Below, in pieces: positions 1 through 64,000 of a DNA stretch of 64,000 nt (the first letter of the stretch is position 1; each line of letters starts with the position of its first letter). The notes beneath the pieces are model-generated. The model saw nothing but the letters and a program-made list of their open reading frames with translations, was not told the DNA's origin and did no database searches. The DNA lies in the NCBI GenBank assembly GCA_900318465.1, contig ONKQ01000012.1, forward strand, positions 58,507 to 122,506, in the 5' to 3' direction. A program made the position numbers and the translations under genes. The DNA is from an uncultured Bacteroidales bacterium (GTDB taxonomy: Bacteria > Bacteroidota > Bacteroidia > Bacteroidales > F082).

Positions 1-1
1 T

Positions 2-733
2 GCCACCGTCATTGGTCGCGACCTCGGCCCGCGTGTCAGTTCTTCATTGACCAGTGGCCTCACCGCCGACTGCACCCAACTCGAAATCGGTGACTTCGAC
101 GACATCAAGACCAAAAAGCACTATGATAATTTACTGTATCAGATTCGTCCCGCTTTCGGCGGCAACATCGTGGCGACTATCGTCAATCCTGACCACCGTC
201 CGCAGATGGCCACCGTCCGCTCGGGCGTGATGCAGAAAGCCGTTTATGAAGGCAAGGCCAAGAATGAAGTGGTCTATCCCGAAGTGTCAAAATATGTTTC
301 TCCCGAGGCATACGTCGTGAAGGTCCTCGACCATCATGTGGAGGCTGCCAAGCACAACCTGAAAGGCTCGCCTATCGTGGTGGCTGGTGGTTACGGCATG
401 GGCTCGAAGGAAGGCTTTGATATGCTGTTTGAACTCGCCAAGGTGCTCCACGGCGAAGTCGGTGCCTCGCGTGCCGCCGTCGATGCGGGCTTCTGCGACA
501 CCGACCGACAAATCGGCCAGACTGGTGTAACTGTTCACCCGAAAGTGTATATCGCTTGCGGTATCAGCGGTCAGATCCAGCACATCGCCGGTATGCAGGA
601 CTCCAAAATCATCATTTCGGTGAACAGCGATCCTGACGCACCTATTAATAAGATTGCGGACTATGTGATTGTTGGTACGGTTGAAGAAGTCGTCCCGAAA
701 CTGATCAAATATTACAAACAGAATTCAAAATAA
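2..733 (+). CDS. etfA: Electron transfer flavoprotein alpha subunit (5' truncated by window edge)
   Basis: C-terminal part of ETF-alpha, the FAD-binding subunit that passes electrons from acyl-CoA dehydrogenases to the respiratory chain. The frame is open from base 2 with no stop, so the start lies outside the window. Family signatures visible: IGRDLGPRVSS followed by GLTADCTQLEI, RPAFGGNIVAT, VAGGYGMGSKEGFDML, GASRAAVDAGF, QIGQTGVTVHPKVYIACGISG (split motif of the FAD domain) and the tail NSDPDAPINKIADY. It is followed after one base by a small ORF and then by an acyl-CoA dehydrogenase gene, the usual physiological partner. etfB is expected just upstream but is not in view. Confidence 0.97.
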   Translation, partial: ATVIGRDLGPRVSSSLTSGLTADCTQLEIGDFDDIKTKKHYDNLLYQIRPAFGGNIVATIVNPDHRPQMATVRSGVMQKAVYEGKAKNEVVYPEVSKYVSPEAYVVKVLDHHVEAAKHNLKGSPIVVAGGYGMGSKEGFDMLFELAKVLHGEVGASRAAVDAGFCDTDRQIGQTGVTVHPKVYIACGISGQIQHIAGMQDSKIIISVNSDPDAPINKIADYVIVGTVEEVVPKLIKYYKQNSK

Positions 734-734
734 G

Positions 735-899
735 ATGGTAATTGTTATTATTGTCCTCTGTGTTATTGCTGTGGCATTATCCCTTTTCAAAATTTTAGGG
801 GTGATAGATTTTATCAATATGGATGGAAATAAGAAGAAATCCAAAGATAATGCAGAAGGCAATGTGACGGATACCAAAGAGAATGAATTAAATAAATAA
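735..899 (+). CDS. Small hypothetical membrane protein, 54 aa
   Basis: Starts one base after the etfA stop codon, so translation is probably coupled to etfA. Residues 1-26 form a single hydrophobic helix (MVIVIIVLCVIAVALSLFKI), followed by a polar, Lys/Asp/Glu/Asn-rich tail of about 25 residues that should be cytoplasmic by the positive-inside rule. No family is recognised. Its position between etfA and an acyl-CoA dehydrogenase suggests, as inference only, that it may tether or accompany the ETF system at the membrane. It could also be a non-functional open frame, but codon use and the tight junction favour a real gene. Confidence 0.6.
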   Translation: MVIVIIVLCVIAVALSLFKILGVIDFINMDGNKKKSKDNAEGNVTDTKENELNK

Positions 900-906
900 T
901 GGTCTG

Positions 907-936
907 GGTAGAGACGCACGGCCGTGCGTCTCTACC
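907..936. repeat. Perfect 30-bp palindrome, GTAGAGACGC type
   Basis: A perfect inverted repeat with arms GGTAGAGACGCACGG and its complement, just upstream of the acyl-CoA dehydrogenase start. A second palindrome with the same outer GTAGAGACGC arms and a different centre lies at 56248-56277, so this is a dispersed REP-like element. There is no T-tract after it, so it is not an obvious terminator here. Confidence 0.8.
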
Positions 937-956
937 AGCCCACAAAATAGAAAACA

Positions 957-2559
957 ATGGCAAACTATTATAACGACAACCCGAACCTGCAATTCTACCT
1001 CGACCACCCGCTGATGAAGCGCATCGTCGAGCTGAAGGAACGCAATTTTGCGGACAAGGACACCTACGATTATGCTCCCGTTGACTACGAAGACGCGATG
1101 GAGAACTACCGCCGCGTGTTGGACATCACGGGCGACATCACCGCCAACATCATTGAACCCAACTCCGAGAGCGTCGACCTCGAAGGTCCGCATTTGGAGA
1201 ATGGCCGTATGATCTATGCCTCCAAGACCGTGGAGAACCTCGATGCCTGCACCAAAGGTGGCCTCTGGGGTGTTTCCATGCCACGCCGTTACGGCGGCTT
1301 GAACCTGCCCATCACCGTCTTCTCCATGCTGAGCGAGATGGTGGCCAGCGCCGATGCCGGCTTCCAGAACATTTGGTCGCTGCAGTCGTGCATCGACACC
1401 TTATATGAATTCGGCAACGAGGAGCAGCGCATGAAGTACATCCCGCGCGTTTGCGCTGGCGAGACCATGTCGATGGACCTCACCGAGCCCGATGCCGGTT
1501 CCGACCTGCAAAGCGTCATGCTGAAGGCTACCTATAGTGAAAAAGACGGCTGCTATCTGCTCAATGGCGTGAAGCGTTTTATCACCAACGGCGACTCCGA
1601 CATCCACCTTGTGTTGGCTCGTTCCGAGGAAGGCACCAAGGACGGTCGCGGCCTGTCGATGTTCATCTACGACAAGCGTCAGGGCGGCGTCAACGTGCGT
1701 CACATCGAGCATAAGCTTGGTATTCATGGCTCCCCGACCTGCGAGTTGACCTATAAGAACGCCAAGGCTGAACTTTGCGGTGAGACCCGTTTGGGCCTTA
1801 TCAAGTACGTCATGGCTCTGATGAACAGCGCCCGTTTGGGTATCGCTGCCCAGTCCGTCGGTCTGGGACAAGAGGCTTACAATGAGGCTCTGAAGTATGC
1901 CAACGAGCGCCAGCAGTTCCACAAGAAGATTATCGAGTTCCCGGCTGTCTACGATATGCTTTCGCGCATGAAGGCCAAGATTGACGCTGGTCGTTCCTTG
2001 CTCTACCAAACCGCCCGTTACGTGGACATCTACAAGTGCCTTGAGGACATCCAGCGCGAGCGTCCGCTGACGCCCGAAGAGCGCGCCGAGTGCAAGAAGT
2101 ACTCGCGTCTCGCCGATGCCTTCACGCCTCTGGCCAAGGGTATGAACTCCGAGTATGCCAACCAGAACGCCTACGATGCCATCAGCATCCACGGTGGTTC
2201 GGGCTTCATCATGGAGTACAAGTGCCAGCGAGGTCTCCGAGGACTTGAAACCTTTGCAGAACACGGTGCGCACCCTCGTGGAACTCTACGAGCAGAGCAT
2301 CAACTACGTCAAGGGCGCCAACAACCAGGAGGTTCAGGACTTCTTGGCCCGCCGTCTCTACGACATGACTGGCGACATCATGATGTCGCTGCTCATCCTC
2401 GATGACGCCACCCACGCTCCGCACCTCTTCACCCGGTCGGCCAACGTTTACGTTCACGCCGCCGAAGAAGATGTCATCGGTAAGAGCGTCTATGTGAAGA
2501 ACTTCATCGAGGAGGACTTGGTGAACTTCAGGGCAAAGGCAAAGGAAGTGACGGAGTAA
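957..2559 (+). pseudogene. Acyl-CoA dehydrogenase, disrupted by an internal frame-shifting deletion
   Basis: The first about 425 codons (957-2231) encode an acyl-CoA dehydrogenase: GAGETMSMDLTEPDAGSDL-type FAD loop (CAGETMSMDLTEPDAGSD), KRFITNG, ARLGIAAQSVGL, YANERQQF and AISIHGGSGFIMEYKCQR. The frame then shifts at about 2227-2232: the +1 frame continues SEVSEDLKPLQNTVRTL and runs to the stop at 2557 as the normal C-terminal domain. Family members have about 40 residues between these points, including the IYEGT segment that carries the catalytic glutamate of medium-chain-type enzymes. That segment is missing, so the product should be inactive. The original frame runs on to a stop at 2405. 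Either a true deletion or a mis-assembly; the nearby 153-bp repeat makes both plausible. Operon with etfA. Confidence 0.85.
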
Positions 2560-2622
2560 TCCTTTGGATTGTATTGAACAAAAGCCCTGGCATTTTGGAG
2601 AATGTCAGGGCTTTTTGTGTTT
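2470..2622 (+). repeat. Direct repeat copy 1: 3' end of acyl-CoA dehydrogenase gene plus terminator
   Basis: Matches 3471-3623 at an offset of exactly 1001 bp. The first about 90 bp are coding (DVIGKSVYVKNFIEEDL..) and differ at six positions, five of them synonymous; the following about 63 non-coding bp, including the stop codon context and terminator, are identical. This copy is joined to the dehydrogenase reading frame. Confidence 0.92.
2581..2617 (+). terminator. Rho-independent terminator of the etf/acyl-CoA dehydrogenase operon (copy 1)
   Basis: Stem AAAGCCCTGGCATT (2581-2594), six-base loop, AATGTCAGGGCTTT (2601-2614) with one G-U pair, then a T-run. Repeated exactly at 3582-3618. Confidence 0.9.
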
Positions 2623-2635
2623 GTTTTGGAATCCA

Positions 2636-2914
2636 TCAATGAGCCACCGAAATAATCGGTTCACCTAAAGCCTCTGAAATCTTTGCCAATGTGGAAAGTG
2701 TAAAATTATGGCCGCCGCCAATCCAATGCGACACGGCAGCCTCCGAAGTGCCTACCAATTTGGCAAACTCTTTCTGCGACAAACCTTTACGGTGCAAGGT
2801 GGCATCAATATGGTCTGCAATGTCGTATGACCATTCCACCTGTTGCTTGATGGCTTTAGGCGTTTCGTCAAGTACCTGCTGAAAGAGTTGCTCCGTTTCT
2901 GATGCGTGTTTCAT
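2636..2914 (-). CDS. HigA-like XRE-family antitoxin
   Basis: A 92-residue protein with a helix-turn-helix of the XRE/Cro type at residues about 38-80: GLSQKEFAKLVGTSEAAVSHW is followed by TLSTLAKISEALG. The N-terminal about 35 residues (SETEQLFQQVLDETP..) are helical, as in Bacteroidota HigA-like antitoxins. Its ATG overlaps the stop codon of the upstream gene in an ATGA junction, so the two are co-translated. The expected role is to bind and neutralise the upstream gene product and repress the operon. The pair sits between two copies of the acyl-CoA dehydrogenase 3' end, so it was probably acquired. Confidence 0.85.
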   Translation of the reverse strand: MKHASETEQLFQQVLDETPKAIKQQVEWSYDIADHIDATLHRKGLSQKEFAKLVGTSEAAVSHWIGGGHNFTLSTLAKISEALGEPIISVAH

Positions 2915-3390
2915 AAGTCAAAGATTTGGTCATCAATGCCCTCAATTTCTGTTTCCTCAATGTGGATGGTGCCTTTTTGTTCAGCAAGTCGGAGAATGTC
3001 ATCCAATTTCTGAAGCGTGATAACATATCCGTTGAGTTCAGGGTCTTCGTCGTATGTTTTTGTGGTCTTCTGCCCGCCATTGCCGACAATCAGAACACTG
3101 TCAGATAGCCGTAAACAATAAAGTCTTAACTTGCTGGTTTGTAAAGGTAATGCCGCAACCCTATCGCTATATTTCCCCTCTGGGCGGAAATATCTCTCCA
3201 AAAATCCTACTGCATTCATCATGCGTTGAATGGCGTTCAAAATCTTTTGGAGGTCGGGTTGAAGTGTCGCGTTCTCATTGCCTTTGATGATGAACTTTTG
3301 AAACTCCGTATAACTCTCACCCTCAAAGCAAATGGTGAAAAGCCCTACTTTTTCGGTCTGCCTAACAGATTGAATAGTTGCTTTTGTCAT
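2911..3390 (-). CDS. Probable toxin partner of XRE antitoxin, 159 aa
   Basis: The start is placed at 3390 because a TAnnTTTG promoter lies at 3412-3419; a longer frame beginning at 3444 would start upstream of that promoter. The protein has a central basic, aromatic core (AVGFLERYFRPEGKYSDR) and the motif KLRLYCLRLSDSVLIVGNGG, resembling the final strands of RelE/HigB-fold toxins, followed by an acidic C-terminus (EETEIEGIDDQIFDL). Linked to the downstream HTH gene by a 4-bp overlap. Toxin identity is inferred from context and fold-like motif; it could also be a regulatory partner without RNase activity. Confidence 0.65.
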   Translation of the reverse strand: MTKATIQSVRQTEKVGLFTICFEGESYTEFQKFIIKGNENATLQPDLQKILNAIQRMMNAVGFLERYFRPEGKYSDRVAALPLQTSKLRLYCLRLSDSVLIVGNGGQKTTKTYDEDPELNGYVITLQKLDDILRLAEQKGTIHIEETEIEGIDDQIFDL

Positions 3391-3411
3391 AATTTGAATC
3401 GTTTTATGCGG

Positions 3412-3419
3412 CAAAGGTA
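3412..3419 (-). promoter_or_regulatory. Bacteroidota -7 promoter element (TACCTTTG)
   Basis: TACCTTTG on the minus strand, 22 bases upstream of the chosen start of the toxin-like gene. It decides that start over the upstream in-frame alternative. Confidence 0.65.
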
Positions 3420-3470
3420 CAAACTTTTTTGAAATAATTATCATTTGAGATAATTTTTTGTTGAATAATA

Positions 3471-3623
3471 GACGTCATCGGCAAGAGCATCTATGTGAAG
3501 AACTTCATCGAGGAAGACTTGGTGAACTTCAGGGCTAAGGCGAAGGAAGTGACGGAGTAATCCTTTGGATTGTATTGAACAAAAGCCCTGGCATTTTGGA
3601 GAATGTCAGGGCTTTTTGTGTTG
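3471..3623 (+). repeat. Direct repeat copy 2: orphan 3' end of acyl-CoA dehydrogenase gene plus terminator
   Basis: Second copy of 2470-2622. It keeps the coding frame to the same stop (3558-3560) but has no upstream gene body, since it is preceded by the AT-rich promoter region of the toxin-antitoxin pair. Differences are concentrated at codon third positions, which means the copies diverged while both were under protein-level constraint, not after a recent local duplication. Confidence 0.9.
3582..3618 (+). terminator. Rho-independent terminator (copy 2)
   Basis: Identical to the hairpin at 2581-2617, carried in the orphan 3' end. Also lies downstream of the minus-strand operon, whose stop is at 3674. 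Confidence 0.8.
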
Positions 3624-3673
3624 GTGTATTTGCACGTATAGTAATTGCTTTTCAAGGGCAAAAGTAAAAGTTT

Positions 3674-3904
3674 TCAGGGCTGCTTCCCTTTTCTTTTGAA
3701 TGAAAAGAAAACCGCGAACACTGTAATCAGCAAAACACAAAGCCATCCGTTTTCCCAAATAGCATGAATTTTTTTTGATAGGGAAATCATTCCAATTATT
3801 GCCAAAAACAACCCAGCAATAATAGCCAATCCATCAAAGAAAAATGATTCTCTGAGTCTGATAAGAATAACCCCACAAACAATAAGGATGATTGGGATAA
3901 GCAT
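3674..3904 (-). CDS. Small hypothetical membrane protein, 76 aa
   Basis: Two to three hydrophobic segments: residues 1-15 (MLIPIILIVCGVILI), 23-41 (FDGLAIIAGLFLAIIGMIS) and 52-69 (NGWLCVLLITVFAVFFSF), ending in a basic tail KRKGKQP. No family recognised. Last gene of the minus-strand set that begins at 5875; a weak hairpin (3914-3953) separates it from the gene upstream. Confidence 0.6.
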   Translation of the reverse strand: MLIPIILIVCGVILIRLRESFFFDGLAIIAGLFLAIIGMISLSKKIHAIWENGWLCVLLITVFAVFFSFKRKGKQP

Positions 3905-3976
3905 GGTAGAAAAGTTTAAGCACTCGTTATTGATATCTTTGATTCCGAACGGGTGCTTGGTTTTTATGGGTCGGTA

Positions 3977-4159
3977 TCAAACATAGTAAAACAGTGTGGC
4001 TCCCATGCCCAAAATGAGCAAGGCGTAGCCAATAACGGACCATAGAACATCATGGTCGTTATCGATGAGTGGATCACCGTCATTGATTTTTGGAAAATGG
4101 CCAAAGAGGACTACAACAAGCAGGCCTATGGCGGCAGTGATTAAGCTTATTTTTCCCAT
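3977..4159 (-). CDS. Small hypothetical membrane protein, 60 aa
   Basis: Two predicted membrane helices: residues 4-21 (ISLITAAIGLLVVVLFGH) and 38-59 (VLWSVIGYALLILGMGATLFYYV), joined by an acidic loop (NDGDPLIDNDHD). No family recognised. Lies 21 bases downstream of the DUF4230 gene and is probably co-transcribed with it. Confidence 0.6.
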   Translation of the reverse strand: MGKISLITAAIGLLVVVLFGHFPKINDGDPLIDNDHDVLWSVIGYALLILGMGATLFYYV

Positions 4160-4180
4160 TGTAATAGTGTTTTTGTAGAG

Positions 4181-4975
4181 TTATAAACTTTTGTTTTCCA
4201 ATCCGATTATTGAGGCATTGTCGGTTGCGGTTGTTTCTTTTATGGTGATGATGGCTTCCTTGAATCCGAAGGTTTTGAAGATGTTGCTCATTTTCTCAAT
4301 GCCGTATTTGTTAGCCTTTTCGAGGATATTCTCGCTCATGGCATGGTCATACATTGTGATTTTGCCTCGGCTGACCAATTCCGAAATGCTCTCTTCGTCC
4401 CAATAGTTACCATCGCGGTGGAAGAACTCTATGTCGGAGGGGTTGATGATGATGTCGAAGATTTCGGCCTCGGGAAGCGTGGCATAGAGCGTGTCGTTTT
4501 GGATCTTGAAATCGTCCTCGGTCAGTTTTGAGAAATTCAGGCCTGCTCTAATTTTTCCTTTGGCGATAAGGACAATCTTGCCAATTTCAGTTGAATCAAT
4601 TTGAGTTCCCACCTCTGTCTTACCCAATCCCAATTGCCTTTTGTACCAATTGTCGCTTTTTTTGTAAACCTTACGCTCCTTGTACTTGTATTTGGTATCT
4701 TCGATGACCAATTCTTCATAGAAACAAGCCGTTGTGAACTCGGCTATTTTCTTGATTTCCTTAACCAAATTGGTGGTTTTTTCGATTTCAAGTTTCCTAT
4801 TGGCGAATCCGATGTTGAAGTGGAAGGGGTTGATGAGGAAAATGAAAACGAAAGCGAAGACAAGAACGGCGGTGGCAATCAAAAATAAAGGCCTTGTTTT
4901 GAATAAGTTAAAGCCGTCCTTGTTTGGTTTGGCTTCCTTTTGGACAGTTTTCTTACCAGTAGTTTTGTTTTCCAT
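4181..4975 (-). CDS. DUF4230 membrane protein, 264 aa
   Basis: Lys-rich cytoplasmic start (about 28 residues), one membrane helix (LFLIATAVLVFAFVFIFLI, about 30-48), then an extracytoplasmic DUF4230 domain. Family-type features are IVLIAKGKIRAGLNFSKLTEDDFKIQ, TLYATLPEAEIFDIIINPSDIEFF and the C-terminal helix where the chain re-enters a basic, amphipathic region (EKMSNIFKTFGFKEAIITIKE). The family is of unknown function. It lies two bases after another DUF4230 gene (4978-5529), so the two probably work together at the envelope, one as a bitopic membrane protein and the other as a lipoprotein. Confidence 0.8.
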   Translation of the reverse strand: MENKTTGKKTVQKEAKPNKDGFNLFKTRPLFLIATAVLVFAFVFIFLINPFHFNIGFANRKLEIEKTTNLVKEIKKIAEFTTACFYEELVIEDTKYKYKERKVYKKSDNWYKRQLGLGKTEVGTQIDSTEIGKIVLIAKGKIRAGLNFSKLTEDDFKIQNDTLYATLPEAEIFDIIINPSDIEFFHRDGNYWDEESISELVSRGKITMYDHAMSENILEKANKYGIEKMSNIFKTFGFKEAIITIKETTATDNASIIGLENKSL

Positions 4976-4977
4976 AG

Positions 4978-5529
4978 TTATTCGAATTTTATAGTGATGA
5001 CTTCAAATCCTAATTGTGTGAGTAATACTTTGAAGAAGCCTTTGGCGTTGTTTTCGGCATCTTGCAAGATGCCCATGTTGGGAATGTCTTCTCGTATGGC
5101 ATTCTCGGCTTGGATTTTGAGGTCGTTTGTTTCTTCTATGGTGAATTCTTTTCTCGCACCTGATATTTCTGAAAAGGCGACATGAATCTTTTCTGGTGGC
5201 ATGTTGAATGACAGCACCTTTGCTCTTGGAAGCACGACAGAAACAGTCTTCTCCTCCTTGTTGAAAGTTACGTTGTTCATTGAAAACTCTTGCATGTCGA
5301 TACCCGCTTTGATGTAAGCCACGCTGTTGAAAATGATTTTTCTTTCACCATTTTTGTACCATTTGGGGTCGTTGGCCTTGATGATTTTGGTTACGGTGTA
5401 TTCCACTGTTCCTAATTCGGCCATAGTTTCAAGTCCCATAATTCTTTTGTTCAACGAATCTTCTTCTGGCTTGCACGAAAACATACTCATCAGCGCAAGC
5501 CCACATATTAATATGACTAATTTCTTCAT
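4978..5529 (-). CDS. DUF4230 lipoprotein, 183 aa
   Basis: Signal peptide with probable lipobox (LALMSMFSC, Cys about residue 19), then a DUF4230-type domain: ELGTVEYTVTKIIKAN, KIIFNSVAYIKAGIDMQEF, TVSVVLPRAKVLSFNMPPEKI and the C-terminal helix DAENNAKGFFKVLLTQLGFEVITIKF, equivalent to the end of the neighbouring DUF4230 protein. It should be a lipid-anchored paralogue of the product of 4181-4975. Function unknown; operon with flanking genes. Confidence 0.8.
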   Translation of the reverse strand: MKKLVILICGLALMSMFSCKPEEDSLNKRIMGLETMAELGTVEYTVTKIIKANDPKWYKNGERKIIFNSVAYIKAGIDMQEFSMNNVTFNKEEKTVSVVLPRAKVLSFNMPPEKIHVAFSEISGARKEFTIEETNDLKIQAENAIREDIPNMGILQDAENNAKGFFKVLLTQLGFEVITIKFE

Positions 5530-5560
5530 AATGAATTGACTAAATTGTTATTGTCCACTT

Positions 5561-5875
5561 TTAGCGAAGTGTCCGAATTACAGCACCAGTTTTGGCATTT
5601 CTTAATTCTGTGGTTCCTGCTTTCCTACTGACGGCGAGTGTTCCATTGTCGCTCCATCGGGCATCGATTGCATCTTTTAATGGGATGGTGCGCAAAACGC
5701 CGAAACCTGGAATCTTAAAAACTTCCACTCCAACATTCTCCACGGTGAGAGCAAGGAGGTTTTCTTCTGAATTGATGTTTGCTGAAAGCACGCCTTTTTT
5801 CATCATTTGTCTGACGGTTCCGCCTTTTTCGTTCTTGATGGTGACTTTGTCTTTTTCTGCTATTGCTACTAACAT
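5561..5875 (-). CDS. Hypothetical protein with WD-like beta repeats, 104 aa
   Basis: No signal peptide. The sequence reads as short beta strands with propeller-like spacing: AIAEKDKVTIKNEKGG, ISEENLLALTVENVGVEVFKI-like strands and ARWSDNGTLAVSRKAGTTELRNAKTGAVIRTL, the last resembling a WD40/quinoprotein blade. At 104 residues it could form only a partial propeller or oligomerise. First gene of the five-gene minus-strand set; its start lies about 50 bases downstream of structured RNA copy A and about 270 bases from the predicted promoter. Function unknown. Confidence 0.6.
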   Translation of the reverse strand: MLVAIAEKDKVTIKNEKGGTVRQMMKKGVLSANINSEENLLALTVENVGVEVFKIPGFGVLRTIPLKDAIDARWSDNGTLAVSRKAGTTELRNAKTGAVIRTLR

Positions 5876-5925
5876 GATATTATGATTTTGAAGTTGGTTT
5901 TCGTTTGCTTTCGGGCATAAAGATA

Positions 5926-6074
5926 GCGTGAATCTCTTGTCTGATCCTCAGGTTTCCACGCCCGTACTTCGTACAAATCAATCCACGCTACACATTGTAG
6001 CGCGGACTGACCTATCCTTGAAGTACAGCCTTTCGGCTAAAGTGGAAATTGAGGATCAAGAACGGTCTGTCCGC
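5926..6074 (-). ncRNA. Structured RNA element, copy A (leader of the DUF4230 operon)
   Basis: Same architecture as 33632-33786. Plus-strand coordinates of pairs: composite helix TGATCCTCA (5942-5950) and TTTCCAC (5953-5959) with GTGGAAA (6042-6048) and TGAGGATCA (6050-6058); 7-bp hairpin CGCTACA/TGTAGCG (5986-6002); CGGACTGACC (6003-6012) with GGTCTGTCCG (6064-6073), one mismatch; GCGTGAAT (5926-5933) with ATCCACGC (5981-5988), whose single mismatch becomes a G-U pair if the minus strand is the RNA. Conserved unpaired words are CCTTGA and TCAAGAAC. A TATCTTTG promoter at 6143-6150 would transcribe it on the minus strand as the 5' leader of the operon starting at 5875. Confidence 0.7.
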
Positions 6075-6142
6075 TTTTCAGTATGTCTTATTTTTCTTTT
6101 CTTCTATTTCGATAAATGCCTTTCTTTTGCTTGATTACGGCA

Positions 6143-6150
6143 CAAAGATA
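6143..6150 (-). promoter_or_regulatory. -7 promoter element (TATCTTTG) for structured leader and DUF4230 operon
   Basis: TATCTTTG on the minus strand with an AT-rich upstream region. Transcription would start near 6135 and give a leader of about 260 nt that contains copy A of the structured element. Confidence 0.6.
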
Positions 6151-6200
6151 GAGATTTTTTACAAATTGTAATGATTTCAGAGTTTTTTTGTGACAAATGA

Positions 6201-6232
6201 AAACGGTACGTCTCATTTGAAGCGTACCGTTT
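6201..6232 (-). terminator. Terminator-like hairpin after the AAA/DUF4143 ATPase gene
   Basis: Perfect 10-bp stem AAACGGTACG / CGTACCGTTT around a 12-base loop, followed on the minus strand by a T-rich run (TTTTCATTT). It separates the ATPase gene from the structured leader downstream. Confidence 0.7.
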
Positions 6233-6351
6233 CGCGTTTAACCTAAAGTCTCTCGTAGTATACGCCACGTTTCCCGCTTACACCCCGATCGGCTGTACCT
6301 TTCCCCTTTGCACAACATACAACTGCATGGCGTGTCGGTGGAAATGCAGTT

Positions 6352-7638
6352 TTACGGTTTCAAACATCCTATCGGCACCACCCAAACGCCGTCTTTCGGG
6401 CGACGATAGGAGTAATCGCCTACTGCCGTTAGCACCATCATAAAGGAAGGCGACGGCATCTTTTCCGGGTTGATTTTTTTTGCCAAATCGCACAACGTGG
6501 ATGCGCCTTTTTCAACAAGGTCAGGACCGCCCAACTTGATTTCAATTAGGCCGTATGTCCCATCGCGACGATGCAAAACGGCATCACATTCCAACCCTGC
6601 CGCATTGCGGAAATGAAACACGTTGCCCGACAAGGCATCGGCATAGACACGCAAGTCGCGGACGGCCAACGATTCAAAAAAGAGGCCGAATGTCTTGAGG
6701 TCGTTCATCAAGTCTTTAGGGCCGATGGATAATGCACTGGTGGCAATACTCGGATCGATGAAATAACGGGTGTCTGAGGTTTGAATCGCCACTTTGCTTC
6801 TCAGATTGGGATTCCACGCTGGCATATCCTCTATGACGAACAGTTTTTTCAAAGCGTCCACATAATCCGATACGGTCTCGTATGTAATGGATTGGTTGTC
6901 GTTCTCTTTAATGTCCTCGCTCAGTCGGCTGAAACTGACCGCACATCCTTGGTTCCGTGCGTATGAACGCAGCAAGAGCCGAGTGCGTTCACTGCTTCGG
7001 CGGACGTTATCGATCCGATGAATGTCATTCTTGTAGATGGCTTCGTAATAGTCGCGGGCTTCGTCTAAGGCAATTTCACCTTTCATCATAGTGGAAAGCG
7101 GCCATCCGCCCCTACACACTAAGTAAGCGATCTGTTCTATGTGAAGCGGGTTGTTTTGTGGTTCCAACGATTTGTTGTCAAACAAGTCGCTTAAACTAAC
7201 CGTACCGTTTGATTCTCCTGATTCCCAAAGGCTCATAGGTCGCATACTGATACGTCCGATTCTGCCCGTTCCGCTATGGTGGATTTCTTCCTGTTGTGGA
7301 GGCACACTGCTTCCTGTCAAAATGAATTGCCCAAACGCTTGCCGCTTGTCCACTTCCGAGCGTACCATATCCCAAAGTGCAGGAATGGTTTGCCATTCGT
7401 CTATCAGCCTTGGAGTGTTGCCTGCCAAAAGTACGGTTGGATTGACTTGCAATGCGGTTTGCGCCTCAGCGAAGGTAACACTGTCGCCCAAATCCAACAG
7501 ACTGTTTGCAAATTGTTTGGCTGTGGTTGTTTTGCCGCACCATTTCGGGCCTTCTATCAAGATGGCTCCTTTGCCTTGTAATCGACGCTCAAGTAAACCA
7601 TCAGCAATACGCTTTTTGTAATTCACTTTTTTTGCCAT
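6352..7638 (-). CDS. AAA-family ATPase with C-terminal DUF4143 nuclease-like domain
   Basis: 428 residues. N-terminal AAA_14 domain: Walker A GPKWCGKTT (about 30-38), Walker B-like PRLIDEWQTIP, sensor ILTGSS. C-terminal DUF4143 domain (about 190-400) with the PD-(D/E)xK-like pattern GLECDAVLHRRDGTYGLIEIKLGG. Proteins of this kind are abundant in gut Bacteroidota and of uncertain role. Single-gene transcript: own promoter at 7664-7671, terminator at 6201-6232, and four upstream 23-bp-period repeats that look like binding sites. A second, divergent member is at 52808-54079. Confidence 0.9.
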   Translation of the reverse strand: MAKKVNYKKRIADGLLERRLQGKGAILIEGPKWCGKTTTAKQFANSLLDLGDSVTFAEAQTALQVNPTVLLAGNTPRLIDEWQTIPALWDMVRSEVDKRQAFGQFILTGSSVPPQQEEIHHSGTGRIGRISMRPMSLWESGESNGTVSLSDLFDNKSLEPQNNPLHIEQIAYLVCRGGWPLSTMMKGEIALDEARDYYEAIYKNDIHRIDNVRRSSERTRLLLRSYARNQGCAVSFSRLSEDIKENDNQSITYETVSDYVDALKKLFVIEDMPAWNPNLRSKVAIQTSDTRYFIDPSIATSALSIGPKDLMNDLKTFGLFFESLAVRDLRVYADALSGNVFHFRNAAGLECDAVLHRRDGTYGLIEIKLGGPDLVEKGASTLCDLAKKINPEKMPSPSFMMVLTAVGDYSYRRPKDGVWVVPIGCLKP

Positions 7639-7663
7639 AAAACTTTTGTCCTAAGATTCGCTG

Positions 7664-7671
7664 CAAAATTA
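7664..7671 (-). promoter_or_regulatory. -7 promoter element (TAATTTTG) for the ATPase gene
   Basis: TAATTTTG on the minus strand, 26 bases upstream of the ATG at 7638. The 23-bp-period repeats begin 28 bases further upstream. Confidence 0.65.
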
Positions 7672-7698
7672 CTCAAAATAAATGAAATACAAAAACTA

Positions 7699-7781
7699 TT
7701 CCGCAACTTTTATCTGTTTTGTTCCGCAATTTTTAGGAATTTCACTCCGCAACTTTTATCTATTTCATTCCGCAACTTTTA
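7699..7781 (-). repeat. Four tandem 23-bp-period repeats upstream of the ATPase gene
   Basis: The 14-base core TAAAAGTTGCGGAA (minus strand) occurs at 7699-7712, 7722-7735 (one change), 7745-7758 (one change) and 7768-7781, exactly 23 bp apart with variable spacers. The array lies directly upstream of the ATPase promoter and runs over the 3' end of the subtilisin gene, so it is a likely operator or activator array. Confidence 0.85.
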
Positions 7782-9496
7782 GAAACGACAATTACTTTCC
7801 GCGAAACAATCCCTTTTTCCGTTTCCATCCTCACCAAATAAACGCCTCGTTCCAAACCCTCAATGCGGCACTCCGTTCCGATGGTTTCAAAAGACTTCAC
7901 CAAGCGGCCGTCAACGGAATAAACCGAAACCTGTTTCAGTCCATCGCAAAGGATAGTGAAATTGCCATTAGAAGGGTTCGGGAAAATTTCAGCCTCAAGG
8001 CCTTGCTCGTTGATGCCGTCGTAGGCTTCCACAGCATTCACGGCGGCCAAAGCATCCACGCGGCCCACGCCGGTGACGTTGCTCTTGGTAGGCGTCAGTT
8101 TGACGGAGGTCTCTTCCAAGATGCGGCAAATCTCGGCGGGAGTGAGTTCGGGGTTCTTTTGCAGCATCAGGGCGACGATGCCCGCCACGCAAGGTGTGGC
8201 TTGCGAGGTGCCGTCCATGTTGGTGTAGCCGCTGGTGTTTTCATAGTCCAACGACTTGATGCCCACGCCGGGGGCGCATACGTCGGGGCGGATGAGGCCG
8301 ATGCCGGGGTTGTAGGCGTAGTCGCCAAACTCGGTGTCTTGCCAAGTGACAGGGCCTTGCGAGGTGAAGTCGGCGGCAACGTCGTTATAGTTCACGGCAC
8401 CGACGGCCACCACGCAACTCAAGGGGCCGGGGTTGGCCATTTGGTCGGGGTCGAGGTAAGGCGGGGGACAACTGGCCGGCACGCGCACATTGTTGGGTAT
8501 CGGGTACATCATCTGAAGGATGTTAATACCTTCATTTCCAGCACATACCAATGCCACGATGTCTGCATCCAAGATGGCTTCGCAGGTGCGGCGCAAGATT
8601 TCCTTGTCGGCAACTCCGGCGCCCACCATGCCCAACGACATGCTAATCAAGTCGCAGCCATGCTCGACCGACCATTCCATGCCGCCGGCAATGTTCACCG
8701 CGCCGCCAAAGCCATCGCCACGAATGCTCTTGACGCACATCAAGGTGGCCTCGGGTGCCATGCCCGTCAGCGAGCCTGCCGTGCCGTCGCCCAATACCGT
8801 GCCTGCGCAATGCGTCCCGTGGCCTTTGTCGTCCATCGGGTCGTTGTCGTCGTTCACGATGTCATAGCCGTGGTGCGGAAATTCCTCGCCGCCGTCCCAA
8901 AGGTGGTCGGCAAGATCGAGGTGGTTGTAGTTCACTCCCGAATCGACGACGGCCACCACGACACCTTTGCCCGTGTAGCCCAGTTCCCACACTTGGTCGG
9001 CCTTCACCTTCGTGATGTTCGGCGTGGTTTCGCGCGTGTCGGATGCCGGTTTGGGCGTTTCGCCCTCGGCAATCCATTGGTGCTGGGTGTTGAGTGTAAT
9101 GGTTTCAATGTCAGTGCGTTCAGCGAGGTTAAGAATGGCGGGTTTTGTGGCCTCGAAATACAGCGTATTGGCCGACCAAAGGCTGCGCACAGACGAAACC
9201 ATGCCGTGGCTTTCCATCTCGGCGAGGATACGCTTCAAGTCGTGTTGCGAAGCCTCGGCAAAGGCTTTCAACTCATTGACGACAAAGTCTCTGCGCTCGG
9301 CTTTCGTCGGGAAGAATTCGGCGCGACGGCTCAACTGCGAGCGGTCGTATTGCGCTTTCATCAGCACGACGACTTCGATTCGCTCGTCGTCGCTGCGGCG
9401 GTTCATTTCTTGGTTCAGTAACGGGTCAAGGCAGCCTTGGGCAAAACCCATTATGCAGGCTGACAACATAATGGAGATTAGGACAATTCTTTTCAT
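7760..9496 (-). CDS. Subtilisin-like serine protease (S8) with T9SS sorting domain
   Basis: 578 residues: signal peptide 1-20 (..CIMGFAQ), propeptide-like region about 35-145, S8 domain about 170-490 with the catalytic triad in VVDSG (Asp185), GHGTHCAG (His226) and DGTSQATP (Ser431) and the oxyanion Asn in CAGNEG. The C-terminal T9SS type A sorting domain (about 503-571) has IFPNPSNGNF, VSVYSVDGRLV and GLERGVYLVRMET. It should be exported across the outer membrane by T9SS and cleaved at the surface. The last seven residues (SKSCGMK) are encoded inside the 23-bp repeat array, so the original C-terminus was probably altered. Starts 3 bases after the stop of a paralogue. Confidence 0.95.
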   Translation of the reverse strand: MKRIVLISIMLSACIMGFAQGCLDPLLNQEMNRRSDDERIEVVVLMKAQYDRSQLSRRAEFFPTKAERRDFVVNELKAFAEASQHDLKRILAEMESHGMVSSVRSLWSANTLYFEATKPAILNLAERTDIETITLNTQHQWIAEGETPKPASDTRETTPNITKVKADQVWELGYTGKGVVVAVVDSGVNYNHLDLADHLWDGGEEFPHHGYDIVNDDNDPMDDKGHGTHCAGTVLGDGTAGSLTGMAPEATLMCVKSIRGDGFGGAVNIAGGMEWSVEHGCDLISMSLGMVGAGVADKEILRRTCEAILDADIVALVCAGNEGINILQMMYPIPNNVRVPASCPPPYLDPDQMANPGPLSCVVAVGAVNYNDVAADFTSQGPVTWQDTEFGDYAYNPGIGLIRPDVCAPGVGIKSLDYENTSGYTNMDGTSQATPCVAGIVALMLQKNPELTPAEICRILEETSVKLTPTKSNVTGVGRVDALAAVNAVEAYDGINEQGLEAEIFPNPSNGNFTILCDGLKQVSVYSVDGRLVKSFETIGTECRIEGLERGVYLVRMETEKGIVSRKVIVVSKSCGMK

Positions 9497-9499
9497 AGA

Positions 9500-11224
9500 T
9501 TATAGTTTTACGATTTTGTTTATGATGACACCGTTCTCCGTGTCGATTTTCAATAAATAAACGCCGTTCATCAAGTCTTCGATACGGCACTCGTTTCCAT
9601 TCACTTCGATGGTTTTCAGCAACTTGCCATCAAAAGATAACACAGAAATTGTTTGGATTCCTTCACAGGCAACGGTGAAATCGCCCGTGCTCGGATTGGG
9701 ATAAACTTGCGCTTCATTTCGTATCTCTTCAACTCCGTCGTAATCCACGGCATTCACTGCAGCCAAGGCATCCAAAAGGCCTGAGCCGAAGTCGTTGCTC
9801 TTGTGTTCAGTGAGTTTCACGGCGGTGCGTTCAAGAATCTCGTCGATTTGCGCGGGCGTGAGTTCGCGGTTTTTGGAGAGCATCAGTGCAATGGTGCCAG
9901 CCACCAAGGGCGTGGCCATCGAAGTGCCATCCATCAAGGTGTAGCCGTCGGTGGTGTTGAAATCCAATGACTTGATTTGCACACCCGGAGCGCAAATGTC
10001 TGGACGGATAAGGCCAATCGCGGTCGTGCTGCCTGCCGTATAAAGATAGTCGTTATATTCTGCCACATCAGTCCATTGCGAAGGGCCTTCGGAAGAGAAC
10101 GCGGCAATGGTGTTGTCGTAATTCACCGCGCCAACGCAAATCACGCAACTTGTTCCGCCTGCATTAACCAACTGGTCTTCATGCAGATGCGGCGGCGGGC
10201 AGTCGCCCGGAGTATAGATGTTGTTCGGCACGGGCACCATGAACTGCATCTGACGGATGTTGCCTGCACAGGCTGCCACCACCACGCCTGCCGCCAAAGT
10301 GTTGTCGCAGGCTTGGCGCGTCATCAGTTTTTGTGCAGGGTTGGGTTGGGGTCGGCCCAACGACATGTTCATCACATCGGCACCATGCTCCAAAGCGAAC
10401 TGCATGGCAGCCACCCAATGGGTTTCCTCGCCAACGCCCTCGTTGTTGAAGGTTTTCAACGCCATGATGGTGGCCTCTGGAGCTATGCCTGTCTGTGAAC
10501 CGGAAGCTCCTGTGCCACAAATGGTTCCGGCTACATGTGTGCCGTGTCCCCAATCATCGGAAGGGTCGTTGTCGTGGTAGTAAAAGTCGTAGCCGTGATT
10601 GGGATATTCCGCGCCACCATCCCAAAAGCGACCGGCCAAGTCGGCGTGGTCGAGGCGGATGCCTGTGTCAATGACAGCAATCAAAACACCTGCGCCTTTA
10701 TACCCTTGTTCCCATGCCTGCGGCGCATTAACTTGCAGCAGGTTTTGGGTGATTTCACGTCCAATGCCTCTCGGGGCAGGTATGGCCTCATTTTCAAAAA
10801 TCCATTGGGTTTCTTGGCAGTGGTAAATCGTCATGATGCCGCGCTGTTGCGCCAAGTCAGTGATGGCCGCTTTGTTGGCCTTGCAACTGACGCAATTCAC
10901 AAGCCAAAACTGCTGAATCTCGTCCACCATGCCGTTGCGCTCCATCTCTTTCAAAAGTCCAATCAACTCATATTGAGTGGTTTCAGATTGACGTTTCAAG
11001 GTTTCGATGACAAATTGCCGCTTTTCTTGTTTGGAGGAGAAAAACTCAGTTTCACGAAGCAAAGCCATTGCATCAGATTGCTCTGAAAGGAGGATGACAA
11101 CCTTTGTTTTCTCTTCATTGCCAATACGTTGCATCTTCGCTTCAAGTTCGGGGTCGATGACGGGCATGGAAAAGCCTGTAAAACAATAGCAAAGCATCAA
11201 AACGGAGAATAATAGTCTTTTCAT
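9500..11224 (-). CDS. Subtilisin-like serine protease (S8) with T9SS sorting domain, paralogue
   Basis: 574 residues from ATG 11224, which begins a good signal peptide (MKRLLFSVLMLCYCFTG); a start 27 bases upstream would add nine polar residues before it. S8 triad visible in AVIDTG, GHGTHVAG and DGTSMATP, with AACAGN for the oxyanion Asn. T9SS sorting domain at the end: VYPNPSTGDF, ISVLSFDGKLL, LMNGVYLLKIDTENG. Same domain order and length as the gene at 7760-9496, so the pair is a tandem duplication that has since diverged widely. Probably co-transcribed. Confidence 0.94.
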   Translation of the reverse strand: MKRLLFSVLMLCYCFTGFSMPVIDPELEAKMQRIGNEEKTKVVILLSEQSDAMALLRETEFFSSKQEKRQFVIETLKRQSETTQYELIGLLKEMERNGMVDEIQQFWLVNCVSCKANKAAITDLAQQRGIMTIYHCQETQWIFENEAIPAPRGIGREITQNLLQVNAPQAWEQGYKGAGVLIAVIDTGIRLDHADLAGRFWDGGAEYPNHGYDFYYHDNDPSDDWGHGTHVAGTICGTGASGSQTGIAPEATIMALKTFNNEGVGEETHWVAAMQFALEHGADVMNMSLGRPQPNPAQKLMTRQACDNTLAAGVVVAACAGNIRQMQFMVPVPNNIYTPGDCPPPHLHEDQLVNAGGTSCVICVGAVNYDNTIAAFSSEGPSQWTDVAEYNDYLYTAGSTTAIGLIRPDICAPGVQIKSLDFNTTDGYTLMDGTSMATPLVAGTIALMLSKNRELTPAQIDEILERTAVKLTEHKSNDFGSGLLDALAAVNAVDYDGVEEIRNEAQVYPNPSTGDFTVACEGIQTISVLSFDGKLLKTIEVNGNECRIEDLMNGVYLLKIDTENGVIINKIVKL

Positions 11225-11281
11225 AATTTCTCTTTTTTTACTTAGGTGCAATCATCTGCTCTTTTATAACACACAAAAATT

Positions 11282-11316
11282 GAGACCAACTTCCTGAAAT
11301 TCTGGACGTTGGTCTC
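11282..11316 (-). terminator. Terminator after frr
   Basis: 9-bp stem GAGACCAAC / GTTGGTCTC, 17-base loop, followed on the minus strand by AATTTTTG. It ends the frr transcript before the subtilisin pair. Confidence 0.8.
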
Positions 11317-11370
11317 GATTCATATTCAAACATTCCTGTATTTTCTGTGAGAAACAAGCTCTGTGTGAAA

Positions 11371-11934
11371 TCACACAGTGAGGATGTCCTTCGATTTCAG
11401 TTCGGTGAGGTCATCAATTTTCTTGATGTACTTGTCCGTAAGTTTCTGAATCTCTTCCTGTAAGAGTTTCGATTCGTCCTCTGAAATCGTGTCTTTTTCG
11501 AGTTTCTTGGCCTCGTCGTTGGCGTTGCGGCGGATGCCACGGATGCCGACTTTGGCTTCTTCGGCAGCATTCTTGGTGCGTTTCACCAGTTCGCGGCGGC
11601 GTTCCTCGGTCAAAGCAGGCACTGCTATACGAAGGATTTCGCCGTTATTGATGGGGTTGAAGCCCAAGTTGGCGTTCATGATGGCCTTGGCGATGTTGTT
11701 CAGCGCACTCTTGTCGAAAGGTTGCACCACAATCATGCGGGCGTCGGTGCAGCCGATGTTGGCCGTTTGCTCGATGGGCACCACAGTGCCGTAGTATTCA
11801 ACCATAACGCCGTTCAGCATGGCTGGACTGGCTTTTCCTGCTCTAATGCCCTGAAATTCATGCTCCAAGTGCTTGATGGTGTTGTCCATGCTTTCAGTGG
11901 CTTCGTCTAATACAAATTGAGAATCGTCTGTCAT
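11371..11934 (-). CDS. frr: Ribosome recycling factor
   Basis: 187 residues, the usual length. Splits post-termination ribosomes with EF-G. Signature regions: STKHLEHEFQGIRAGKASPAML-type N-terminus (NTIKHLEHEFQGIRAGKASP), VVQPFDKSALNNIAKAI, LGFNPINNGEILRIAVPALTEERR and RRNANDEAKKLEKD. The frame is open for 95 codons upstream, but the TATTTTTG promoter at 11953-11960 and homology place the start at 11934 (MTDDSQFVLDEA). Usually paired with pyrH; here pyrH is about 4 kb away on the same strand with a glycosyltransferase and sphingolipid genes between. Confidence 0.97.
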   Translation of the reverse strand: MTDDSQFVLDEATESMDNTIKHLEHEFQGIRAGKASPAMLNGVMVEYYGTVVPIEQTANIGCTDARMIVVQPFDKSALNNIAKAIMNANLGFNPINNGEILRIAVPALTEERRRELVKRTKNAAEEAKVGIRGIRRNANDEAKKLEKDTISEDESKLLQEEIQKLTDKYIKKIDDLTELKSKDILTV

Positions 11935-11952
11935 AGTGTTCAAATTTTGGCG

Positions 11953-11960
11953 CAAAAATA
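11953..11960 (-). promoter_or_regulatory. -7 promoter element (TATTTTTG) for frr
   Basis: TATTTTTG on the minus strand 18 bases upstream of the frr ATG; it rules out the longer upstream frame. Confidence 0.65.
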
Positions 11961-12002
11961 ATCTTTTTTTGTTTTTCCGCTCAAATATCCTCCCAAAAAT
12001 CT

Positions 12003-13892
12003 TCAATTCAATGGTTCGTACAACCCTGTCAGAATCGGGTCTTTGCGGGTGAGGTAATAGCTCATCTTGTCTTGTGTGATCAGGCAGTGACCTTTGTTCC
12101 AAATGTACGACTTGATGCTTTTGCCTTTCAGGTTCTCTATCTCGTTGAAATTGACCGCATTGACGATTATGTTTTGTCCTGGCATAAAAACGACTTCCTC
12201 GGTCGGGGAACTGTACCAAAGCAGCAATGAATCTTTTTCAACGTCCTTTATCTCAATGACCACCACGCAGTTGGCCACCGTGTCATGGTTGTGGAAATTT
12301 GCGATGAAGCCGATGCTCTCCACGTCGTCGGGCAGGGAGTCACCACAAACAATGCTGCCACTCCCCCACTCCATGCCGTTATAAAACGGATGCGGCGTGT
12401 CGTCGAGGGTCACCAACGGACATTCACTGCCTTCGGTCGGGACTTTGCTCAATGTAAGGTAACGCGATGTAAACCAATCTTTTTGCTTCTCTTTGTATGG
12501 ATAAAATCCCACCGCCGTGGCTTCCCAAATGGGGTGCATGTAGTCGGTCCAGCCGAAGCCCAACATCGGGGCTTGGTCGTGCTCGTGCAGCCATTGGTAG
12601 AACTCGTTCACCGAACTGTAACGGTTATAGACGATACGCTCCTCAATGCCCAACGGCTCTTGGTAAAACTCCGCAGCCTCACCAATCTCGGTGCGCGTGG
12701 CGAACTGGATTCGGTCGCCGTATTGTTCGCGGTCGGCCTCCATCTCGGCGGCAATCTGATCGAAACCTTGATGATACATAAGGTCGTAATGACGGCGTTC
12801 CATAATCAAAGAAATGGTGCCGACAAACAGAATGGTGGCCACCACCAAGGCATTTTGCCACGGCGACAAAGTGCGGTTTTTGAACAATGAAAACGCCACG
12901 ATGATGAGGAAAGGATAGCTGAAAATCAACATGCTATGTTGCAAGATAGGCTCACGGAGCAAGGAATAGGCAAACGCGATGCCAAAGATGATGACAAACC
13001 ACGCGATGCCCGCCCAACGTAAGGGTTTGCGACTCTTATCAAACCTGCCGAGGATGAGTGGCAAAAGGATGATGATCCCCACGGCAAACATAAACAGCAT
13101 CGAGTAGTTCATCGTATATTGCAGAAAATCAATCAGAACGGTATTTTTTGGCTTGGCCAGCCAACCGCCGATGCTCCCGCTGACGAAAAGTTGTTGGTAG
13201 AAAATCGGCAAGGTAGGAGCGAACAACACAACAGCAGCGATGCCGCTCATCCAATAGGCCTTGCGCCGCTCTTTCGGCAAGAAAAACAAGCCCGTAAGGA
13301 ATATCAATCCCGCTTGTGCGATGGAGAAATACTGCATCAGCGAACAGGCCCAAGCCGACAATGCAAAACCGATGTATGTGCCCTTTTTCGGTGTTTCCGT
13401 CCCGAAAACGATTTTGTGCCAAAACCAAGCCATCAGCAGGACGAAAAACAAGCCCGCCGAATAAGGCCGCGCCAACTGACTGTAAAAAACGGTGAACTGG
13501 CTGACGGCAAAAAACGCCGCCGAAAACAGTCCCACCTTGCGATTGAACCACTGCTGCCCTATCAAATATATTAGGTATATGGAACCAATGCCCATCAGCA
13601 CGAAGGGCAGCTTGACCCAAAACTCGCTCCACCCGAAAATCCGCACCCAGAGCCAAAGGAAGGCTTCCACCCCAAGGGGATGGCTGTCGGGCATGATGCC
13701 TTGTTGAATGAAATCGTGGAAGTTGTCGAAACGAGTGCGCAGCAAGGCGCTGAACTCGTCGTGCATGAAAGGCACTTGGCCCAGTTTCCAAAGACGCAGC
13801 AACGCCGCCACAGCAATGATGACTCCTATTAAAATATAGTCCACTTTGCGGTTCGAATGGACTTGCGGTTTCCTCAGATGGTGACTCCTCAT
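12003..13892 (-). CDS. GT-C (GT39/ArnT-like) membrane glycosyltransferase
   Basis: 629 residues from ATG 13892. N-terminal membrane part with about ten helices; the first luminal loop carries the GT-C pattern with acidic residues MHDEFSALLR (DE) and SHPLGVEAFLWLW, as in dolichyl- or undecaprenyl-phosphate-sugar transferases. A soluble C-terminal domain (about 400-629) follows. Predicted to transfer a sugar from a lipid-phosphate donor on the periplasmic side, to lipid A, glycan or protein; the acceptor cannot be told. A TAATTTTG element at 13913-13920 supports this start. 68 bases separate it from frr. Confidence 0.85.
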   Translation of the reverse strand: MRSHHLRKPQVHSNRKVDYILIGVIIAVAALLRLWKLGQVPFMHDEFSALLRTRFDNFHDFIQQGIMPDSHPLGVEAFLWLWVRIFGWSEFWVKLPFVLMGIGSIYLIYLIGQQWFNRKVGLFSAAFFAVSQFTVFYSQLARPYSAGLFFVLLMAWFWHKIVFGTETPKKGTYIGFALSAWACSLMQYFSIAQAGLIFLTGLFFLPKERRKAYWMSGIAAVVLFAPTLPIFYQQLFVSGSIGGWLAKPKNTVLIDFLQYTMNYSMLFMFAVGIIILLPLILGRFDKSRKPLRWAGIAWFVIIFGIAFAYSLLREPILQHSMLIFSYPFLIIVAFSLFKNRTLSPWQNALVVATILFVGTISLIMERRHYDLMYHQGFDQIAAEMEADREQYGDRIQFATRTEIGEAAEFYQEPLGIEERIVYNRYSSVNEFYQWLHEHDQAPMLGFGWTDYMHPIWEATAVGFYPYKEKQKDWFTSRYLTLSKVPTEGSECPLVTLDDTPHPFYNGMEWGSGSIVCGDSLPDDVESIGFIANFHNHDTVANCVVVIEIKDVEKDSLLLWYSSPTEEVVFMPGQNIIVNAVNFNEIENLKGKSIKSYIWNKGHCLITQDKMSYYLTRKDPILTGLYEPLN

Positions 13893-13912
13893 TTTCTTGA
13901 ATTTAGCGTCGG

Positions 13913-13920
13913 CAAAATTA
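13913..13920 (-). promoter_or_regulatory. -7 promoter element (TAATTTTG) for the GT-C gene
   Basis: TAATTTTG on the minus strand 20 bases upstream of ATG 13892, inside a longer open frame whose first codons would lie in the promoter. Confidence 0.6.
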
Positions 13921-13999
13921 GGGATATTTCGCGCCAAAACTCATTTTTTTGTTTTTTTTTGGCTTTGGTAAGCCGAAAATTGCGAACTTTGCGCCTTAA

Positions 14000-15205
<1,206 letters not shown>

Positions 15206-15207
15206 TC

Positions 15208-16002
15208 ATGATTATCTTCATCACAGGCATTTCATCAGGTTTCGGACTCGAAACCGCCAAGCTTCTCACGCAAGAAGGCCACACCGTTTATGGCACAGTG
15301 CGCCGCGAGGTGACGCCTTTACCCCAAGTGAATTATCTCACCCTTGACGTCCGCGACAAACAAGCGGTTGCCAATGTCGTTCAACAAATCGTTGAAAAAG
15401 AGGGTCGTATCGACGTGTTGGTCAATAACGCGGGTATGGGCATCGGCGGACCGTTGGAGTTTGCCACGGAAGAGGAGATACGCCTACAAATGGACACCAA
15501 CTTCATGGGGCTTGTGCATTGCGTGGATGCCGTGCTGCCTTACATGCGCAAGCAGAAAAGCGGCAAAATCATCGCCCTCAGCTCCATCGGCGGACTGATG
15601 GGACTGCCGTTCCAAGGTTTCTATTCTGCCAGCAAGTTCGCCATCGAGGGGTATTGTGAGGCATTGCGCCTCGAAGTCGCATCTTTGGGCGTTCAAGTCG
15701 TTGTCGTCCGTCCGGGCGATTTCAGCACTGGGTTTACGGGAAGCCGCAAAAAGATAACCAACGAAGCCGCGCTACAGGCCTATCCCCTTTACCGTGACGC
15801 CATCGCCAAGGTGGAACATGACGAAACGGGCGGGCTGAAGCCCGAAGTGCTGGCCCGCACCATCAGTCGCGTCGTCGGAAAACGCAACCCGCGCAATGGA
15901 TACGTAGTGGCCTCGTTGGAGCAAAGGCTCTCGGTGTTGCTCAAACGCATCCTACCCGCCAAATGGTTCGGCAGGATACTGGGAAGCTACTACAAGCTAT
16001 AA
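15208..16002 (+). CDS. Short-chain dehydrogenase, candidate 3-ketosphinganine reductase
   Basis: 264 residues, classical SDR: TGISSGFG cofactor loop (residues 6-13), NNAGMG, catalytic Ser in ALSSIGG, YxxxK as YSASK (about 149-153), then a C-terminal basic hydrophobic segment (LSVLLKRILPAKWFGRILG) that may touch the membrane. Begins two bases after the serine palmitoyltransferase stop, so it is co-expressed. Reduction of the 3-keto product of SPT is the obvious role but is inferred from position; general SDR activity is certain. Confidence 0.8.
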   Translation: MIIFITGISSGFGLETAKLLTQEGHTVYGTVRREVTPLPQVNYLTLDVRDKQAVANVVQQIVEKEGRIDVLVNNAGMGIGGPLEFATEEEIRLQMDTNFMGLVHCVDAVLPYMRKQKSGKIIALSSIGGLMGLPFQGFYSASKFAIEGYCEALRLEVASLGVQVVVVRPGDFSTGFTGSRKKITNEAALQAYPLYRDAIAKVEHDETGGLKPEVLARTISRVVGKRNPRNGYVVASLEQRLSVLLKRILPAKWFGRILGSYYKL

Positions 16003-16004
16003 GT

Positions 16005-16712
16005 TTATTTCGTCACCAAAGTACCGATGCTCTCGCCACGGAGTACCTTCATGAGATTGCCGCGCGTGTTCATGTCGAAGACGTACATCGGCATGTTGTT
16101 CTCCTTGCACATGGTGAAAGCGGTCATGTCCATCACTTTGAGGTTGCGTTGGTAGGCCTCATCGTAGGTAATGTGGTCGAACTTGGTGGCGGTGGGGTCT
16201 TTCTCAGGGTCGGCGGTGTAGATGCCGTCCACGCGGGTGCCTTTCAGGATGATGTCGGCCTTGATTTCTACGGCGCGGAGGGCAGAGCCGGTGTCGGTAG
16301 TGAAGAAAGGATTGCCCGTGCCGGCACCCATCACCACGATATGGCCTTCCTCAAGCAGACGGCAGGCTTTGGCGCTGCTCATCGTGTCGGCGATGCGGTC
16401 GATGTAAAGGCCTGCCAAAAGCGTGGCTTTCTGGCCCTTGCTCTGCAAAGTCGATTGCATGGCCATGGAGTTGATGACTGTGGCGAGCATACCCATGTAG
16501 TCGCCTTGGATGCGGTCCATGCCCTTCGAGGCACCTTGCAGGCCGCGATAGATGTTGCCACCGCCAATGACGATGCCGATTTGCACACCCGCTTTTGCCG
16601 CTTCGATGATTTCGTCAGCGTAGTCGTTCAGTCGTTGCGGGTCGATGCCGTATTGCTGGCTGCCCATCAGGGCCTCGCCGCTGAGTTTCAATAGTACTCT
16701 GTTGTATTTCAT
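16005..16712 (-). CDS. pyrH: Uridylate kinase
   Basis: 235 residues, amino acid kinase family, hexameric UMP kinase for pyrimidine nucleotides. Motifs: LLKLSGEALMG, GIVIGGGNIYRG, DYMGMLATVINSMAMQ, GTGNPFFTTDTGSALRA and TRVDGIYTADPEKDP. Convergent with the SDR gene with only two bases between stops. The leader contains an AT-rich repeat tract (16736-16806) downstream of a TATTTTTG element at 16838-16845. Confidence 0.97.
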   Translation of the reverse strand: MKYNRVLLKLSGEALMGSQQYGIDPQRLNDYADEIIEAAKAGVQIGIVIGGGNIYRGLQGASKGMDRIQGDYMGMLATVINSMAMQSTLQSKGQKATLLAGLYIDRIADTMSSAKACRLLEEGHIVVMGAGTGNPFFTTDTGSALRAVEIKADIILKGTRVDGIYTADPEKDPTATKFDHITYDEAYQRNLKVMDMTAFTMCKENNMPMYVFDMNTRGNLMKVLRGESIGTLVTK

Positions 16713-16735
16713 AGGGTTACTGTGTTTGATTCGAG

Positions 16736-16806
16736 ATTTAAAGATTCAAAATTTAAGATTCAAGATTTAAAGATTCAAAATTTAAGATTTAAAATTTAAG
16801 ATTCAT
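16736..16806 (-). repeat. AT-rich oriented repeat in the pyrH leader
   Basis: On the pyrH coding strand it reads as repeats of AATCTTTAAATCTTGA and AATCTTAAATTTT. Similar tracts, in the same sense relative to the gene, precede the starts at 34779, 37921, 50972 and 54474. Confidence 0.8.
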
Positions 16807-16837
16807 GTCGCGTTGTTAATCTGGACATTTATGGGAG

Positions 16838-16845
16838 CAAAAATA
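16838..16845 (-). promoter_or_regulatory. -7 promoter element (TATTTTTG) for pyrH
   Basis: TATTTTTG on the minus strand, giving a leader of about 120 nt that consists largely of the AT-rich repeat. Confidence 0.55.
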
Positions 16846-16887
16846 GCCTTTTTTCTTCAAATGCAAGACGATTCATCGGAAAACATG

Positions 16888-16895
16888 TAATTTTG
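16888..16895 (+). promoter_or_regulatory. -7 promoter element (TAATTTTG) for the DUF559 gene
   Basis: TAATTTTG 19 bases upstream of the ATG at 16915, divergent from the pyrH promoter. Confidence 0.6.
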
Positions 16896-16914
16896 CGCCA
16901 CAAGCCGTGCTGCA

Positions 16915-17361
16915 ATGAACATCAAAGACATCACCCCTGAGTTTTTATTGGAAAATGGCATCAATCCGGAAGGAATGTTGTTCGGGCCGAATTTTTTGCC
17001 TTATAATCCGAGGCTGAAAGATTTCAGCAGAGATTTGAGGTCGCGCCGTCAACTATCCGAAGCTTTACTTTGGAATTGTTTGAAAAGCAAGAAAACGGGT
17101 TATTCTTTTTCACGGCAAAAGCCTATCCTCAATTATATAGCGGACTTTTTCTGCAAAGAGTTGCGTTTGGTAGTTGAAATTGATGGAAGTTCTCACTTCT
17201 CAGTCGAGGCGCAGGAAAAAGATAGGGAAAGAGATCGTCAAATGGAGGTGTTAGGGCTCAGGGTTATTAGGGTGAAAGACGGTGATGTGAGACGGAATCC
17301 AGATAGAGTTGCTGATTGGTTGATGGAGCAGATGAAGGAGATGAGGGAAAGCGAGTCTTAG
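16915..17361 (+). CDS. DUF559 endonuclease-like protein
   Basis: 148 residues. The C-terminal half is a DUF559 domain of the Vsr/PD-(D/E)xK fold: SRRQLSEALLWNCLKSKKTGYSFSRQKPI, YIADFFCKELRLVVEIDGSSH (acidic pair D and E-x-D), RDRQMEVLGLRVIRVKDGDV. Such proteins are common, often beside repeats or mobile DNA, and their substrates are unknown. The last codons touch the first unit of the 65-bp tandem array, whose T-A-G serves as the stop region. Confidence 0.85.
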   Translation: MNIKDITPEFLLENGINPEGMLFGPNFLPYNPRLKDFSRDLRSRRQLSEALLWNCLKSKKTGYSFSRQKPILNYIADFFCKELRLVVEIDGSSHFSVEAQEKDRERDRQMEVLGLRVIRVKDGDVRRNPDRVADWLMEQMKEMRESES

Positions 17362-17655
17362 ACTCCCCCTTGCCCCCTCTCAGAGGGGGAATGGCGCAAG
17401 GCGACGCGGGGCAAAGCCAAGTGTGGACTCCCCCTTGCCCCCTCTCAGAGGGGGAACAGCGCAAGGCGACGCGGGGCAAAGCCAAGTACAGACTCCCCCT
17501 TGCCCCCTCTCAGAGGGGGAATGGCGCAAAGCGACGCGGGGCAAAGCCAAGTGCAGACTCCCCCTTGCCCCCTCTCAGAGGGGGAACAGCGCAAAGCGAC
17601 GCGGGGCAAAGCCAAGTACAGACTCCCCCTTGCCCCCTCTCAGAGGGGGAATCCT
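17361..17655 (+). repeat. 65-bp tandem repeat array with 130-bp higher-order pattern
   Basis: Units start at 17361, 17426, 17491, 17556 and (partial) 17621, exactly 65 bp apart. Each begins GACTCCCCCTTGCCCCCTCT, holds the hairpin CCCCCTC/GAGGGGG and ends with GCGACGCGGGGCAAAGCCAAG. Units 1 and 3 share GGGGGAATGG, units 2 and 4 share GGGGGAACAG and end GTACA, so a two-unit block was duplicated. Frames open through it encode only repeated Pro/Gly peptides and are not taken as genes. Confidence 0.95.
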
Positions 17656-17728
17656 ACCGGACGCATAGGATAGTCATACAATACAAGCCCGAAAGGAAAA
17701 CACCTCTCCCCTTGCCATAACTCCAGCC

Positions 17729-17760
17729 GTTCCCCCTCTGAGAGGGGGGCAGGGGGGAGT
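17729..17760 (-). repeat. Inverted single copy of the CCCCCTCT repeat
   Basis: GTTCCCCCTCTGAGAGGGGG and the following bases are the reverse complement of the first half of the 65-bp unit, closing the array. Another copy is at 22131-22175. Confidence 0.85.
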
Positions 17761-17782
17761 CAAAAGACCCGAACAAAACAAA

Positions 17783-17813
17783 AAAAACCGCCCCCAGCAT
17801 AGGAGCGGTTTTT
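17783..17813 (-). terminator. Terminator after the 809-aa T9SS cargo gene
   Basis: Stem AAAAACCGC / GCGGTTTTT (17783-17791 and 17805-17813) with further A residues giving a T-run on the minus strand. Confidence 0.85.
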
Positions 17814-17836
17814 CTGATTTCAAATCCTAATCGGAC

Positions 17837-20266
17837 TTACTTGGCGATGACGACACGCTGGACGCTGTTGTTGCCGTTGTTGTCGTAGACGCTGAAGAAG
17901 TACACGCCAGCCTCGAGATCGAGGGTGAGGGTGTTGCTGACGCTACCGAGCTTCTCGATGCGGACCAGCTGACCGGCCACATTGTAGATAACCACAGCGC
18001 TCAGGTTCTCACCATCGAGGGTGATGGTGGAGGAGGCAGGGTTAGGATAGATGCTGGCCAATTGAGCAACAGTCTCTTCCACACCGTCAACACCAACCTT
18101 CAGTGTAATCGGAATATTGAACTCCGGATTTTCAACATCGTTTGTGTTAATGAGCAGAACAGCATGGTATTTTTCTCCGTTGCTCAAACCAACGGTGTTA
18201 AATGTCAAAGTGATTTCGTCATCGTTACCACCGAGTATGGAGCCATAATTCTTGTTCATAGAGACCCAGTTACCAGCAATAGGAGTGCCTTCGCAAACGG
18301 CATGGAGGCAGAAATTGTAATTGCTATCCCAGATATCATCAACCAATGACCATGAATTGCCATTTCCAACCGACAGATACCTGACACCAGGAACCATTGT
18401 ACCATTGTCAAACACGACAGGATAGCCACCATCAATCTGTTGGAAACCAGCAGCAACAAACACATCGTAACCAGTCAGCCAAATATCTTCAGCGAAGGTG
18501 CCAGTATTCCAGTCATTCTGAACAATTTGGTTTTCAGGAATGATGACTTCGCCAAGAAGTTCACCAGGTACACCAGTAGTACCAGCCTTATAAACACGCA
18601 AGTAAAGATCGCCCGTCATACCCAAAATGCCGTTGGAGTCTGTTGCAACGAAATAACTAACACTCTTCAGCTTGGTTCCCATCACTGCTCCGCCGTAAGA
18701 TGCAACAGTGAATTTATTGGCAATCTGAATGAAATTGGCAGTCACAAGACCCGTAAGGTTGGTAGGCTCACCGTTGTCATAGTAAATCTCTTGTTGTTGA
18801 GTTCCACCTTCGCCTTGACCGAAATCGACATAACCCGACCAATCGCCAATGGAGTTGCCCTCATTCGAGATGACGAATGTTTGAGTCGTCACTTCATCTT
18901 CATCAAGCTCTTGATAGATAGCATTTGCGCTCACCACCATAGAGGGAGCGCTTTCGCCACCGATTCTCGTGAACTGGATGTTGTCGACATAGAATTGTGA
19001 AGTAGCCAAAGGGCCAAAGAAGTTGGCACCAGCGATCACTCTAGTACTTTCGTCACCGAAACTGCCCAAGCTCCATTGCCAAGTGTAAATTTCCTGATCG
19101 TTGAAGAACAAAGTGGCTTCATCAATGTCGCAATCGATGTGGACGCGAACGTTCATCCATTCGTCTTCGACGCAAGGCAGGTCGGCCACCAAGGCACCGC
19201 CGGCATGAACCGAACCATGACCCGTGCTGTGCCACATCTCGTTGTTGGTCTCATCAGACTCAGCATTGAAATAGGCTTGCATGGCCCAGTCGGCATTGTC
19301 TGAAGCGGGGAATTTGTGAAGGATGTTGAAATAACCATCCTTTCCGGCAGGAGTGTAAACATCAAAACTCAGGTCATAAACGCCAGTCTCATAGTCGCCA
19401 AGCAGCAGCACTTGGTCGGTAACGTTGGTGAAATAGCCAGAGTTATTGCCTTCAGAGGCGTAATCGTTGGAGACAGTACCATCGTTATTACCGCCAGGTT
19501 GGTTGGTCCAAGTGGTCCACCAGTCATGGCCAGCGGCAACGGCTTCGGCAGCAATCTTATTGCCTACGGTGTATTCCTCGAAGGATTCACCAATAAGCAC
19601 TTGGTCCTCTTGCGACGAAACGAAGGAGAAATCGTCAATGTAGAAGACCGATGTGCTAGCATTGGTCGGAGGGTAGAAATCAAGCGCATCCAAGACACGC
19701 ATACCAGGAGTAGCGGAAGATTCCTGTTCGCTAAAAGCCCACGAGTGGACTTCCGTTCCATCGATTGTCAGAGAAATGGCATCGTTGTCAAGGTCGATGT
19801 CAAAGTGAACTGGGAACCATGTGTCGAAGGGGAAGGTGAAGGGATGAGTAGCGTTTGACACATGCAATACAGTTCCCTGATCAGCAGTGTTGAAGTAAAG
19901 GCCGAATGCCCATTCGCCATCCTGATCACCAGTGAAATTGTGCTGGATGTTTAGATAAGCATCTTTTCCAGTTGGAATATACATATTCCAATCGAGTGTG
20001 TAAGAACCAGTTGTTTCATCGTTGAAGTTGAAAATTTGGTCGTTACCATAGGTAAATTTTACTGAGTTGGTGCCAGAAGCCGCTTGTTCATCACTAAACA
20101 CGGCATCTTCAGCACTTCCTGGTAAATTAGTCCAAGTGGTCCAAGGTTGACCGATAGTTTGAGCTACCTTATCGCCAACATTATATTGGTCAAAATCGTA
20201 GCTTTGTGCAAACAGATTGCCACAAACGAAGGCAATCATCGCGATAAGTAAAGAAACTTTCTTCAT
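17837..20266 (-). CDS. Large secreted T9SS cargo protein with two jelly-roll-like domains
   Basis: 809 residues. Signal peptide 1-20. Two homologous domains follow, about 22-215 and 223-440: each begins with a (E)xxYxVGxK motif, then WTTWTNxPG, a YTLDWNMYIPTGKDAYLNIQHNF / YDLSFDVYTPAGKDGYFNILHKF strand pair and ends FYIDDFSF / FYVDNIQF, a LamG or carbohydrate-binding-like fold. A middle Ig/BACON-like region (about 445-730) is followed by a T9SS type A sorting domain (about 735-809): IYPNPASSTITL, AVVIYNVAGQLV, LEAGVYFFSV. Surface-displayed or released; ligand unknown. Promoter at 20335-20342. Confidence 0.85.
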   Translation of the reverse strand: MKKVSLLIAMIAFVCGNLFAQSYDFDQYNVGDKVAQTIGQPWTTWTNLPGSAEDAVFSDEQAASGTNSVKFTYGNDQIFNFNDETTGSYTLDWNMYIPTGKDAYLNIQHNFTGDQDGEWAFGLYFNTADQGTVLHVSNATHPFTFPFDTWFPVHFDIDLDNDAISLTIDGTEVHSWAFSEQESSATPGMRVLDALDFYPPTNASTSVFYIDDFSFVSSQEDQVLIGESFEEYTVGNKIAAEAVAAGHDWWTTWTNQPGGNNDGTVSNDYASEGNNSGYFTNVTDQVLLLGDYETGVYDLSFDVYTPAGKDGYFNILHKFPASDNADWAMQAYFNAESDETNNEMWHSTGHGSVHAGGALVADLPCVEDEWMNVRVHIDCDIDEATLFFNDQEIYTWQWSLGSFGDESTRVIAGANFFGPLATSQFYVDNIQFTRIGGESAPSMVVSANAIYQELDEDEVTTQTFVISNEGNSIGDWSGYVDFGQGEGGTQQQEIYYDNGEPTNLTGLVTANFIQIANKFTVASYGGAVMGTKLKSVSYFVATDSNGILGMTGDLYLRVYKAGTTGVPGELLGEVIIPENQIVQNDWNTGTFAEDIWLTGYDVFVAAGFQQIDGGYPVVFDNGTMVPGVRYLSVGNGNSWSLVDDIWDSNYNFCLHAVCEGTPIAGNWVSMNKNYGSILGGNDDEITLTFNTVGLSNGEKYHAVLLINTNDVENPEFNIPITLKVGVDGVEETVAQLASIYPNPASSTITLDGENLSAVVIYNVAGQLVRIEKLGSVSNTLTLDLEAGVYFFSVYDNNGNNSVQRVVIAK

Positions 20267-20334
20267 TTTGTTGAGATTTTAGTTAGTATTTAAGTTGTTT
20301 GTGTTAAGTCCACAAGGGTGCAAAAAATGCGCTG

Positions 20335-20342
20335 CAAATATA
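20335..20342 (-). promoter_or_regulatory. -7 promoter element (TATATTTG) for the T9SS cargo gene
   Basis: TATATTTG on the minus strand, 68 bases upstream of the ATG at 20266. Confidence 0.55.
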
Positions 20343-20400
20343 ATGAAAAAATGAATGCTGCAAGGGAGAGGGGATTTTTTTTCAGTTGAGAGTTGTTGGA

Positions 20401-20622
20401 TCATCCCATTTTTCCCTTCGTCAATTCTGAATCAAGGAAAGCGAACACATAGCGGGGACTTTGATAATAAAGATGTGTTTTCTCATTCATCACTTTCAGA
20501 TAGGTTTCAGAATTAAAGACAACAGAAAGGGCCTGTTCCATCGTCAATGTTTCGTTTTGCTCCATCAGCAACAGGGCAAGATTCTTCACCATGTCCATTT
20601 TCATCATCAGTTGCTCGCTCAT
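20401..20622 (-). CDS. Small helical partner protein in DUF3990 operon, 73 aa
   Basis: Third gene of a tight three-gene operon; its ATG overlaps the stop of the DUF3990 gene (ATGA). Small helical protein: MDMVKNLALLLMEQNETLTMEQALSVVFNSETYLKVM then YYQSPRYVFAFLDSEL. Short proteins with the YYQSPxYV pattern commonly accompany DUF3990 genes in gut bacteria. A role as antitoxin or accessory is inferred. Confidence 0.7.
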   Translation of the reverse strand: MSEQLMMKMDMVKNLALLLMEQNETLTMEQALSVVFNSETYLKVMNEKTHLYYQSPRYVFAFLDSELTKGKMG

Positions 20623-21092
20623 ATTCTCTTCAAAATATTAATTGCTTTCTCCGTCCCGAAGAAATATTGTATCGTAAGTCCTTTCATATACTGCAAGTTT
20701 CTAACCAAAGTAGGCAAGTCGATAGACTTGTTCTCGTACCTCCATAGTTGTGCGCCCACAGCGTCGTTGGCTATGGGACCTATCACGACATCATAATCGT
20801 GAACAGCCACATTCGATGCATTGTTGCGGTTCAATAATATAAATTTGGCCCATTCTTCGTTGTAATCTTCGAACCGAAGAACATGCAATCCAGAAAAAGC
20901 CGATTCATCCAGTTCGTAAGTCAAAACAAGCGGTTCGCCAAACTCAAGTTGCTCCACCTTCGTCTCGGCCATTTCAAAGGCTTGCTGATAATTGTCAGAA
21001 AGATAGAATCCGCGTCCGAAATCCTTGTTGGGCTTCGATTTCAGCAGATCAATCCTGTCAAACTCAACATTGGAACCATGATATAGAATCAT
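20619..21092 (-). CDS. DUF3990 protein, ADP-ribosyltransferase-like
   Basis: 157 residues from ATG 21092, which gives the conserved start MILYHGSNVEFDRIDL and an ATGA overlap with the upstream stop; an upstream start would overlap more. LYHGS (His) and DFGRGFYLSDNYQQA (Tyr) match the first two strands of the H-Y-[E/D] ADP-ribosyltransferase fold; the later acidic positions (DYDVVIGPIANDAVG) are family-typical. Probably a toxin-like effector. Flanked on both sides by small helical genes with 4-bp overlaps. Enzymatic activity is not shown for this sequence. Confidence 0.75.
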   Translation of the reverse strand: MILYHGSNVEFDRIDLLKSKPNKDFGRGFYLSDNYQQAFEMAETKVEQLEFGEPLVLTYELDESAFSGLHVLRFEDYNEEWAKFILLNRNNASNVAVHDYDVVIGPIANDAVGAQLWRYENKSIDLPTLVRNLQYMKGLTIQYFFGTEKAINILKRI

Positions 21093-21313
21093 ACGAGCAT
21101 CCCTCCTTTCCGATGGCAATACTCTGTCAGGTCGGCGACCATGGAAGGGAATGACTGTGTATGGACATAATCGTAATGGCGGTCGACGAAATCAATGCCT
21201 TTGAATCGACTCAGATAGTTGAATGCTTGCTTCATCGTGAGGCCATGCTTCTGTGCGAACTCGACGATGAAAATCAGTGTCCAATCCAGTTTGTCTTGTA
21301 GTTCGTATGCCAT
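21089..21313 (-). CDS. DUF3791 protein, 74 aa, first gene of the DUF3990 operon
   Basis: Helical protein: LDWTLIFIVEFAQKHGLTMKQAFNYLSRFKGIDFVDRHYDYVHTQSF. The pattern of an N-terminal helix, HGLTxxQAFNYL and a C-terminal aromatic stretch fits DUF3791, which is habitually encoded before DUF3990. Encoded first in the operon, as expected for an antitoxin. Promoter at 21334-21341. Confidence 0.75.
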   Translation of the reverse strand: MAYELQDKLDWTLIFIVEFAQKHGLTMKQAFNYLSRFKGIDFVDRHYDYVHTQSFPSMVADLTEYCHRKGGMLV

Positions 21314-21333
21314 AACTATTCTTTAATATGTTG

Positions 21334-21341
21334 CAAATGTA
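21334..21341 (-). promoter_or_regulatory. -7 promoter element (TACATTTG) for the DUF3990 operon
   Basis: TACATTTG on the minus strand, 20 bases upstream of the ATG at 21313. Confidence 0.6.
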
Positions 21342-21391
21342 ATCAATTTTTGGTTGCCGCAAAGAATTGGGGATTTTTTCAGTTCGCAGGT

Positions 21392-21802
21392 TCAAAAGTA
21401 ACTGGCAAGAAAATCTGAAGGAGTTATCACCTTCATTGTTGCGAAACCATAATCCTTGATGTTTCTCGTCAACAGGAAATCGGCCATTGCGTGTGCTGCC
21501 GAAAAATATTGCAGAGCATCCTCAAAATCGCGGGCTTTTAACGCAAAAGCCTCATCCACGGCTTCTTCCCCGACGGGAACAATGGTAAACACGGGTCGGA
21601 AAACCGCCATCACCTCATAGAATCTTTCAACCGAATAGTCTTTTCTCGTGATGTACTTGATATTGGCAATGCTAAGATCAGAAATCAGAATCTCCAACTT
21701 GCCGTCCACAGCAAGGTCAAAAACTCGAAGCGAATCGGCAAGAAAACCTTCTCGCCTAAAAAGCAAGTCAAGGAAAACATTGGTGTCGATAAAAACTCTC
21801 AT
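21392..21802 (-). CDS. PIN-domain ribonuclease toxin (VapC-like)
   Basis: 136 residues. PIN fold acidic residues: D6 in VFIDTNVFLDLL, the FEDALQYFSA motif in the middle and TRNIKDY near the end. Expected to cut RNA with a metal cofactor. The start overlaps the stop of the upstream antitoxin gene by 4 bp (ATGA). Separate from the DUF3990 operon, which has its own promoter 51 bases downstream. Confidence 0.88.
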   Translation of the reverse strand: MRVFIDTNVFLDLLFRREGFLADSLRVFDLAVDGKLEILISDLSIANIKYITRKDYSVERFYEVMAVFRPVFTIVPVGEEAVDEAFALKARDFEDALQYFSAAHAMADFLLTRNIKDYGFATMKVITPSDFLASYF

Positions 21803-22059
21803 GGCCTCGAACTATCATATTTCTCAGTCAGATAATCTTCCTTCGCCTGCTTCCAGTCTCCTGTATCGCTTTTCTCAAAAGCACCTACCATCTGACGGAT
21901 TTTGGCCTTTTGCTCAACACGCTTTTTTGCCCGAGCGATTTCCTCTTCCTGATAGATGGCAGCCAAAGCGTCAAGCACCTTCTGCCAAAGCGAAGAATCT
22001 GTCTTATCGAAACGCTGAAGCAACTGCATCGTGTCGGATTGTAATTCGATTGCTGTCAT
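21799..22059 (-). CDS. Antitoxin partner of PIN toxin, 86 aa
   Basis: Start at 22059 (MTAIELQSDTMQLLQRF) is chosen because the TATTTTTG promoter at 22079-22086 lies just upstream; the longer frame would run through a dispersed repeat. The protein is wholly helical and charged, with a Lys/Arg/Glu-rich middle (EEEIARAKKRVEQKAKIRQMVGAFEK) and the acidic/aromatic tail DWKQAKEDYLTEKYD that may wrap the toxin. No ribbon-helix-helix is evident. Toxin neutralisation is inferred from gene order. Confidence 0.75.
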   Translation of the reverse strand: MTAIELQSDTMQLLQRFDKTDSSLWQKVLDALAAIYQEEEIARAKKRVEQKAKIRQMVGAFEKSDTGDWKQAKEDYLTEKYDSSRP

Positions 22060-22078
22060 GGCTATTGTTTTTTCGCTG

Positions 22079-22086
22079 CAAAAATA
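22079..22086 (-). promoter_or_regulatory. -7 promoter element (TATTTTTG) for the PIN toxin-antitoxin pair
   Basis: TATTTTTG on the minus strand 19 bases upstream of the antitoxin ATG; decides that start. Confidence 0.6.
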
Positions 22087-22130
22087 AACAAAAACATTGA
22101 GGTATGAAGCAGGATAGGGAACTTTTCTTT

Positions 22131-22175
22131 GACTCCCCCTGCCCCCTCTCAGAGGGGGAACGCGCAAAGCGGGAG
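22131..22175 (+). repeat. Dispersed CCCCCTCT repeat, single copy
   Basis: GACTCCCCCTGCCCCCTCT, then AGAGGGGGAACGCGCAAAGCG: the same unit as the 65-bp array at 17361, here once, between the PIN operon and mazG. It shows the array grew from a dispersed element. Confidence 0.85.
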
Positions 22176-22190
22176 AACGGACAACATTTC

Positions 22191-22982
22191 CTATAATTCT
22201 GCGGGTTCTGCGTGAGGCGATTTGGCTTCCTTCCAATAGGCAATCATCTCATCGAGGCTGAGATGCTGCACGCCTTTGCCTTGCTCGCGGGCGCGCTGCT
22301 CCACGTGGGCGAAACGCTCGCGGAATTTCTTGTCGGTCTTCTCCAAGGCATCATCGGGATTCACGCCGATATAGATGCCGTAGGCCGCCAAAGCGAAGAG
22401 CAGGTCGCCGTATTCCTCTTCAATGCGCTCGGTGTTGTCGGGCTTTTGCAGTTCGGCAAAGAGTTCCTTCTTTTCCTCCTCCACTTTCTGCCAAGCTTGT
22501 TCGGCATTAGGCCAACGGAAGCCCACGCCAGCGGTTTTTTGGTGCATACGGTAAGCCTTCAACAATGAAGGCAGCCCCTCGGGCACACCCCCCAAAACGC
22601 TTCGGTTGTGCTCGCGCTCCAACTTGATTTTCTCCCAATTCTGCTCCACCTGTTCTGCGTTCTCAACATGCTCGGTACCAAAGATATGCGGGTGGCGCAC
22701 AATCATCTTGTCGCAAATGCCGTTGAGCACGTCGGCAATGTCGAAGGCACCCTTCTCCTGCCCTATCTTGGCATAGAAAACGATGTGGAGCATCAAGTCG
22801 CCGAGTTCTTTTTTCACCTCGTTGAGGTCGTCGTTGAGGATGGCCTGACTCAGTTCGTAAGTCTCCTCAATGGTGAGGTGGCGCAGGCTTTGAATGGTTT
22901 GGGTGCTGTCCCACGGGCAGCCCGCGCGCACAGCATCCATGATGTCTAACAAACGCTTGAAAGCTTGTAGTCTTTCGTCCAT
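22191..22982 (-). CDS. mazG: Nucleoside triphosphate pyrophosphohydrolase MazG
   Basis: 263 residues, two tandem MazG domains. House-cleaning enzyme that hydrolyses NTPs or dNTPs to monophosphates. First domain: MDAVRAGCPWDSTQTIQSLRHLTIEETYEL with the metal pattern EExxE and ELGDLMLHIVFYAKI; second domain: EEYGDLLFALAAY. ATG 22982 is chosen; the frame upstream runs to 23024 past the TATTTTTG element at 23003-23010. Confidence 0.95.
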   Translation of the reverse strand: MDERLQAFKRLLDIMDAVRAGCPWDSTQTIQSLRHLTIEETYELSQAILNDDLNEVKKELGDLMLHIVFYAKIGQEKGAFDIADVLNGICDKMIVRHPHIFGTEHVENAEQVEQNWEKIKLEREHNRSVLGGVPEGLPSLLKAYRMHQKTAGVGFRWPNAEQAWQKVEEEKKELFAELQKPDNTERIEEEYGDLLFALAAYGIYIGVNPDDALEKTDKKFRERFAHVEQRAREQGKGVQHLSLDEMIAYWKEAKSPHAEPAEL

Positions 22983-23002
22983 GATAACACTATTTGAGAG
23001 CG

Positions 23003-23010
23003 CAAAAATA
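23003..23010 (-). promoter_or_regulatory. -7 promoter element (TATTTTTG) for mazG
   Basis: TATTTTTG on the minus strand 20 bases upstream of ATG 22982. Confidence 0.6.
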
Positions 23011-23021
23011 GGGTTTTTAAT

Positions 23022-23104
23022 CACAAAACATTCAAAACACTCAAAACATTTTGGCTTGAAAAGTCGCCAACCAGCTCCTTTTCAACGCATCCTTTCGGAT
23101 GCTT
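23022..23104 (+). repeat. Dispersed repeat with GCATCC hairpin, copy 1
   Basis: Contains CACAAAACATTCAAAA, then AAAAGTCGCCAACCAGCTCC and the hairpin GCATCC/GGATGC. A second copy in opposite orientation lies at 47847-47934. Here it abuts the promoter of the PagL-like gene. Confidence 0.85.
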
Positions 23105-23118
23105 ATGAGAGTTTTTTG

Positions 23119-23126
23119 TACCTTTG
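23119..23126 (+). promoter_or_regulatory. -7 promoter element (TACCTTTG) for the PagL-like gene
   Basis: TACCTTTG 8 bases before ATG 23135; it excludes an in-frame start at 23099. Confidence 0.65.
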
Positions 23127-23134
23127 CATCTTCA

Positions 23135-24340
23135 ATGAAAAGCCATGCACTCCATACAGTCCTCTGTCTGCTCTGCTGCCTATTAATAATAGGTGTTAGA
23201 CAAGTGTGTGCCCAGCCAACCCACAAGAATTACGAACTTGAGGCGCGGGCGCATTTCGGCTATCTGTATTTCCAAAACGACCAATATCATTCAGCCTTAG
23301 GACGTTACAGTATGCACGCGCCCGCTGTTGAACTGTCGCTGCACCACAACACCTACGGGCAACACCGTTGGGAAGTGCTGCACAACTACCCTTCCATTGG
23401 CCTCACCTTCTATTATTCCGGCTTCCGCAACGATAGCATTTCCAAGGAGTTGGGTCGTGTGTTCGCGCTCTATCCCTATATCAACTTCCCCATCATCCCC
23501 AACGAGAAAAGCAAACTTACTTTCAAGTTGGGCGTAGGACTCTCCTACCTCACCAACAAATTCCATCCTTCGGAAAACTACCACAATTATGCCATAGGCT
23601 CGCACGTGAATGCGGCTGTCAACCTGTCGTTTGAATACCGTCAGCGCATCGTCAAGCGGCTGCATTTGGTGACCTCCGTCGGGCTGACCCACTTCTCAAA
23701 CGGTGCCACACGCACCCCCAACATGGGCATCAACATCTTTAGCGTTGCAACGGGTTTCTCGTGGTATCTGAAACCACCGAAAGACTTGGTTGACTACAAG
23801 TTGCGTCCCAAGAACTACCTCTTCGAGTTTGACGGCAAGCGGCATTTCGTCACCGATGTGCAATACACCGCCGGATTCAAGGACATGAGCCAACAATACG
23901 GCACCCACCAATATTTCTTCATCCACAACATAGCAGGAAACCTGATGCTGCAACTCACCGAGCGCGACCGTGTAGGCATCGGATTGGAATGGGTGTACGA
24001 CCCCTCGCTCCGAACCCTATACCCCGAATGGAGCCGCACCCGCGACTGCATGAAGATTGGCGGGCTGCTCTCCTACGAGATGATGCTCGACCGCGTAAGC
24101 TTCATGTTCAACATCGGCATCCGCAACAACGCGCCATTGTTCAACACCTCCTTCCTGTTTTACCAAAAAGTGGGAGCGCGTTACTACCTCAACGACAACC
24201 TGTTTGCCACCATTTCATTCACCACTTACGACATCAAGGCCGACTTTATCAGCGTCGGAATAGGATACCATTTCCAACACAAATACTATCTGCCCCAACA
24301 TGAAAAGAAATCATATCGCAGCCCTATTTTTCCTCGTTAG
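23135..24340 (+). CDS. PagL-like outer membrane lipid A deacylase family barrel
   Basis: 401 residues. Signal peptide to about residue 26 (..GVRQVCAQ), then an outer membrane beta-barrel. GLTHFSNGATRTPNMGINIF matches the His-Ser active-site strand of the acyloxyacyl hydrolase/PagL family as seen in Bacteroidota, and YYSGFRND and YPYINFPI are also typical. Probable lipid A 3-O-deacylation, which would tune LPS acylation; substrate not proven. Longer than PagL itself because of a C-terminal half that forms a second set of strands (about 225-390). The 3' end overlaps the next gene by 41 bases. Confidence 0.8.
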   Translation: MKSHALHTVLCLLCCLLIIGVRQVCAQPTHKNYELEARAHFGYLYFQNDQYHSALGRYSMHAPAVELSLHHNTYGQHRWEVLHNYPSIGLTFYYSGFRNDSISKELGRVFALYPYINFPIIPNEKSKLTFKLGVGLSYLTNKFHPSENYHNYAIGSHVNAAVNLSFEYRQRIVKRLHLVTSVGLTHFSNGATRTPNMGINIFSVATGFSWYLKPPKDLVDYKLRPKNYLFEFDGKRHFVTDVQYTAGFKDMSQQYGTHQYFFIHNIAGNLMLQLTERDRVGIGLEWVYDPSLRTLYPEWSRTRDCMKIGGLLSYEMMLDRVSFMFNIGIRNNAPLFNTSFLFYQKVGARYYLNDNLFATISFTTYDIKADFISVGIGYHFQHKYYLPQHEKKSYRSPIFPR

Positions 24341-25073
24341 CCTGACCTTGGTCTCGTGCGGCAAGTTCACGAATGGCGAACCCGTCACCGAACAACGTGG
24401 CGTCGACAAGCCTTTCGACATCATCTGCATGTACAACAACGTGAATGTCAACCTGATACACAGCCAACACCCGCATTTGGAACTGACCTGCCCGAAAAAC
24501 CTCATCGACAACATTGTGACCGAGGTTCGCAACGACAGCCTCATCATCCGCAACGAGAACAATTTCAACTGGTTGCGCAGCTACGACTACACCATCGACC
24601 TGAACGTGTATTACGACAGCCTGCGCGAAATCAACTACGCTTCCATCGGCAGACTGACCACGCAAGAGCCATTGTGCGGACGTTTTTCCGTTGACAGCAC
24701 AGAAAGCGTTGGCAGACACGCCTTTATGCTCCGCACCAAAGAAGGCAGCGGCGACATCGACCTCAGCTTCAATTGCGATGTGTTGCGCAACCGATTTTTC
24801 AACGGCACCTCACAAATCACCCTTCGCGGCGTTGTGGGCTATTCAGAGCACATCATCAGGAGCTACGGCACTGTCCATGCCGAAGAATTGGACTCCAATT
24901 TAGTCACCGTGGCGCATGAATCCACCAACGACCTTTACCTCAGTGTGCGCAACGGAGGCAGCCTGCGCGCACAACTGAACAGCATCGGCAACCTCTACTA
25001 CAAAGGCAATCCCAACCCAAGCCTTACTTTCATCGAATGCAACAGCGACGGAAGGGTCATCAAATTGGAATAA
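24300..25073 (+). CDS. DUF2807 (GIN domain) lipoprotein
   Basis: 257 residues. Signal peptide with lipobox LTLVSC (Cys20), followed by a putative auto-transporter-like GIN/DUF2807 beta-helix: PFDIICMYNNVNVNLIHSQHPHLELTCPKNLIDNIVTEVRNDSLIIRNEN, where short repeated strands stack (IDLNVYYDSLREINYASIGRL). Envelope location. Overlap of 41 bases with the barrel gene upstream is real, as the lipoprotein start at 24300 is unambiguous. Function unknown. Confidence 0.8.
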   Translation: MKRNHIAALFFLVSLTLVSCGKFTNGEPVTEQRGVDKPFDIICMYNNVNVNLIHSQHPHLELTCPKNLIDNIVTEVRNDSLIIRNENNFNWLRSYDYTIDLNVYYDSLREINYASIGRLTTQEPLCGRFSVDSTESVGRHAFMLRTKEGSGDIDLSFNCDVLRNRFFNGTSQITLRGVVGYSEHIIRSYGTVHAEELDSNLVTVAHESTNDLYLSVRNGGSLRAQLNSIGNLYYKGNPNPSLTFIECNSDGRVIKLE

Positions 25074-25113
25074 AATAAGTCGGGAAAAAGTGCATTTTGG
25101 TATAATATTTGTA

Positions 25114-25121
25114 TATTTTTG
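25114..25121 (+). promoter_or_regulatory. -7 promoter element (TATTTTTG) for the low-complexity lipoprotein gene
   Basis: TATTTTTG 42 bases upstream of ATG 25164. Confidence 0.6.
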
Positions 25122-25163
25122 AGCAACATTTCAACCTTAAAAAACAAATAAAATCTCAATACA

Positions 25164-26543
25164 ATGAAAACGTTCAAAATCATTCCGTTCATCGCCTTGA
25201 TGGCCTTAATTGGCTGCTCATCAAGCAAAAACACGGTCAAGGACGATGTTTACTACTCGCCTTACGGCAACACGGGGTCGCAAATGGCAACCAGCAACGG
25301 TTCCTACGTCAACCCGAAAATCACCGGCAACTCGGAATACGACTACCAAGCGTATTACTCCGACAGCAAAAACTATGTCAACAATGCCGAGCCCGTTTAT
25401 CAAACCACCGAAACGGTGACCGACACCAACGGCGTGGTCTACACCACCACCGAAACCTATTACGACGCCGACTATGCAGCCCGCATCAAGCGTTTCGGCA
25501 CAGGAGCCTCATCAACCCTGAGCTACTATGACGACTACTACACCGGCGGTGGCGACACTTACTACATCTACACCAACAGCTATGACCCGTTCTATTGGAA
25601 CTACTATCCGAGCTTCTACTTCAGCTGGGGTTATCGTCCCTACTGGCGCAGCTATTACTGGGATTGGTATTGGGGCTATCCCTACTATTACTCCTACTGG
25701 GGCTGGGACCCCTACTGGAGCTACGGCTGGGGCTACCACAGCTATTGGCACAATCCCTATCACCACCATCATCACCACGACTGGTATGACGGCGGCCACA
25801 GCCACGGCGGAGGCCATGGTCCTGGCAACGGCGGAAGCAGCTTTGGCAACTATGTGGCCAGCGTCCGTCATGGCAACACCGGCACAGGTGGTTCAATGAG
25901 CCGTCCCTCAAGCGGCAGTGGCAGCGGCGCACAAAGCGGAGCCTCCGTCTCAGGTCGCACAACCACTGGCGGTTCGATGAGTGGCACACGTCCGACCGTC
26001 TCGGGCAACACCACGGCAGGCAGCAGCTCAGGCCGCACCAACAGCGTCAGCAGCACACGCCCGTCGGTGGGAAGCAGCAGCCGTCCGACCGCAGGCACAA
26101 GTGGCCGCACGGGAACGACCGCCACAGCCAGCCGTCCGTCGAGTTCCAGCAGCAGCACTGCCCGCACTGGCAGTCAAAGCGGCACTCGCCAGACCTACAC
26201 CTCGCCCAATAGCAGCCGTCCATCGCGCTCAAGCTCCGAATATGTGCGCCCGCAAAGCTCAAGCCGTCCCTCATCGACAGCCTCAAGCTCAAGCAGAAGC
26301 GGCTCCTACAACAGCGGCAGCTACAACCGCAATTCATCGAGCAGCAGCTACAACAGAAGCAACTCGACGCCCTCGCGCAGCAGCTCGTCAAGCATAAGCC
26401 ACAGTTCAAGCTCAAGCAGCCGCAGTTCAGGCAGCAGCCACTCAAGCTCTATCAGCCATAGTTCAGGTGGCGGTCGCAGCTCAGGTGGTGGAAGCCACAG
26501 CTCAGGCGGCGGCGGTCGCTCGGGTGGCGGCGGAAGAAGATAA
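25164..26543 (+). CDS. Low-complexity lipoprotein rich in Tyr/Trp, His and Ser
   Basis: 459 residues. Lipobox ALIGCSSS (Cys18). Residues about 128-205 are dominated by Tyr and Trp (FYWNYYPSFYFSWGYRPYW..), ending in six consecutive His and a Gly/His patch (GGHSHGGGHGPGNGG). Residues 225-459 are Ser/Thr/Arg/Gly-rich and end in SGGGGRSGGGGRR. No domain is recognised. A metal-binding or adhesive, disordered surface polypeptide is possible, but only the composition is shown. GC content is higher than that of its neighbours because of the Ser/Gly codons. Confidence 0.75.
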   Translation: MKTFKIIPFIALMALIGCSSSKNTVKDDVYYSPYGNTGSQMATSNGSYVNPKITGNSEYDYQAYYSDSKNYVNNAEPVYQTTETVTDTNGVVYTTTETYYDADYAARIKRFGTGASSTLSYYDDYYTGGGDTYYIYTNSYDPFYWNYYPSFYFSWGYRPYWRSYYWDWYWGYPYYYSYWGWDPYWSYGWGYHSYWHNPYHHHHHHDWYDGGHSHGGGHGPGNGGSSFGNYVASVRHGNTGTGGSMSRPSSGSGSGAQSGASVSGRTTTGGSMSGTRPTVSGNTTAGSSSGRTNSVSSTRPSVGSSSRPTAGTSGRTGTTATASRPSSSSSSTARTGSQSGTRQTYTSPNSSRPSRSSSEYVRPQSSSRPSSTASSSSRSGSYNSGSYNRNSSSSSYNRSNSTPSRSSSSSISHSSSSSSRSSGSSHSSSISHSSGGGRSSGGGSHSSGGGGRSGGGGRR

Positions 26544-26573
26544 GAAAATTCGCCCAGAATCCAATAAAAAGAC

Positions 26574-26581
26574 TACCTTTG
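26574..26581 (+). promoter_or_regulatory. -7 promoter element (TACCTTTG) for the OmpP1-like gene
   Basis: TACCTTTG 38 bases upstream of ATG 26620; fixes that start against longer open frames from 26467. Confidence 0.6.
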
Positions 26582-26619
26582 CAGCACCAATGCAAGGTAG
26601 TCTTTTTCATTTTCAAGCC

Positions 26620-28068
26620 ATGAAGAAAACCATCACAACCCTCCTGCTGACCCTGTTTGCAGCAATGCTTTTCGCGCAAGGCACCGATGATGCCTACCGC
26701 TTTTCACAGACCTACTATCAAGGCACAGCTAAATCCTTAGGCATGGGCAATGCGCTTGGTGCCGTAGGCGGCGACATGACCTCCATTTGCATCAATCCCG
26801 CAGGCATAGGACTTTACCGCAGCAGCGAACTCACCATGACGTTGAACCTTTCCGACAACTTCCACACCGCAACATATTACGGCACAAAGGAAAACGCCAA
26901 CAAGTTTCGACTCTCAATACCCAACATAGGGTTTGTTAAGACAACGCCGAAAAGCAACTACAAGCCCTTGCGCTATTCGCAGTTCTGCCTCAGCTTCAAC
27001 AGAACCAACGACTACAACCTGCACACCTATACTTCAGGGAAGAACCCAACCAGCTCCAAGATCGACAATTATCTCATGAGAATCGACGGCTATTTGCCAT
27101 ACGAGCTTCAAGACGCATTCGCTTACGACATCTTTCCCGCATGGAGCACTATGCTTATCGACATCAACAACCAAGGCTATTACACCAGCCCCGTTCCGCA
27201 AGGCGGTATCATCCAAAACAGCGAACAAGACTTCAAAGGCCGAGCAGAGGAATGGTCGTTTGGCTACAGTGCCAACTTTTTCGACAAGTTGTATTTTGGC
27301 ATCTGTGCCGACATCGCTCACATCAAGCGGACTGGAACGACAATTTTCCAAGAAGCAATGCCCGACCAATCCGACATCGACACCGTCTTCAACAGTTGGA
27401 GTTTCACCGAATCCCTTAGTACGAGTGGATATGGGGTGAATGGCAAAATCGGCCTCATTTGGATGGCCAACAGATGGCTGCGCTTGGGTGCAGCTTTCCA
27501 CAGCCCGACAATCTACACTTTCGACGAGTCGTGGCAAACCCAAACCGAATCGCAAATCGCATGGATAACGAGGAAAAGCCTCAGCCCGCAGGCAAACTAC
27601 GAGTACTATCTGTTCACGCCGCTGAAATGGATAGGCAGCGCGGCTTTCGTCATCGGGGAACAAGGAATGATTAGCCTTGATGCGGAAATGATTAACTTCG
27701 GGGCAGCGAGACTGTATGCCGATGACTACGATTATACTTCCATCAACCAAGACATCAAAGAGATACACGGCCGCACTTTCAACTTCCGCCTTGGTACGGA
27801 ATGGCGCATCCATGATTCCTATTTGCGTTTAGGCGCGGGCTATTTCGGCAGTCCTTTCGGCTTGGGCGACAAAAGCCTAAGCGTCAAGAAAGCCTCCGTC
27901 GGCATCAGCCTGCCTGCAGGCTCGTCCGTCACTTTTGATTTCGCCTACGAATTCACGCATGGCATTCATTACTACACACTTTATGATGCTGGCGAATTGG
28001 GCATCGAACCTATTGAACAACAGCAGTTCCGTCATGTCGCCATCGCAACGCTGAAAGTCAGGCTCTGA
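26620..28068 (+). CDS. OmpP1/FadL-family outer membrane transport protein
   Basis: 482 residues. Signal peptide 1-20 (..AAMLFAQ). N-terminal plug motif SLGMGNALGAVGGDMTSICINPAGIGLYRSSELTMTL, the hallmark of OmpP1/FadL/TodX channels of Bacteroidota, then alternating strands to the C-terminus LKVRL. These carry hydrophobic compounds across the outer membrane. Terminator at 28077-28097. Confidence 0.9.
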   Translation: MKKTITTLLLTLFAAMLFAQGTDDAYRFSQTYYQGTAKSLGMGNALGAVGGDMTSICINPAGIGLYRSSELTMTLNLSDNFHTATYYGTKENANKFRLSIPNIGFVKTTPKSNYKPLRYSQFCLSFNRTNDYNLHTYTSGKNPTSSKIDNYLMRIDGYLPYELQDAFAYDIFPAWSTMLIDINNQGYYTSPVPQGGIIQNSEQDFKGRAEEWSFGYSANFFDKLYFGICADIAHIKRTGTTIFQEAMPDQSDIDTVFNSWSFTESLSTSGYGVNGKIGLIWMANRWLRLGAAFHSPTIYTFDESWQTQTESQIAWITRKSLSPQANYEYYLFTPLKWIGSAAFVIGEQGMISLDAEMINFGAARLYADDYDYTSINQDIKEIHGRTFNFRLGTEWRIHDSYLRLGAGYFGSPFGLGDKSLSVKKASVGISLPAGSSVTFDFAYEFTHGIHYYTLYDAGELGIEPIEQQQFRHVAIATLKVRL

Positions 28069-28076
28069 TACAAAAA

Positions 28077-28104
28077 AAGGCTGTCGTGGACAGCCTTCAT
28101 TTTT
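28077..28104 (+). terminator. Terminator after the OmpP1-like gene
   Basis: 9-bp stem AAGGCTGTC / GACAGCCTT, loop GTG, then CATTTTTAA. Confidence 0.85.
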
Positions 28105-28169
28105 AATTAAGTAAGTGTTCAAAATTAAACTGCAATACCTTTTGACATCGGGGCTTCGTGTATTTGTTT

Positions 28170-28205
28170 GACTCGCAGTCCCGCAGTCTCGGAGTCCCGA
28201 AGTCC
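28170..28205. repeat. Degenerate GACTCGCAGTCCCG repeat
   Basis: Short alternating words GACTCGCAGTCCCGCAGTCT and CGGAGTCCCGAAGTCC in an intergenic region. Related tracts lie at 30113-30180 and 42213-42246. No gene in 28105-28246. Confidence 0.75.
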
Positions 28206-28246
28206 ATTATGTAAACTAAATTTGCAGCTCTACTTACTTATTCTGT

Positions 28247-29296
28247 TCAAACATTGTACTGCGCAATGATACCCTTGTCGACAAGGATACGTCCGCAATA
28301 CTCGCAAACGATGATCTTCTTGTGTGTGCAGATGTCCAATTGGTGTTGGGGAGGAATACGGTTGAAACAGCCACCACATGCCTCGTCGAAAATGCCAACC
28401 ACAGCCAGACCATTGCGGGCGTTTTTGCGAATACGCTTGTAAGCGACCAACAGACGATCTTCCACTAATTTCTCACACTCGGCGGAACGTTGCAACAGTT
28501 GCTCCTCTTCCTTCTCCGTGCCTTCAACGAGTGAGCTTAGTTCATCCTTCTTCTCCTTCAGTGCAGCCTTCAGTTCGGCAAGACGCTGATGCGCTTCGTT
28601 CACCTTAACGTCAACATCGGCGATCTTGTTCGTAGCCTCACGGATACGCTTCTCAGAGAGCTGAATATCAAGATTTTGATACTCGATTTCCTTGGTCAGT
28701 GAGTCATATTCGCGGTTGTTGCGCACATTGTTCTGCTGCTCCTCGTATTTCTTGATAAGGTCTTTCGTCTCCTTAATCTTGATATTGTATTCCGACACCA
28801 CACGTTGGTACTGCTTGCTTTCGGTTTTGAGATTGGTGACACGAGTTTCCAAACCTGCAATCTCGTCTTCCAGATCCTGGATTTCGAGAGGCAAATTGCC
28901 ACGGTAGGCACGGATTTCGTCAATCTTCGAGTCGACCTGCTGCAAGGTGTAAAGCGCAACCAATTTCTGCTCAACGCTTACCTCAATGGGCTCTTCGGCG
29001 GCAGGCTCGGCCACAACCTCCTTTTGTTCTTCCTTCACTTCCTCTTTCACTTCTTCCTTGGCCTCCTCGACCTCTTCCTTAACCTCAGCCACCACAGGGG
29101 TTTCCTTCTCATTCTTCGTGGGTTTCTTAGCAGCTTTCTTGGGCTTCTTTTCCTCGGCAGGGGCTTCAGCAACGGGCTCTTCTGCGACAGGCTCTTCCGT
29201 CACTTTTTTTGTGGACTTTTTCGCGGTCTTCTTGACCTCTTTCACCTCGGTATTTTCCTCAACCTCGGCAACTTCTGTATTAACTTTCTTAGCCAT
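28247..29296 (-). CDS. DUF164 coiled-coil protein with C4 zinc ribbon
   Basis: 349 residues. N-terminal about 105 residues are a Lys/Glu/Ala/Val-rich disordered extension. Residues about 110-290 form a long coiled coil (DSKIDEIRAYRGNLPLEIQDLEDEIAGL..). C-terminal zinc ribbon: CGGCFNRIPPQHQL ... VCEYCGRIL. The gene begins 11 bases after nif3, the standard pairing across bacteria. Role unclear. Confidence 0.9.
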   Translation of the reverse strand: MAKKVNTEVAEVEENTEVKEVKKTAKKSTKKVTEEPVAEEPVAEAPAEEKKPKKAAKKPTKNEKETPVVAEVKEEVEEAKEEVKEEVKEEQKEVVAEPAAEEPIEVSVEQKLVALYTLQQVDSKIDEIRAYRGNLPLEIQDLEDEIAGLETRVTNLKTESKQYQRVVSEYNIKIKETKDLIKKYEEQQNNVRNNREYDSLTKEIEYQNLDIQLSEKRIREATNKIADVDVKVNEAHQRLAELKAALKEKKDELSSLVEGTEKEEEQLLQRSAECEKLVEDRLLVAYKRIRKNARNGLAVVGIFDEACGGCFNRIPPQHQLDICTHKKIIVCEYCGRILVDKGIIAQYNV

Positions 29297-29307
29297 ATTG
29301 TTGATTT

Positions 29308-30102
29308 CTAATTTCTTACAAAATAATAAACCGCATTTGTCCTTGTTTCAGCGATTTCGGCTGCAAATTTAGGAAATTTTTTCCGAATCAAGTCACATAA
29401 TAATTCTTTCGTGAATTGTTCGGTCTCGAAATGCCCGCCATCAACCAGCAGAATGTTACCTTCGGGGACAAAAAAGTCGTGGTATTTGATGTCGGCAGTG
29501 AGGTAGGCATCTGCATGGTTTTTCAACGCATCAGTCATGAAAGGAACGCCCGCGCCGCCACACAGCGCCACTTTTTGGATTTTGCGCCCCGTCAAGGCGG
29601 AATGACGCAAGCATGGCGAGTCGATGGTTTTGGCCACAAGATTCAGGAAATCAACATCTTCCATCGGACGTTCAAACTCTCCAAGCATTCCTGAACCACA
29701 AACTTCAGGTTCGGTAATGGAAGGCTGCAAAAGATGGAGGTTTTTCAAACCCAAACGCTCTGCCAACACGCGACTTACACCCAAATAACTGTTATCCAGA
29801 TTGGTGTGCATAGAAATTAAGGCGATGTCGTTCTTAATGGCTTTCATTACAGCGCGTTCTATGTAAGTTTCAGGTGTCAAATGCTTCAATCCCCTGAAAA
29901 TCAACGGATGATGGCTGACAATCACATTGCAGTCCTTGGCAACGGCCTCGTCAACGACTTCTTCGGTTATGTCCAAGCAAACCAAGGCTTTACGCGCTTC
30001 GGCGTTGAGGTCGCCCACTTGAAGGCCAGCGTTGTCGTAGCTCTCTTGCCATTGCAGCGGCGCAATCTCGGTGATGCAGTTCAGAATGTCTTTTACGGTC
30101 AT
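29308..30102 (-). CDS. Nif3-family dinuclear metal protein (GTP cyclohydrolase I type 2 homologue)
   Basis: 264 residues. Metal ligands: HHPLIFRGLKHLTPETY, ISMHTNLDN, and the C-terminal GGHFETEQ. The middle insert of longer members is missing, as usual in Bacteroidota. Function of the family is unsettled. Divergent from lpxK. Confidence 0.93.
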   Translation of the reverse strand: MTVKDILNCITEIAPLQWQESYDNAGLQVGDLNAEARKALVCLDITEEVVDEAVAKDCNVIVSHHPLIFRGLKHLTPETYIERAVMKAIKNDIALISMHTNLDNSYLGVSRVLAERLGLKNLHLLQPSITEPEVCGSGMLGEFERPMEDVDFLNLVAKTIDSPCLRHSALTGRKIQKVALCGGAGVPFMTDALKNHADAYLTADIKYHDFFVPEGNILLVDGGHFETEQFTKELLCDLIRKKFPKFAAEIAETRTNAVYYFVRN

Positions 30103-30112
30103 AATTATCTCT

Positions 30113-30180
30113 TGACGCGAGACTCAGGACTTCGTGACACGGGACTGTCTCGCGTCTCGATTCTAACAGTCTCGTGTCTG
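30113..30180. repeat. Degenerate GACGCGAGACT repeat between nif3 and lpxK
   Basis: Alternating words GACGCGAGACTCAGGACTTC, GTGACACGGGACTGTCTCGC and TCTCGATTCTAACAGTCTCG. Same family as 28170-28205 and 42213-42246. Confidence 0.7.
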
Positions 30181-30219
30181 ATTTTTTTGAATTTGGCCGT
30201 AAAATTAAGGAAATTTGCC

Positions 30220-30227
30220 TAATTTTG
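30220..30227 (+). promoter_or_regulatory. -7 promoter element (TAATTTTG) for lpxK
   Basis: TAATTTTG with only 9 bases before ATG 30237, so the lpxK mRNA would be almost leaderless. Confidence 0.55.
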
Positions 30228-30236
30228 ACCCCGATA

Positions 30237-31286
30237 ATGAGAATTTTGCTTTTGCCCATATCGTTTCTCTATTCCATTGTGCTGACAATCAGGCACAAAC
30301 TTTACGATTGGCACGTTTTGAAATCGTTGAGGTTCGAGTATCCCACGATTGGCGTGGGCAACCTCAACTTTGGCGGAACTGGAAAAACGCCCACAGTGGA
30401 ATACCTTATTAATATATTGCGCCCTCATTATCGCGTGGCGACATTGAGTCGAGGCTATGGAAGGAAAACCACAGGCTTCAAACGCGCCGATGCCACTTGC
30501 ACTTACGAGGATGTGGGCGACGAACCCTTGCAATATTTCCAAAAGTTCCCTGATATTCAAGTTGCTGTGGACGAAGACCGCTTGAATGGCATGAGGAATC
30601 TGATTCAAGGCAAGGACACGCCCGATGTTTATCTTTTGGACGACGCTTTCCAACACAGAAGAATCAAGGTGGGACTGAACCTTTTACTGACTGAATACCA
30701 ACATCTTTATTGCGACGATTTCCTTTTTCCGGCAGGCACTTTGCGCGATGTGAAATCCTCCGCCAAACGTGCCAATATTATCGTTGTCAGCAAGTCGCCA
30801 AAGAACCTTGAAGAAGCTGAAAAGCAACGGATTACAAAAAAAATGAGGCCAAAAACGCATCAGCAGGTGTTTTTCTCTTATTTGGAATATGCACCTTTGG
30901 AGTCATTGAATGAAAAGGCAAAAACAATTTCTGCTGAAAATGCTGATTCAGTTTTGGCTTTTTGCGGCATAGCAAATCCGAAACCGTTTGTTGAGGAACT
31001 GAAAAAAAACTATAAAACCGTTGATTTTCTGCATTTTGCAGACCACCACGCCTATTCGGAAAACGATCTTAAAACCATCCTCAAACGTTTTGAAAACCTT
31101 GCTGGCGGAAAGAAAATCATCGTCACCACCGAAAAAGATGCCGCACGATTGACAAATTCTCCTTATCTTTGTCAGTTTGAAACCGTGCCGCTATATACTT
31201 TGCCGATTGTGGTGCGTTTCCATGAAGAAGAAAAGTTTAACGAAGAAATATTGAATTATGTACGACAAAATATCCACTATTGTTGA
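30237..31286 (+). CDS. lpxK: Tetraacyldisaccharide 4'-kinase
   Basis: 349 residues. Phosphorylates the 4' position of the lipid A disaccharide at the inner membrane. N-terminal membrane segment MRILLLPISFLYSIVLTIRH, then P-loop VGNLNFGGTGKTP (about 45-58), SRGYGRKTTGF, DDAFQHRRI and GIANPKPF. The start at 30237 fits the promoter; an upstream start would lie before it. Overlaps pnp by 29 bases. Confidence 0.95.
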   Translation: MRILLLPISFLYSIVLTIRHKLYDWHVLKSLRFEYPTIGVGNLNFGGTGKTPTVEYLINILRPHYRVATLSRGYGRKTTGFKRADATCTYEDVGDEPLQYFQKFPDIQVAVDEDRLNGMRNLIQGKDTPDVYLLDDAFQHRRIKVGLNLLLTEYQHLYCDDFLFPAGTLRDVKSSAKRANIIVVSKSPKNLEEAEKQRITKKMRPKTHQQVFFSYLEYAPLESLNEKAKTISAENADSVLAFCGIANPKPFVEELKKNYKTVDFLHFADHHAYSENDLKTILKRFENLAGGKKIIVTTEKDAARLTNSPYLCQFETVPLYTLPIVVRFHEEEKFNEEILNYVRQNIHYC

Positions 31287-32094
31287 GTTTATCAAACAGA
31301 AAACCAACAACTTCCATCCTGAAATCGGCATCGTGCTTGGCTCTGGTTTAGACGGATTGGCAGGTGCCATCAAGATCGAACATTTGATTTATTACTCGGA
31401 GATACCTCATTTTCCTGTCTCAACGGTGAAAGGGCACAGCGGACAACTCTTGTTCGGCACCGTCGCAGGTCGTCGTGTCATCGCCATGCGAGGACGTTTC
31501 CATTATTACGAAGGCTATCCCATGAGCGAGGTTGTCTTACCCATCCGCATGATGATGCGCTTGGGCATCCAATTCCTCATCGTTTCCAACGCTTCCGGTG
31601 GCCTCAACCCGAACTTCCGCGTGGGCGACATCATGATCATCAACGACCAGATTCACATGATGCCCAACCCGCTGATTGGGCCGCATGACGAGCGTTTCGG
31701 CGAGCGTTTCCCCGACATGAGCGAGCCTTACGACAAGCGCCTCATCAAGTTGGCCGACGAGATTGCAATGGATAAAGGAATTTGGGTGCAGCATGGCGTG
31801 TATTGCGCCACCTCCGGCCCGACTTACGAAACGCCTGCCGAGTGCCGCTATTTCCGTATCATCGGAGCCGACACCATTGGCATGTCCACCACTTCAGAAG
31901 TCATCGTGGCGAGGCAAGGCAAGCTACCTGTTTTCGGCCTGTCCATTGTTTCCGACATGGGCAACATTTTTGGGGTGGATCACCCCGTCACCATCACCCA
32001 CGAGGAAGTCATCAAGGCCGTGAGTGCAGTGGAGCCGAAACTCGTCACCCTCATCACCGAACTCATCCGCCGCGCATCTGAAATCAATCTCTGA
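31258..32094 (+). CDS. Purine nucleoside phosphorylase
   Basis: 278 residues, PNP/MTAP family, trimeric type. Phosphorolysis of purine nucleosides. Motifs: IVLGSGLDGL, VKGHSGQLLFG, MRGRFHYYEGYP, SNASGGLNP, GPTYETPAE and GADTIGMSTTSEVIVA. Coupled to lpxK (29-base overlap) and lpxH (1-base overlap), so one transcript. Confidence 0.96.
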   Translation: MYDKISTIVEFIKQKTNNFHPEIGIVLGSGLDGLAGAIKIEHLIYYSEIPHFPVSTVKGHSGQLLFGTVAGRRVIAMRGRFHYYEGYPMSEVVLPIRMMMRLGIQFLIVSNASGGLNPNFRVGDIMIINDQIHMMPNPLIGPHDERFGERFPDMSEPYDKRLIKLADEIAMDKGIWVQHGVYCATSGPTYETPAECRYFRIIGADTIGMSTTSEVIVARQGKLPVFGLSIVSDMGNIFGVDHPVTITHEEVIKAVSAVEPKLVTLITELIRRASEINL

Positions 32095-32855
32095 TGGCCG
32101 TTTATTTCGTCACGGATTTCCACTTGGGCATTCCCACGCTTGAGGACAGCAAGAAGCGCGAAAAGAAACTATTGCGTTTCCTTGACGACATCCGCCCCAA
32201 CTGCGAGGAACTCTACTTGATGGGCGACTTGTTCGACTTCTGGTTTGAGTACAAGACCGTGATTCCCAGAGGATTCGTCAGGCTTCAAGGCAAATTGGCA
32301 GAATTCACTGATGCAGGCATTCCCGTCCATCTGTTCATCGGCAACCACGACCTTTGGTGCTTCGGATATTTGCATGACGAGTTGGGGATTGAGCTGCACC
32401 GTGAACCCGTCGTCAAGACCATCAAAGGAAAGAAGTTCTTCCTCATCCACGGCGACGGCAGAGGTCCGGGCGACAAGGGCTACAAGTTCTTAAAGAAAGT
32501 GTTTGAATTCAAGCCCAACCAATGGCTGTTCAAGTGGTTGCACCCCGACTTGGGCATCGGTTTAGCTTTGAAATGGTCGCACAAGCATCGCCTGAAAAAA
32601 CTCAAGAACGAGGTGGAACGCGGCTATTACGACGACATCCCCAAGACCCGCCTCTACCAATACGCCCAAGAGCAATCTCAACTCGACCCAACCATAGACT
32701 TCTTCGTCTTCGGCCACCAGCACAAGCCCATGCAATACAAAACTGGTAACCACGCTTTGACGACCATCGTGGGCAACTGGATTTATGATTTCAGTTATGC
32801 GGTGTTTGATGGGGATAAGGTGGAGTTGAAGCGGTTTGAGCCAGAGATAACTTGA
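32094..32855 (+). CDS. lpxH: UDP-2,3-diacylglucosamine diphosphatase (LpxH type)
   Basis: 253 residues, calcineurin-like phosphoesterase. Makes lipid X during lipid A synthesis at the membrane. Metal motifs: DFHLG (about 6-10), GDLFDFW, GNHD, HGDG and GHQHKP. Large insert with WLHPDLGIGLALKWSHKHR for membrane and substrate contact. Start overlaps the pnp stop by one base. Terminator at 32852-32885. Confidence 0.92.
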   Translation: MAVYFVTDFHLGIPTLEDSKKREKKLLRFLDDIRPNCEELYLMGDLFDFWFEYKTVIPRGFVRLQGKLAEFTDAGIPVHLFIGNHDLWCFGYLHDELGIELHREPVVKTIKGKKFFLIHGDGRGPGDKGYKFLKKVFEFKPNQWLFKWLHPDLGIGLALKWSHKHRLKKLKNEVERGYYDDIPKTRLYQYAQEQSQLDPTIDFFVFGHQHKPMQYKTGNHALTTIVGNWIYDFSYAVFDGDKVELKRFEPEIT

Positions 32856-32885
32856 CGGAATCTTTGTTTTTTGAGACTCCGTCAA
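32852..32885 (+). terminator. Hairpin terminator after lpxH
   Basis: 8-bp stem TTGACGGA / TCCGTCAA around an 18-base loop. No strong T-run follows, so it is moderate. Confidence 0.55.
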
Positions 32886-32983
32886 GATACAATTTAGGCT
32901 TTATTACATAGAAAAACAGTAGCCAAATCCTTCTAAAGTCAATTCTATTGGAAAATTTCATCACATGTCAGCACCTGTCATCC

Positions 32984-33214
32984 TCATATCTTTTTACAAA
33001 TAAAAGACCAACCATTAGTGCCATATATGGTATTTAATTTGTCTTGCAACTCCGAACAATTTTTGACATTTTCCTCTTCGGTATTCCAATACGAATCTCC
33101 ATCAGCAGATCCATGATGATAATCCTCACATTTGCAAGTTTTACTTTTACTACAACTTGAATTTATAAGACCTACCGCCACAAATGTCAAAATAATGAAG
33201 AACATCTTTTTCAT
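32984..33214 (-). CDS. Small lipoprotein, 76 aa
   Basis: Signal peptide and lipobox LINSSC (Cys21). The mature part is Cys-rich (SKTCKCEDY, VKNCSEL, SFICKK), with Asp/Glu/His in between, so disulfides are possible. No family recognised. Promoter at 33277-33284. Region 33285-33375 holds nothing that I can support. Confidence 0.65.
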   Translation of the reverse strand: MKKMFFIILTFVAVGLINSSCSKSKTCKCEDYHHGSADGDSYWNTEEENVKNCSELQDKLNTIYGTNGWSFICKKI

Positions 33215-33276
33215 CTTCTTTTCGCCTAGTTATATCCCATTAGGCTCATCGGTTTTAGTTGATGAATTAAACTTTA

Positions 33277-33284
33277 CAAAAATA
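33277..33284 (-). promoter_or_regulatory. -7 promoter element (TATTTTTG) for the small lipoprotein gene
   Basis: TATTTTTG on the minus strand, 62 bases upstream of the ATG. Confidence 0.5.
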
Positions 33285-33375
33285 GAAATACAAACTGAAT
33301 ATCAAAAAATTAAAACGTAACGGATTATTTGTCACCTGTGCAACAAATGGTTTTACAAAAGTGTCAAATACTATT

Positions 33376-33606
33376 TTACGGTTTTTGGTTTTCCCAATGG
33401 TCAGAATAGACTTTAAAGAAGTTGCAATCCATTATGTCACAAAGCCTTGTAAGGATTTCAGTATTTATCCATCGGCACTCGAAAAGATGATAGACATTTT
33501 GCCGCGAGCAACACAATTTTCGGGCAAGCCAAGCCACCGTCCGCTCCTGCCGGGCGAGTTCTTCCTTAATAAGGTGTCCGATATGTGGTGCTTCCTGCGT
33601 GGCCAT
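33376..33606 (-). CDS. Small helix-turn-helix protein, 76 aa
   Basis: Start at 33606 (MATQEAPHIGHLIKEELARQERTVAWLARKL) is preferred over a frame open to 33720, which would read through structured RNA copy B. HTH region: RTVAWLARKLCCSRQNVYHLFECRWINTEILTRLCDIMDCNFF. Small HTH proteins with VAWLAxKLxCxRxNVY are frequent in Bacteroidota. Function unknown; a DNA-binding regulator is likely. Its ATG lies 25 bases after the U-run that ends copy B, so expression could depend on that element. Confidence 0.75.
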   Translation of the reverse strand: MATQEAPHIGHLIKEELARQERTVAWLARKLCCSRQNVYHLFECRWINTEILTRLCDIMDCNFFKVYSDHWENQKP

Positions 33607-33631
33607 ATTCGTGAAATTTGGATATAAAAAA

Positions 33632-33786
33632 GCGTGGAATTCATTCCTTGCTTGAACACCGGGTTTCCACGCCCACACATCTAACAAGTCATTCCACGCC
33701 GTACAGAAATACGGCGTCAATAACTTGGCCTTGATGTGTTCCCTCCGAGAAGAACAATGTGGAAAATGGTGTTCAAGAACCAGTTA
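33632..33786 (-). ncRNA. Structured RNA element, copy B (leader of small HTH gene)
   Basis: Plus-strand coordinates of pairs: CTTGAACACC (33651-33660) and TTTCCAC (33664-33670) with GTGGAAA (33759-33765) and GGTGTTCAAG (33768-33777), 17 bp in all; CGCCGTA/TACGGCG hairpin (33697-33716); TAACTTGG (33721-33728) with CCAGTTA (33780-33786), one bulge; GCGTGGAAT (33632-33640) with ATTCCACGC (33691-33699), perfect. On the minus strand the last helix is followed by TTTTTTATA, a terminator. The word GCGTGGAA occurs twice on that strand (also at 33666-33673) and both can pair with the same 3' arm, so alternative folds compete. Same architecture as copy A (5926-6074) with covarying helices. Confidence 0.72.
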
Positions 33787-33885
33787 CAAACGCTATTTTG
33801 CCTTTATTATATTTCGAAATAGTTTAATTACTTAATTACGTTGATTTTTAAACATTTACTATTATCAATGAATTTCATTTCGCCC

Positions 33886-34476
33886 TTATCTCTCAAGGAC
33901 ATCCAGCAAATCAAAATACATATACCTTGTTTTCATTGGCATTGGCAGACCCGAATTTTTGGCTTCTTGTTCTTCGTTAGAGAAAAGGTATCGGAAACCA
34001 TTCTTTTCATAGAAACCTAATGCACTTTTCACGTTATAAGAATCAACAGCAAGATAACGACAACCCGTCTTATTATCTGGCTGCACAAACCATCTTTTGA
34101 TAAAATCCATCAATTCTGTACCAACACCTTTGCTCGCATAATCCACATTGACACCTAAACGGCCAATCAATACAGCAGGGTAGCGACGCATTTGCTTCTC
34201 TCGAGGAATAGCATTATTTATTTTTTTCTTGCGGCTATTAGGCAGTTGGTCAACACGCACACTATCGTTTGACACAGTAAAAGCACAAAGAATAATGGCA
34301 GGATTGTCATCCAACAAATAGCAATAAGTCTTTCCAAGCAATTTCTCTGCATAGTTGGAGGAATCTTTCATAAAAAACTCGTCCAAATCGGGATTGCCAC
34401 AGGAAAACAATCGACTTGAATCGATGATTTCGCGGGTCAAAATGCGAAAAGTGCCGTGTTCTGCCAAAAAGCCCAT
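33886..34476 (-). CDS. GNAT acetyltransferase toxin-like protein
   Basis: 196 residues, GCN5-related N-acetyltransferase with the acetyl-CoA loop VDYASKGVGTELM (about 118-130), then YLAVDSYNVKSALGFYEKNGF. N-terminal DSSRLFSCGNPDLDEFF resembles TacT/AtaT-type toxins that acetylate aminoacyl-tRNA. Encoded 3 bases after a 52-residue antitoxin gene. Toxin role is inferred from the operon. Confidence 0.82.
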   Translation of the reverse strand: MGFLAEHGTFRILTREIIDSSRLFSCGNPDLDEFFMKDSSNYAEKLLGKTYCYLLDDNPAIILCAFTVSNDSVRVDQLPNSRKKKINNAIPREKQMRRYPAVLIGRLGVNVDYASKGVGTELMDFIKRWFVQPDNKTGCRYLAVDSYNVKSALGFYEKNGFRYLFSNEEQEAKNSGLPMPMKTRYMYFDLLDVLER

Positions 34477-34479
34477 ACA

Positions 34480-34638
34480 TCAATTTAATTGAGCCTTAGA
34501 CATCATCCTCTCAAAGTCTTCTTGGGAAAGAGCCAATTCAATCGTATGAGGATTGCGCTCTACAGCTTCTGCTTCCTCTATAAAACGTTCTGCATCAATG
34601 CCTGTCAAAACAGGGATAGGTCTAATTTCTAAAGCCAT
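34480..34638 (-). CDS. Small antitoxin partner of the GNAT protein, 52 aa
   Basis: Sequence MALEIRPIPVLTGIDAERFI, then EEAEAVERNPHTIELALSQED and a C-terminal FERMMSKAQLN. Preceded by a strong Shine-Dalgarno AAGGAG, 8 bases from the ATG, which is unusual in this phylum. The N-terminal PVLTGIDAERFIEEA motif is seen in short proteins encoded before GNAT toxins in gut bacteria. DNA-binding is not obvious. Confidence 0.7.
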   Translation of the reverse strand: MALEIRPIPVLTGIDAERFIEEAEAVERNPHTIELALSQEDFERMMSKAQLN

Positions 34639-34668
34639 AATTTTGCTCCTTTCTTGTTATATTATGCG

Positions 34669-34676
34669 CAAAAATA
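34669..34676 (-). promoter_or_regulatory. -7 promoter element (TATTTTTG) for the GNAT toxin-antitoxin pair
   Basis: TATTTTTG on the minus strand 30 bases upstream of the antitoxin ATG. Confidence 0.6.
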
Positions 34677-34722
34677 CACAAATTTTCTGAATCCAACCAA
34701 AACGACTTTCAAAAGAATTCCC

Positions 34723-34730
34723 TATCTTTG
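34723..34730 (+). promoter_or_regulatory. -7 promoter element (TATCTTTG) for the dipeptidase gene
   Basis: TATCTTTG; the leader that follows carries the AT-rich repeat AATCTTCAAATCTTCAAATC at 34738-34766. Confidence 0.6.
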
Positions 34731-34737
34731 CCCACAA

Positions 34738-34766
34738 TCTTCAAATCTTCAAATCTTGAAATTCCA
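34738..34766 (+). repeat. AT-rich oriented repeat in the dipeptidase leader
   Basis: Three near-copies of AATCTTCA between promoter and start codon, in the same sense as the tracts before pyrH, the MFS gene and 54474. Confidence 0.65.
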
Positions 34767-34778
34767 AATTAAATAATT

Positions 34779-36146
34779 ATGCAAATCACCAACAACTACA
34801 TCGAAGCCAACAAGGAACGTTTCCTTGAGGAATTATTTGAACTGATCAGAATCCCGTCCATAAGCTCGGAATCGGCGCATAAGGACGACATGATTCGTTG
34901 TGCCGAATGCTGGCGCGACAACCTGCTGAAGGCTGGTGCCGACAAGGCCGAGGTGATGCCCACCGATGGCAACCCCATCGTTTATGGCGAGAAAATCATC
35001 GACAAGAAGAAACCCACCGTTTTGGTGTATGGCCACTACGATGTGATGCCCGTCGACCCCATCGACTTGTGGCACACCAACCCGTTTGAGCCTGTCATCA
35101 AGGACGGAAAAATCTGGGCTCGTGGCGCCGACGACGATAAAGGCCAGTCGTTCATGCACGCCAAAGCCTTTGAAACGATGGTGAAAACCAACACTTTGCC
35201 CTGCAATGTGAAATTCATGCTCGAAGGCGAAGAGGAAATTGGCTCGGGCAGCCTTGCCAAATGGATTGTCAAGAACAAGAGATTAGTGAAAGCCGATGTC
35301 ATTTTGGTGTCCGACACCTCAATGATTGCCGCCGACGTGCCAAGCATCACCACAGGTTTGAGAGGTCTCGCCTATTGGGAAATCGAAGTCACTGGCCCGC
35401 AAGCCGACTTGCATTCCGGTCTCTTCGGTGGCTCCGTGGCCAACCCCTTGAACGTACTCTGCGAGATGATTGCCAAGTGCATGGATCGAAACAACCACAT
35501 CACCATCCCGCATTTCTACCATGACGTTGAAAAATGCTCCAAACGCGAGCGCGAACTGCTCAATATGGCACCTTACGACGAGGAAGAATACAAGAAGAGT
35601 TTGGGTGTGAAGGCATTACGCGGCGAGAAGGGCTACACCAAAATCGAGCAAGTGGGCATCCGTCCTTCCTTTGACCTTTGCGGAATGTGGGGTGGCTACA
35701 CAGGCGAGGGCAGCAAGACCGTGCTTCCTTCCAAGGCCTACGCCAAACTCTCATGCCGTTTAGTGCCGCACCAAGACCACGAAAAGATTGCCAAGTTGGT
35801 GCAGAAATATTTCGAAAAGAACGCCCCCGACTACGTCACCGTGAAGGTCACGCCGTTGCATGGCGGCGAGGCTTACGTATGCCCCATCGAACTGCCGGCT
35901 TACAAAGCTGCCGAGGCTGCCTATATGAACACCTACGGCAAGCAGCCCATCCCCATGCGCTCTGGCGGTTCCATCCCGATTATCTCCACCTTCGAGAAAG
36001 TGTTGGGCATCAAGTCCATCCTGATGGGCTTCGGCCTCGGCGAAGACGCCATCCACTCACCCAACGAGAACTACCGCCTCGACCATTTCTACAAGGGCAT
36101 CGAGACGATTATTGCTTTTTATCAGCATTATGCCAATGATAATTGA
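34779..36146 (+). CDS. M20-family dipeptidase
   Basis: 455 residues. Zinc peptidase of the CNDP/PepV-type. Ligands and catalytic residues: YGHYDVMPVDP, RGADDDKGQ (metal-bridging Asp), EGEEEIGS (catalytic and ligand Glu), DTSM and HSPNENY near the end. Cytoplasmic, no signal peptide. Promoter at 34723-34730; shares a bidirectional terminator with the next gene. Confidence 0.95.
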   Translation: MQITNNYIEANKERFLEELFELIRIPSISSESAHKDDMIRCAECWRDNLLKAGADKAEVMPTDGNPIVYGEKIIDKKKPTVLVYGHYDVMPVDPIDLWHTNPFEPVIKDGKIWARGADDDKGQSFMHAKAFETMVKTNTLPCNVKFMLEGEEEIGSGSLAKWIVKNKRLVKADVILVSDTSMIAADVPSITTGLRGLAYWEIEVTGPQADLHSGLFGGSVANPLNVLCEMIAKCMDRNNHITIPHFYHDVEKCSKRERELLNMAPYDEEEYKKSLGVKALRGEKGYTKIEQVGIRPSFDLCGMWGGYTGEGSKTVLPSKAYAKLSCRLVPHQDHEKIAKLVQKYFEKNAPDYVTVKVTPLHGGEAYVCPIELPAYKAAEAAYMNTYGKQPIPMRSGGSIPIISTFEKVLGIKSILMGFGLGEDAIHSPNENYRLDHFYKGIETIIAFYQHYANDN

Positions 36147-36192
36147 TCAGTTAAAACCGTTACAATAACGGGAAAACATAAAGAATCTCAAA

Positions 36193-36227
36193 AAAAACTG
36201 CCGCAAGAAAACCTTGTGGCAGTTTTT
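36193..36227. terminator. Bidirectional terminator between dipeptidase and HerA-like gene
   Basis: 15-bp stem AAAAACTGCCGCAAG / CTTGTGGCAGTTTTT with A and T runs on both sides, between convergent genes. Confidence 0.9.
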
Positions 36228-36250
36228 ATGGATTTCCCAAAAATCCAATC

Positions 36251-37921
36251 CTACTTCAAAATACTCTTCAAAATCTCCTCGGTCACTTTGCGCGTTGTAG
36301 TTGTTACAACGGTTTGGGTGGCTTTCTTGGCGGCTTTGCCTATGACAGAGCCTGAACTCTTCTTTGTCGTGGACTTCTTGGAAGAGGAAACCTTGGTAGT
36401 GGTTTTTGTTGCACCGCCTAAGACACTCTTGCCGATTTGCGTTCCAATGCTACGCGCAAAACTTGATGCTGCGGCACCTATCATCGTGCCGAGAATGCCT
36501 CGCTTGATGGCCTTTTTCTGTTTCTCGCTCTTCTCCTTTTCTTTGGCAGCCTTGGCATCCTCTTTTTCCTTTATCTTTGCAGCTTTCTCGGCTTCAATGG
36601 CCTCCAGTTCCTGCTGTTTGGTTTCCTCAAGCTGCTGGTTGACCTCGGTCAGCACCTCGTAAGCACTCTCACGGTCAAAGAAGCTGCGGTATTCCTTGAT
36701 ATGCTCAGGCGCTGCCTCGTTGATGTCGAGACGTTGTCCGGCACTGATAGCACCAATTTGGCTCAAAGGGAACAGAATCTTGGCGCGCTCCACAATGGAC
36801 GGCGCACCTTTCTCGTCAAGGAAAGAGACCAAGGCCTCGCCTGTGCCCAAGTCCATGATGGCATCTTCCGTCTTGAAACCAGGGTTGGCTCGGAAAGTCT
36901 GCGCAGCGGCACGAACAGCCTTTTGGTCTTGTGGTGTAAAGGATCGCAAGGCATGTTGCACACGGTTGCCCAACTGCGCCAAAATGTCGGCGGGCACATC
37001 GCTCGGTACCTGGGTGATGAAATAGATGCCAACTCCCTTAGAACGGATGAGGCGAATCACCTGTTCAATCTTGTCGACCAAGGCTTTGGAAGTGCCGTCG
37101 AAGAGCATGTGAGCCTCGTCGAAGAAGAAGACAAGCTTAGGCAACTCCAAATCGCCTACCTCAGGCAGACGGCTGTAGATTTCGGTCATCAGCCAAAGCA
37201 AGAAAGTGGAATAGAGCTTGGGGTTGAGCATCAAACGGTCGGCGGCAAGCACGTTCATCACGCCTTTCCCGTCTTCAACGGCGAAGAGGTCTTCGATGTC
37301 GAAAGCCGGTTCACCGAAAAACTTTTCGCCACCTTCCGACTCCAACTGCAACACAGCCCTTTGGATGGCACCGATGCTTGCAGGAGCAATGTTGCCGTAT
37401 TCAGTGGTGAACTTATTCGCATTTTTGCCCACAAAGTCGAGCATAAGGCGCAGGTCTTTCAAGTCGATGAGCAACAGGTTGTTGTCATCGGCGATGCGGA
37501 ACAACGCGTTCAGGACGCCCGCTTGTGTTTCATTGAGCTGCATGAGACGGGCCAACAACTGCGGTCCCATCATGGAGATGGTGGCGCGCATGGGATAGCC
37601 CTGCTCTCCAAAGACATCAAAAAAACGTGTGGGGCATCCATGAAATTGGGGATTGCTGATGCCAAATTCGGGGCAACGCTTCTCAATGAAACCGCTCATC
37701 TTACCAGCCTGACTGATACCCGAAAGGTCGCCTTTCATGTCGGCCATGAAACAAGGCACACCAGCCTGACTGAAGGTTTCAGCCAAAACCTGCAAGGTGA
37801 CGGTCTTGCCTGTACCTGTAGCCCCTGCGATAAGTCCATGCCGGTTGGCCATTTTGCCAATGAGATTGATGTTGCCATTTTCGCTGTGCGCGATATAGAG
37901 TTGCTTGTCGTCGGTGTACAT
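36251..37921 (-). CDS. HerA/DUF853-type ATPase (YjgR-like)
   Basis: 556 residues. P-loop: GLIAGATGTGKTVTLQ (about 30-45), ADMKGDLSG, FFFDEAHMLFDG (Walker B) and ITQVPSDVP (sensor). C-terminal 130 residues: Glu/Lys coiled coil (EEKTKQQELEAIEAEKAAKIKE type) and a Thr/Ser/Lys-rich tail. Family role unknown, thought to be a DNA-translocating or membrane-linked ATPase. Confidence 0.9.
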   Translation of the reverse strand: MYTDDKQLYIAHSENGNINLIGKMANRHGLIAGATGTGKTVTLQVLAETFSQAGVPCFMADMKGDLSGISQAGKMSGFIEKRCPEFGISNPQFHGCPTRFFDVFGEQGYPMRATISMMGPQLLARLMQLNETQAGVLNALFRIADDNNLLLIDLKDLRLMLDFVGKNANKFTTEYGNIAPASIGAIQRAVLQLESEGGEKFFGEPAFDIEDLFAVEDGKGVMNVLAADRLMLNPKLYSTFLLWLMTEIYSRLPEVGDLELPKLVFFFDEAHMLFDGTSKALVDKIEQVIRLIRSKGVGIYFITQVPSDVPADILAQLGNRVQHALRSFTPQDQKAVRAAAQTFRANPGFKTEDAIMDLGTGEALVSFLDEKGAPSIVERAKILFPLSQIGAISAGQRLDINEAAPEHIKEYRSFFDRESAYEVLTEVNQQLEETKQQELEAIEAEKAAKIKEKEDAKAAKEKEKSEKQKKAIKRGILGTMIGAAASSFARSIGTQIGKSVLGGATKTTTKVSSSKKSTTKKSSGSVIGKAAKKATQTVVTTTTRKVTEEILKSILK

Positions 37922-37959
37922 ATCGGTAGATTTAGAATTTCAAATTAAAGATTTAATAT

Positions 37960-38643
37960 TCAAGAATTTATCTTGAAACGAATGTATTTGATGGTCAGGC
38001 CTTGGTCAAGCCACATCTGTTCATAAAAAGTACGGATGCTTTTCACCTCAAGGTCGTCGGAATTGGCATAAAGGTCATCGGTGGCATAAAGCAACGGAAG
38101 ACCTTGTTTTTCAACCACATCGTGCAAAGTAAACTCATACATGATGGGGCTGTCGGTCTTGAGGTTGAGGATGCCATCAGGACGGACGATTTTTCGATAA
38201 CGTTCAAGGAACTCAGGCGAGGTGAGGCGATGACGCGCATTACGCTCACCCTCTCCCGGATGCGGGTCGGGGAAGGTGACCCATATCTCGGTCACTTCAT
38301 CCTTGGCGAAGAAATGCTCAATCTGGTCGATGCGGGCACGAAGGAAAGCCACATTCTTCAGACCTTCCTCGTTGGATTGTTTCAGTCCGCGCCAAATGCG
38401 GGCACCCTTGATGTCGACACCTATATAATTAATGTCGCCATGCGCCCTTGCCAGCCCAACGGTATATTCTCCTTTGCCACAGCCCAATTCGAGGACAATA
38501 GGGTTGTCGTTATGGAAAAAGTCCTCGTGCCACCGTCCTTGCAACGGAAAGCCCTCAGCCATAATGCGTTCATAGCTGTATTCGAACAGATTCGGGTAGG
38601 TCTTGTTCTCGGCAAATTTCTGCAATTTATTCTTCTTTGACAT
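37960..38643 (-). CDS. trmB: tRNA (guanine-N7-)-methyltransferase
   Basis: 227 residues. Makes m7G46 in tRNA. SAM loop ELGCGKGEYTVGLA, IGVDIKGARIWRGLK and the TFPDPHPGEGERNARHRL motif. ATG 38643 is used; the frame open upstream to 38679 runs over the 3' end of the HU/SPOR gene. The two genes are separated by 8 bases. Confidence 0.95.
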   Translation of the reverse strand: MSKKNKLQKFAENKTYPNLFEYSYERIMAEGFPLQGRWHEDFFHNDNPIVLELGCGKGEYTVGLARAHGDINYIGVDIKGARIWRGLKQSNEEGLKNVAFLRARIDQIEHFFAKDEVTEIWVTFPDPHPGEGERNARHRLTSPEFLERYRKIVRPDGILNLKTDSPIMYEFTLHDVVEKQGLPLLYATDDLYANSDDLEVKSIRTFYEQMWLDQGLTIKYIRFKINS

Positions 38644-38651
38644 AACAATTC

Positions 38652-39650
38652 TTATTGTTCTTGTGGGACTAACACCCATGCTTGATATTTCGTGTTTTCC
38701 CTAATGTCCATTAAGGCATCCAAGGATTCTTCATACGTAGCATAATGGTCGAAGGAGACGAACCATCTCAGACCTCGTTTCTCATAGAACGCATTCGTGA
38801 ATCCCGCATTTTTGAGCACATTGGTGAACCACACGGCATTCTCCTCCTGGTCGTAACAGCCTGCTACGACGCGATATTCAGAGGCAGGGACCACATTGGT
38901 CAATGTATTATGTACAGTGGAATCTGATTCTGGTTGCGGCACAGATTGACCGTCTTGAGGCACAGCTTGAACAACATCTGGCTTCGAATATTCTTCAGTA
39001 AGGGTTTGGTTTTCAGTCTTTCCGAAACGGATAACATCAAAATGATACAAACCGAAGAAGACCCCAACCAAGACGAAAACGACCAACAGAATCCAATACC
39101 AAGCCGCCCAATTCCGGGGAGTATGTCCATCTTCCTCATGCACAGCCCATTCATCTACAGTAACGGGCGTATTCTTGTCTCGCTGCTGCTGCTCAATCTC
39201 AACCTTAATCTCTTCCTTTGACTTGAAACGCATGACCGGTTTCAACGTGAAGTCGGCCAAGCCAAAAGAATCACTGTTGTAATTGACGGATTTGTCCTGC
39301 TCGAAAGTCAAATTGTCGTTCATGTCGAAAGAAAGACTACCTAATCCATTCAAAACGACTTTCTTCTTGGTTTTCAAGGTGTTGAAACAATCCGACACAA
39401 ACAAAACCAAGGATTTCTTGGCTTCATCTTCAGAAATCTCGTTCTTTTCTGACAAATACCTGACCACCAAATCATTATCCTCTCGCAAGTTGGCGTCAAA
39501 CTCAACAATGCTTGACGGCGTGGCGAAAGAGTTGGTCTCCGAGTTCACTTGGGCTGAAACAGGTTTCTTGACAAACGCACCTAATCCAGGCACCACCACG
39601 GTGTCGCGCACAAACAAAAGGTCTGATATGGCTTCAGCAACGCTAATCAT
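38652..39650 (-). CDS. HU-domain (CCDC81-like) membrane protein with C-terminal SPOR domain
   Basis: 332 residues. N-terminal HU/CCDC81-type domain (about 1-130) with VVPGLGAFVKKPVSAQ and KKKVVLNGLGSLSF, one membrane helix (AWYWILLVVFVLVGVFFGLYHF, about 178-199), then a SPOR peptidoglycan-binding domain (EYRVVAGCYDQEENAVWFTNVLKNAGFTNAFY). Bacteroidota cell-division or envelope protein. The frame overlaps kdsB by 4 bases (ATGA). Confidence 0.88.
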   Translation of the reverse strand: MISVAEAISDLLFVRDTVVVPGLGAFVKKPVSAQVNSETNSFATPSSIVEFDANLREDNDLVVRYLSEKNEISEDEAKKSLVLFVSDCFNTLKTKKKVVLNGLGSLSFDMNDNLTFEQDKSVNYNSDSFGLADFTLKPVMRFKSKEEIKVEIEQQQRDKNTPVTVDEWAVHEEDGHTPRNWAAWYWILLVVFVLVGVFFGLYHFDVIRFGKTENQTLTEEYSKPDVVQAVPQDGQSVPQPESDSTVHNTLTNVVPASEYRVVAGCYDQEENAVWFTNVLKNAGFTNAFYEKRGLRWFVSFDHYATYEESLDALMDIRENTKYQAWVLVPQEQ

Positions 39651-40405
39651 TTTTTCGTATTCATTTGGTTTTCAGCGAATCGCTCCGCTTTCTCAATATC
39701 CTTAGGCTGATCGATTGAAACATTTTCTGACTCCGTGAGACCCATTCGAATGTTCAAGCCGTTTTCCAACCAACGCAACTGCTCCAATGATTCGGCCAAT
39801 TCCAAAGTAGTGGGTTGCAAATCAGCGATTTGACGCAAAACTTCGGCCTTATACGCATAAATGCCAATGTGTTTGTAGAAAGTGCCTTTGGCAAACCACT
39901 CCTTTCGGTCGAGGTTGCGCATGAACGGAATCGGGTTGCGGCTGAAATACAAGGCGTTACCTTGTTTATCCATCACCACCTTCACCGTATTGGGATTGAA
40001 CAACTCATCCTCATCGTCAATCCGTTTGGCCAAGGAAACCAAATCGGTATCGTCTCGGCAAATCAATTCGACGACTTGATTGATTTGTTGAGGATCAATG
40101 AACGGCTCGTCACCTTGAATATTGACCACCGCATCATATTGTGCATCAAGAAGTTCCAATGCCTCTCGACAGCGGTCGGTGCCGCTGCGATGGTTAGGAT
40201 CGGTCAGCACATACCGTCCGCCAAATTCCATCACGGCATCAGCAATGCGCACATCGTCGGTGGCAACCACAACCGCGTCAAGCACCGATTTCAGGGCTTG
40301 CTCGTAAACACGCTGAATCATCGGCTTGCCTTTAATCAAAGCCAATGGCTTGCCAGGAAAACGTGTCGAAGCATATCGTGCAGGTATGATGCCTACTACT
40401 TTCAT
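39647..40405 (-). CDS. kdsB: 3-deoxy-manno-octulosonate cytidylyltransferase
   Basis: 252 residues. Activates KDO as CMP-KDO for LPS core. Motifs: IIPARYASTRFPGKPLALI, VATDD, HRSGTDRCREA, VNIQGDEPFIDP and the ISYLY-like C-terminus. Between dNK (2-base gap) and the HU/SPOR gene (4-base overlap). Confidence 0.97.
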   Translation of the reverse strand: MKVVGIIPARYASTRFPGKPLALIKGKPMIQRVYEQALKSVLDAVVVATDDVRIADAVMEFGGRYVLTDPNHRSGTDRCREALELLDAQYDAVVNIQGDEPFIDPQQINQVVELICRDDTDLVSLAKRIDDEDELFNPNTVKVVMDKQGNALYFSRNPIPFMRNLDRKEWFAKGTFYKHIGIYAYKAEVLRQIADLQPTTLELAESLEQLRWLENGLNIRMGLTESENVSIDQPKDIEKAERFAENQMNTKK

Positions 40406-40407
40406 TG

Positions 40408-41019
40408 TCAGAACAATCCGTTGAGTGAACCTTCGATGCGGTCGACTATGGTACCCAAATCCTCTGGGTTCTCGAGTTCGAGATTGTCGGTGTCGATGAT
40501 GAGCAGCTTGCCGTCATTGTATTTGCTAATCCACTCCTCGTAACGCTCGTTGAGGTTGGAGAGGTAACTGATGCTAATCGATTGCTCAAACTCACGGTTG
40601 CGCTTGGCAATATGACGAATCAATGTGGGCACCGAAGCACGAAGATAAATCAGCAAATCGGGCGGCTGGAGAAACTTGGTCATCAGCTCAAACAGCGACT
40701 TATAATTCTCAAAATCACGTGTTTCCATCAAGCCCATAGAGTAAAGGTTGGCCGCAAAGATGTGTGCATCTTCATAAATGGTGCGGTCTTGAATCACATC
40801 TTCGCCGCTATTGCGAATGTCCATCACCTGACGGAAGCGGCTGTTGAGGAAGAAAATCTGGATGTTGAATGACCAACGTTGCATGTCCTCGTAGAAGCTG
40901 TCCAAGTAGGGATTGTGTTCAACTTCCTCATAATGAGGCTTCCAACCGAAATGTTTGGCCAACAGACCCGTGAGCGTGGTCTTGCCTGAACCGATATTGC
41001 CTGCTATAGCGATGTGCAT
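40408..41019 (-). CDS. Deoxynucleoside kinase
   Basis: 203 residues. dNK family, deoxyadenosine/deoxyguanosine-type. P-loop IAGNIGSGKTTLTGLLA (5-21), EEVEHNPYLDSFY, DRTIYEDAHIF and YLRASVPTLIRHIAKRNREFEQ (lid arginines). First gene of the dNK-kdsB-HU/SPOR-trmB set. Confidence 0.93.
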   Translation of the reverse strand: MHIAIAGNIGSGKTTLTGLLAKHFGWKPHYEEVEHNPYLDSFYEDMQRWSFNIQIFFLNSRFRQVMDIRNSGEDVIQDRTIYEDAHIFAANLYSMGLMETRDFENYKSLFELMTKFLQPPDLLIYLRASVPTLIRHIAKRNREFEQSISISYLSNLNERYEEWISKYNDGKLLIIDTDNLELENPEDLGTIVDRIEGSLNGLF

Positions 41020-41126
41020 GGTGATTGTGTTTTTGCGTTGTGTTAGAAACGGCTAAATTAAACAAAAGTCGACAAAGAGAGCGAAAAATTTTGTCGGAAA
41101 AATGCAAAGCACTGATTTACAACAGC

Positions 41127-42206
41127 TCATTTTGGCGCTTTGGCCAACAGATACACCCCGAGCACGGCAAAGATGAAATTGGGAATCCAAACGGCCATGA
41201 AAGGCGACAAATCACCGCTGATGGCATACGACTTGGAAATCTGCATGAAAAGGATGTAGGAAAAAGCGATGGAAATGCCGATGCCGAGATGCATTCCGAT
41301 GCCTCCCCTCACCTTACGGCTCGACAAGGCGGCACCAATCAGCGTCAAAATGAGGATGGCGGCGGGGGCGGCCATGCGCCGATGCATCTCCACTTCATAT
41401 TCCTTCACGCCCTCCGAGCCTTTCTCGCGCATCCCTTGAATTTGATCGCGAAGCTCGAAAAAGTCCATCTCCTCAAAGTCTTCCTTCATCTTGTAAAGGT
41501 CTTTGGGATAGAGATTTAGCAACGTGCGGTAATCGCGGCCCGTCACAAGGGTCTCTGTGTCGGCGTCGATGGTACGGGCAGCGTATGGGTCGATTTTCCA
41601 ACTGTTGTCGGCCAGGGTATCGTGATACAAGACATCCGACACCATCTTGAATTTCAACTCGCTGCCTTCGTATTGCTCCCACGAGAACTTGTAGCCGTAT
41701 TGCTTGAAAATATTATAGGTTTCCACATAAACGAACTCGTCTTTGCCAATCTGCACGTGCACATTGCGTCCTGCGCTCTCGCTCAATCGTTCCATATATT
41801 CGTCCTTGAATTTCCGTCGTATCTCATTAGACTTGGGAATCAGGAAGTTGCCGAAATAAAGCGACATAATGGCGATAGTCAGTGCGGCCAAAAAATAAGG
41901 ATAGAGGAAACGCCAAAAACTGATGCCGCTACTCAAAATGGCCACTATTTCGGTGCGCGAAGCCATCTTTGAGGTGAAAAACACCACCGCGATGAAGGCA
42001 AACAAATGGATAAAGAGATTAATATAATAAGGTACCGACATGATATAGTAATCCACCAAAACCCGTTGCCATGGCGCATTGTTTTTCAGGAAACTATCAA
42101 TGTTTTCGGAGAGGTCGAAGATGATGACAATCACCACCAACATCGATATGGCGAAGAAAAACGTGCCGATGAATTTTTTGTATATGTAGAGGTCTATCTT
42201 CTTCAT
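41127..42206 (-). CDS. LptF/LptG-family permease
   Basis: 359 residues. YjgP/YjgQ component of the LPS transport ABC exporter. Three N-terminal helices (FFFAISMLVVIVIIFDLSENID), a periplasmic jellyroll about 130-270, then three C-terminal helices (PAAILILTLIGAALSSRKV..). Follows tgt by 40 bases, the usual arrangement in Bacteroidota; only one such gene is seen, so LptF versus LptG is not decided. Confidence 0.9.
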   Translation of the reverse strand: MKKIDLYIYKKFIGTFFFAISMLVVIVIIFDLSENIDSFLKNNAPWQRVLVDYYIMSVPYYINLFIHLFAFIAVVFFTSKMASRTEIVAILSSGISFWRFLYPYFLAALTIAIMSLYFGNFLIPKSNEIRRKFKDEYMERLSESAGRNVHVQIGKDEFVYVETYNIFKQYGYKFSWEQYEGSELKFKMVSDVLYHDTLADNSWKIDPYAARTIDADTETLVTGRDYRTLLNLYPKDLYKMKEDFEEMDFFELRDQIQGMREKGSEGVKEYEVEMHRRMAAPAAILILTLIGAALSSRKVRGGIGMHLGIGISIAFSYILFMQISKSYAISGDLSPFMAVWIPNFIFAVLGVYLLAKAPK

Positions 42207-42212
42207 TTTCTT

Positions 42213-42246
42213 TGACTTCGGGACAATGGGACTGCGAGACCACGGG
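42213..42246. repeat. Degenerate GACTTCGGGAC repeat
   Basis: GACTTCGGGACAATGGGACT then GCGAGACCACGGG between tgt and the Lpt permease gene. Same family as 28170-28205 and 30113-30180. Confidence 0.6.
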
Positions 42247-43377
42247 TTATAATCTTCTAGTGACTTTTGGCAGCATCACATCGCGCCATTCTGCAAAATC
42301 GCCGTCGATAATGTGGCGACGCGCCTCGCGCACCAACCAAAGGTAAAAACCAAGGTTGTGCAAGCTGGCAATCATTGGGCCGAGGCTTTCGCCCGCGACG
42401 AACAAATGACGCAGATAGGCCCGCGAATATTGTGTATCGACAAAAGTTTCGCCATTCGGGTCGACGGGCGAAAAATCGTCCTTCCATTTCTCGTTGCGCA
42501 TGTTCATGATGCCTTCGGAGGTGAAAATCATGCCGTTGCGACCATTGCGTGTGGGCATGACACAGTCGAACATATCCACGCCACGCGAGATGCTTTCAAG
42601 GATGTTGGCAGGCGTACCTACGCCCATCAGGTAACGTGGCTTGTCCTTGGGCAGAATGGTGTTGACCAACTCAATCATCTCATACATCTTCTCAGTCGGC
42701 TCACCCACGGCCAAACCGCCAATGGCATTGCCTGCCGCATTTTTGGAGGCAACATACTCCGCCGACTGCTCGCGCAAATCGCGATAAACGCAACCTTGCA
42801 CAATGGGGAACAAGGCCTGCTCGTATCCATACTTAGGCTCGGTTTCCCCGAAACGCTCCACACAACGGTCAAGCCAACGGTGCGTCCGTTCCATCGACTG
42901 CTTGGCGTAAGCATAGTCGGCGGTACCAGGTGTACATTCGTCGAAGGCCATCATAATGTCGGCCCCAATGCTGCGCTGAATGTCCATCACTTTTTCGGGA
43001 GTGAACAGATGCCTCGAACCATCAATATGCGACTGAAACGTGACGCCCTCTTCTTTCATCTTGCGGATACCCGTAAGCGAAAACACCTGAAAGCCACCAC
43101 TATCCGTCAGAATCGGCCTGTCCCAACCGTTGAACTTGTGCAAGCCTCCAGCCGCTTCAAGGATGTCCAAACCTGGACGCAAATAAAGGTGGTAAGTATT
43201 GCCAAGGATGATTTGGGCTTTCACTTCGTCATGCACATCGCGGATGTGGCAAGCCTTGACGGTGCCCACCGTACCCACAGGCATAAAAATCGGAGTCTCA
43301 ATCGGGCCATGGTCGGTGTTGAGCACTCCGGCACGAGCATTGCTCTTCGCATCGCTGCTGATTAGGTTGAAATCCAT
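42247..43377 (-). CDS. tgt: tRNA-guanine transglycosylase
   Basis: 376 residues. Exchanges G34 for preQ1. Active-site: TDSGGFQVFSLT (Asp), FDCVMPTRNGRNG (Asp nucleophile and GRNG). The usual CxCxxC zinc ligands after PIDPxCxC are replaced here: SPVDPNGETFVDTQYSRAYL has no cysteine, while the final SLHNLGF His remains. Start at 43377 (MDFNLISS) fits a promoter at 43393-43400. Operon with the Lpt permease. Confidence 0.95.
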   Translation of the reverse strand: MDFNLISSDAKSNARAGVLNTDHGPIETPIFMPVGTVGTVKACHIRDVHDEVKAQIILGNTYHLYLRPGLDILEAAGGLHKFNGWDRPILTDSGGFQVFSLTGIRKMKEEGVTFQSHIDGSRHLFTPEKVMDIQRSIGADIMMAFDECTPGTADYAYAKQSMERTHRWLDRCVERFGETEPKYGYEQALFPIVQGCVYRDLREQSAEYVASKNAAGNAIGGLAVGEPTEKMYEMIELVNTILPKDKPRYLMGVGTPANILESISRGVDMFDCVMPTRNGRNGMIFTSEGIMNMRNEKWKDDFSPVDPNGETFVDTQYSRAYLRHLFVAGESLGPMIASLHNLGFYLWLVREARRHIIDGDFAEWRDVMLPKVTRRL

Positions 43378-43392
43378 CGCTATATTTTTGTG

Positions 43393-43400
43393 CAAAAGTA
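43393..43400 (-). promoter_or_regulatory. -7 promoter element (TACTTTTG) for tgt
   Basis: TACTTTTG on the minus strand 15 bases upstream of ATG 43377. Confidence 0.6.
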
Positions 43401-43425
43401 CGACTTTTTTCTTCAACTTTTTCAT

Positions 43426-43433
43426 TATCTTTG
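43426..43433 (+). promoter_or_regulatory. -7 promoter element (TATCTTTG) for the GT2 gene
   Basis: TATCTTTG in the short divergent region between tgt and the glycosyltransferase; it places the GT2 start downstream, at the GTG 43456. Confidence 0.6.
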
Positions 43434-43455
43434 CACTTCAAAATTTCAGCACACC

Positions 43456-44619
43456 GTGAACATCGAATTTTTCTATAACCGTATCAGTTTCATTATCTTA
43501 TTAGTTTTTGGAATCACCCTTGTCATCCAACTCATCTATCATTGGGGTGTCTTTTCAAAAGTTGCTTTCTACAAGAACAAGCGACCGCACAAATTTGACA
43601 GCGAGTTGGAACCCGTCTCCGTAGTTCTTTGTGCAAGAGACGCTTACGAGTATCTCGTTGAGCTTGTTCCCGTGCTTCTCAATCAGGATTACCCGGATTT
43701 TGAAATCGTCATCGTCAACGACTGCTCCGACGACGAGACCGAAGAATATTTGAAAGACCTTGAACGCCGCGAGCCGCGCATCAAGCCTGTGCAACTCAAG
43801 CAGCATCTCAACTTCTTCAACGGCAAGAAGTTCCCTCTTTCGATGGGCATCAAGTCGGCGCAAAACGACCTCATTGTGCTCACCGACTGCAACTGCATCC
43901 CGACCAATGACCAATGGTTGCGCAGTGTGGTAAATTGCTATGGCAGAAGCACCGAGGTCGTCATCGGCTACAGTCCTTACAGCCAACAAAAAGGGCTCCT
44001 CAACAAACTGATACGCTTCGATGCTGTGCAAAACGCCCTACTCTACCTTTCGGCGGCTTTGAATGGGCATCCTTACATGGGTGTCGGAAAGAACCTTTCA
44101 TACCGTAAGGAATTGTTTTACAGAAACAAAGGATTCACTTCGCATTACACAACACCTGTTGGCGACGACGACCTCTTCGTCAGCCAAGTGGCCACCAAAA
44201 AGAACACCGAAGTGCTCATCGACCCCGACAATGCCATCCTGACCTGGCCACCGCAGAACTTCCGCCAATGGATGCGCCAAAAAAGCGCGCGCTACTCCAC
44301 CGTGCGGCACTATAACGCAAGGGCCAGAATGATGTTGAGTTTGTTTTATGCCTCGCAACTTCTGTTTTACGTTTCATTCATCGCCTTGTTGTGCCTCAAA
44401 CCCGCTTTTGCCATCGTTGGCGGCGAGGTGTTCTACATTCCCATCCTCGCGTTTTTCTTCCTCTTGCGTTTTGGCACACAACTCTTCATTTACAACAAAG
44501 CCGGCAAACGTTTGGGAGGGAAAGGCCTATTGCCAGGCCTCATCGCCTACGACTTCCTTTTTGCCATCCTCTCGCCCTGGCTCCGATTGATGGGACGGAT
44601 GAAAATCGGAACAGAATAA
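43456..44619 (+). CDS. Family 2 membrane glycosyltransferase
   Basis: 387 residues from GTG 43456 (MNIEFFYNRISF); an ATG at 43390 lies before the promoter. N-terminal membrane helix (FIILLVFGITLVIQLIYHW), GT2 domain with SVVLCARDAYEYL, IVIVNDCSDDETEEY, and the acceptor region VGKNLSYRKELFY, GDDDLFVSQ and QWMRQKSARY, then two or three C-terminal helices. The DxD position reads LTDCNC, with Asn-Cys where TDADC is usual, so metal binding may differ. Donor and acceptor unknown. Confidence 0.85.
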   Translation: MNIEFFYNRISFIILLVFGITLVIQLIYHWGVFSKVAFYKNKRPHKFDSELEPVSVVLCARDAYEYLVELVPVLLNQDYPDFEIVIVNDCSDDETEEYLKDLERREPRIKPVQLKQHLNFFNGKKFPLSMGIKSAQNDLIVLTDCNCIPTNDQWLRSVVNCYGRSTEVVIGYSPYSQQKGLLNKLIRFDAVQNALLYLSAALNGHPYMGVGKNLSYRKELFYRNKGFTSHYTTPVGDDDLFVSQVATKKNTEVLIDPDNAILTWPPQNFRQWMRQKSARYSTVRHYNARARMMLSLFYASQLLFYVSFIALLCLKPAFAIVGGEVFYIPILAFFFLLRFGTQLFIYNKAGKRLGGKGLLPGLIAYDFLFAILSPWLRLMGRMKIGTE

Positions 44620-44658
44620 AAAATCAGTAGATTTCTTGTTTTTTTGTTTGAAACATTC

Positions 44659-44666
44659 TATTTTTG
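44659..44666 (+). promoter_or_regulatory. -7 promoter element (TATTTTTG) for the propeller protein gene
   Basis: TATTTTTG 28 bases upstream of ATG 44695. Confidence 0.6.
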
Positions 44667-44694
44667 TCGCGAATTAGACAAAAATAGATTTGAC

Positions 44695-45951
44695 ATGAAG
44701 ACAAGAAAAACCTTTCTGACCTTATTGCTTGCCTTGTTTGTGTTGCAAAGCGTGGCCCAAAACCAAGAGCGCACCATTGTGCAAGGCTACTGCAAAGACG
44801 AAAACGGCAAGGCCATCGAAAACGTAAGCGTCTACGTTCACGACTCGCTACTCGTTTCGGTGACCGACGACAAAGGCCGATTCACCTACACCCACGCCAA
44901 AGACGGCGACAAGCTGCGTTTCGCCCACATGGTCTTTGAACCGACTTACCACATCATCAAAGAAAATGAAATCAATGGCAAAAATCTGACTATCAGCATG
45001 AAAACACGGAGCCACGAGCTACATGAAGTGGAAATCACCGCCAACATGCCGAGCATTGCCTTCGACAACCCCGTGATGAGCGTCATCGATTATACCATCC
45101 GCGAGGACGGCATCTATATGATTGTGTATCGTCGGCGCAATTCCTCCCTGCTCCACCTCTCTTTCGACTTGGACACACTGCACGAAATGAAGATTTCGTC
45201 GCGCTACAAGCAGATCTACAAGGATATGTACGACGAACTCCATATCATCAATGACTATCAGGCTTGTGAGGTCGGCTTCATCTATAATTCAGGGAAACAA
45301 GAACTTGGGCTATACCTCCCGTTGTCGCGGACGAAGTTTTACAACACCTGCTCGCCCATTGTGGCCGCCTCCGACAGCGTTTACATCACGGGGAAATACT
45401 ACTATTACAATAAGGAGCTGGGCTATTATTGCCACATTCCTTACAGCGAAGAGGAATATCTGCTCCATTACATCGTGGACGAGGAAGGCCGCGACGACAT
45501 TTGGCTACAAATGAGAACTGGCGGAGGAGTGGACTATTTTTCAACGGAGCGCATCTACAACCCGATTTACGAAATCGACAACAAATTCTACCTCTTTGCC
45601 TTCACCGACCACGAAACCATCATCTTTGATGCCGTCGGCAAGGAGCTGGAACGCCATCCGCTAACCTTCCACGAATACCGCAAATGGAACGGTAAAATGG
45701 AACCCGACCGCCGCTGGAAAAGGAAGGTGCTTGTCGACCAAGGCGCGAAACAATTCTACACCTTTTTCGTCAACGACGGCATCTATACCCTGAAACGCAT
45801 CAATTTGGCAACGGGAACCGCCACTTCCGTCATGGATTTGAGCGGTTATCCTTTCGCGCAACAGTTGCGCATCCACAATGGGATGTTGTATTTCATTTAT
45901 CCAACGGGAATCAACCACAGGAAAGCCTTGTATCGGGTGAGGTTGGAGTAA
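44695..45951 (+). CDS. Secreted protein: carboxypeptidase-regulatory-like domain plus 6-bladed propeller
   Basis: 418 residues from ATG 44695. Signal peptide 1-22 (..LFVLQSVAQ). Domain about 27-105: IVQGYCKDENGKAIENVSVYVHDSLLVSVTDDKGRFTYTH, a carboxypeptidase-D-regulatory-like fold. The rest looks like a six-bladed beta-propeller of the DUF4933/6-bladed type with repeated strands DDIWLQMRTG, NKFYLFAFTDHETIIFDAVG and DGIYTLKRINLATG. Probably periplasmic or surface. Function unknown. Confidence 0.7.
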   Translation: MKTRKTFLTLLLALFVLQSVAQNQERTIVQGYCKDENGKAIENVSVYVHDSLLVSVTDDKGRFTYTHAKDGDKLRFAHMVFEPTYHIIKENEINGKNLTISMKTRSHELHEVEITANMPSIAFDNPVMSVIDYTIREDGIYMIVYRRRNSSLLHLSFDLDTLHEMKISSRYKQIYKDMYDELHIINDYQACEVGFIYNSGKQELGLYLPLSRTKFYNTCSPIVAASDSVYITGKYYYYNKELGYYCHIPYSEEEYLLHYIVDEEGRDDIWLQMRTGGGVDYFSTERIYNPIYEIDNKFYLFAFTDHETIIFDAVGKELERHPLTFHEYRKWNGKMEPDRRWKRKVLVDQGAKQFYTFFVNDGIYTLKRINLATGTATSVMDLSGYPFAQQLRIHNGMLYFIYPTGINHRKALYRVRLE

Positions 45952-45956
45952 AAGGT

Positions 45957-46919
45957 TTACCTCAACCAGAGTTTCTGGCCTTTGGAAATGCGGTCGCCTT
46001 CTTTCAAGCCATTCTTTTTCAGAATCTTGTTGGGCTTCACGGCAAAGCGCAGGGCTATGTCGCGCAACGTCTCCCCTTCCTGGACAGTATATTTTTTCGC
46101 CTTCCAGTTGAGGTTCTTCAACTTGGCAAGATACACCACATCGCCGCTGTGAAACACCATCTCGTCGGGGTGCTTCAACAGATTATACTCGCAGAAACGG
46201 TCGTATTTCAAGCCAAATTCCTTTGCCAGACTTTCGGGGGTCTCGCCCTCCTTGGCAAAAACGAAGCGCACACCGTTGTTTTCGTAGATGAAACGCTTCG
46301 TCGCCGTCATGTCGACCAACTCGAAAACGGAGCGTTTTTCGGGCGAATAGGCCAATTCCAAAAGCTCGTCTTCGGGGTCGATGTCAGGCATTTGATTGTC
46401 GTCGGTCATCAGGCCGAGGGCAATTTGGTCGTATTTGGTCAGGTCGTACAAGTCGATGCGGTCGATGAGCAGTTGGGCGTACTTGGGATTGGTGGCGTAA
46501 CCCGCTGCCTTGAGACCCTTTGCCCAGCCTCGATAATCGGTGATTTCAAGTTCAAAAAGAGCAGAGTAGCGGCCTCGTGTGGCCAAGAAAAGGGAATGGT
46601 CGCGATACGATTCCTCGGCATTCTTGTACTTGCGGAAACACTCGTTTTTCTCGTCGTCATCCATGATGTAGGTGTCGCCATCCCAGCTTTTGTGGCACTT
46701 GATGCCAAAGTGGTTTTTCGCCTCACGAGCCAAAGCACTGTTGCCTGCCCCCGACTCCAACAAGCCCTGCGCCAAAGTGATGGAAGCCGGAATCTTATGG
46801 TCGCGCATCTCGCGCATGGCGATGTCCTTGTATGCCTGGATGTATTCTTCAGGGGTGATGCGTTGCGCGGTGAGAGCCAGAGGAGTCAACAACAAAAGTA
46901 AAAGTACAGCTTTTTTCAT
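45957..46919 (-). CDS. GH73-type muramidase with two LysM repeats
   Basis: 320 residues from ATG 46919. Signal peptide 1-18 (..PLALTAQ). Glucosaminidase-like domain about 20-175 with ITLAQGLLESGAGNSALAREAKNHFGIKCHKSW (catalytic Glu in LLESG) and YATNPKYAQLLIDRI. C-terminal LysM units: about 205-255 (degenerate, FVFAKEGETPESLAKEFGL) and 270-320 (KKYTVQEGETLRDIALRFAVKPNKILKKNGLKEGDRIS). Peptidoglycan remodelling. Convergent with the propeller gene, 5 bases apart. Confidence 0.92.
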   Translation of the reverse strand: MKKAVLLLLLLTPLALTAQRITPEEYIQAYKDIAMREMRDHKIPASITLAQGLLESGAGNSALAREAKNHFGIKCHKSWDGDTYIMDDDEKNECFRKYKNAEESYRDHSLFLATRGRYSALFELEITDYRGWAKGLKAAGYATNPKYAQLLIDRIDLYDLTKYDQIALGLMTDDNQMPDIDPEDELLELAYSPEKRSVFELVDMTATKRFIYENNGVRFVFAKEGETPESLAKEFGLKYDRFCEYNLLKHPDEMVFHSGDVVYLAKLKNLNWKAKKYTVQEGETLRDIALRFAVKPNKILKKNGLKEGDRISKGQKLWLR

Positions 46920-47084
46920 GGTAGTTTCTTTTTTATGACGATGGCGCATGGCTATTGACTAAGGCTCGCAACAGCAGCGAAAGCAAGCCATTGTCAAAGG
47001 CATTTGGCCATAGTAAAACAACTTAAAACCAACCAAAATCGTATAATTCCAAAAGAAAAAACTCCGCACCTCAAAAAAAAACCG

Positions 47085-47092
47085 TACTTTTG
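47085..47092 (+). promoter_or_regulatory. -7 promoter element (TACTTTTG) for rsmG
   Basis: TACTTTTG 20 bases upstream of the rsmG ATG. Confidence 0.6.
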
Positions 47093-47112
47093 AAGCCTAT
47101 TTTGCGCAAATT

Positions 47113-47739
47113 ATGGACACAACGAGCCTTTTTAACTACTTCCCCGACCTCACCGAAAGGCAGAAGGAGCAATATAACCAACTGAAAGACTTATACTTGG
47201 ACTGGAACAGCAAAATCAATGTGATTTCGCGCAAGGACATGGAGCACTTCTATGAGCATCATGTTTTGCACTCGTTGGCCATCGCGAAGTATTTTGAGAT
47301 GCTGCCAGGCCAGACGGTCATGGACTTGGGTACGGGCGGTGGTTTTCCAGGCATTCCCTTGGCCATCATGTTTCCGCAGACCGAGTTTTACCTCATCGAC
47401 GGGACAGGCAAGAAAATCAAGGTGGTGAACGCCGTGAAGGAAGCCATCGGATTGGAGAATGTGGTGGCCGAACACAAACGCGCCGAGGAAGTGAAGGAGA
47501 AGTTCGATGTGATTACCGGTCGCGCCGTGATGACCCTGCCCGAAATTGCCAACCTTGCGGGAAACAGACTGAGAATCAGGGGCGACGAAGAAGCCGGAGG
47601 CATCATTTACCTGAAAGGCGGCGACCTTAAGGAAGAATTCAAAGCCCTCAGCCGCTACTGGAAACATAAACAAGTGGCGATAAGTAAATGGTTTACAGAG
47701 GAATACTTTATGGAGAAATTTGTGGTACAATTATTTTAA
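47113..47739 (+). CDS. rsmG: 16S rRNA (guanine527-N7)-methyltransferase
   Basis: 208 residues. SAM site VMDLGTGGGFPGIPLAIMFP, DGTGKKIKVVNAVKEAIGLENV, ITGRAVMTLP and the C-terminal Lys-rich strands. Standard length. Confidence 0.96.
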   Translation: MDTTSLFNYFPDLTERQKEQYNQLKDLYLDWNSKINVISRKDMEHFYEHHVLHSLAIAKYFEMLPGQTVMDLGTGGGFPGIPLAIMFPQTEFYLIDGTGKKIKVVNAVKEAIGLENVVAEHKRAEEVKEKFDVITGRAVMTLPEIANLAGNRLRIRGDEEAGGIIYLKGGDLKEEFKALSRYWKHKQVAISKWFTEEYFMEKFVVQLF

Positions 47740-47846
47740 TCACAAAACCTACAAAACATGCAAAACAATAAGAAATATAAACAGGCAACGGCTCGCAACC
47801 GACTCGCCGCTGCAACACAGCCCAAAGGCTGCCTAAAAGTCCAACC

Positions 47847-47934
47847 AGCATCCGCAAGGATGCGTCGGAAAGGAGCCGGTTGGCGACTTTCCCTGCCAGA
47901 AAAAACGGTTTTGTAAATTTTGAATGTTTTGTGA
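47847..47934 (-). repeat. Dispersed repeat with GCATCC hairpin, copy 2
   Basis: Reverse-complement copy of 23022-23104: TCACAAAACATTCAAAA, GAAAGTCGCCAACCGGCTCC and GCATCC/GGATGC hairpin. Lies in the 303-bp gap between rsmG and the M16 protease gene. Confidence 0.85.
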
Positions 47935-47941
47935 CAACCAA

Positions 47942-48041
47942 AATTCAATAATTCAACAATAAACAGTTCAACAATTCAACAATAAACAATTCAACAATTC
48001 AACAATAAACAATTCAACAATTCAACAATAAACATTCAACA
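47942..48041 (+). repeat. 23-bp tandem repeat just upstream of the M16 protease start
   Basis: Unit AATTCAACAATTCAACAATAA + AC, 23 bp, in at least three full and one partial copies, almost without G, running up to the ATG at 48043. It should form an unstructured leader. Confidence 0.9.
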
Positions 48042-48042
48042 A

Positions 48043-50838
48043 ATGAAAAAGCTGACATTAACCTTAATCGCAACGCTGGCCTTGAGCGCAACCATGCTCG
48101 CCCAGTATGCCGTGCCCTTCGACCAGAATGTCAGAAGAGGCAAATTGGAAAACGGATTGACCTATTACATCCGTCACAACGAGAAACCCGCCCAACGCGC
48201 CAACTTCTACATCGCGCAGAAAGTCGGCTCCATCCTCGAAGAGGAAGACCAGCGCGGTTTGGCCCACTTCTTGGAACACATGGCCTTCAACGGCACTGCC
48301 AACTTCCCTGGCAAGTCACTCCTTAATTACATGGAGCACAACGGCGTGAAGTTCGGCGAAAACGTGAACGCTTGGACCAGCATCGAGCAAACCGTCTACA
48401 TGCTGACCAATGTGCCGACCACCAATCCCAACCTCATCGACTCGTGCATCCTCATCCTTCACGATTGGTCGAGTTTCATCTCCTTGGAAGGCCCCGAAAT
48501 CGACAAGGAGCGCGGCGTCATCCTCGAAGAGAAACGCACACGCAACGATGCCCAACAGCGCATGTGGGAAAAAATGTTGCCTGAAATCTACCCCAACAGT
48601 CCCTATGGTCATCGTATGCCTATCGGCACCGAGGAAGTCATCACCGGCTTCGACCATGAGGCCCTGCGCGCCTACTACCACAAGTGGTATCGCCCTGACT
48701 TACAAGGCATCATCATCATTGGCGACGTGGATGTGAACGTGGTGGAAAATCACCTGAAGGCCATCTTCGAGGACATCCCCGCCCCTGTCAACCCCGCCGA
48801 GCGCACTCGTTTTGAGGTGGCCGACAACGCCGAACCCATCATCAGCATCTGCACCGACCGCGAAGAAACCAACTACAATATTTCGATCTACTACAAACAC
48901 GACGTGGTGCCGAACGAGGCCAAGGACCAAATCGGTTATTGGCTGAAAGGCTACATCGACCAACTTGTGGCCACCATGTACAACAACCGGATGCAGGAAC
49001 TCACCCAAAAAGCCAACCCGCCCTTCATCTTCGGCTATGGCTACTACGGCACCTTCTTCGTCAGCGACACCAAGGACGCTTGGACTTCGTTGGCATACGC
49101 CAAGGACAAGGACGGCATCGATGAGGCAATCAACGCCATCATTGCCGAGAACAAGCGTATGCAACAATATGGCTTCACCGCCTCCGAATTTGAACGCGCC
49201 AAGGCCGACCTGATGAAACGCATTGAGAACCAGTATGATGAGCGCGACAAGCAGGAAACCGCACGCCTGTTCTATCCCATCCTCAGCCACTTCCTCACCA
49301 ACGAGCCGCTGTTGGGCATTGAGAACGAGTACATGTTGCTCAGTCAAGCGATGCCCTTCTTCGAGGTTGAACAAATCAACGAATACGCCAAGGAACTGAT
49401 TCGTGAAGACAACATCGTCATCACCCTGACCGCACCCGAGAAGAAAGGCGAAAAACTGCCCACCAAAGAAGAGCTCCTCGCCATGTTCAATGCGGCCAAT
49501 GCCGTTGAAGTGACACCTTACGAAGAGACCGTCAGCAACGAGCCGCTGATTGCCACCCTTCCCGTGAAAGGCGCCATTGAGAGCAAGAAACACGACGACA
49601 CCTTCGATGCCACCATCCTCACCTTGAAGAATGGCGTGAAGGTCATCTACAAACCCACCAATTTCAAGGACGACGAAATCCTGATGAGTGCCTACAGCTT
49701 CGGCGGCTATTCCGCCATGGACCAGAGCGACCCGTTCACTTTGCAGGAAATCAACTCGTTGATCACCCTTGGTGGCGTGGGCAACTTCAGTGCCATCGAC
49801 CTGCCCAAAGTGTTGGCTGGCAAGAAAGTGAGAGTCAATCCTAACATTCAGTCATTCACTGAAGGCATGAGCGGCAACTGCTCCGTGAAGGATTTGGAAA
49901 CTATGCTGCAACTCACCTATTTATATTTCAACAGTCCCCGCAGCGACGAGGAAGCCTTCCAGTCCTACATCACCCGCACCAAGGCCATGGTCGCCAATGC
50001 CGAATCCGACCCGATGACAGCCTTCCGCGACAACCTGATGTTCGCTTTGTACGACAATCACCCGTTGGTCAAGCGCATGAAAGCCGAAGACTACGACAAG
50101 GTGGACTATGCCAAGGCCCTGAAGCTCTATGCCGACCGTTTCAAGGATGCCAACAACTTCGTTTTCACCTTCGTGGGCAACATCGACCCCGAAACTTTTG
50201 AACCCATGATTGAACAATACATCGGTTCGCTGAAGACCAAGAAGAACGACGAGACTTGGACCTCCAACGTGCCCGTCATCACCGACAAGGACGTCACCAG
50301 CCACTACACCAAGGCTATGGAAAACCCGAAAGTCACCTGCTACACCATCTACAACGGCGACATGGAATTTAGCCGCAAGAACCAACTGACCATGCAAGCC
50401 TTGAGCGATGTGATGGACATCGTCTACACCGAGAAAATCCGTGAAGACGAAGGCGGCACCTACGGTGTGGGCGTACAAGGCAACCTCAGCCTCCGCCCGA
50501 AGCAAACCTTCATGTTCCTCATCGGCTTCGACACCAACAAGGAAATGTACGAGAAGCTGATGGGCATCGCCATTGCCGAGTTGCAGAACGTGGCTAACAA
50601 CGGCCCGCGCCCCGAAGACCTGAAAAAAGTGAAGGAATTCCTCGTCAAGAAGCATGCCGAAGACTTGGAGAATAACCGTTATTGGATGAACTGCATTCAG
50701 ACACAGGACTGCGATGGCTACAACCCCATGGCCAACTATGACGAAATCATCAACGGCATCACCCCCGACGACGTGGCCAACATGGCGAAGGCCGTGCTGA
50801 AAGGACACAAGAAGGAAGTGGTGCAGATACCCGAATAA
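48043..50838 (+). CDS. M16-family zinc protease (pitrilysin-like)
   Basis: 931 residues. Signal peptide 1-20 (..SATMLAQ). N-terminal active domain with inverted zinc motif HFLEH (about 76-80) and the distal Glu in GVILEEKRTR; second, inactive half-domain from about 510 (ATILTLKNGVKVIYKPTNF) and the C-terminal RxxxxY-like region LEDGGTYGVGVQGN (EDEGGTYGVG). Periplasmic oligopeptidase typical of Bacteroidota. Preceded by an AT-rich repeat leader. Confidence 0.95.
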   Translation: MKKLTLTLIATLALSATMLAQYAVPFDQNVRRGKLENGLTYYIRHNEKPAQRANFYIAQKVGSILEEEDQRGLAHFLEHMAFNGTANFPGKSLLNYMEHNGVKFGENVNAWTSIEQTVYMLTNVPTTNPNLIDSCILILHDWSSFISLEGPEIDKERGVILEEKRTRNDAQQRMWEKMLPEIYPNSPYGHRMPIGTEEVITGFDHEALRAYYHKWYRPDLQGIIIIGDVDVNVVENHLKAIFEDIPAPVNPAERTRFEVADNAEPIISICTDREETNYNISIYYKHDVVPNEAKDQIGYWLKGYIDQLVATMYNNRMQELTQKANPPFIFGYGYYGTFFVSDTKDAWTSLAYAKDKDGIDEAINAIIAENKRMQQYGFTASEFERAKADLMKRIENQYDERDKQETARLFYPILSHFLTNEPLLGIENEYMLLSQAMPFFEVEQINEYAKELIREDNIVITLTAPEKKGEKLPTKEELLAMFNAANAVEVTPYEETVSNEPLIATLPVKGAIESKKHDDTFDATILTLKNGVKVIYKPTNFKDDEILMSAYSFGGYSAMDQSDPFTLQEINSLITLGGVGNFSAIDLPKVLAGKKVRVNPNIQSFTEGMSGNCSVKDLETMLQLTYLYFNSPRSDEEAFQSYITRTKAMVANAESDPMTAFRDNLMFALYDNHPLVKRMKAEDYDKVDYAKALKLYADRFKDANNFVFTFVGNIDPETFEPMIEQYIGSLKTKKNDETWTSNVPVITDKDVTSHYTKAMENPKVTCYTIYNGDMEFSRKNQLTMQALSDVMDIVYTEKIREDEGGTYGVGVQGNLSLRPKQTFMFLIGFDTNKEMYEKLMGIAIAELQNVANNGPRPEDLKKVKEFLVKKHAEDLENNRYWMNCIQTQDCDGYNPMANYDEIINGITPDDVANMAKAVLKGHKKEVVQIPE

Positions 50839-50841
50839 TGT

Positions 50842-50928
50842 TTGGCTTTTAGCTATTAGCCATTAGCTGTTAGCTTAGTTGCTGACGAGCTAATGGCTAA
50901 CAGCTAACAGCTAAAAGCTAACAGCCAA
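50842..50928. repeat. Long inverted repeat between M16 gene and MFS gene
   Basis: Arms based on TTAGCTATTAGCCATTAGCT and AGCTAATGGCTAACAGCTAA can form a hairpin of more than 25 bp with a short loop; the arms also contain the tandem word TAGC. May act as a terminator. Confidence 0.8.
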
Positions 50929-50966
50929 TCTTTAAATCTTGAATCTTTAAATCTTTAAATTACAAA
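50929..50966 (+). repeat. AT-rich oriented repeat in the MFS gene leader
   Basis: AATCTTTAAATCTTGAATCT followed by TTAAATCTTTAAATTAC, ending 5 bases before the start at 50972. Confidence 0.8.
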
Positions 50967-50971
50967 TAATT

Positions 50972-52606
50972 ATGACAGAAAAACTCACATTGAGAGACAA
51001 TCCGACCATGCGTTGGATTGCCTTGTTGCTCTTGGCCTTGGCCATGTTTTGCAGCTACATCTTCATGGACATTTTGTCCCCCATCTTTGACCTGATGCAG
51101 GAAACCCGTGGTTGGGATAGTGCCTCATTCGGCCGTATGCAGGGCGCAGAAGTGTTCTTGAACGTCTATGTATTCTTCCTCATCTTCGCGGGCATCATCC
51201 TCGACAAGATGGGTGTGCGCTTCACCGCCGTGCTTTCGGGTGCCGTAATGCTTGTGGGCGGCTTAATCAAGTTTTATGCCGTCAGTGAAAGTTTTATGGG
51301 CACAAGTTTGGAAACTTGGTTCAACACTCACCTCAACTGGAACGTCAACATTCCGTTCATCGGCGACATTTTGCCTTTTGCAGACGGAATGCCCGGATCA
51401 GCCAAATTGGCTGCCATCGGTTTTATGATCTTCGGTAGCGGCTGCGAGATGGCTGGCATCACCGTGAGCCGTGGCATCGTAAAATGGTTCAAGGGCCGCG
51501 AAACGGCTTTGGCCATGGGTTCCGAGATGGCATTGGCCCGTTTGGGTGTGGCCACCTGCATGATTTTCTCGCCCTATTTCGCCAAGTTAGGCGGCGAAAT
51601 CCATGTCTCTAACTCAGTCAAGTTTGGCGTGGTGCTGCTCTGCATCGCCCTGATAATGTTCATCGTTTATTTCTTTATGGACAAGAAACTTGACTCCCAG
51701 ACTGGCGAAGCCGAAGAAAAGGACGACCCGTTCAAGGTCAGCGACATCGGCAAGATTTTGTCGAGCCTCGGATTCTGGTTGGTCGCTTTGCTCTGCGTGC
51801 TGTATTATTCGGCCATCTTCCCATTCCAGAAGTACGCTGTCAATATGCTGCAATGCAACCTGACGCTCAACCCCGCCGACATCAGCACCTATTGGGGCGG
51901 CAGCACTGAAAACTTCCCGATTTCAGTCACCATCGTCCAATACATCCTTATGCTCATCGTGGCCATCTGCTCGTTTGCCAGTAACTTCTCGAAGAAGAAA
52001 GGCATGAAATTTGGATTGATGGCTATTGCCGTCGTCTTCCTTGTAATCTATTGCTATATGGGCTACATGCGTGGCACCGCCGAGACCATTTTCGCTGTGT
52101 TCCCGTTGTTGGCCGTGGCCATCACTCCCATCCTCGGCAACTATGTGGACCACAAAGGCAAGGCCGCCACAATGCTTATGCTTGGCTCCATCCTGCTCAT
52201 CGTCTGCCACCTCACCTTCGCCTTCATTTTGCCTGCCTTCAAGGGTAACGCTGTTGGCGGAACCGTGGTAGCCTACGTCACCATCCTTGTGCTGGGTGCC
52301 TCCTTCTCATTGGTGCCTGCCGCCTTGTGGCCGAGCGTCCCGAAGTTGGTGGACGAAAAGATTATAGGTTCGGCCTATGCCCTGATTTTCTGGATTCAGA
52401 ACATCGGTCTCGGTTTATTCCCCACCCTTATCGGGAATGTGCTGAAAAACACCAACCCCGAAGGCACAGCCGCCCATGAGTTGAATTATACTTGGGCACT
52501 CGTTATGTTGGCCTGCCTCGGTATGGCCGCTTTGCTCATCTCGGTCTATCTCAAGGCTGTTGACAAGAAGAAAGGCTTTGGTCTTGAGGAGCCTAACATC
52601 AAGTAA
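50972..52606 (+). CDS. Major facilitator superfamily transporter
   Basis: 544 residues, about 12 membrane helices, with the MFS loop GIILDKMGVRFTAVLSG after helix 2 and a long periplasmic insert near residues 105-150 (TSLETWFNTHLNWNVNI..). Middle: FKGRETALAMG and MARLGVATCM. Second half: GNYVDHKGKAATML and LWPSVPKLVDEKIIGSAYAL, resembling the animal MFSD1 type. Substrate unknown. Terminator at 52639-52668. Confidence 0.9.
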   Translation: MTEKLTLRDNPTMRWIALLLLALAMFCSYIFMDILSPIFDLMQETRGWDSASFGRMQGAEVFLNVYVFFLIFAGIILDKMGVRFTAVLSGAVMLVGGLIKFYAVSESFMGTSLETWFNTHLNWNVNIPFIGDILPFADGMPGSAKLAAIGFMIFGSGCEMAGITVSRGIVKWFKGRETALAMGSEMALARLGVATCMIFSPYFAKLGGEIHVSNSVKFGVVLLCIALIMFIVYFFMDKKLDSQTGEAEEKDDPFKVSDIGKILSSLGFWLVALLCVLYYSAIFPFQKYAVNMLQCNLTLNPADISTYWGGSTENFPISVTIVQYILMLIVAICSFASNFSKKKGMKFGLMAIAVVFLVIYCYMGYMRGTAETIFAVFPLLAVAITPILGNYVDHKGKAATMLMLGSILLIVCHLTFAFILPAFKGNAVGGTVVAYVTILVLGASFSLVPAALWPSVPKLVDEKIIGSAYALIFWIQNIGLGLFPTLIGNVLKNTNPEGTAAHELNYTWALVMLACLGMAALLISVYLKAVDKKKGFGLEEPNIK

Positions 52607-52638
52607 TTTTGGATTTAAATCCAAAAATTTTAGATTGT

Positions 52639-52676
52639 AGAGGGTGTGTCAATACAGGCACACCCTCTTTTGTTTT
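52639..52676 (+). terminator. Terminator after the MFS gene
   Basis: 10-bp stem AGAGGGTGTG / CACACCCTCT, loop of ten bases, then TTTTGTTTTATTT. Confidence 0.9.
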
Positions 52677-52727
52677 ATTTTTAAGTCGATTTTTTCCGTT
52701 TTTCTTGCTCAATACAAACTAAAAGCA

Positions 52728-52735
52728 TATTTTTG
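52728..52735 (+). promoter_or_regulatory. -7 promoter element (TATTTTTG) for the second AAA/DUF4143 ATPase
   Basis: TATTTTTG, 72 bases upstream of ATG 52808. Confidence 0.55.
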
Positions 52736-52807
52736 CGCATTATTTTATCCTATAAACCGAAATAATTCAAGAAAATTACCATATATAAGTTGAAAAAATT
52801 CTGAATC

Positions 52808-54079
52808 ATGGACAAGCAGGTCATCAAGAGAATCATTGCAGAGCGACACCAAGAAATTCGTGAAAGACGACTTGTGGAACGACCACAGTTGTTTGAACAC
52901 AAGATGAACTATGCGTTGGTGGGCATCAGAAGGGCTGGAAAATCGTGCCTAATGATACAAGACATGCAACAGCGCATCGCCACAGGAGAAATCGCCATTG
53001 AGGATTGTCTTTACATCAACTTTGAGGACGAGCGCATCCGCTATATGCCATCCACAGAACTCGGATTTATCCTCGACTGCCATGCCGAAATGTTTGGCGA
53101 CCGCAAGCCTTTGATTTATCTCGATGAAATTCAAGTCATTGAAGGTTGGGAACAATTTGTGCGCCGCCTTGCCGACCAGCAGTACCGCGTCATGGTGACG
53201 GGCAGCAACGCCAAGATGCTCAGCAGCGAGATTGCATCCACCTTGGGAGGCCGCTTCGTCATCCGCGAGATTTGGCCATTTTCTTTCCGTGAATATTTAG
53301 CCTATCGCGGCTTGGCTTTGGAGAAGAATTGGCAATATGACGCAACCACGCTTCACGAGATAGCCCGCCGAATGGAGGAGTATTTCTACTTTGGTGGCTT
53401 CGCTGAAGCCTTCGATCTTGTTGACAAGCGCGAGTGGATCAACAGTCTCTACCAGAAAATACTGATGGGCGACACTATTGCGCGTCACAGCATACGAAAC
53501 ACACGTTCCATCCGCCTTTTAGCGAAGAAATTGGCCGACAGCGTGATGCAACCTACTGCCTTGTCGCGCCTCCAGAACATCATCAAATCCTCGGGCGAGA
53601 AAATCGGGCTTGACACCGTAAAGGACTATTTGCAATACTTTGAAGAGAGCTACCTAACTTTCTCATTGCCCAACTTCGTGTCGCCCATCACCGACCAAGA
53701 GACCATCAAGAAACGATACTACGCCGACAACGGATTGTTGAACATTTTTCTCTTCAACGGCGAAACCAAACTATTGGAAAACCTTTGTGCCATCCATCTG
53801 ATGAAACAGTTTGGCAACACCGACGAACCACACCTATTCTATTACAACCGTAACATCGAGGTTGATTTCTATGTGCCAGAAGCAGGAGTCGCAGTACAGG
53901 CCTCCTATGACATCAACGATGATGAAACCCGTCGGCGCGAAATCTCCGCGCTTGTATCGCTCAACAAGGTTTTCCCCTTAAAGAAGGCCATCATCGTCAC
54001 ACGCGACCATGAGGAACAAATTGAGGAGTTGGGACTCACTATCGAAGTCGTTCCCATTTGGAAATGGCTGTTAGACTGA
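52808..54079 (+). CDS. AAA-family ATPase with DUF4143 domain (second copy)
   Basis: 423 residues. P-loop ALVGIRRAGKSCLM (about 36-49), Walker B LIYLDEIQVIEGWEQF, sensor VMVTGSN, GGRFVIREIWPFSFREYL, and C-terminal DUF4143 with FYYNRNIEVDFYVPEAGVAVQASY (acidic nuclease-like E-x-D). Only distantly related to the ATPase at 6352. The stop codon directly abuts a truncated relic of another gene, so this gene may have been inserted there. Confidence 0.9.
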   Translation: MDKQVIKRIIAERHQEIRERRLVERPQLFEHKMNYALVGIRRAGKSCLMIQDMQQRIATGEIAIEDCLYINFEDERIRYMPSTELGFILDCHAEMFGDRKPLIYLDEIQVIEGWEQFVRRLADQQYRVMVTGSNAKMLSSEIASTLGGRFVIREIWPFSFREYLAYRGLALEKNWQYDATTLHEIARRMEEYFYFGGFAEAFDLVDKREWINSLYQKILMGDTIARHSIRNTRSIRLLAKKLADSVMQPTALSRLQNIIKSSGEKIGLDTVKDYLQYFEESYLTFSLPNFVSPITDQETIKKRYYADNGLLNIFLFNGETKLLENLCAIHLMKQFGNTDEPHLFYYNRNIEVDFYVPEAGVAVQASYDINDDETRRREISALVSLNKVFPLKKAIIVTRDHEEQIEELGLTIEVVPIWKWLLD

Positions 54080-54080
54080 T

Positions 54081-54194
54081 TAATTCCTTCATGCACGCCT
54101 CAAGACATTCGCGCTCAGATTCGTGGTTTTCGTAATCGGCATCGGCCAAGTTGTAAAGCACACTCGCAACGGCATTTTTCTCTTCTGAGGTAAA
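54081..54194 (-). pseudogene. Relic of a gene like 56769-57104
   Basis: Minus-strand translation FTSEEKNAVASVLYNLADAD, then YENHESERECLEACMKEL, aligns to YTKEEQKAIASVLCNLVDADYQDHKGEKECLENCLKEL, the start of the intact protein at 56769. No start codon and nothing after KEL, where the ATPase gene ends. Confidence 0.85.
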
Positions 54195-54198
54195 TAAT

Positions 54199-54230
54199 CG
54201 AAAAAACCTCGCTAACGTGAGGTTTTTTCG
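54199..54230. terminator. Bidirectional terminator after the second ATPase
   Basis: 12-bp stem CGAAAAAACCTC / GAGGTTTTTTCG, 8-base loop. Confidence 0.9.
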
Positions 54231-54274
54231 TTGTTTATTCTTGCAAATTCGTGTTGACGAAAGGATTTTTTCCG

Positions 54275-54282
54275 TAATTTTG
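54275..54282 (+). promoter_or_regulatory. -7 promoter element (TAATTTTG) for small RNA or leader
   Basis: TAATTTTG, followed by a non-coding tract of about 130 bases and an intrinsic terminator at 54381-54421. Confidence 0.55.
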
Positions 54283-54289
54283 CCGCCTT

Positions 54290-54424
54290 AAACTAAAAAC
54301 CAGTGGAATGGCTGTATAAAACATTGATTATAAAGCAATTAGGGGGGATAATCTCCTTTTCAAACTTTTGTATATCCACTATCCAAGGCAGGGCTACAGG
54401 GCTTTGTCTTGGATTTTTTTGTTT
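54290..54424 (+). ncRNA. Candidate small RNA or attenuated leader
   Basis: Bounded by the promoter at 54275-54282 and a strong terminator (ATCCAAGGCA / TGTCTTGGAT, 54381-54414, then seven T). Inside are GTGGA / TCCAC and a GGGGATAATCTCC hairpin. No open frame. The next gene starts at 54474, 53 bases after the terminator, so the RNA could be an independent sRNA or a terminator-controlled leader. No known family recognised. Confidence 0.45.
54381..54421 (+). terminator. Terminator ending the candidate small RNA
   Basis: Ten-base stem with one G-U pair and a run of T. Upstream of the start of the gene at 54474. Confidence 0.75.
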
Positions 54425-54472
54425 AAATCTTTGAATCTTAAATCTTTAAATCTTAAATCTTTAAATCATAAA
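54425..54472 (+). repeat. AT-rich oriented repeat before the 54474 gene
   Basis: AAATCTTTGAATCTTAAATC then TTTAAATCTTAAATCTTTAA, ending just before the start codon. Confidence 0.8.
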
Positions 54473-54473
54473 A

Positions 54474-54812
54474 ATGAAGAAAAACAACAAAAAACTGAAA
54501 ACCATCGTGTTTTCGTTGGGATTGGGAGCGGCTATGCTGACAGCCCCGTCCGTAAAGGCCCAAGGAGTCTTTGGCGACATGCTTGACAATTACTATGAAG
54601 AGCGGGACGAAGCCAACCATGGTGCCTTGTTGAGGCAAGGAAACGGATCGGGCTACAGCATTGCAACCGAGCAATTCGGCAACAGCACAAGCGGTGCCTA
54701 CAACATCGGCACCGAGCAATTCGGACAAAACGCGCCTTTGGGCAGCGGACTATTCATCATGGCAGCGGCTGGTGCTGCCTACGCATTTAAAAAACGGAAA
54801 ATGAACAACTAA
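54474..54812 (+). CDS. Small secreted protein with C-terminal PLGSG-TM-KKRK tail, 112 aa
   Basis: Signal peptide 1-29 (..APSVKAQ). Middle contains a duplicated motif SIATEQFGNSTSGAYNIGTEQF. C-terminal PLGSGLFIMAAAGAAYAFKK RK: a Pro-Leu-Gly-Ser-Gly motif, hydrophobic helix and basic tail, as in several small Bacteroidales exported proteins, and similar in plan to sortase or exosortase signals. Membrane-anchored; function unknown. 15 bases before the next gene. Confidence 0.65.
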   Translation: MKKNNKKLKTIVFSLGLGAAMLTAPSVKAQGVFGDMLDNYYEERDEANHGALLRQGNGSGYSIATEQFGNSTSGAYNIGTEQFGQNAPLGSGLFIMAAAGAAYAFKKRKMNN

Positions 54813-54827
54813 AAAACCACGATCAAA

Positions 54828-56198
54828 ATGAAAAAACTTAGCGCAATCATCATCGCAATGGCACTCGTGCTCGGAATGGGCCAGTGCAAGAAACAGGAAA
54901 CACCCGCCACACCTGACAACAACGACGGAATGGTCTACATCACCGTGAACGTTGAAAACGGCGGCAGACACCACATCGAACCCAGCGTGGGAGCATACAT
55001 CTTCACCAATGGAGACACTCTGTATGTGGGCAACAATGGTCATTTTATAGGAAAATTGGAATACCAAGACGGTGCTTTCAGCGGCGGCATCCTATCGCCC
55101 AGCACTAATGACTACCTGCACTTCTACTTCTTTGGCGGCAAGACGCCCGCCACCGCTCCCACGATGGGAGAGACAACTGATTTCACCATCAGCATTGCCG
55201 ACCAAAGCGGCGATTTGCCCATTCTGGCTTATGGCCGCTCTGCACAAAAATACAGCGGTCCTGAAGGCCCCTATTCCACCACATTGAGGAACAAGTGCGC
55301 CTTGGTGAAATTCAATGTCGCAACATTATCAGTGGCGCCTACTTGCATCACTGGAATGAAGAACGAGGTGACCGTGAGTTTTGCGGAAAACACCTTGACA
55401 CCCAGCAAAGAAGGGGACGGCATTATCACCTTGTCCGAAGGCAGTGGAGAGAAATGGGCCATCCTTTTGCCACAAGAGGCAATGGCAGCGGGTGTGGAGG
55501 GTTCCGCATATTCTTCGAATGGAACATATACGGGAACATGCGAGGCTGTGCCAGCTATTGCAGAAAATGGCTATCTGCCTGCTGGAATTGATGTTGATGT
55601 AACTACGAATGTTATTCCTGAGCACATCTATGTCGACCTTGGCCTGCCGCGCCACACTTTGTGGGCCACCTGCAATGTGGGAGCCCTTGCCATAACCCCA
55701 GAGGCGTATGGCGACTACTTTGCCTGGGGCGAGACTGAACCGAAGAACGTATACGATTGGACCACGTACAAATACTGCGAAGGCACCAATAATACCTTGA
55801 CTAAATATTGTGACACAGACAGGCGGAGAACCTTGTTGCCCGAGGACGACGCTGCCACGGCCAACTGGGGACCAGACTGGCGTATGCCTACTAAATCGGA
55901 ATGGAATGACCTCGTTCTTTACACGGACATGAGATGGACGACCCTGAACGGTGTGTCCGGAATGCTTTTCACCGCCAAAAATGGCAGCGGCAACAGCATT
56001 TTCCTGCCCGCCGCTGGCGAGAAAGGGGTCGATGAACCCGGAGCAGCTGCCCAATGCTTTTATTGGTCGAATGAGCTCGGCTCCACACCGAGAGTTGCGG
56101 TGTATGCTACCTTCTATAAGGGCTATGAAGATGTGGATAATATGCAACGTTTTCTTGGTCTATCTGTGCGTCCAGTGCGTTCTACAGGGACGCACTAA
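54828..56198 (+). CDS. Putative surface lipoprotein, fimbrillin-like N-terminus and major paralogous domain C-terminus
   Basis: 456 residues. Signal peptide with LGMGQCKK (Cys20); Gln at -1 is a non-standard lipobox, although similar GQCKK starts occur in this order. Middle: beta-rich fimbrillin-like domain (about 30-245). C-terminal (about 255-450): HIYVDLGLPRHTLWATCNVGA, DYFAWGETEPKNVYDWTTYKY, WGPDWRMPTKSEWNDL and FLPAAGEKG, the signature of Fibrobacter/Bacteroidota major paralogous domain proteins. Surface role likely. The palindromic terminator at 56248 follows. Confidence 0.82.
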   Translation: MKKLSAIIIAMALVLGMGQCKKQETPATPDNNDGMVYITVNVENGGRHHIEPSVGAYIFTNGDTLYVGNNGHFIGKLEYQDGAFSGGILSPSTNDYLHFYFFGGKTPATAPTMGETTDFTISIADQSGDLPILAYGRSAQKYSGPEGPYSTTLRNKCALVKFNVATLSVAPTCITGMKNEVTVSFAENTLTPSKEGDGIITLSEGSGEKWAILLPQEAMAAGVEGSAYSSNGTYTGTCEAVPAIAENGYLPAGIDVDVTTNVIPEHIYVDLGLPRHTLWATCNVGALAITPEAYGDYFAWGETEPKNVYDWTTYKYCEGTNNTLTKYCDTDRRRTLLPEDDAATANWGPDWRMPTKSEWNDLVLYTDMRWTTLNGVSGMLFTAKNGSGNSIFLPAAGEKGVDEPGAAAQCFYWSNELGSTPRVAVYATFYKGYEDVDNMQRFLGLSVRPVRSTGTH

Positions 56199-56247
56199 CA
56201 TTTGTTCCGTTCTGGGCAAGATTGCCGTTTTCTTTGCGGCATGTTTT

Positions 56248-56284
56248 CGTAGAGACGCAAAATTTTGCGTCTCTACGTTTTTTT
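56248..56284 (+). terminator. Palindromic terminator, GTAGAGACGC type
   Basis: Perfect 30-bp palindrome with arms CGTAGAGACGCAAAA, followed by T7. Same outer arms as 907-936. Confidence 0.85.
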
Positions 56285-56387
56285 GTGTCGGTTTCAGCAC
56301 CCGTTCTTCCGAATTTGCCATTCGCAAGCCGTGAATATGAGCATTTGCAATGCGGGAATGATATAAGACCAACCTAATCAAATCCGG

Positions 56388-56426
56388 AAAAGGCGGCCTT
56401 CAATTTTTGAGGGTCGCCTTTTTGCT
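56388..56426 (+). terminator. Hairpin AAAAGGCGGCC
   Basis: 11-bp stem AAAAGGCGGCC / GGGTCGCCTTTT with one G-U pair and a T run. No gene directly upstream on this strand; the transcript it ends is not identified. Confidence 0.6.
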
Positions 56427-56536
56427 TGGTGTTGGTGGGTGTGCGGCAGCCGTGGTACGACAGCCCTACAGCCTATCCGCTGTAGTGCTGTCGCACTGCG
56501 GCAGCCGCGTAGGATGTCAGTATGCCTGTCGGTGTG

Positions 56537-56595
56537 CTGCCGTAGGTCGCGACACTGCCGCAGGTCGCGACGCTGCCGTAGGTCGCGACCTACGG
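56537..56595. repeat. 18-bp tandem repeat with GGTCGCGACC palindrome
   Basis: Three units of 18 bp, CTGCCGTAGGTCGCGACA and variants, ending in the 20-bp palindrome CCGTAGGTCGCGACCTACGG. Region 56199-56768 (570 bp) has no gene; it also holds hairpins CTACAGC/GCTGTAG, TGCGTC/GACGCA and the direct repeat TACGACAGCCCTACA / TACGACAACCCTACA (56452, 56752). Confidence 0.9.
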
Positions 56596-56768
56596 TTAGG
56601 GGTAGTTGCGTCTTTCAGACGCAGGGTCGGTCGGCGGCAGCCGAAAATTCGTTTAATTCGCGTAATTCGCCGTTGTTTATCCTTATTCGCCGATGCAAAT
56701 TTGCGAGTTTGTGTTGGCGTGGGTTCACACCCCAGCCGATGAAAAGCCATGATACGACAACCCTACAT

Positions 56769-57104
56769 TCATTTGTGAACAAACGGCACGTCGCACATTA
56801 TTAATACCTCCTTCACGAAAGCCCGCTCGCTGGGGCCAAAATGGTTGTCGGAACGCGAAAGCCGTGTCATCATGAGCGAAAAATTTCGCTTTTTCTCTTT
56901 TGTCATCCGTTTCAATGTTGTGTAAGTCTGCTTTTGCAACTCGTTTTTCGGAACAGGGACAAAACCCTTGGCATCAAATTTCAACTCCTTCAAGCAGTTT
57001 TCGAGACACTCCTTTTCCCCTTTATGGTCTTGATAATCAGCATCAACCAAGTTACACAACACACTGGCTATCGCCTTTTGCTCCTCTTTGGTGTATTCTT
57101 CCAT
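56769..57104 (-). CDS. Hypothetical helical protein, TerB-like, 111 aa
   Basis: Helical: EEYTKEEQKAIASVLCNLVDADYQDHKGEKECLENCLKEL, then RMTKEKKRNFSLMMTRLSRSDNHFGPSERAFVKEVLIMCDV. The arrangement of acidic helices with D-x-D and (D/N)-x-x-x-E resembles TerB-like proteins. A truncated copy lies at 54081-54194. Function unknown. Confidence 0.7.
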   Translation of the reverse strand: MEEYTKEEQKAIASVLCNLVDADYQDHKGEKECLENCLKELKFDAKGFVPVPKNELQKQTYTTLKRMTKEKKRNFSLMMTRLSRSDNHFGPSERAFVKEVLIMCDVPFVHK

Positions 57105-57206
57105 ACTTCTTTTTTTTGCAAAGAAACAACTTTTTTGAGAAATACTATCCCAAATTCAATTATTTTTCTTTTCTTTGCACGTTCAAACTGATAAAATACC
57201 ACTACA

Positions 57207-59552
57207 ATGAATAGAAATTTACTTTCAAAGGCATTTTTGACCGTTTCACTTATTCTATTGTCTACTATAGGAGTATTTGCCCAAGACAACAGCATCAAAG
57301 GTTTCGTTTATGAGGAATCGACAGGCGAGCCGATGATGTTCACCAACGTCTACCTGAAAGGCACCACCTATGGTGGCGCAACCAGTGAAAACGGTTTCTT
57401 CAACATCACCCGCATCCCCGATGGAACCTACACCCTGCTGATTACCTCCGTGGGCTACGACACCATCTCTGAGCGTTTCACCCTCTCCAAAGGTGAGACC
57501 GTCAGCCGCAAGTATTACCTCAAGGAAACCAGCCAAAAACTTGACGTAGTGACCATTAGCGCCGATAAGATTGAGGCCCGCACCGAGACCAAGACTTCGG
57601 TCATCAGCGTCACGCCCAAGACCATCACCAAGATTCCGAGCGTGGGCGGTCAGGCCGACTTCGCACAATACTTGCAGGTTGTGCCTGGTGTCATCTTCAC
57701 CGGCGACCAAGGCGGTCAGCTCTACATCCGTGGCGGCTCGCCCATCCAAAACAAGGTGCTTCTCGATGGCATGGTAGTCTACAATCCCTTCCACTCCATC
57801 GGCCTCTTCTCGGTGTTCGACACCGACATCATCCGCAACGCCGACGTCTACACTGGCGGCTTCGGAGCCGAATACAGCGGCCGTATCTCCTCCATCATGG
57901 ACATCGCCACCCGCGACGGCAACAAGAAACGCATTTCGGGCAAGATAGGAGCCAGTGTGTTTGGCGCCAAAGTGATGCTGGAAGGCCCGCTCAAGAAAGC
58001 CAAGACCCCCGAAGAGGCCACGGCTTCCTTCGTCCTTTCGGCCAAGAACTCCTACCTCGAATACACCAGCAAACTCCTTTATCCCTACGCCTCCGAAACG
58101 GGCTTGCCGTTCAACTTCCAGGACGTTTACGGCAAAGTGTCGCTCAATGCGCCCAACGGCAGTAAGGTCAACTTCTTCGGATTCTCGTTCAACGACCAAG
58201 TGAACAACTACTTGTCGCTTTCCGACTTTGGCTGGCACTCGTTTGGCGGCGGCACCAACTTCCTCGTCATCCCCGGCAAGGCTCCCGTGATGATTGAGGG
58301 TAACGTGGCCTATTCAAGCTACTCCTCAACCATGAAAGAAGAGAACAGCCCCGACCGCAACAGCACCATCAACGGCTTCAACGCCAGCTTCGACTTCAGC
58401 CAATTCATGGGCAAAAACACCCTGAAATACGGTTTTGAGATGCTCGGCTACACCACCGACTACACTACCTATAGCGTTTACGGCCACACACGCATCTCGC
58501 AAAAAGTGAACTCCACTGAGATTGGAGCCTACGCCAAATACAAGGCCGTTTTGGGCAATGTGTTGCTTGAGCCCAGCCTGCGCGTCCAATGGTACGCCTC
58601 GCTGCCCGACATCTCCATCGAGCCGCGCTTGGCCGTGAAGTACAACGTCAACGACCGCTTGCGCCTGAAGGCCGCCGGTGGCAAATACTCGCAAAACTTC
58701 GTCGCCGCCACCAGCGACCGCGACGTGGTGAACCTCTTCTACGGCTTCCTTTCCGGCATCGACAACCTGCCCAAGACCTACAACGGCAAACCCGTTACCA
58801 GTTATTTGCAAAAGGCCTACCATGCCATCGTCGGCGTTGAATACGACCTCACCAGCAACATGACCATGAACATCGAAGGCTATTGGAAAGACTTCAACCA
58901 ACTGACCAACATCAACCGCAACAAGATTTACACCGACTCGCCCGAAAACGCCACCGTCCCCGACCTGCTGAAGAAAGACTTCACCGTGGAGACAGGCAAA
59001 GCCTACGGTGCCGACATCTCGCTGAAATATGAGGACAAGCACTGGTATCTGTGGGCCGTCTACGCGCTCGGTTTCGTGTCGAGAGAATACGAGAAAGTGG
59101 TTGAAGACGAGGCCGTCATGACAAAATATGCGCCCCACTTCGACCGCCGCCACAACGTCAACGTCATCCTGACCTACACCGCCGGCGCCAAACGCCAGTG
59201 GGAGTTCAGCGGCAGATGGAACTTCGGTAGCGGCTTCCCCTTCACGCAGATTCAAGGCTACTATGAATACTTCTCGTTCCAAAACGGAATCAATTTCGAC
59301 TATACCACCACCAACGGCGAAATTGGTGTGCTTTACAGCGACCTGAACACGGGCCGTCTGCCCACCTACCACCGCCTTGACATCGACTTGAAGCGCAAAT
59401 TCTTCTTCAGCGAAAACATCAACCTTGAGGTCGACCTCAGCGTCACCAATGTCTATAACCGCAAAAACATTTTCTACGTCAACATGATTACTGGCGAAAA
59501 CGTCTACCAGTTGCCCATCATGCCGACATTAGGCTTTACGTTCACCTTCTAA
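57207..59552 (+). CDS. TonB-dependent receptor with N-terminal carboxypeptidase-regulatory-like domain
   Basis: 781 residues. Signal peptide 1-25. CarboxypepD_reg-like domain about 28-112 (IKGFVYEESTGEPMMFTNVYLKGT), plug about 120-240 (GGQLYIRGGSPIQNKVLLDGMVVYNPFHSIGLF), barrel to the end (PTLGFTFTF). No SusD partner follows. Substrate unknown. Next gene, an ATP-grasp protein, starts two bases after its stop, so they share a transcript. Confidence 0.93.
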   Translation: MNRNLLSKAFLTVSLILLSTIGVFAQDNSIKGFVYEESTGEPMMFTNVYLKGTTYGGATSENGFFNITRIPDGTYTLLITSVGYDTISERFTLSKGETVSRKYYLKETSQKLDVVTISADKIEARTETKTSVISVTPKTITKIPSVGGQADFAQYLQVVPGVIFTGDQGGQLYIRGGSPIQNKVLLDGMVVYNPFHSIGLFSVFDTDIIRNADVYTGGFGAEYSGRISSIMDIATRDGNKKRISGKIGASVFGAKVMLEGPLKKAKTPEEATASFVLSAKNSYLEYTSKLLYPYASETGLPFNFQDVYGKVSLNAPNGSKVNFFGFSFNDQVNNYLSLSDFGWHSFGGGTNFLVIPGKAPVMIEGNVAYSSYSSTMKEENSPDRNSTINGFNASFDFSQFMGKNTLKYGFEMLGYTTDYTTYSVYGHTRISQKVNSTEIGAYAKYKAVLGNVLLEPSLRVQWYASLPDISIEPRLAVKYNVNDRLRLKAAGGKYSQNFVAATSDRDVVNLFYGFLSGIDNLPKTYNGKPVTSYLQKAYHAIVGVEYDLTSNMTMNIEGYWKDFNQLTNINRNKIYTDSPENATVPDLLKKDFTVETGKAYGADISLKYEDKHWYLWAVYALGFVSREYEKVVEDEAVMTKYAPHFDRRHNVNVILTYTAGAKRQWEFSGRWNFGSGFPFTQIQGYYEYFSFQNGINFDYTTTNGEIGVLYSDLNTGRLPTYHRLDIDLKRKFFFSENINLEVDLSVTNVYNRKNIFYVNMITGENVYQLPIMPTLGFTFTF

Positions 59553-59554
59553 CT

Positions 59555-60706
59555 ATGATCATTTTAGAAAAACCATACGTTTCAGCCCCGTTAGTGGCTT
59601 ACCTTGAAGAGAAACAAATCCCTGTGCTGCACAACGAGATGGCGGCACAACTCACCGCCGAAGGGCATCACCTTAATTTATTGGACGACAAGCAGTTCAA
59701 AGAGCAATATCTGAAAAAAGAGCAACTTTACGCCGTGTCGGAAAACGCCTTGGTGTGGCTCTATGCCCAACTGCCCGAGTCGGAATTGGTGAAGAAAGTC
59801 AAGATTCTGAAGGACAAAGTCGCCTTCCGCCGCATCTGCCAGCAAATTTATCCCGACTTCTATTATAAAGAGGTGGAGATGAAGGCTTTGCGCAGCCTCA
59901 ATCCTAACGAATTGCCTTTGCCGCTCGTGCTGAAACCCGCTGTGGGCTTCCTTAGCGTGGGCGTGTACATCGTCCGCAACAAAGAGGAATGGCAGGCCGC
60001 CTTGGACGACATCGACCGCAACTTTGCCAAGCAATGCGCCGTGTTTCCTGAGACAGTGGTACGAAGCGAGAAGTTCATTTTAGAGCAATGCATTGAAGGC
60101 GAGGAATATGCAGTGGATGCCTACTACGATGCCGAGGGCAAGCCCAACATAATCAACATTTTCCACCACATCTTCAAGAGCGAAACCGACGTCAGCGACA
60201 GGCTTTATTGCATGAGCAAGCAGATTTTCGAGAGCAACTACCCCGCTTTCAACCAGTTCTGCATCGACCTGAATGGTGCCTTGGGGCTGCGTAACTTCCC
60301 GATGCACGTGGAGTTTCGCGTGGACAAAAACACAGGCCGCGCCATCCCGATTGAGGTGAACCCACTGCGTTTCGCCGGCATGTGCCTCAACGACCTGACG
60401 CTCCACACTTGCCACCTGCTGCCCGTGCAGGCCTACTTCGAAGGCATCCATCCCGACTACGCCACCATGTGGAACGGCATTGAGAACGACGTGTTCAGTT
60501 TCGTCGTCTTGGACAAGCCCTACGACACCAACCGCAAACTCGACTTCGAGCGCATCAAGCGGCACTTTCACGGCGTACTCGAAACACGCGACATTATGAA
60601 CCCCGCCATGAGCATTTGGGGATTCCTATTCACACAGACCACACCCGAGCACAAAGAGGAGTTGCATGAAATTCTACATTCTTCTTTGGAGGAGTTCATG
60701 GTATAG
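59555..60706 (+). CDS. ATP-grasp domain protein
   Basis: 383 residues. ATP-grasp fold: LPLVLKPAVGFLSVGVYIV (Lys of phosphate strand), EQCIEGEEYAVDAYYDAEGKPNI, HVEFRVDKNTGRAIPIEVNPLRFAGMCL (metal-binding Glu-Asn). Ligates an acid to an amine or thiol with ATP; substrates unknown. In operon with the TonB receptor, it may act on an imported compound. Confidence 0.88.
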   Translation: MIILEKPYVSAPLVAYLEEKQIPVLHNEMAAQLTAEGHHLNLLDDKQFKEQYLKKEQLYAVSENALVWLYAQLPESELVKKVKILKDKVAFRRICQQIYPDFYYKEVEMKALRSLNPNELPLPLVLKPAVGFLSVGVYIVRNKEEWQAALDDIDRNFAKQCAVFPETVVRSEKFILEQCIEGEEYAVDAYYDAEGKPNIINIFHHIFKSETDVSDRLYCMSKQIFESNYPAFNQFCIDLNGALGLRNFPMHVEFRVDKNTGRAIPIEVNPLRFAGMCLNDLTLHTCHLLPVQAYFEGIHPDYATMWNGIENDVFSFVVLDKPYDTNRKLDFERIKRHFHGVLETRDIMNPAMSIWGFLFTQTTPEHKEELHEILHSSLEEFMV

Positions 60707-60737
60707 TAGACGTGAGACTTGTCGTCGCTTGGTGTCA

Positions 60738-60763
60738 TTGCGAGGAGGTACGACGAAGCAATC
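60738..60763. repeat. Dispersed ATTGCGAGG repeat
   Basis: TCATTGCGAGGAGGTACGAC then GAAGCAATCC: an imperfect palindrome, ATTGC..GCAAT, of a class widely scattered in bacterial intergenic DNA. One copy here. Confidence 0.7.
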
Positions 60764-60782
60764 CAGACAAAAAAAATTGGCT

Positions 60783-60813
60783 AAAAGGTGGTAGGCTTAC
60801 CACCTTTTTTTGA
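60783..60813 (+). terminator. Terminator after the ATP-grasp gene
   Basis: 11-bp stem AAAAGGTGGTA / TACCACCTTTT with loop GGCT and a following T run. Confidence 0.9.
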
Positions 60814-60854
60814 TGGTAAAACACATTTTTTCGGGAAACCATCGCTAAGATTAC

Positions 60855-60862
60855 TATCTTTG
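60855..60862 (+). promoter_or_regulatory. -7 promoter element (TATCTTTG) for the transglutaminase-like gene
   Basis: TATCTTTG 19 bases upstream of ATG 60882. Confidence 0.65.
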
Positions 60863-60881
60863 CCGAAAATAATCCATTATC

Positions 60882-63449
60882 ATGCGCAATACCTTATTAA
60901 TACTCATCACAGCCTCCGCCCTGCTGTTTTCTGCCTGCACGGGAACTGGAGAAGCAAAACAAAGCCAGCAATTCACCGAAAAGGAAGCCCTCGAATTCCT
61001 CTACACCTACATGCCCCTCGGCGACAGCGTGGACTATTCGGAAGAATACTACCGCGAGTGCGTTAATTACGCCTTCCGAGCCAAGGAAGAAATGCCTTGG
61101 GGTGCGAGCATCCCCGAGCGCGAGTTCAAGCATTTCGTGGTGCCTGTGCGCGTCAATAACGAGAACCTTGATGCCTTCCGCAAAAGCTATTACGAGGAAC
61201 TGAAAGGCCGCGTTAAGGATTTGTCACTCTACGATGCCGTCCTCGAAGTGAACCACTGGTGCCACGAGCACGTGAACTACAAAGGCTCCGACAGCCGCAC
61301 CAGCGCCCCGATGGCCACCATCAAGACCTCATGGGGACGCTGCGGCGAGGAATCGACGCTGTTGGTGACGGCATTGCGCACCGTTGGCATCCCTGCAAGG
61401 CAAGTCTATACACCCCGTTGGGCGCACTGCGATGACAACCACGCTTGGGTAGAGGCTTGGGTCGACGGCCAATGGCATTTCCTCGGCGCCTGCGAGCCTG
61501 AGCCTGTGCTTGATTTGGGTTGGTTCAACGAGCCGGCTTCGCGCACCTTATTATTACACACCCGCGTTTTCGGTGATTACAATGGTCCAGAGGAAGTCAT
61601 CAGCCGCAACCGCAACTATACGGAAATCAACGTGGTGGATAATTATGGCAAGACCGCCAAAACCACTTTCACCGTCGTGGACGAGAACGGAACGCCTCAA
61701 GCCAATCTGCCCGTGGAATTCAAGATTTACAACTATGCCGAGTTTTGCACCGTGGTCACCAAAATGACTGACGAGAACGGCCAGACTTGGCTTACCTCTG
61801 GCTTGGGCTGCATGATGGCCTACGCTGCCAAAGACGGCAAGTTTGGTTTCCAAGTCTTTAAATCGGGTGAAAATGAGAGCGTTACCATCACCCTCGACCA
61901 CAAAGAAGGCACGATGGAAAGTTTTGAGTTTGACATGGTACCACCCGCTTCAAGTGGCATTTTGCCTGAAGTCACACCCGAAATGCGCACCAAGAACGAC
62001 CGCCGCTTCGCATACGAGGACTCGTTGCGCAACGCCTATATCGCCGACTGCAAGAAAGCACAGCAAGAACTGATTATGAACACGGGCAACAAGACTTTGT
62101 GTCGCATCTATGAAAAAACTTGGGGCAACTACCAAACCGTTGCCGACTTCGTTAAATATGCCCAAGGCAAACAACAGGAAATCAAAGCGGTGGAGTTGCT
62201 TTCCAACATTTCCGACAAGGACCTGCGCGACATCAGCCTTGAAGTCCTGAAAGACCATTTTGACCACACACCCGACCTCACATCTTCAATTATTTCCATG
62301 CCGCCCGACCTTTACGCGCAATACATCCTCAGTCCGCGTGTAAGCAACGAAATGATTGTGCCCTGGAGAAAGACCCTCACCGAGTTTTTCCCAAAGGATG
62401 AAGCCCAAAAATACCACGACAATCCCGCTCTGCTGGTCGATTGGGTAAAACATAACATCTTCGTTGACGACGAGTTAGCCTTGCAACGCATCCCGATTTC
62501 GCCCATCGGCGTGCTGAAAGTCCGCAAGGCCGACCGCCATTCCCGAGACATCTTCTTCGTGGCCATGGCCCGCAGTTTGGGCATTGCCGCACAAATCCAT
62601 CCCGTCACGGGCAAGGTGCAATATTTTGACAATGAATGGATTGACGTGGATTTCGAGGCCGAGCAGCCCAAAATTGCGGAAATCGGCTATTTGGACATCC
62701 GCTACAACCCCATCGCCTCCATGCCCGACCCGAAATATTATACACATTTCAGCATCAAGAAGTTTGACGGCAACAGTTTCCGCCTCTTGGCCTACGATGC
62801 CCAAGATCCAGGCATCGATGACGGCATGCCCCTGTCGAGTTTCGAGCGCCCAACACCCTTGGAGGCAGGCTATTACATCCTCACTTCGGGCAACCGTCTC
62901 CACGACGGTACTGCCCTGACTCACAGCCAGTTCTTCACCATCAAGGCAAAGGAAACCACCACCATCGACCTCGTGCTGCGCGAGCCTGACGACAATCTCC
63001 GTGTCATCGGAAGTTTCTATGCCGACAGCAAATTTACCGATCCCGAAACGGGTGAGGAATGCAATCCAAAACAACTCATTCAAGGTGACTACTTCATCCT
63101 CGGCCTTTTAGACCAAGGCAGTGAGCCGACCACCCATGCCATGCAAGACATTGCCGCATTCCGCAAAGACTTCGAGCAAAGTGGCCTGCCCATGATTTTC
63201 GTCTTCAACAGTAAAGAGGAATACGACAAGTTCAAATTAAAGAATTTCAGCGAGTTGCCCGATGGCATCACCTACGGTCTCGATAACGGAACCATCCGCG
63301 ACGAACTTGTAGAAAGCCTTCACTTGAGCAACGACAGCCGCCCAATTTTCATCATCGCCAACGCCAACAGCGAAGTGGTGTTTGTGAAGCAAGGCTACAC
63401 AATCGGCTTGGGTGAGCAGATGCTGAAGATTATGTCAAAGGCAAGATGA
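60882..63449 (+). CDS. Large transglutaminase-like lipoprotein with degenerate thioredoxin-like C-terminus
   Basis: 855 residues. Lipobox LLFSAC (Cys19). Transglutaminase-like domain about 90-225 with the catalytic Cys in SWGRCGEESTL, His in DDNHAWVEAW and a following acidic residue. Then a CNA-B/carboxypeptidase-regulatory-like strand set (FTVVDENGTPQANLPVEFKIY). A second, degenerate transglutaminase-like segment about 545-600 (RHSRDIFFVAMARSLGIAAQI, YFDNEWIDVDF). The last 130 residues (YFILGLLDQGSEPTTHAMQDIAAFRKDFEQ) resemble a thioredoxin-like fold without CxxC. Probably periplasmic peptide-processing or protein-linking. Substrate unknown. Confidence 0.83.
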   Translation: MRNTLLILITASALLFSACTGTGEAKQSQQFTEKEALEFLYTYMPLGDSVDYSEEYYRECVNYAFRAKEEMPWGASIPEREFKHFVVPVRVNNENLDAFRKSYYEELKGRVKDLSLYDAVLEVNHWCHEHVNYKGSDSRTSAPMATIKTSWGRCGEESTLLVTALRTVGIPARQVYTPRWAHCDDNHAWVEAWVDGQWHFLGACEPEPVLDLGWFNEPASRTLLLHTRVFGDYNGPEEVISRNRNYTEINVVDNYGKTAKTTFTVVDENGTPQANLPVEFKIYNYAEFCTVVTKMTDENGQTWLTSGLGCMMAYAAKDGKFGFQVFKSGENESVTITLDHKEGTMESFEFDMVPPASSGILPEVTPEMRTKNDRRFAYEDSLRNAYIADCKKAQQELIMNTGNKTLCRIYEKTWGNYQTVADFVKYAQGKQQEIKAVELLSNISDKDLRDISLEVLKDHFDHTPDLTSSIISMPPDLYAQYILSPRVSNEMIVPWRKTLTEFFPKDEAQKYHDNPALLVDWVKHNIFVDDELALQRIPISPIGVLKVRKADRHSRDIFFVAMARSLGIAAQIHPVTGKVQYFDNEWIDVDFEAEQPKIAEIGYLDIRYNPIASMPDPKYYTHFSIKKFDGNSFRLLAYDAQDPGIDDGMPLSSFERPTPLEAGYYILTSGNRLHDGTALTHSQFFTIKAKETTTIDLVLREPDDNLRVIGSFYADSKFTDPETGEECNPKQLIQGDYFILGLLDQGSEPTTHAMQDIAAFRKDFEQSGLPMIFVFNSKEEYDKFKLKNFSELPDGITYGLDNGTIRDELVESLHLSNDSRPIFIIANANSEVVFVKQGYTIGLGEQMLKIMSKAR

Positions 63450-63452
63450 TAC

Positions 63453-63815
63453 TCATTCAATCGAATGAAAAGCATCCACGATGTGGTTAATTTCAGGTTT
63501 CCCATGATGGTATAGGATGGAGATGACATCAAATCTCACATCAAGGTCGATTTTGTGTTCATAATAATAGGAAGTCGCGACGGCGTAGATATGAGCTCTT
63601 TTACGTCGATTGACGGCCATTTCGGGAGCACCATAATCATCACCCTGACGAGTTTTCACCTCAACAAACACAAGGTCCTTTCCATCAATGGCGATAATAT
63701 CAATTTCCTTACGATAGGCGCGCCAATTCCGCTCAAGAATCTGATAACCCATATCCATAAGAAATTGGGCAGCCAAGTCTTCTCCAATCTTTCCCAACGA
63801 AGGTTTCTTTGCCAT
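63453..63815 (-). CDS. yraN: YraN-family endonuclease-like protein
   Basis: 120 residues. Motifs of the UPF0102/YraN family: GEDLAAQFLMDMGYQILERNWR, EIDIIAIDGKDLVFVEVKTR (Asp-Glu-x-Lys of the PD-(D/E)xK fold). ATG 63815 is preferred; two more in-frame starts lie just upstream. Promoter at 63835-63842. Region 63843-64000 shows no gene or clear signal. Confidence 0.93.
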   Translation of the reverse strand: MAKKPSLGKIGEDLAAQFLMDMGYQILERNWRAYRKEIDIIAIDGKDLVFVEVKTRQGDDYGAPEMAVNRRKRAHIYAVATSYYYEHKIDLDVRFDVISILYHHGKPEINHIVDAFHSIE

Positions 63816-63834
63816 AACCATTAATAACAATATG

Positions 63835-63842
63835 CAAAGATA
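63835..63842 (-). promoter_or_regulatory. -7 promoter element (TATCTTTG) for yraN
   Basis: TATCTTTG on the minus strand 19 bases upstream of ATG 63815. Confidence 0.6.
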
Positions 63843-64000
63843 GTGAATTTTCGGACAGTCGCCGCTGGGTCAACAACAAAAAATAGCGAACTTTTCCCAA
63901 CCGCCGCATGGCTACGGCCACAGAAAGTTAGGGAAAAAACGTCAATGGGGATTGGTGAAAGGCAAAGGAAAAGGCGAGCCGGCAGAAACGGCGAACCCCT

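Follow-up and report, generated by a model that had tools for sequence, protein, structure and literature searches.

Attenuator-like RNA leaders with two mutually exclusive folds in Bacteroidia

Transcription attenuators of the amino-acid (trp) type have four leader segments, in which pairing of segment 2 with segment 3 excludes both 1:2 and 3:4, and a U-tract comes after the 3:4 helix. Transcriptional riboswitches and protein-controlled antiterminators (of the T-box, ANTAR and LoaP/UpxY types) place an antiterminator, or processive control, in the leader. Bacteroidota dominate the human gut, and to our knowledge few RNA switches are known in this phylum. Among the described candidates, the Flavo-1 motif was found computationally in Flavobacteriaceae and overlaps several leaders (PMC9723704, accessible part), and HMP2_4078 and HMP2_4205 are palindromic candidate RNAs that occur mostly in Bacteroidetes, the latter a predicted terminator near TPR genes (PMC8040213, accessible part).

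The element described below occurs in two copies, A and B, in the window, by which we mean the whole 64,000-nucleotide stretch of DNA from an uncultured Bacteroidales bacterium that was analysed. Both are present in the window sequence where a first-pass annotation had placed them. That they belong to a family of attenuator-like leaders is, as anatomy, well supported; that A and B are cis-acting RNA leaders working like a transcription attenuator is the reading we prefer, with a probability of about 0.72 on the sequence comparisons reported here.

Parts of the element in the window

The element has four segments that can pair in two mutually exclusive ways. In fold 1, segment 2 pairs with segment 3 within a long hairpin, P1-P5, in which the clamp helices P1-P3 have their 5' arms between segments 1 and 2 and their 3' arms between segments 3 and 4. 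In fold 2, segment 1 pairs with segment 2, to which it is complementary, and segment 4 (in class I, AGCAAG...ATTCCACGC) pairs with its complement in segment 3 (GCGTGGAAT..CTTGTT), giving a helix of about 15-22 bp with interruptions. Since segment 4 leads into a U-tract, fold 2 resembles a terminator. Much of the anatomy had been anticipated in the first-pass annotation, which described two adjacent stem-loops (in our reading, the 1:2 and 3:4 hairpins), a small hairpin between them (P5) and a composite helix of 16-17 bp joining the two loops (P1 plus P2); its wording, a kissing arrangement or mutually exclusive folds, was thus right. What the present analysis adds is that segment 4 ends in a U-tract and that the family is multi-copy and extends well beyond its own genus. 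Most of the unpaired words said to be kept do recur in other copies.

All features of the two copies given here lie on the minus strand. Copy A spans 5920-6081 and matches the covariance model R1 with 125.5 bits. It is probably transcribed on this strand from its own promoter; a promoter had been predicted upstream, and a Bacteroidetes -7 box, TATCTTTG, is found at 6143-6150. A GACATA box (6082-6087) stands immediately before segment 1 (6055-6075), whose duplex with segment 2 has an energy of -32.4 kcal/mol. There follow the 5' arms of P1, part of the hypervariable clamp (6050-6059, with the 3' arm at 5942-5950), and of P2 (6042-6048, with the 3' arm at 5953-5959), segment 2, which forms the 5' strands of P4 and P5 (5996-6022), segment 3, which forms their 3' strands (5972-5992), segment 4 (5926-5940) and a U-rich tract, TATCTTTATG, that is without four T in a row (5916-5925). 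The first gene below copy A encodes 104 aa with no Pfam family at E 0.01 (5561-5875), and the second is a DUF4230 gene with a lipoprotein-like N terminus (4978-5529). Of the five genes below copy A that were proposed to form one operon, two match DUF4230, and these lie side by side (window 4181-5529).

Copy B spans 33626-33800 (R1 match of 170.9 bits) and is apparently transcribed behind a toxin-antitoxin-like operon with a GNAT gene, and not from a promoter of its own. The operon that runs into it has a TATTTTTG box upstream (34669-34676) and comprises a 52 aa ORF, antitoxin-like by position only (34480-34638), and a co-oriented GNAT acetyltransferase gene (33886-34476). Within the element are segment 1 (33773-33794), the 5' arms of P1 (33768-33777, 3' arm 33651-33660), P2 (33759-33765, 3' arm 33664-33670) and P3 (33733-33739, 3' arm 33675-33681), segment 2 (33710-33735), segment 3 (33681-33703), segment 4 (33632-33653) and the U-tract TTTTTTA (33625-33631). 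The next gene encodes a small Cro/C1-like HTH protein of 76 aa (33376-33606), and after it comes a lipoprotein-like gene (32984-33214). The proposed reading as a leader fits copy A and also copy B, where the gene for the small HTH regulator comes first and has its start codon 18 nt past the U-tract.

Both copies fold far better than shuffled sequences, and by z-score the minus strand does not fall behind the plus strand: the values are -8.2 (minus) and -6.7 (plus) for copy A and -5.2 and -5.1 for copy B, and in no case was any of the 200 shuffles as good.

Covariation of both sets of pairings

Model R1 was built from 9 copies, and its 88 matches from 81 sources form an alignment that, being fitted to the model, is biased towards fold 1. 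In this alignment 95.1% of the P1-P5 cells are paired, double-sided changes are found in 41 of the 44 pairs, and the covariation score of 0.546 compares with 0.196 +- 0.005 for shuffled and at most 0.086 for slid versions. The sense-strand cells hold 365 G-U against only 51 A-C, and this excess marks the window's minus strand as the form under selection. A structured RNA on that strand with covarying helices, as proposed from A and B, is therefore borne out over the 88 aligned copies: homologues exist, and their helices covary.

The pairings of fold 2 covary too. At least 4 consecutive T are present at the model end in 85 of the 88 copies (the exceptions are copy A, L101 and L103), and in diverged copies the paired words change together, as in GCGTGGTC/GACCACGC, GCGTGA/TCACGC, CGTGAGC/GCTCACG, GGGCG/CGCCC and GGCGC/GCGCC. 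Partners were permuted among 25 diverged representatives, a set that includes L105, L127, L241, C30 and C42. The mean energy with the sequence's own partner was -13.4 kcal/mol for 3:4 and -20.6 kcal/mol for 1:2, compared with -10.4 and -15.7 kcal/mol after permutation, and 0 of 20,000 permutations were as good in either case, counts that are not strict probabilities because the representatives are related. For 3:4, the own partner outdid the average of the other partners in 24 of 25 (L105 fails), and for 1:2 it did so in 22 of 25 (L202, L241 and L105 fail); set against the tails of other sequences, it was top-ranked for 3:4 in only 6 of 32. Smaller runs with 21 and 23 representatives, without L105, had a similar outcome. 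A further permutation test of the tail plus linker was set aside, because in several sequences its stretch of 40 nt extends into P1/P2.

Two further classes have the same arrangement. Over 20 class III loci, permuting 1:2, 2:3 and 3:4 gave 1, 0 and 0 of 20,000 as good. Over 18 class II sequences, each fold pairs 83-84% of the cells and does better than slid versions; for class II, RNAalifold, unprompted, also returned the P5 hairpin together with 1:2 and the linker half of 3:4. An antiterminator helix and a terminator helix that exclude each other are thus both conserved, with class II fold 2 above shuffles in only three of five measures: of 500 shuffles, 197 were as high in the count of pairs changed on both sides and 458 in that of further pair types. 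When fold 2 was forced in 7 sequences, with pseudoknots left out, it was disfavoured by 9-20 kcal/mol relative to fold 1, and it would therefore need to win kinetically. A terminator scan limited to loops of 3-8 did not report the copy B site.

The switching words are kept, and the clamp helices change together with their partners. Among the 88 copies there are 75 different P1+P3 combinations. Seven pairs of copies have both flanks alike. In three of them (L055/L080, L078/L097 and L123/L126) the flanks are 88-100% identical and the core 65-74%, with 8, 15 and 11 doubly compensated pairs; in the remaining four the core is 89-100% identical. The simplest cause of such core swaps would be gene conversion between paralogues, confined to the shared repeat. 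Over 79 of the 88 copies, the linkage of core and flank by global identity is weak (Spearman 0.25 upstream, 0.20 downstream), and a P1 or P3 core is shared by 4 and 3 of 176 pairs within a genome and by 109 and 85 of 2,905 pairs between genomes; this contrast is weak, and we do not claim that equal clamps are avoided inside a genome. L055 1488-1664 and L080 4056-4235 are orthologous, with 110 identical nt upstream, and their cores are different yet self-complementary.

The clamp raises the question why the sequence of the helix, and not its pairing, changes so fast. A quite improbable reading is that P1-P3 serves as an address: a terminated leader released by one copy carries both arms and would be able to invade another leader only if the arms of the two agree. 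Each copy, or each set sharing a clamp (as C30 and C43 do in the window's own genome), would then be a private RNA channel, and the swapping of cores between loci would change which operons are switched as a group.

Distribution, transcription signals and neighbouring genes

In the window's own genome, blastn finds 8 places for copy B and 2 for copy A (queries included), and R1 finds 10 copies. Counting that genome, R1 has matches in 31 of 60 relatives and, across the order, in 25 of 295 genomes (17 of 177 genera). The class II model, R2, matches 41 of 296 genomes of the class, own included (28 of 166 genera), and 16 of 198 genomes of the phylum, 3 of the 16 outside the class. With filters off, R1 gives weak full-length matches, of 19.6-21.2 bits, in 4 of 10 class II loci.

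Four plasmid records match the HTH protein, all at less than 60% identity. The two that were read, from Parabacteroides distasonis (NZ_OY725762.1) and Bacteroides finegoldii (NZ_OY725942.1), have HTH-gene leaders with the 1:2 and 3:4 layout; R2 matches the former (18.2 bits; E 4e-4, the search being small) and has no clear match to the latter (E 0.49). The element is present in Parabacteroides and probably in Bacteroides too. Parabacteroides is a cultivable gut genus, and the switch is therefore directly testable. Copy B had no blastn match in collections of plasmids, phages and E. coli, and the HTH protein had none in phages. Three viral-contig matches to an 18-base pattern lie inside coding genes and were discarded as chance.

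The box TANNTTTG is found within -120 to +5 in 50 of the 88 copies, mostly at about -55 to -105; mononucleotide shuffles gave a mean of 3.6 and a maximum of 10, and the other strand gave 15. Of the 38 copies without a box, 33 have a co-oriented ORF ending at most 200 nt upstream, often 35-90 nt off, compared with 24 of the 50 with a box, where some of the ORFs are short mechanical ones (Fisher p 0.0002). ACATA occurs within -30 to +10 in 66 of 88 copies (shuffles: mean 11.3, maximum 22); it is conserved just 5' of segment 1, including window 6082-6087. A conserved leader peptide was not found: considering ATG starts, only 10 of the 50 promoter copies have an ORF of at least 4 codons that begins before segment 1 ends.

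The nearest downstream ORF of at least 60 aa is co-oriented in 80 of the 88 copies and opposite in 4, and 4 have none. An HTH match starts between -20 and 200 nt downstream in 38 of 88; when three HTH proteins were checked against Pfam, one was above the curated cut-offs of HTH_26 and HTH_3 and two were below theirs. Among the other downstream ORFs, at most two per copy, a signal-peptide-like start by a simple hydrophobicity rule is seen in 61 of 105, compared with 11 of 57 upstream ORFs. Pfam families downstream include BspA-type LRR (8), subtilase (3) and radical SAM (3) among 76 scanned of 121 references, the HTH ORFs, duplicates and some second genes having been left out. Upstream, where 46 of the 57 ORFs were scanned (one duplicate and ten short, doubtful or distant ORFs were dropped), they include HEPN (15), DUF1016 and DUF2442 (3 each), and Fic, GNAT, RelE, AAA-ATPase and PDDEXK_2 (2 each).

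The HTH gene is also found behind the second class. Of the 11 HTH paralogues in the own genome, 6 follow class I elements, 3 follow class II elements (L202, L204 and L206) and 2 follow neither. Among 40 HTH places without a strong class I match, 22 have a class II leader, as judged by eye and motif, one has an R1-type leader (L207, where the contig ends) and 17 have neither; one of the 22 (L238) has a weak R1 match (E 1.4e-4). For class III, 20 loci were read; of 10 downstream proteins scanned, 5 match the TonB-receptor plug and 1 a sigma factor. Ten nearest upstream ORFs of this class, all on the opposite strand and picked as HTH-like or small, were also scanned; 7 have an HTH-family match with E <=0.01, and in 5 of these cases the match exceeds a curated cut-off. 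The plug genes follow the leaders L254, L256, L259, L261 and L267, some with a divergent small HTH gene opposite.

Arrays in which toxin-antitoxin-like genes, element and HTH gene are repeated were seen at L049 4811-9181 (three elements), L051 3189-4670 and L050 4724-6464 (two each). Judged by its neighbours, the L049 locus appears to be that of window copy B with extra units inserted, and the HTH frame after its third element is open, with no stops. At L052 3853-4023 a weak, divergent copy precedes two genes, the first without a Pfam match and the second with what we read as a methyltransferase-like motif.

Proposed mechanism, alternatives and known systems

In the attenuator reading, transcription would enter from the element's own promoter or from the upstream operon, and segments 1 and 2, emerging first, could pair. 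If 1:2 holds, segment 3 would be left free for segment 4, and the resulting helix with its U-tract would stop RNA polymerase before the downstream gene. If instead the clamp P1-P3 zips up, 2:3 would form and exclude the terminator, allowing read-through into the HTH gene, genes for secreted proteins, or both. Fold 2 would accordingly be the terminating form and the outcome would be regulated, presumably by a trans-acting factor and not by a translated leader peptide; our guess is an RNA-binding protein at the ACATA/segment 1 region.

It is unlikely that the element instead controls translation, with fold 2 or a pseudoknot hiding the downstream start region and the U-tract as a spacer. Two distances would suit this: in 36 of the 38 HTH copies, -3 to 45 nt separate the model end from the start of the profile match, and in copy B the start codon lies 18 nt past the U-tract; however, segment 4 and the U-tract persist where the first gene is farther off, for example at 37-113 nt, and at seven class III loci the first ORF of more than 90 aa lies at 226-678 nt, with shorter ORFs nearer in some. 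Very unlikely, in our judgement, is a free-standing, trans-acting small RNA with its own promoter and terminator and with only incidental neighbours. The promoter box in 50 of 88 copies and the distant first gene at several class III loci are what one would expect of it, but the nearest downstream ORF is co-oriented in 80 of 88, the same HTH family comes first in 38 of 88, and a plain small RNA needs no two mutually exclusive folds.

Integron attC sites carry an R'' box, RYYYAAC, and an R' box, GTTRRRY. An integron-like recombination site or mobile hairpin that folds as single-stranded DNA is the least probable of these readings, for although the element is multi-copy, patchily distributed, placed behind toxin-antitoxin-like genes and arrayed in L049, L051 and L050, with cores that differ between constant flanks in three of seven pairs, a co-oriented Phage_integrase-family ORF ending 82 nt upstream of one class III element (L258 3013-3600) and a 'PD-(D/E)XK nuclease family transposase' match in 2 of 46 upstream ORFs, its promoter boxes and U-tract sit as transcription needs, RYYYAAC in the first 60 nt occurs in 0 of 88 copies, GTTRRRY in the last 60 in 19 and both in 0, no integrase or Y1 transposase lies near class I copies among the 25 of 26 and 25 of 34 families listed, and gene conversion between paralogues would produce just such swaps, confined to the shared repeat. 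A possible transposon end was checked only through these families of the nearest genes.

The attenuator-like family is large and apparently undescribed. Rfam 15 gave 0 matches at the gathering threshold in the window and in 10 class II/III loci, so that the comparison proposed in the first-pass annotation matched no family; laxer scans of 6 and 4 loci gave 5 and 1 weak matches, none over an element. Flavo-1, which we take to be RF01705, is absent from the Rfam matches in the window, in 6 class I or divergent loci and in the 10 class II/III loci. HMP2_4078 and HMP2_4205, compared by description only, differ from the element in that the accessible part of PMC8040213 describes no switching or HTH link for them. 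Nor is the element described in the literature searched, which included the accessible parts of PMC8040213, PMC7366714 and PMC9723704 and had subscription papers, preprints and supplements outside its scope.

With riboswitches and the T-box, ANTAR and LoaP/UpxY systems the element shares the location of control in the leader; it differs from them in having no Rfam match and in that its strongest conservation is in the switching segments. With trp-type attenuators it shares the four-segment exclusion scheme and a U-tract after 3:4; it differs from them in that it has no conserved leader peptide (a short ATG ORF in 10 of 50 promoter copies), its genes encode HTH regulators, secreted proteins and receptors, and an extra hypervariable clamp, P1-P3, encloses 2:3. 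The element combines covariation support for two competing folds with a position ahead of regulators, secreted proteins and TonB receptors.
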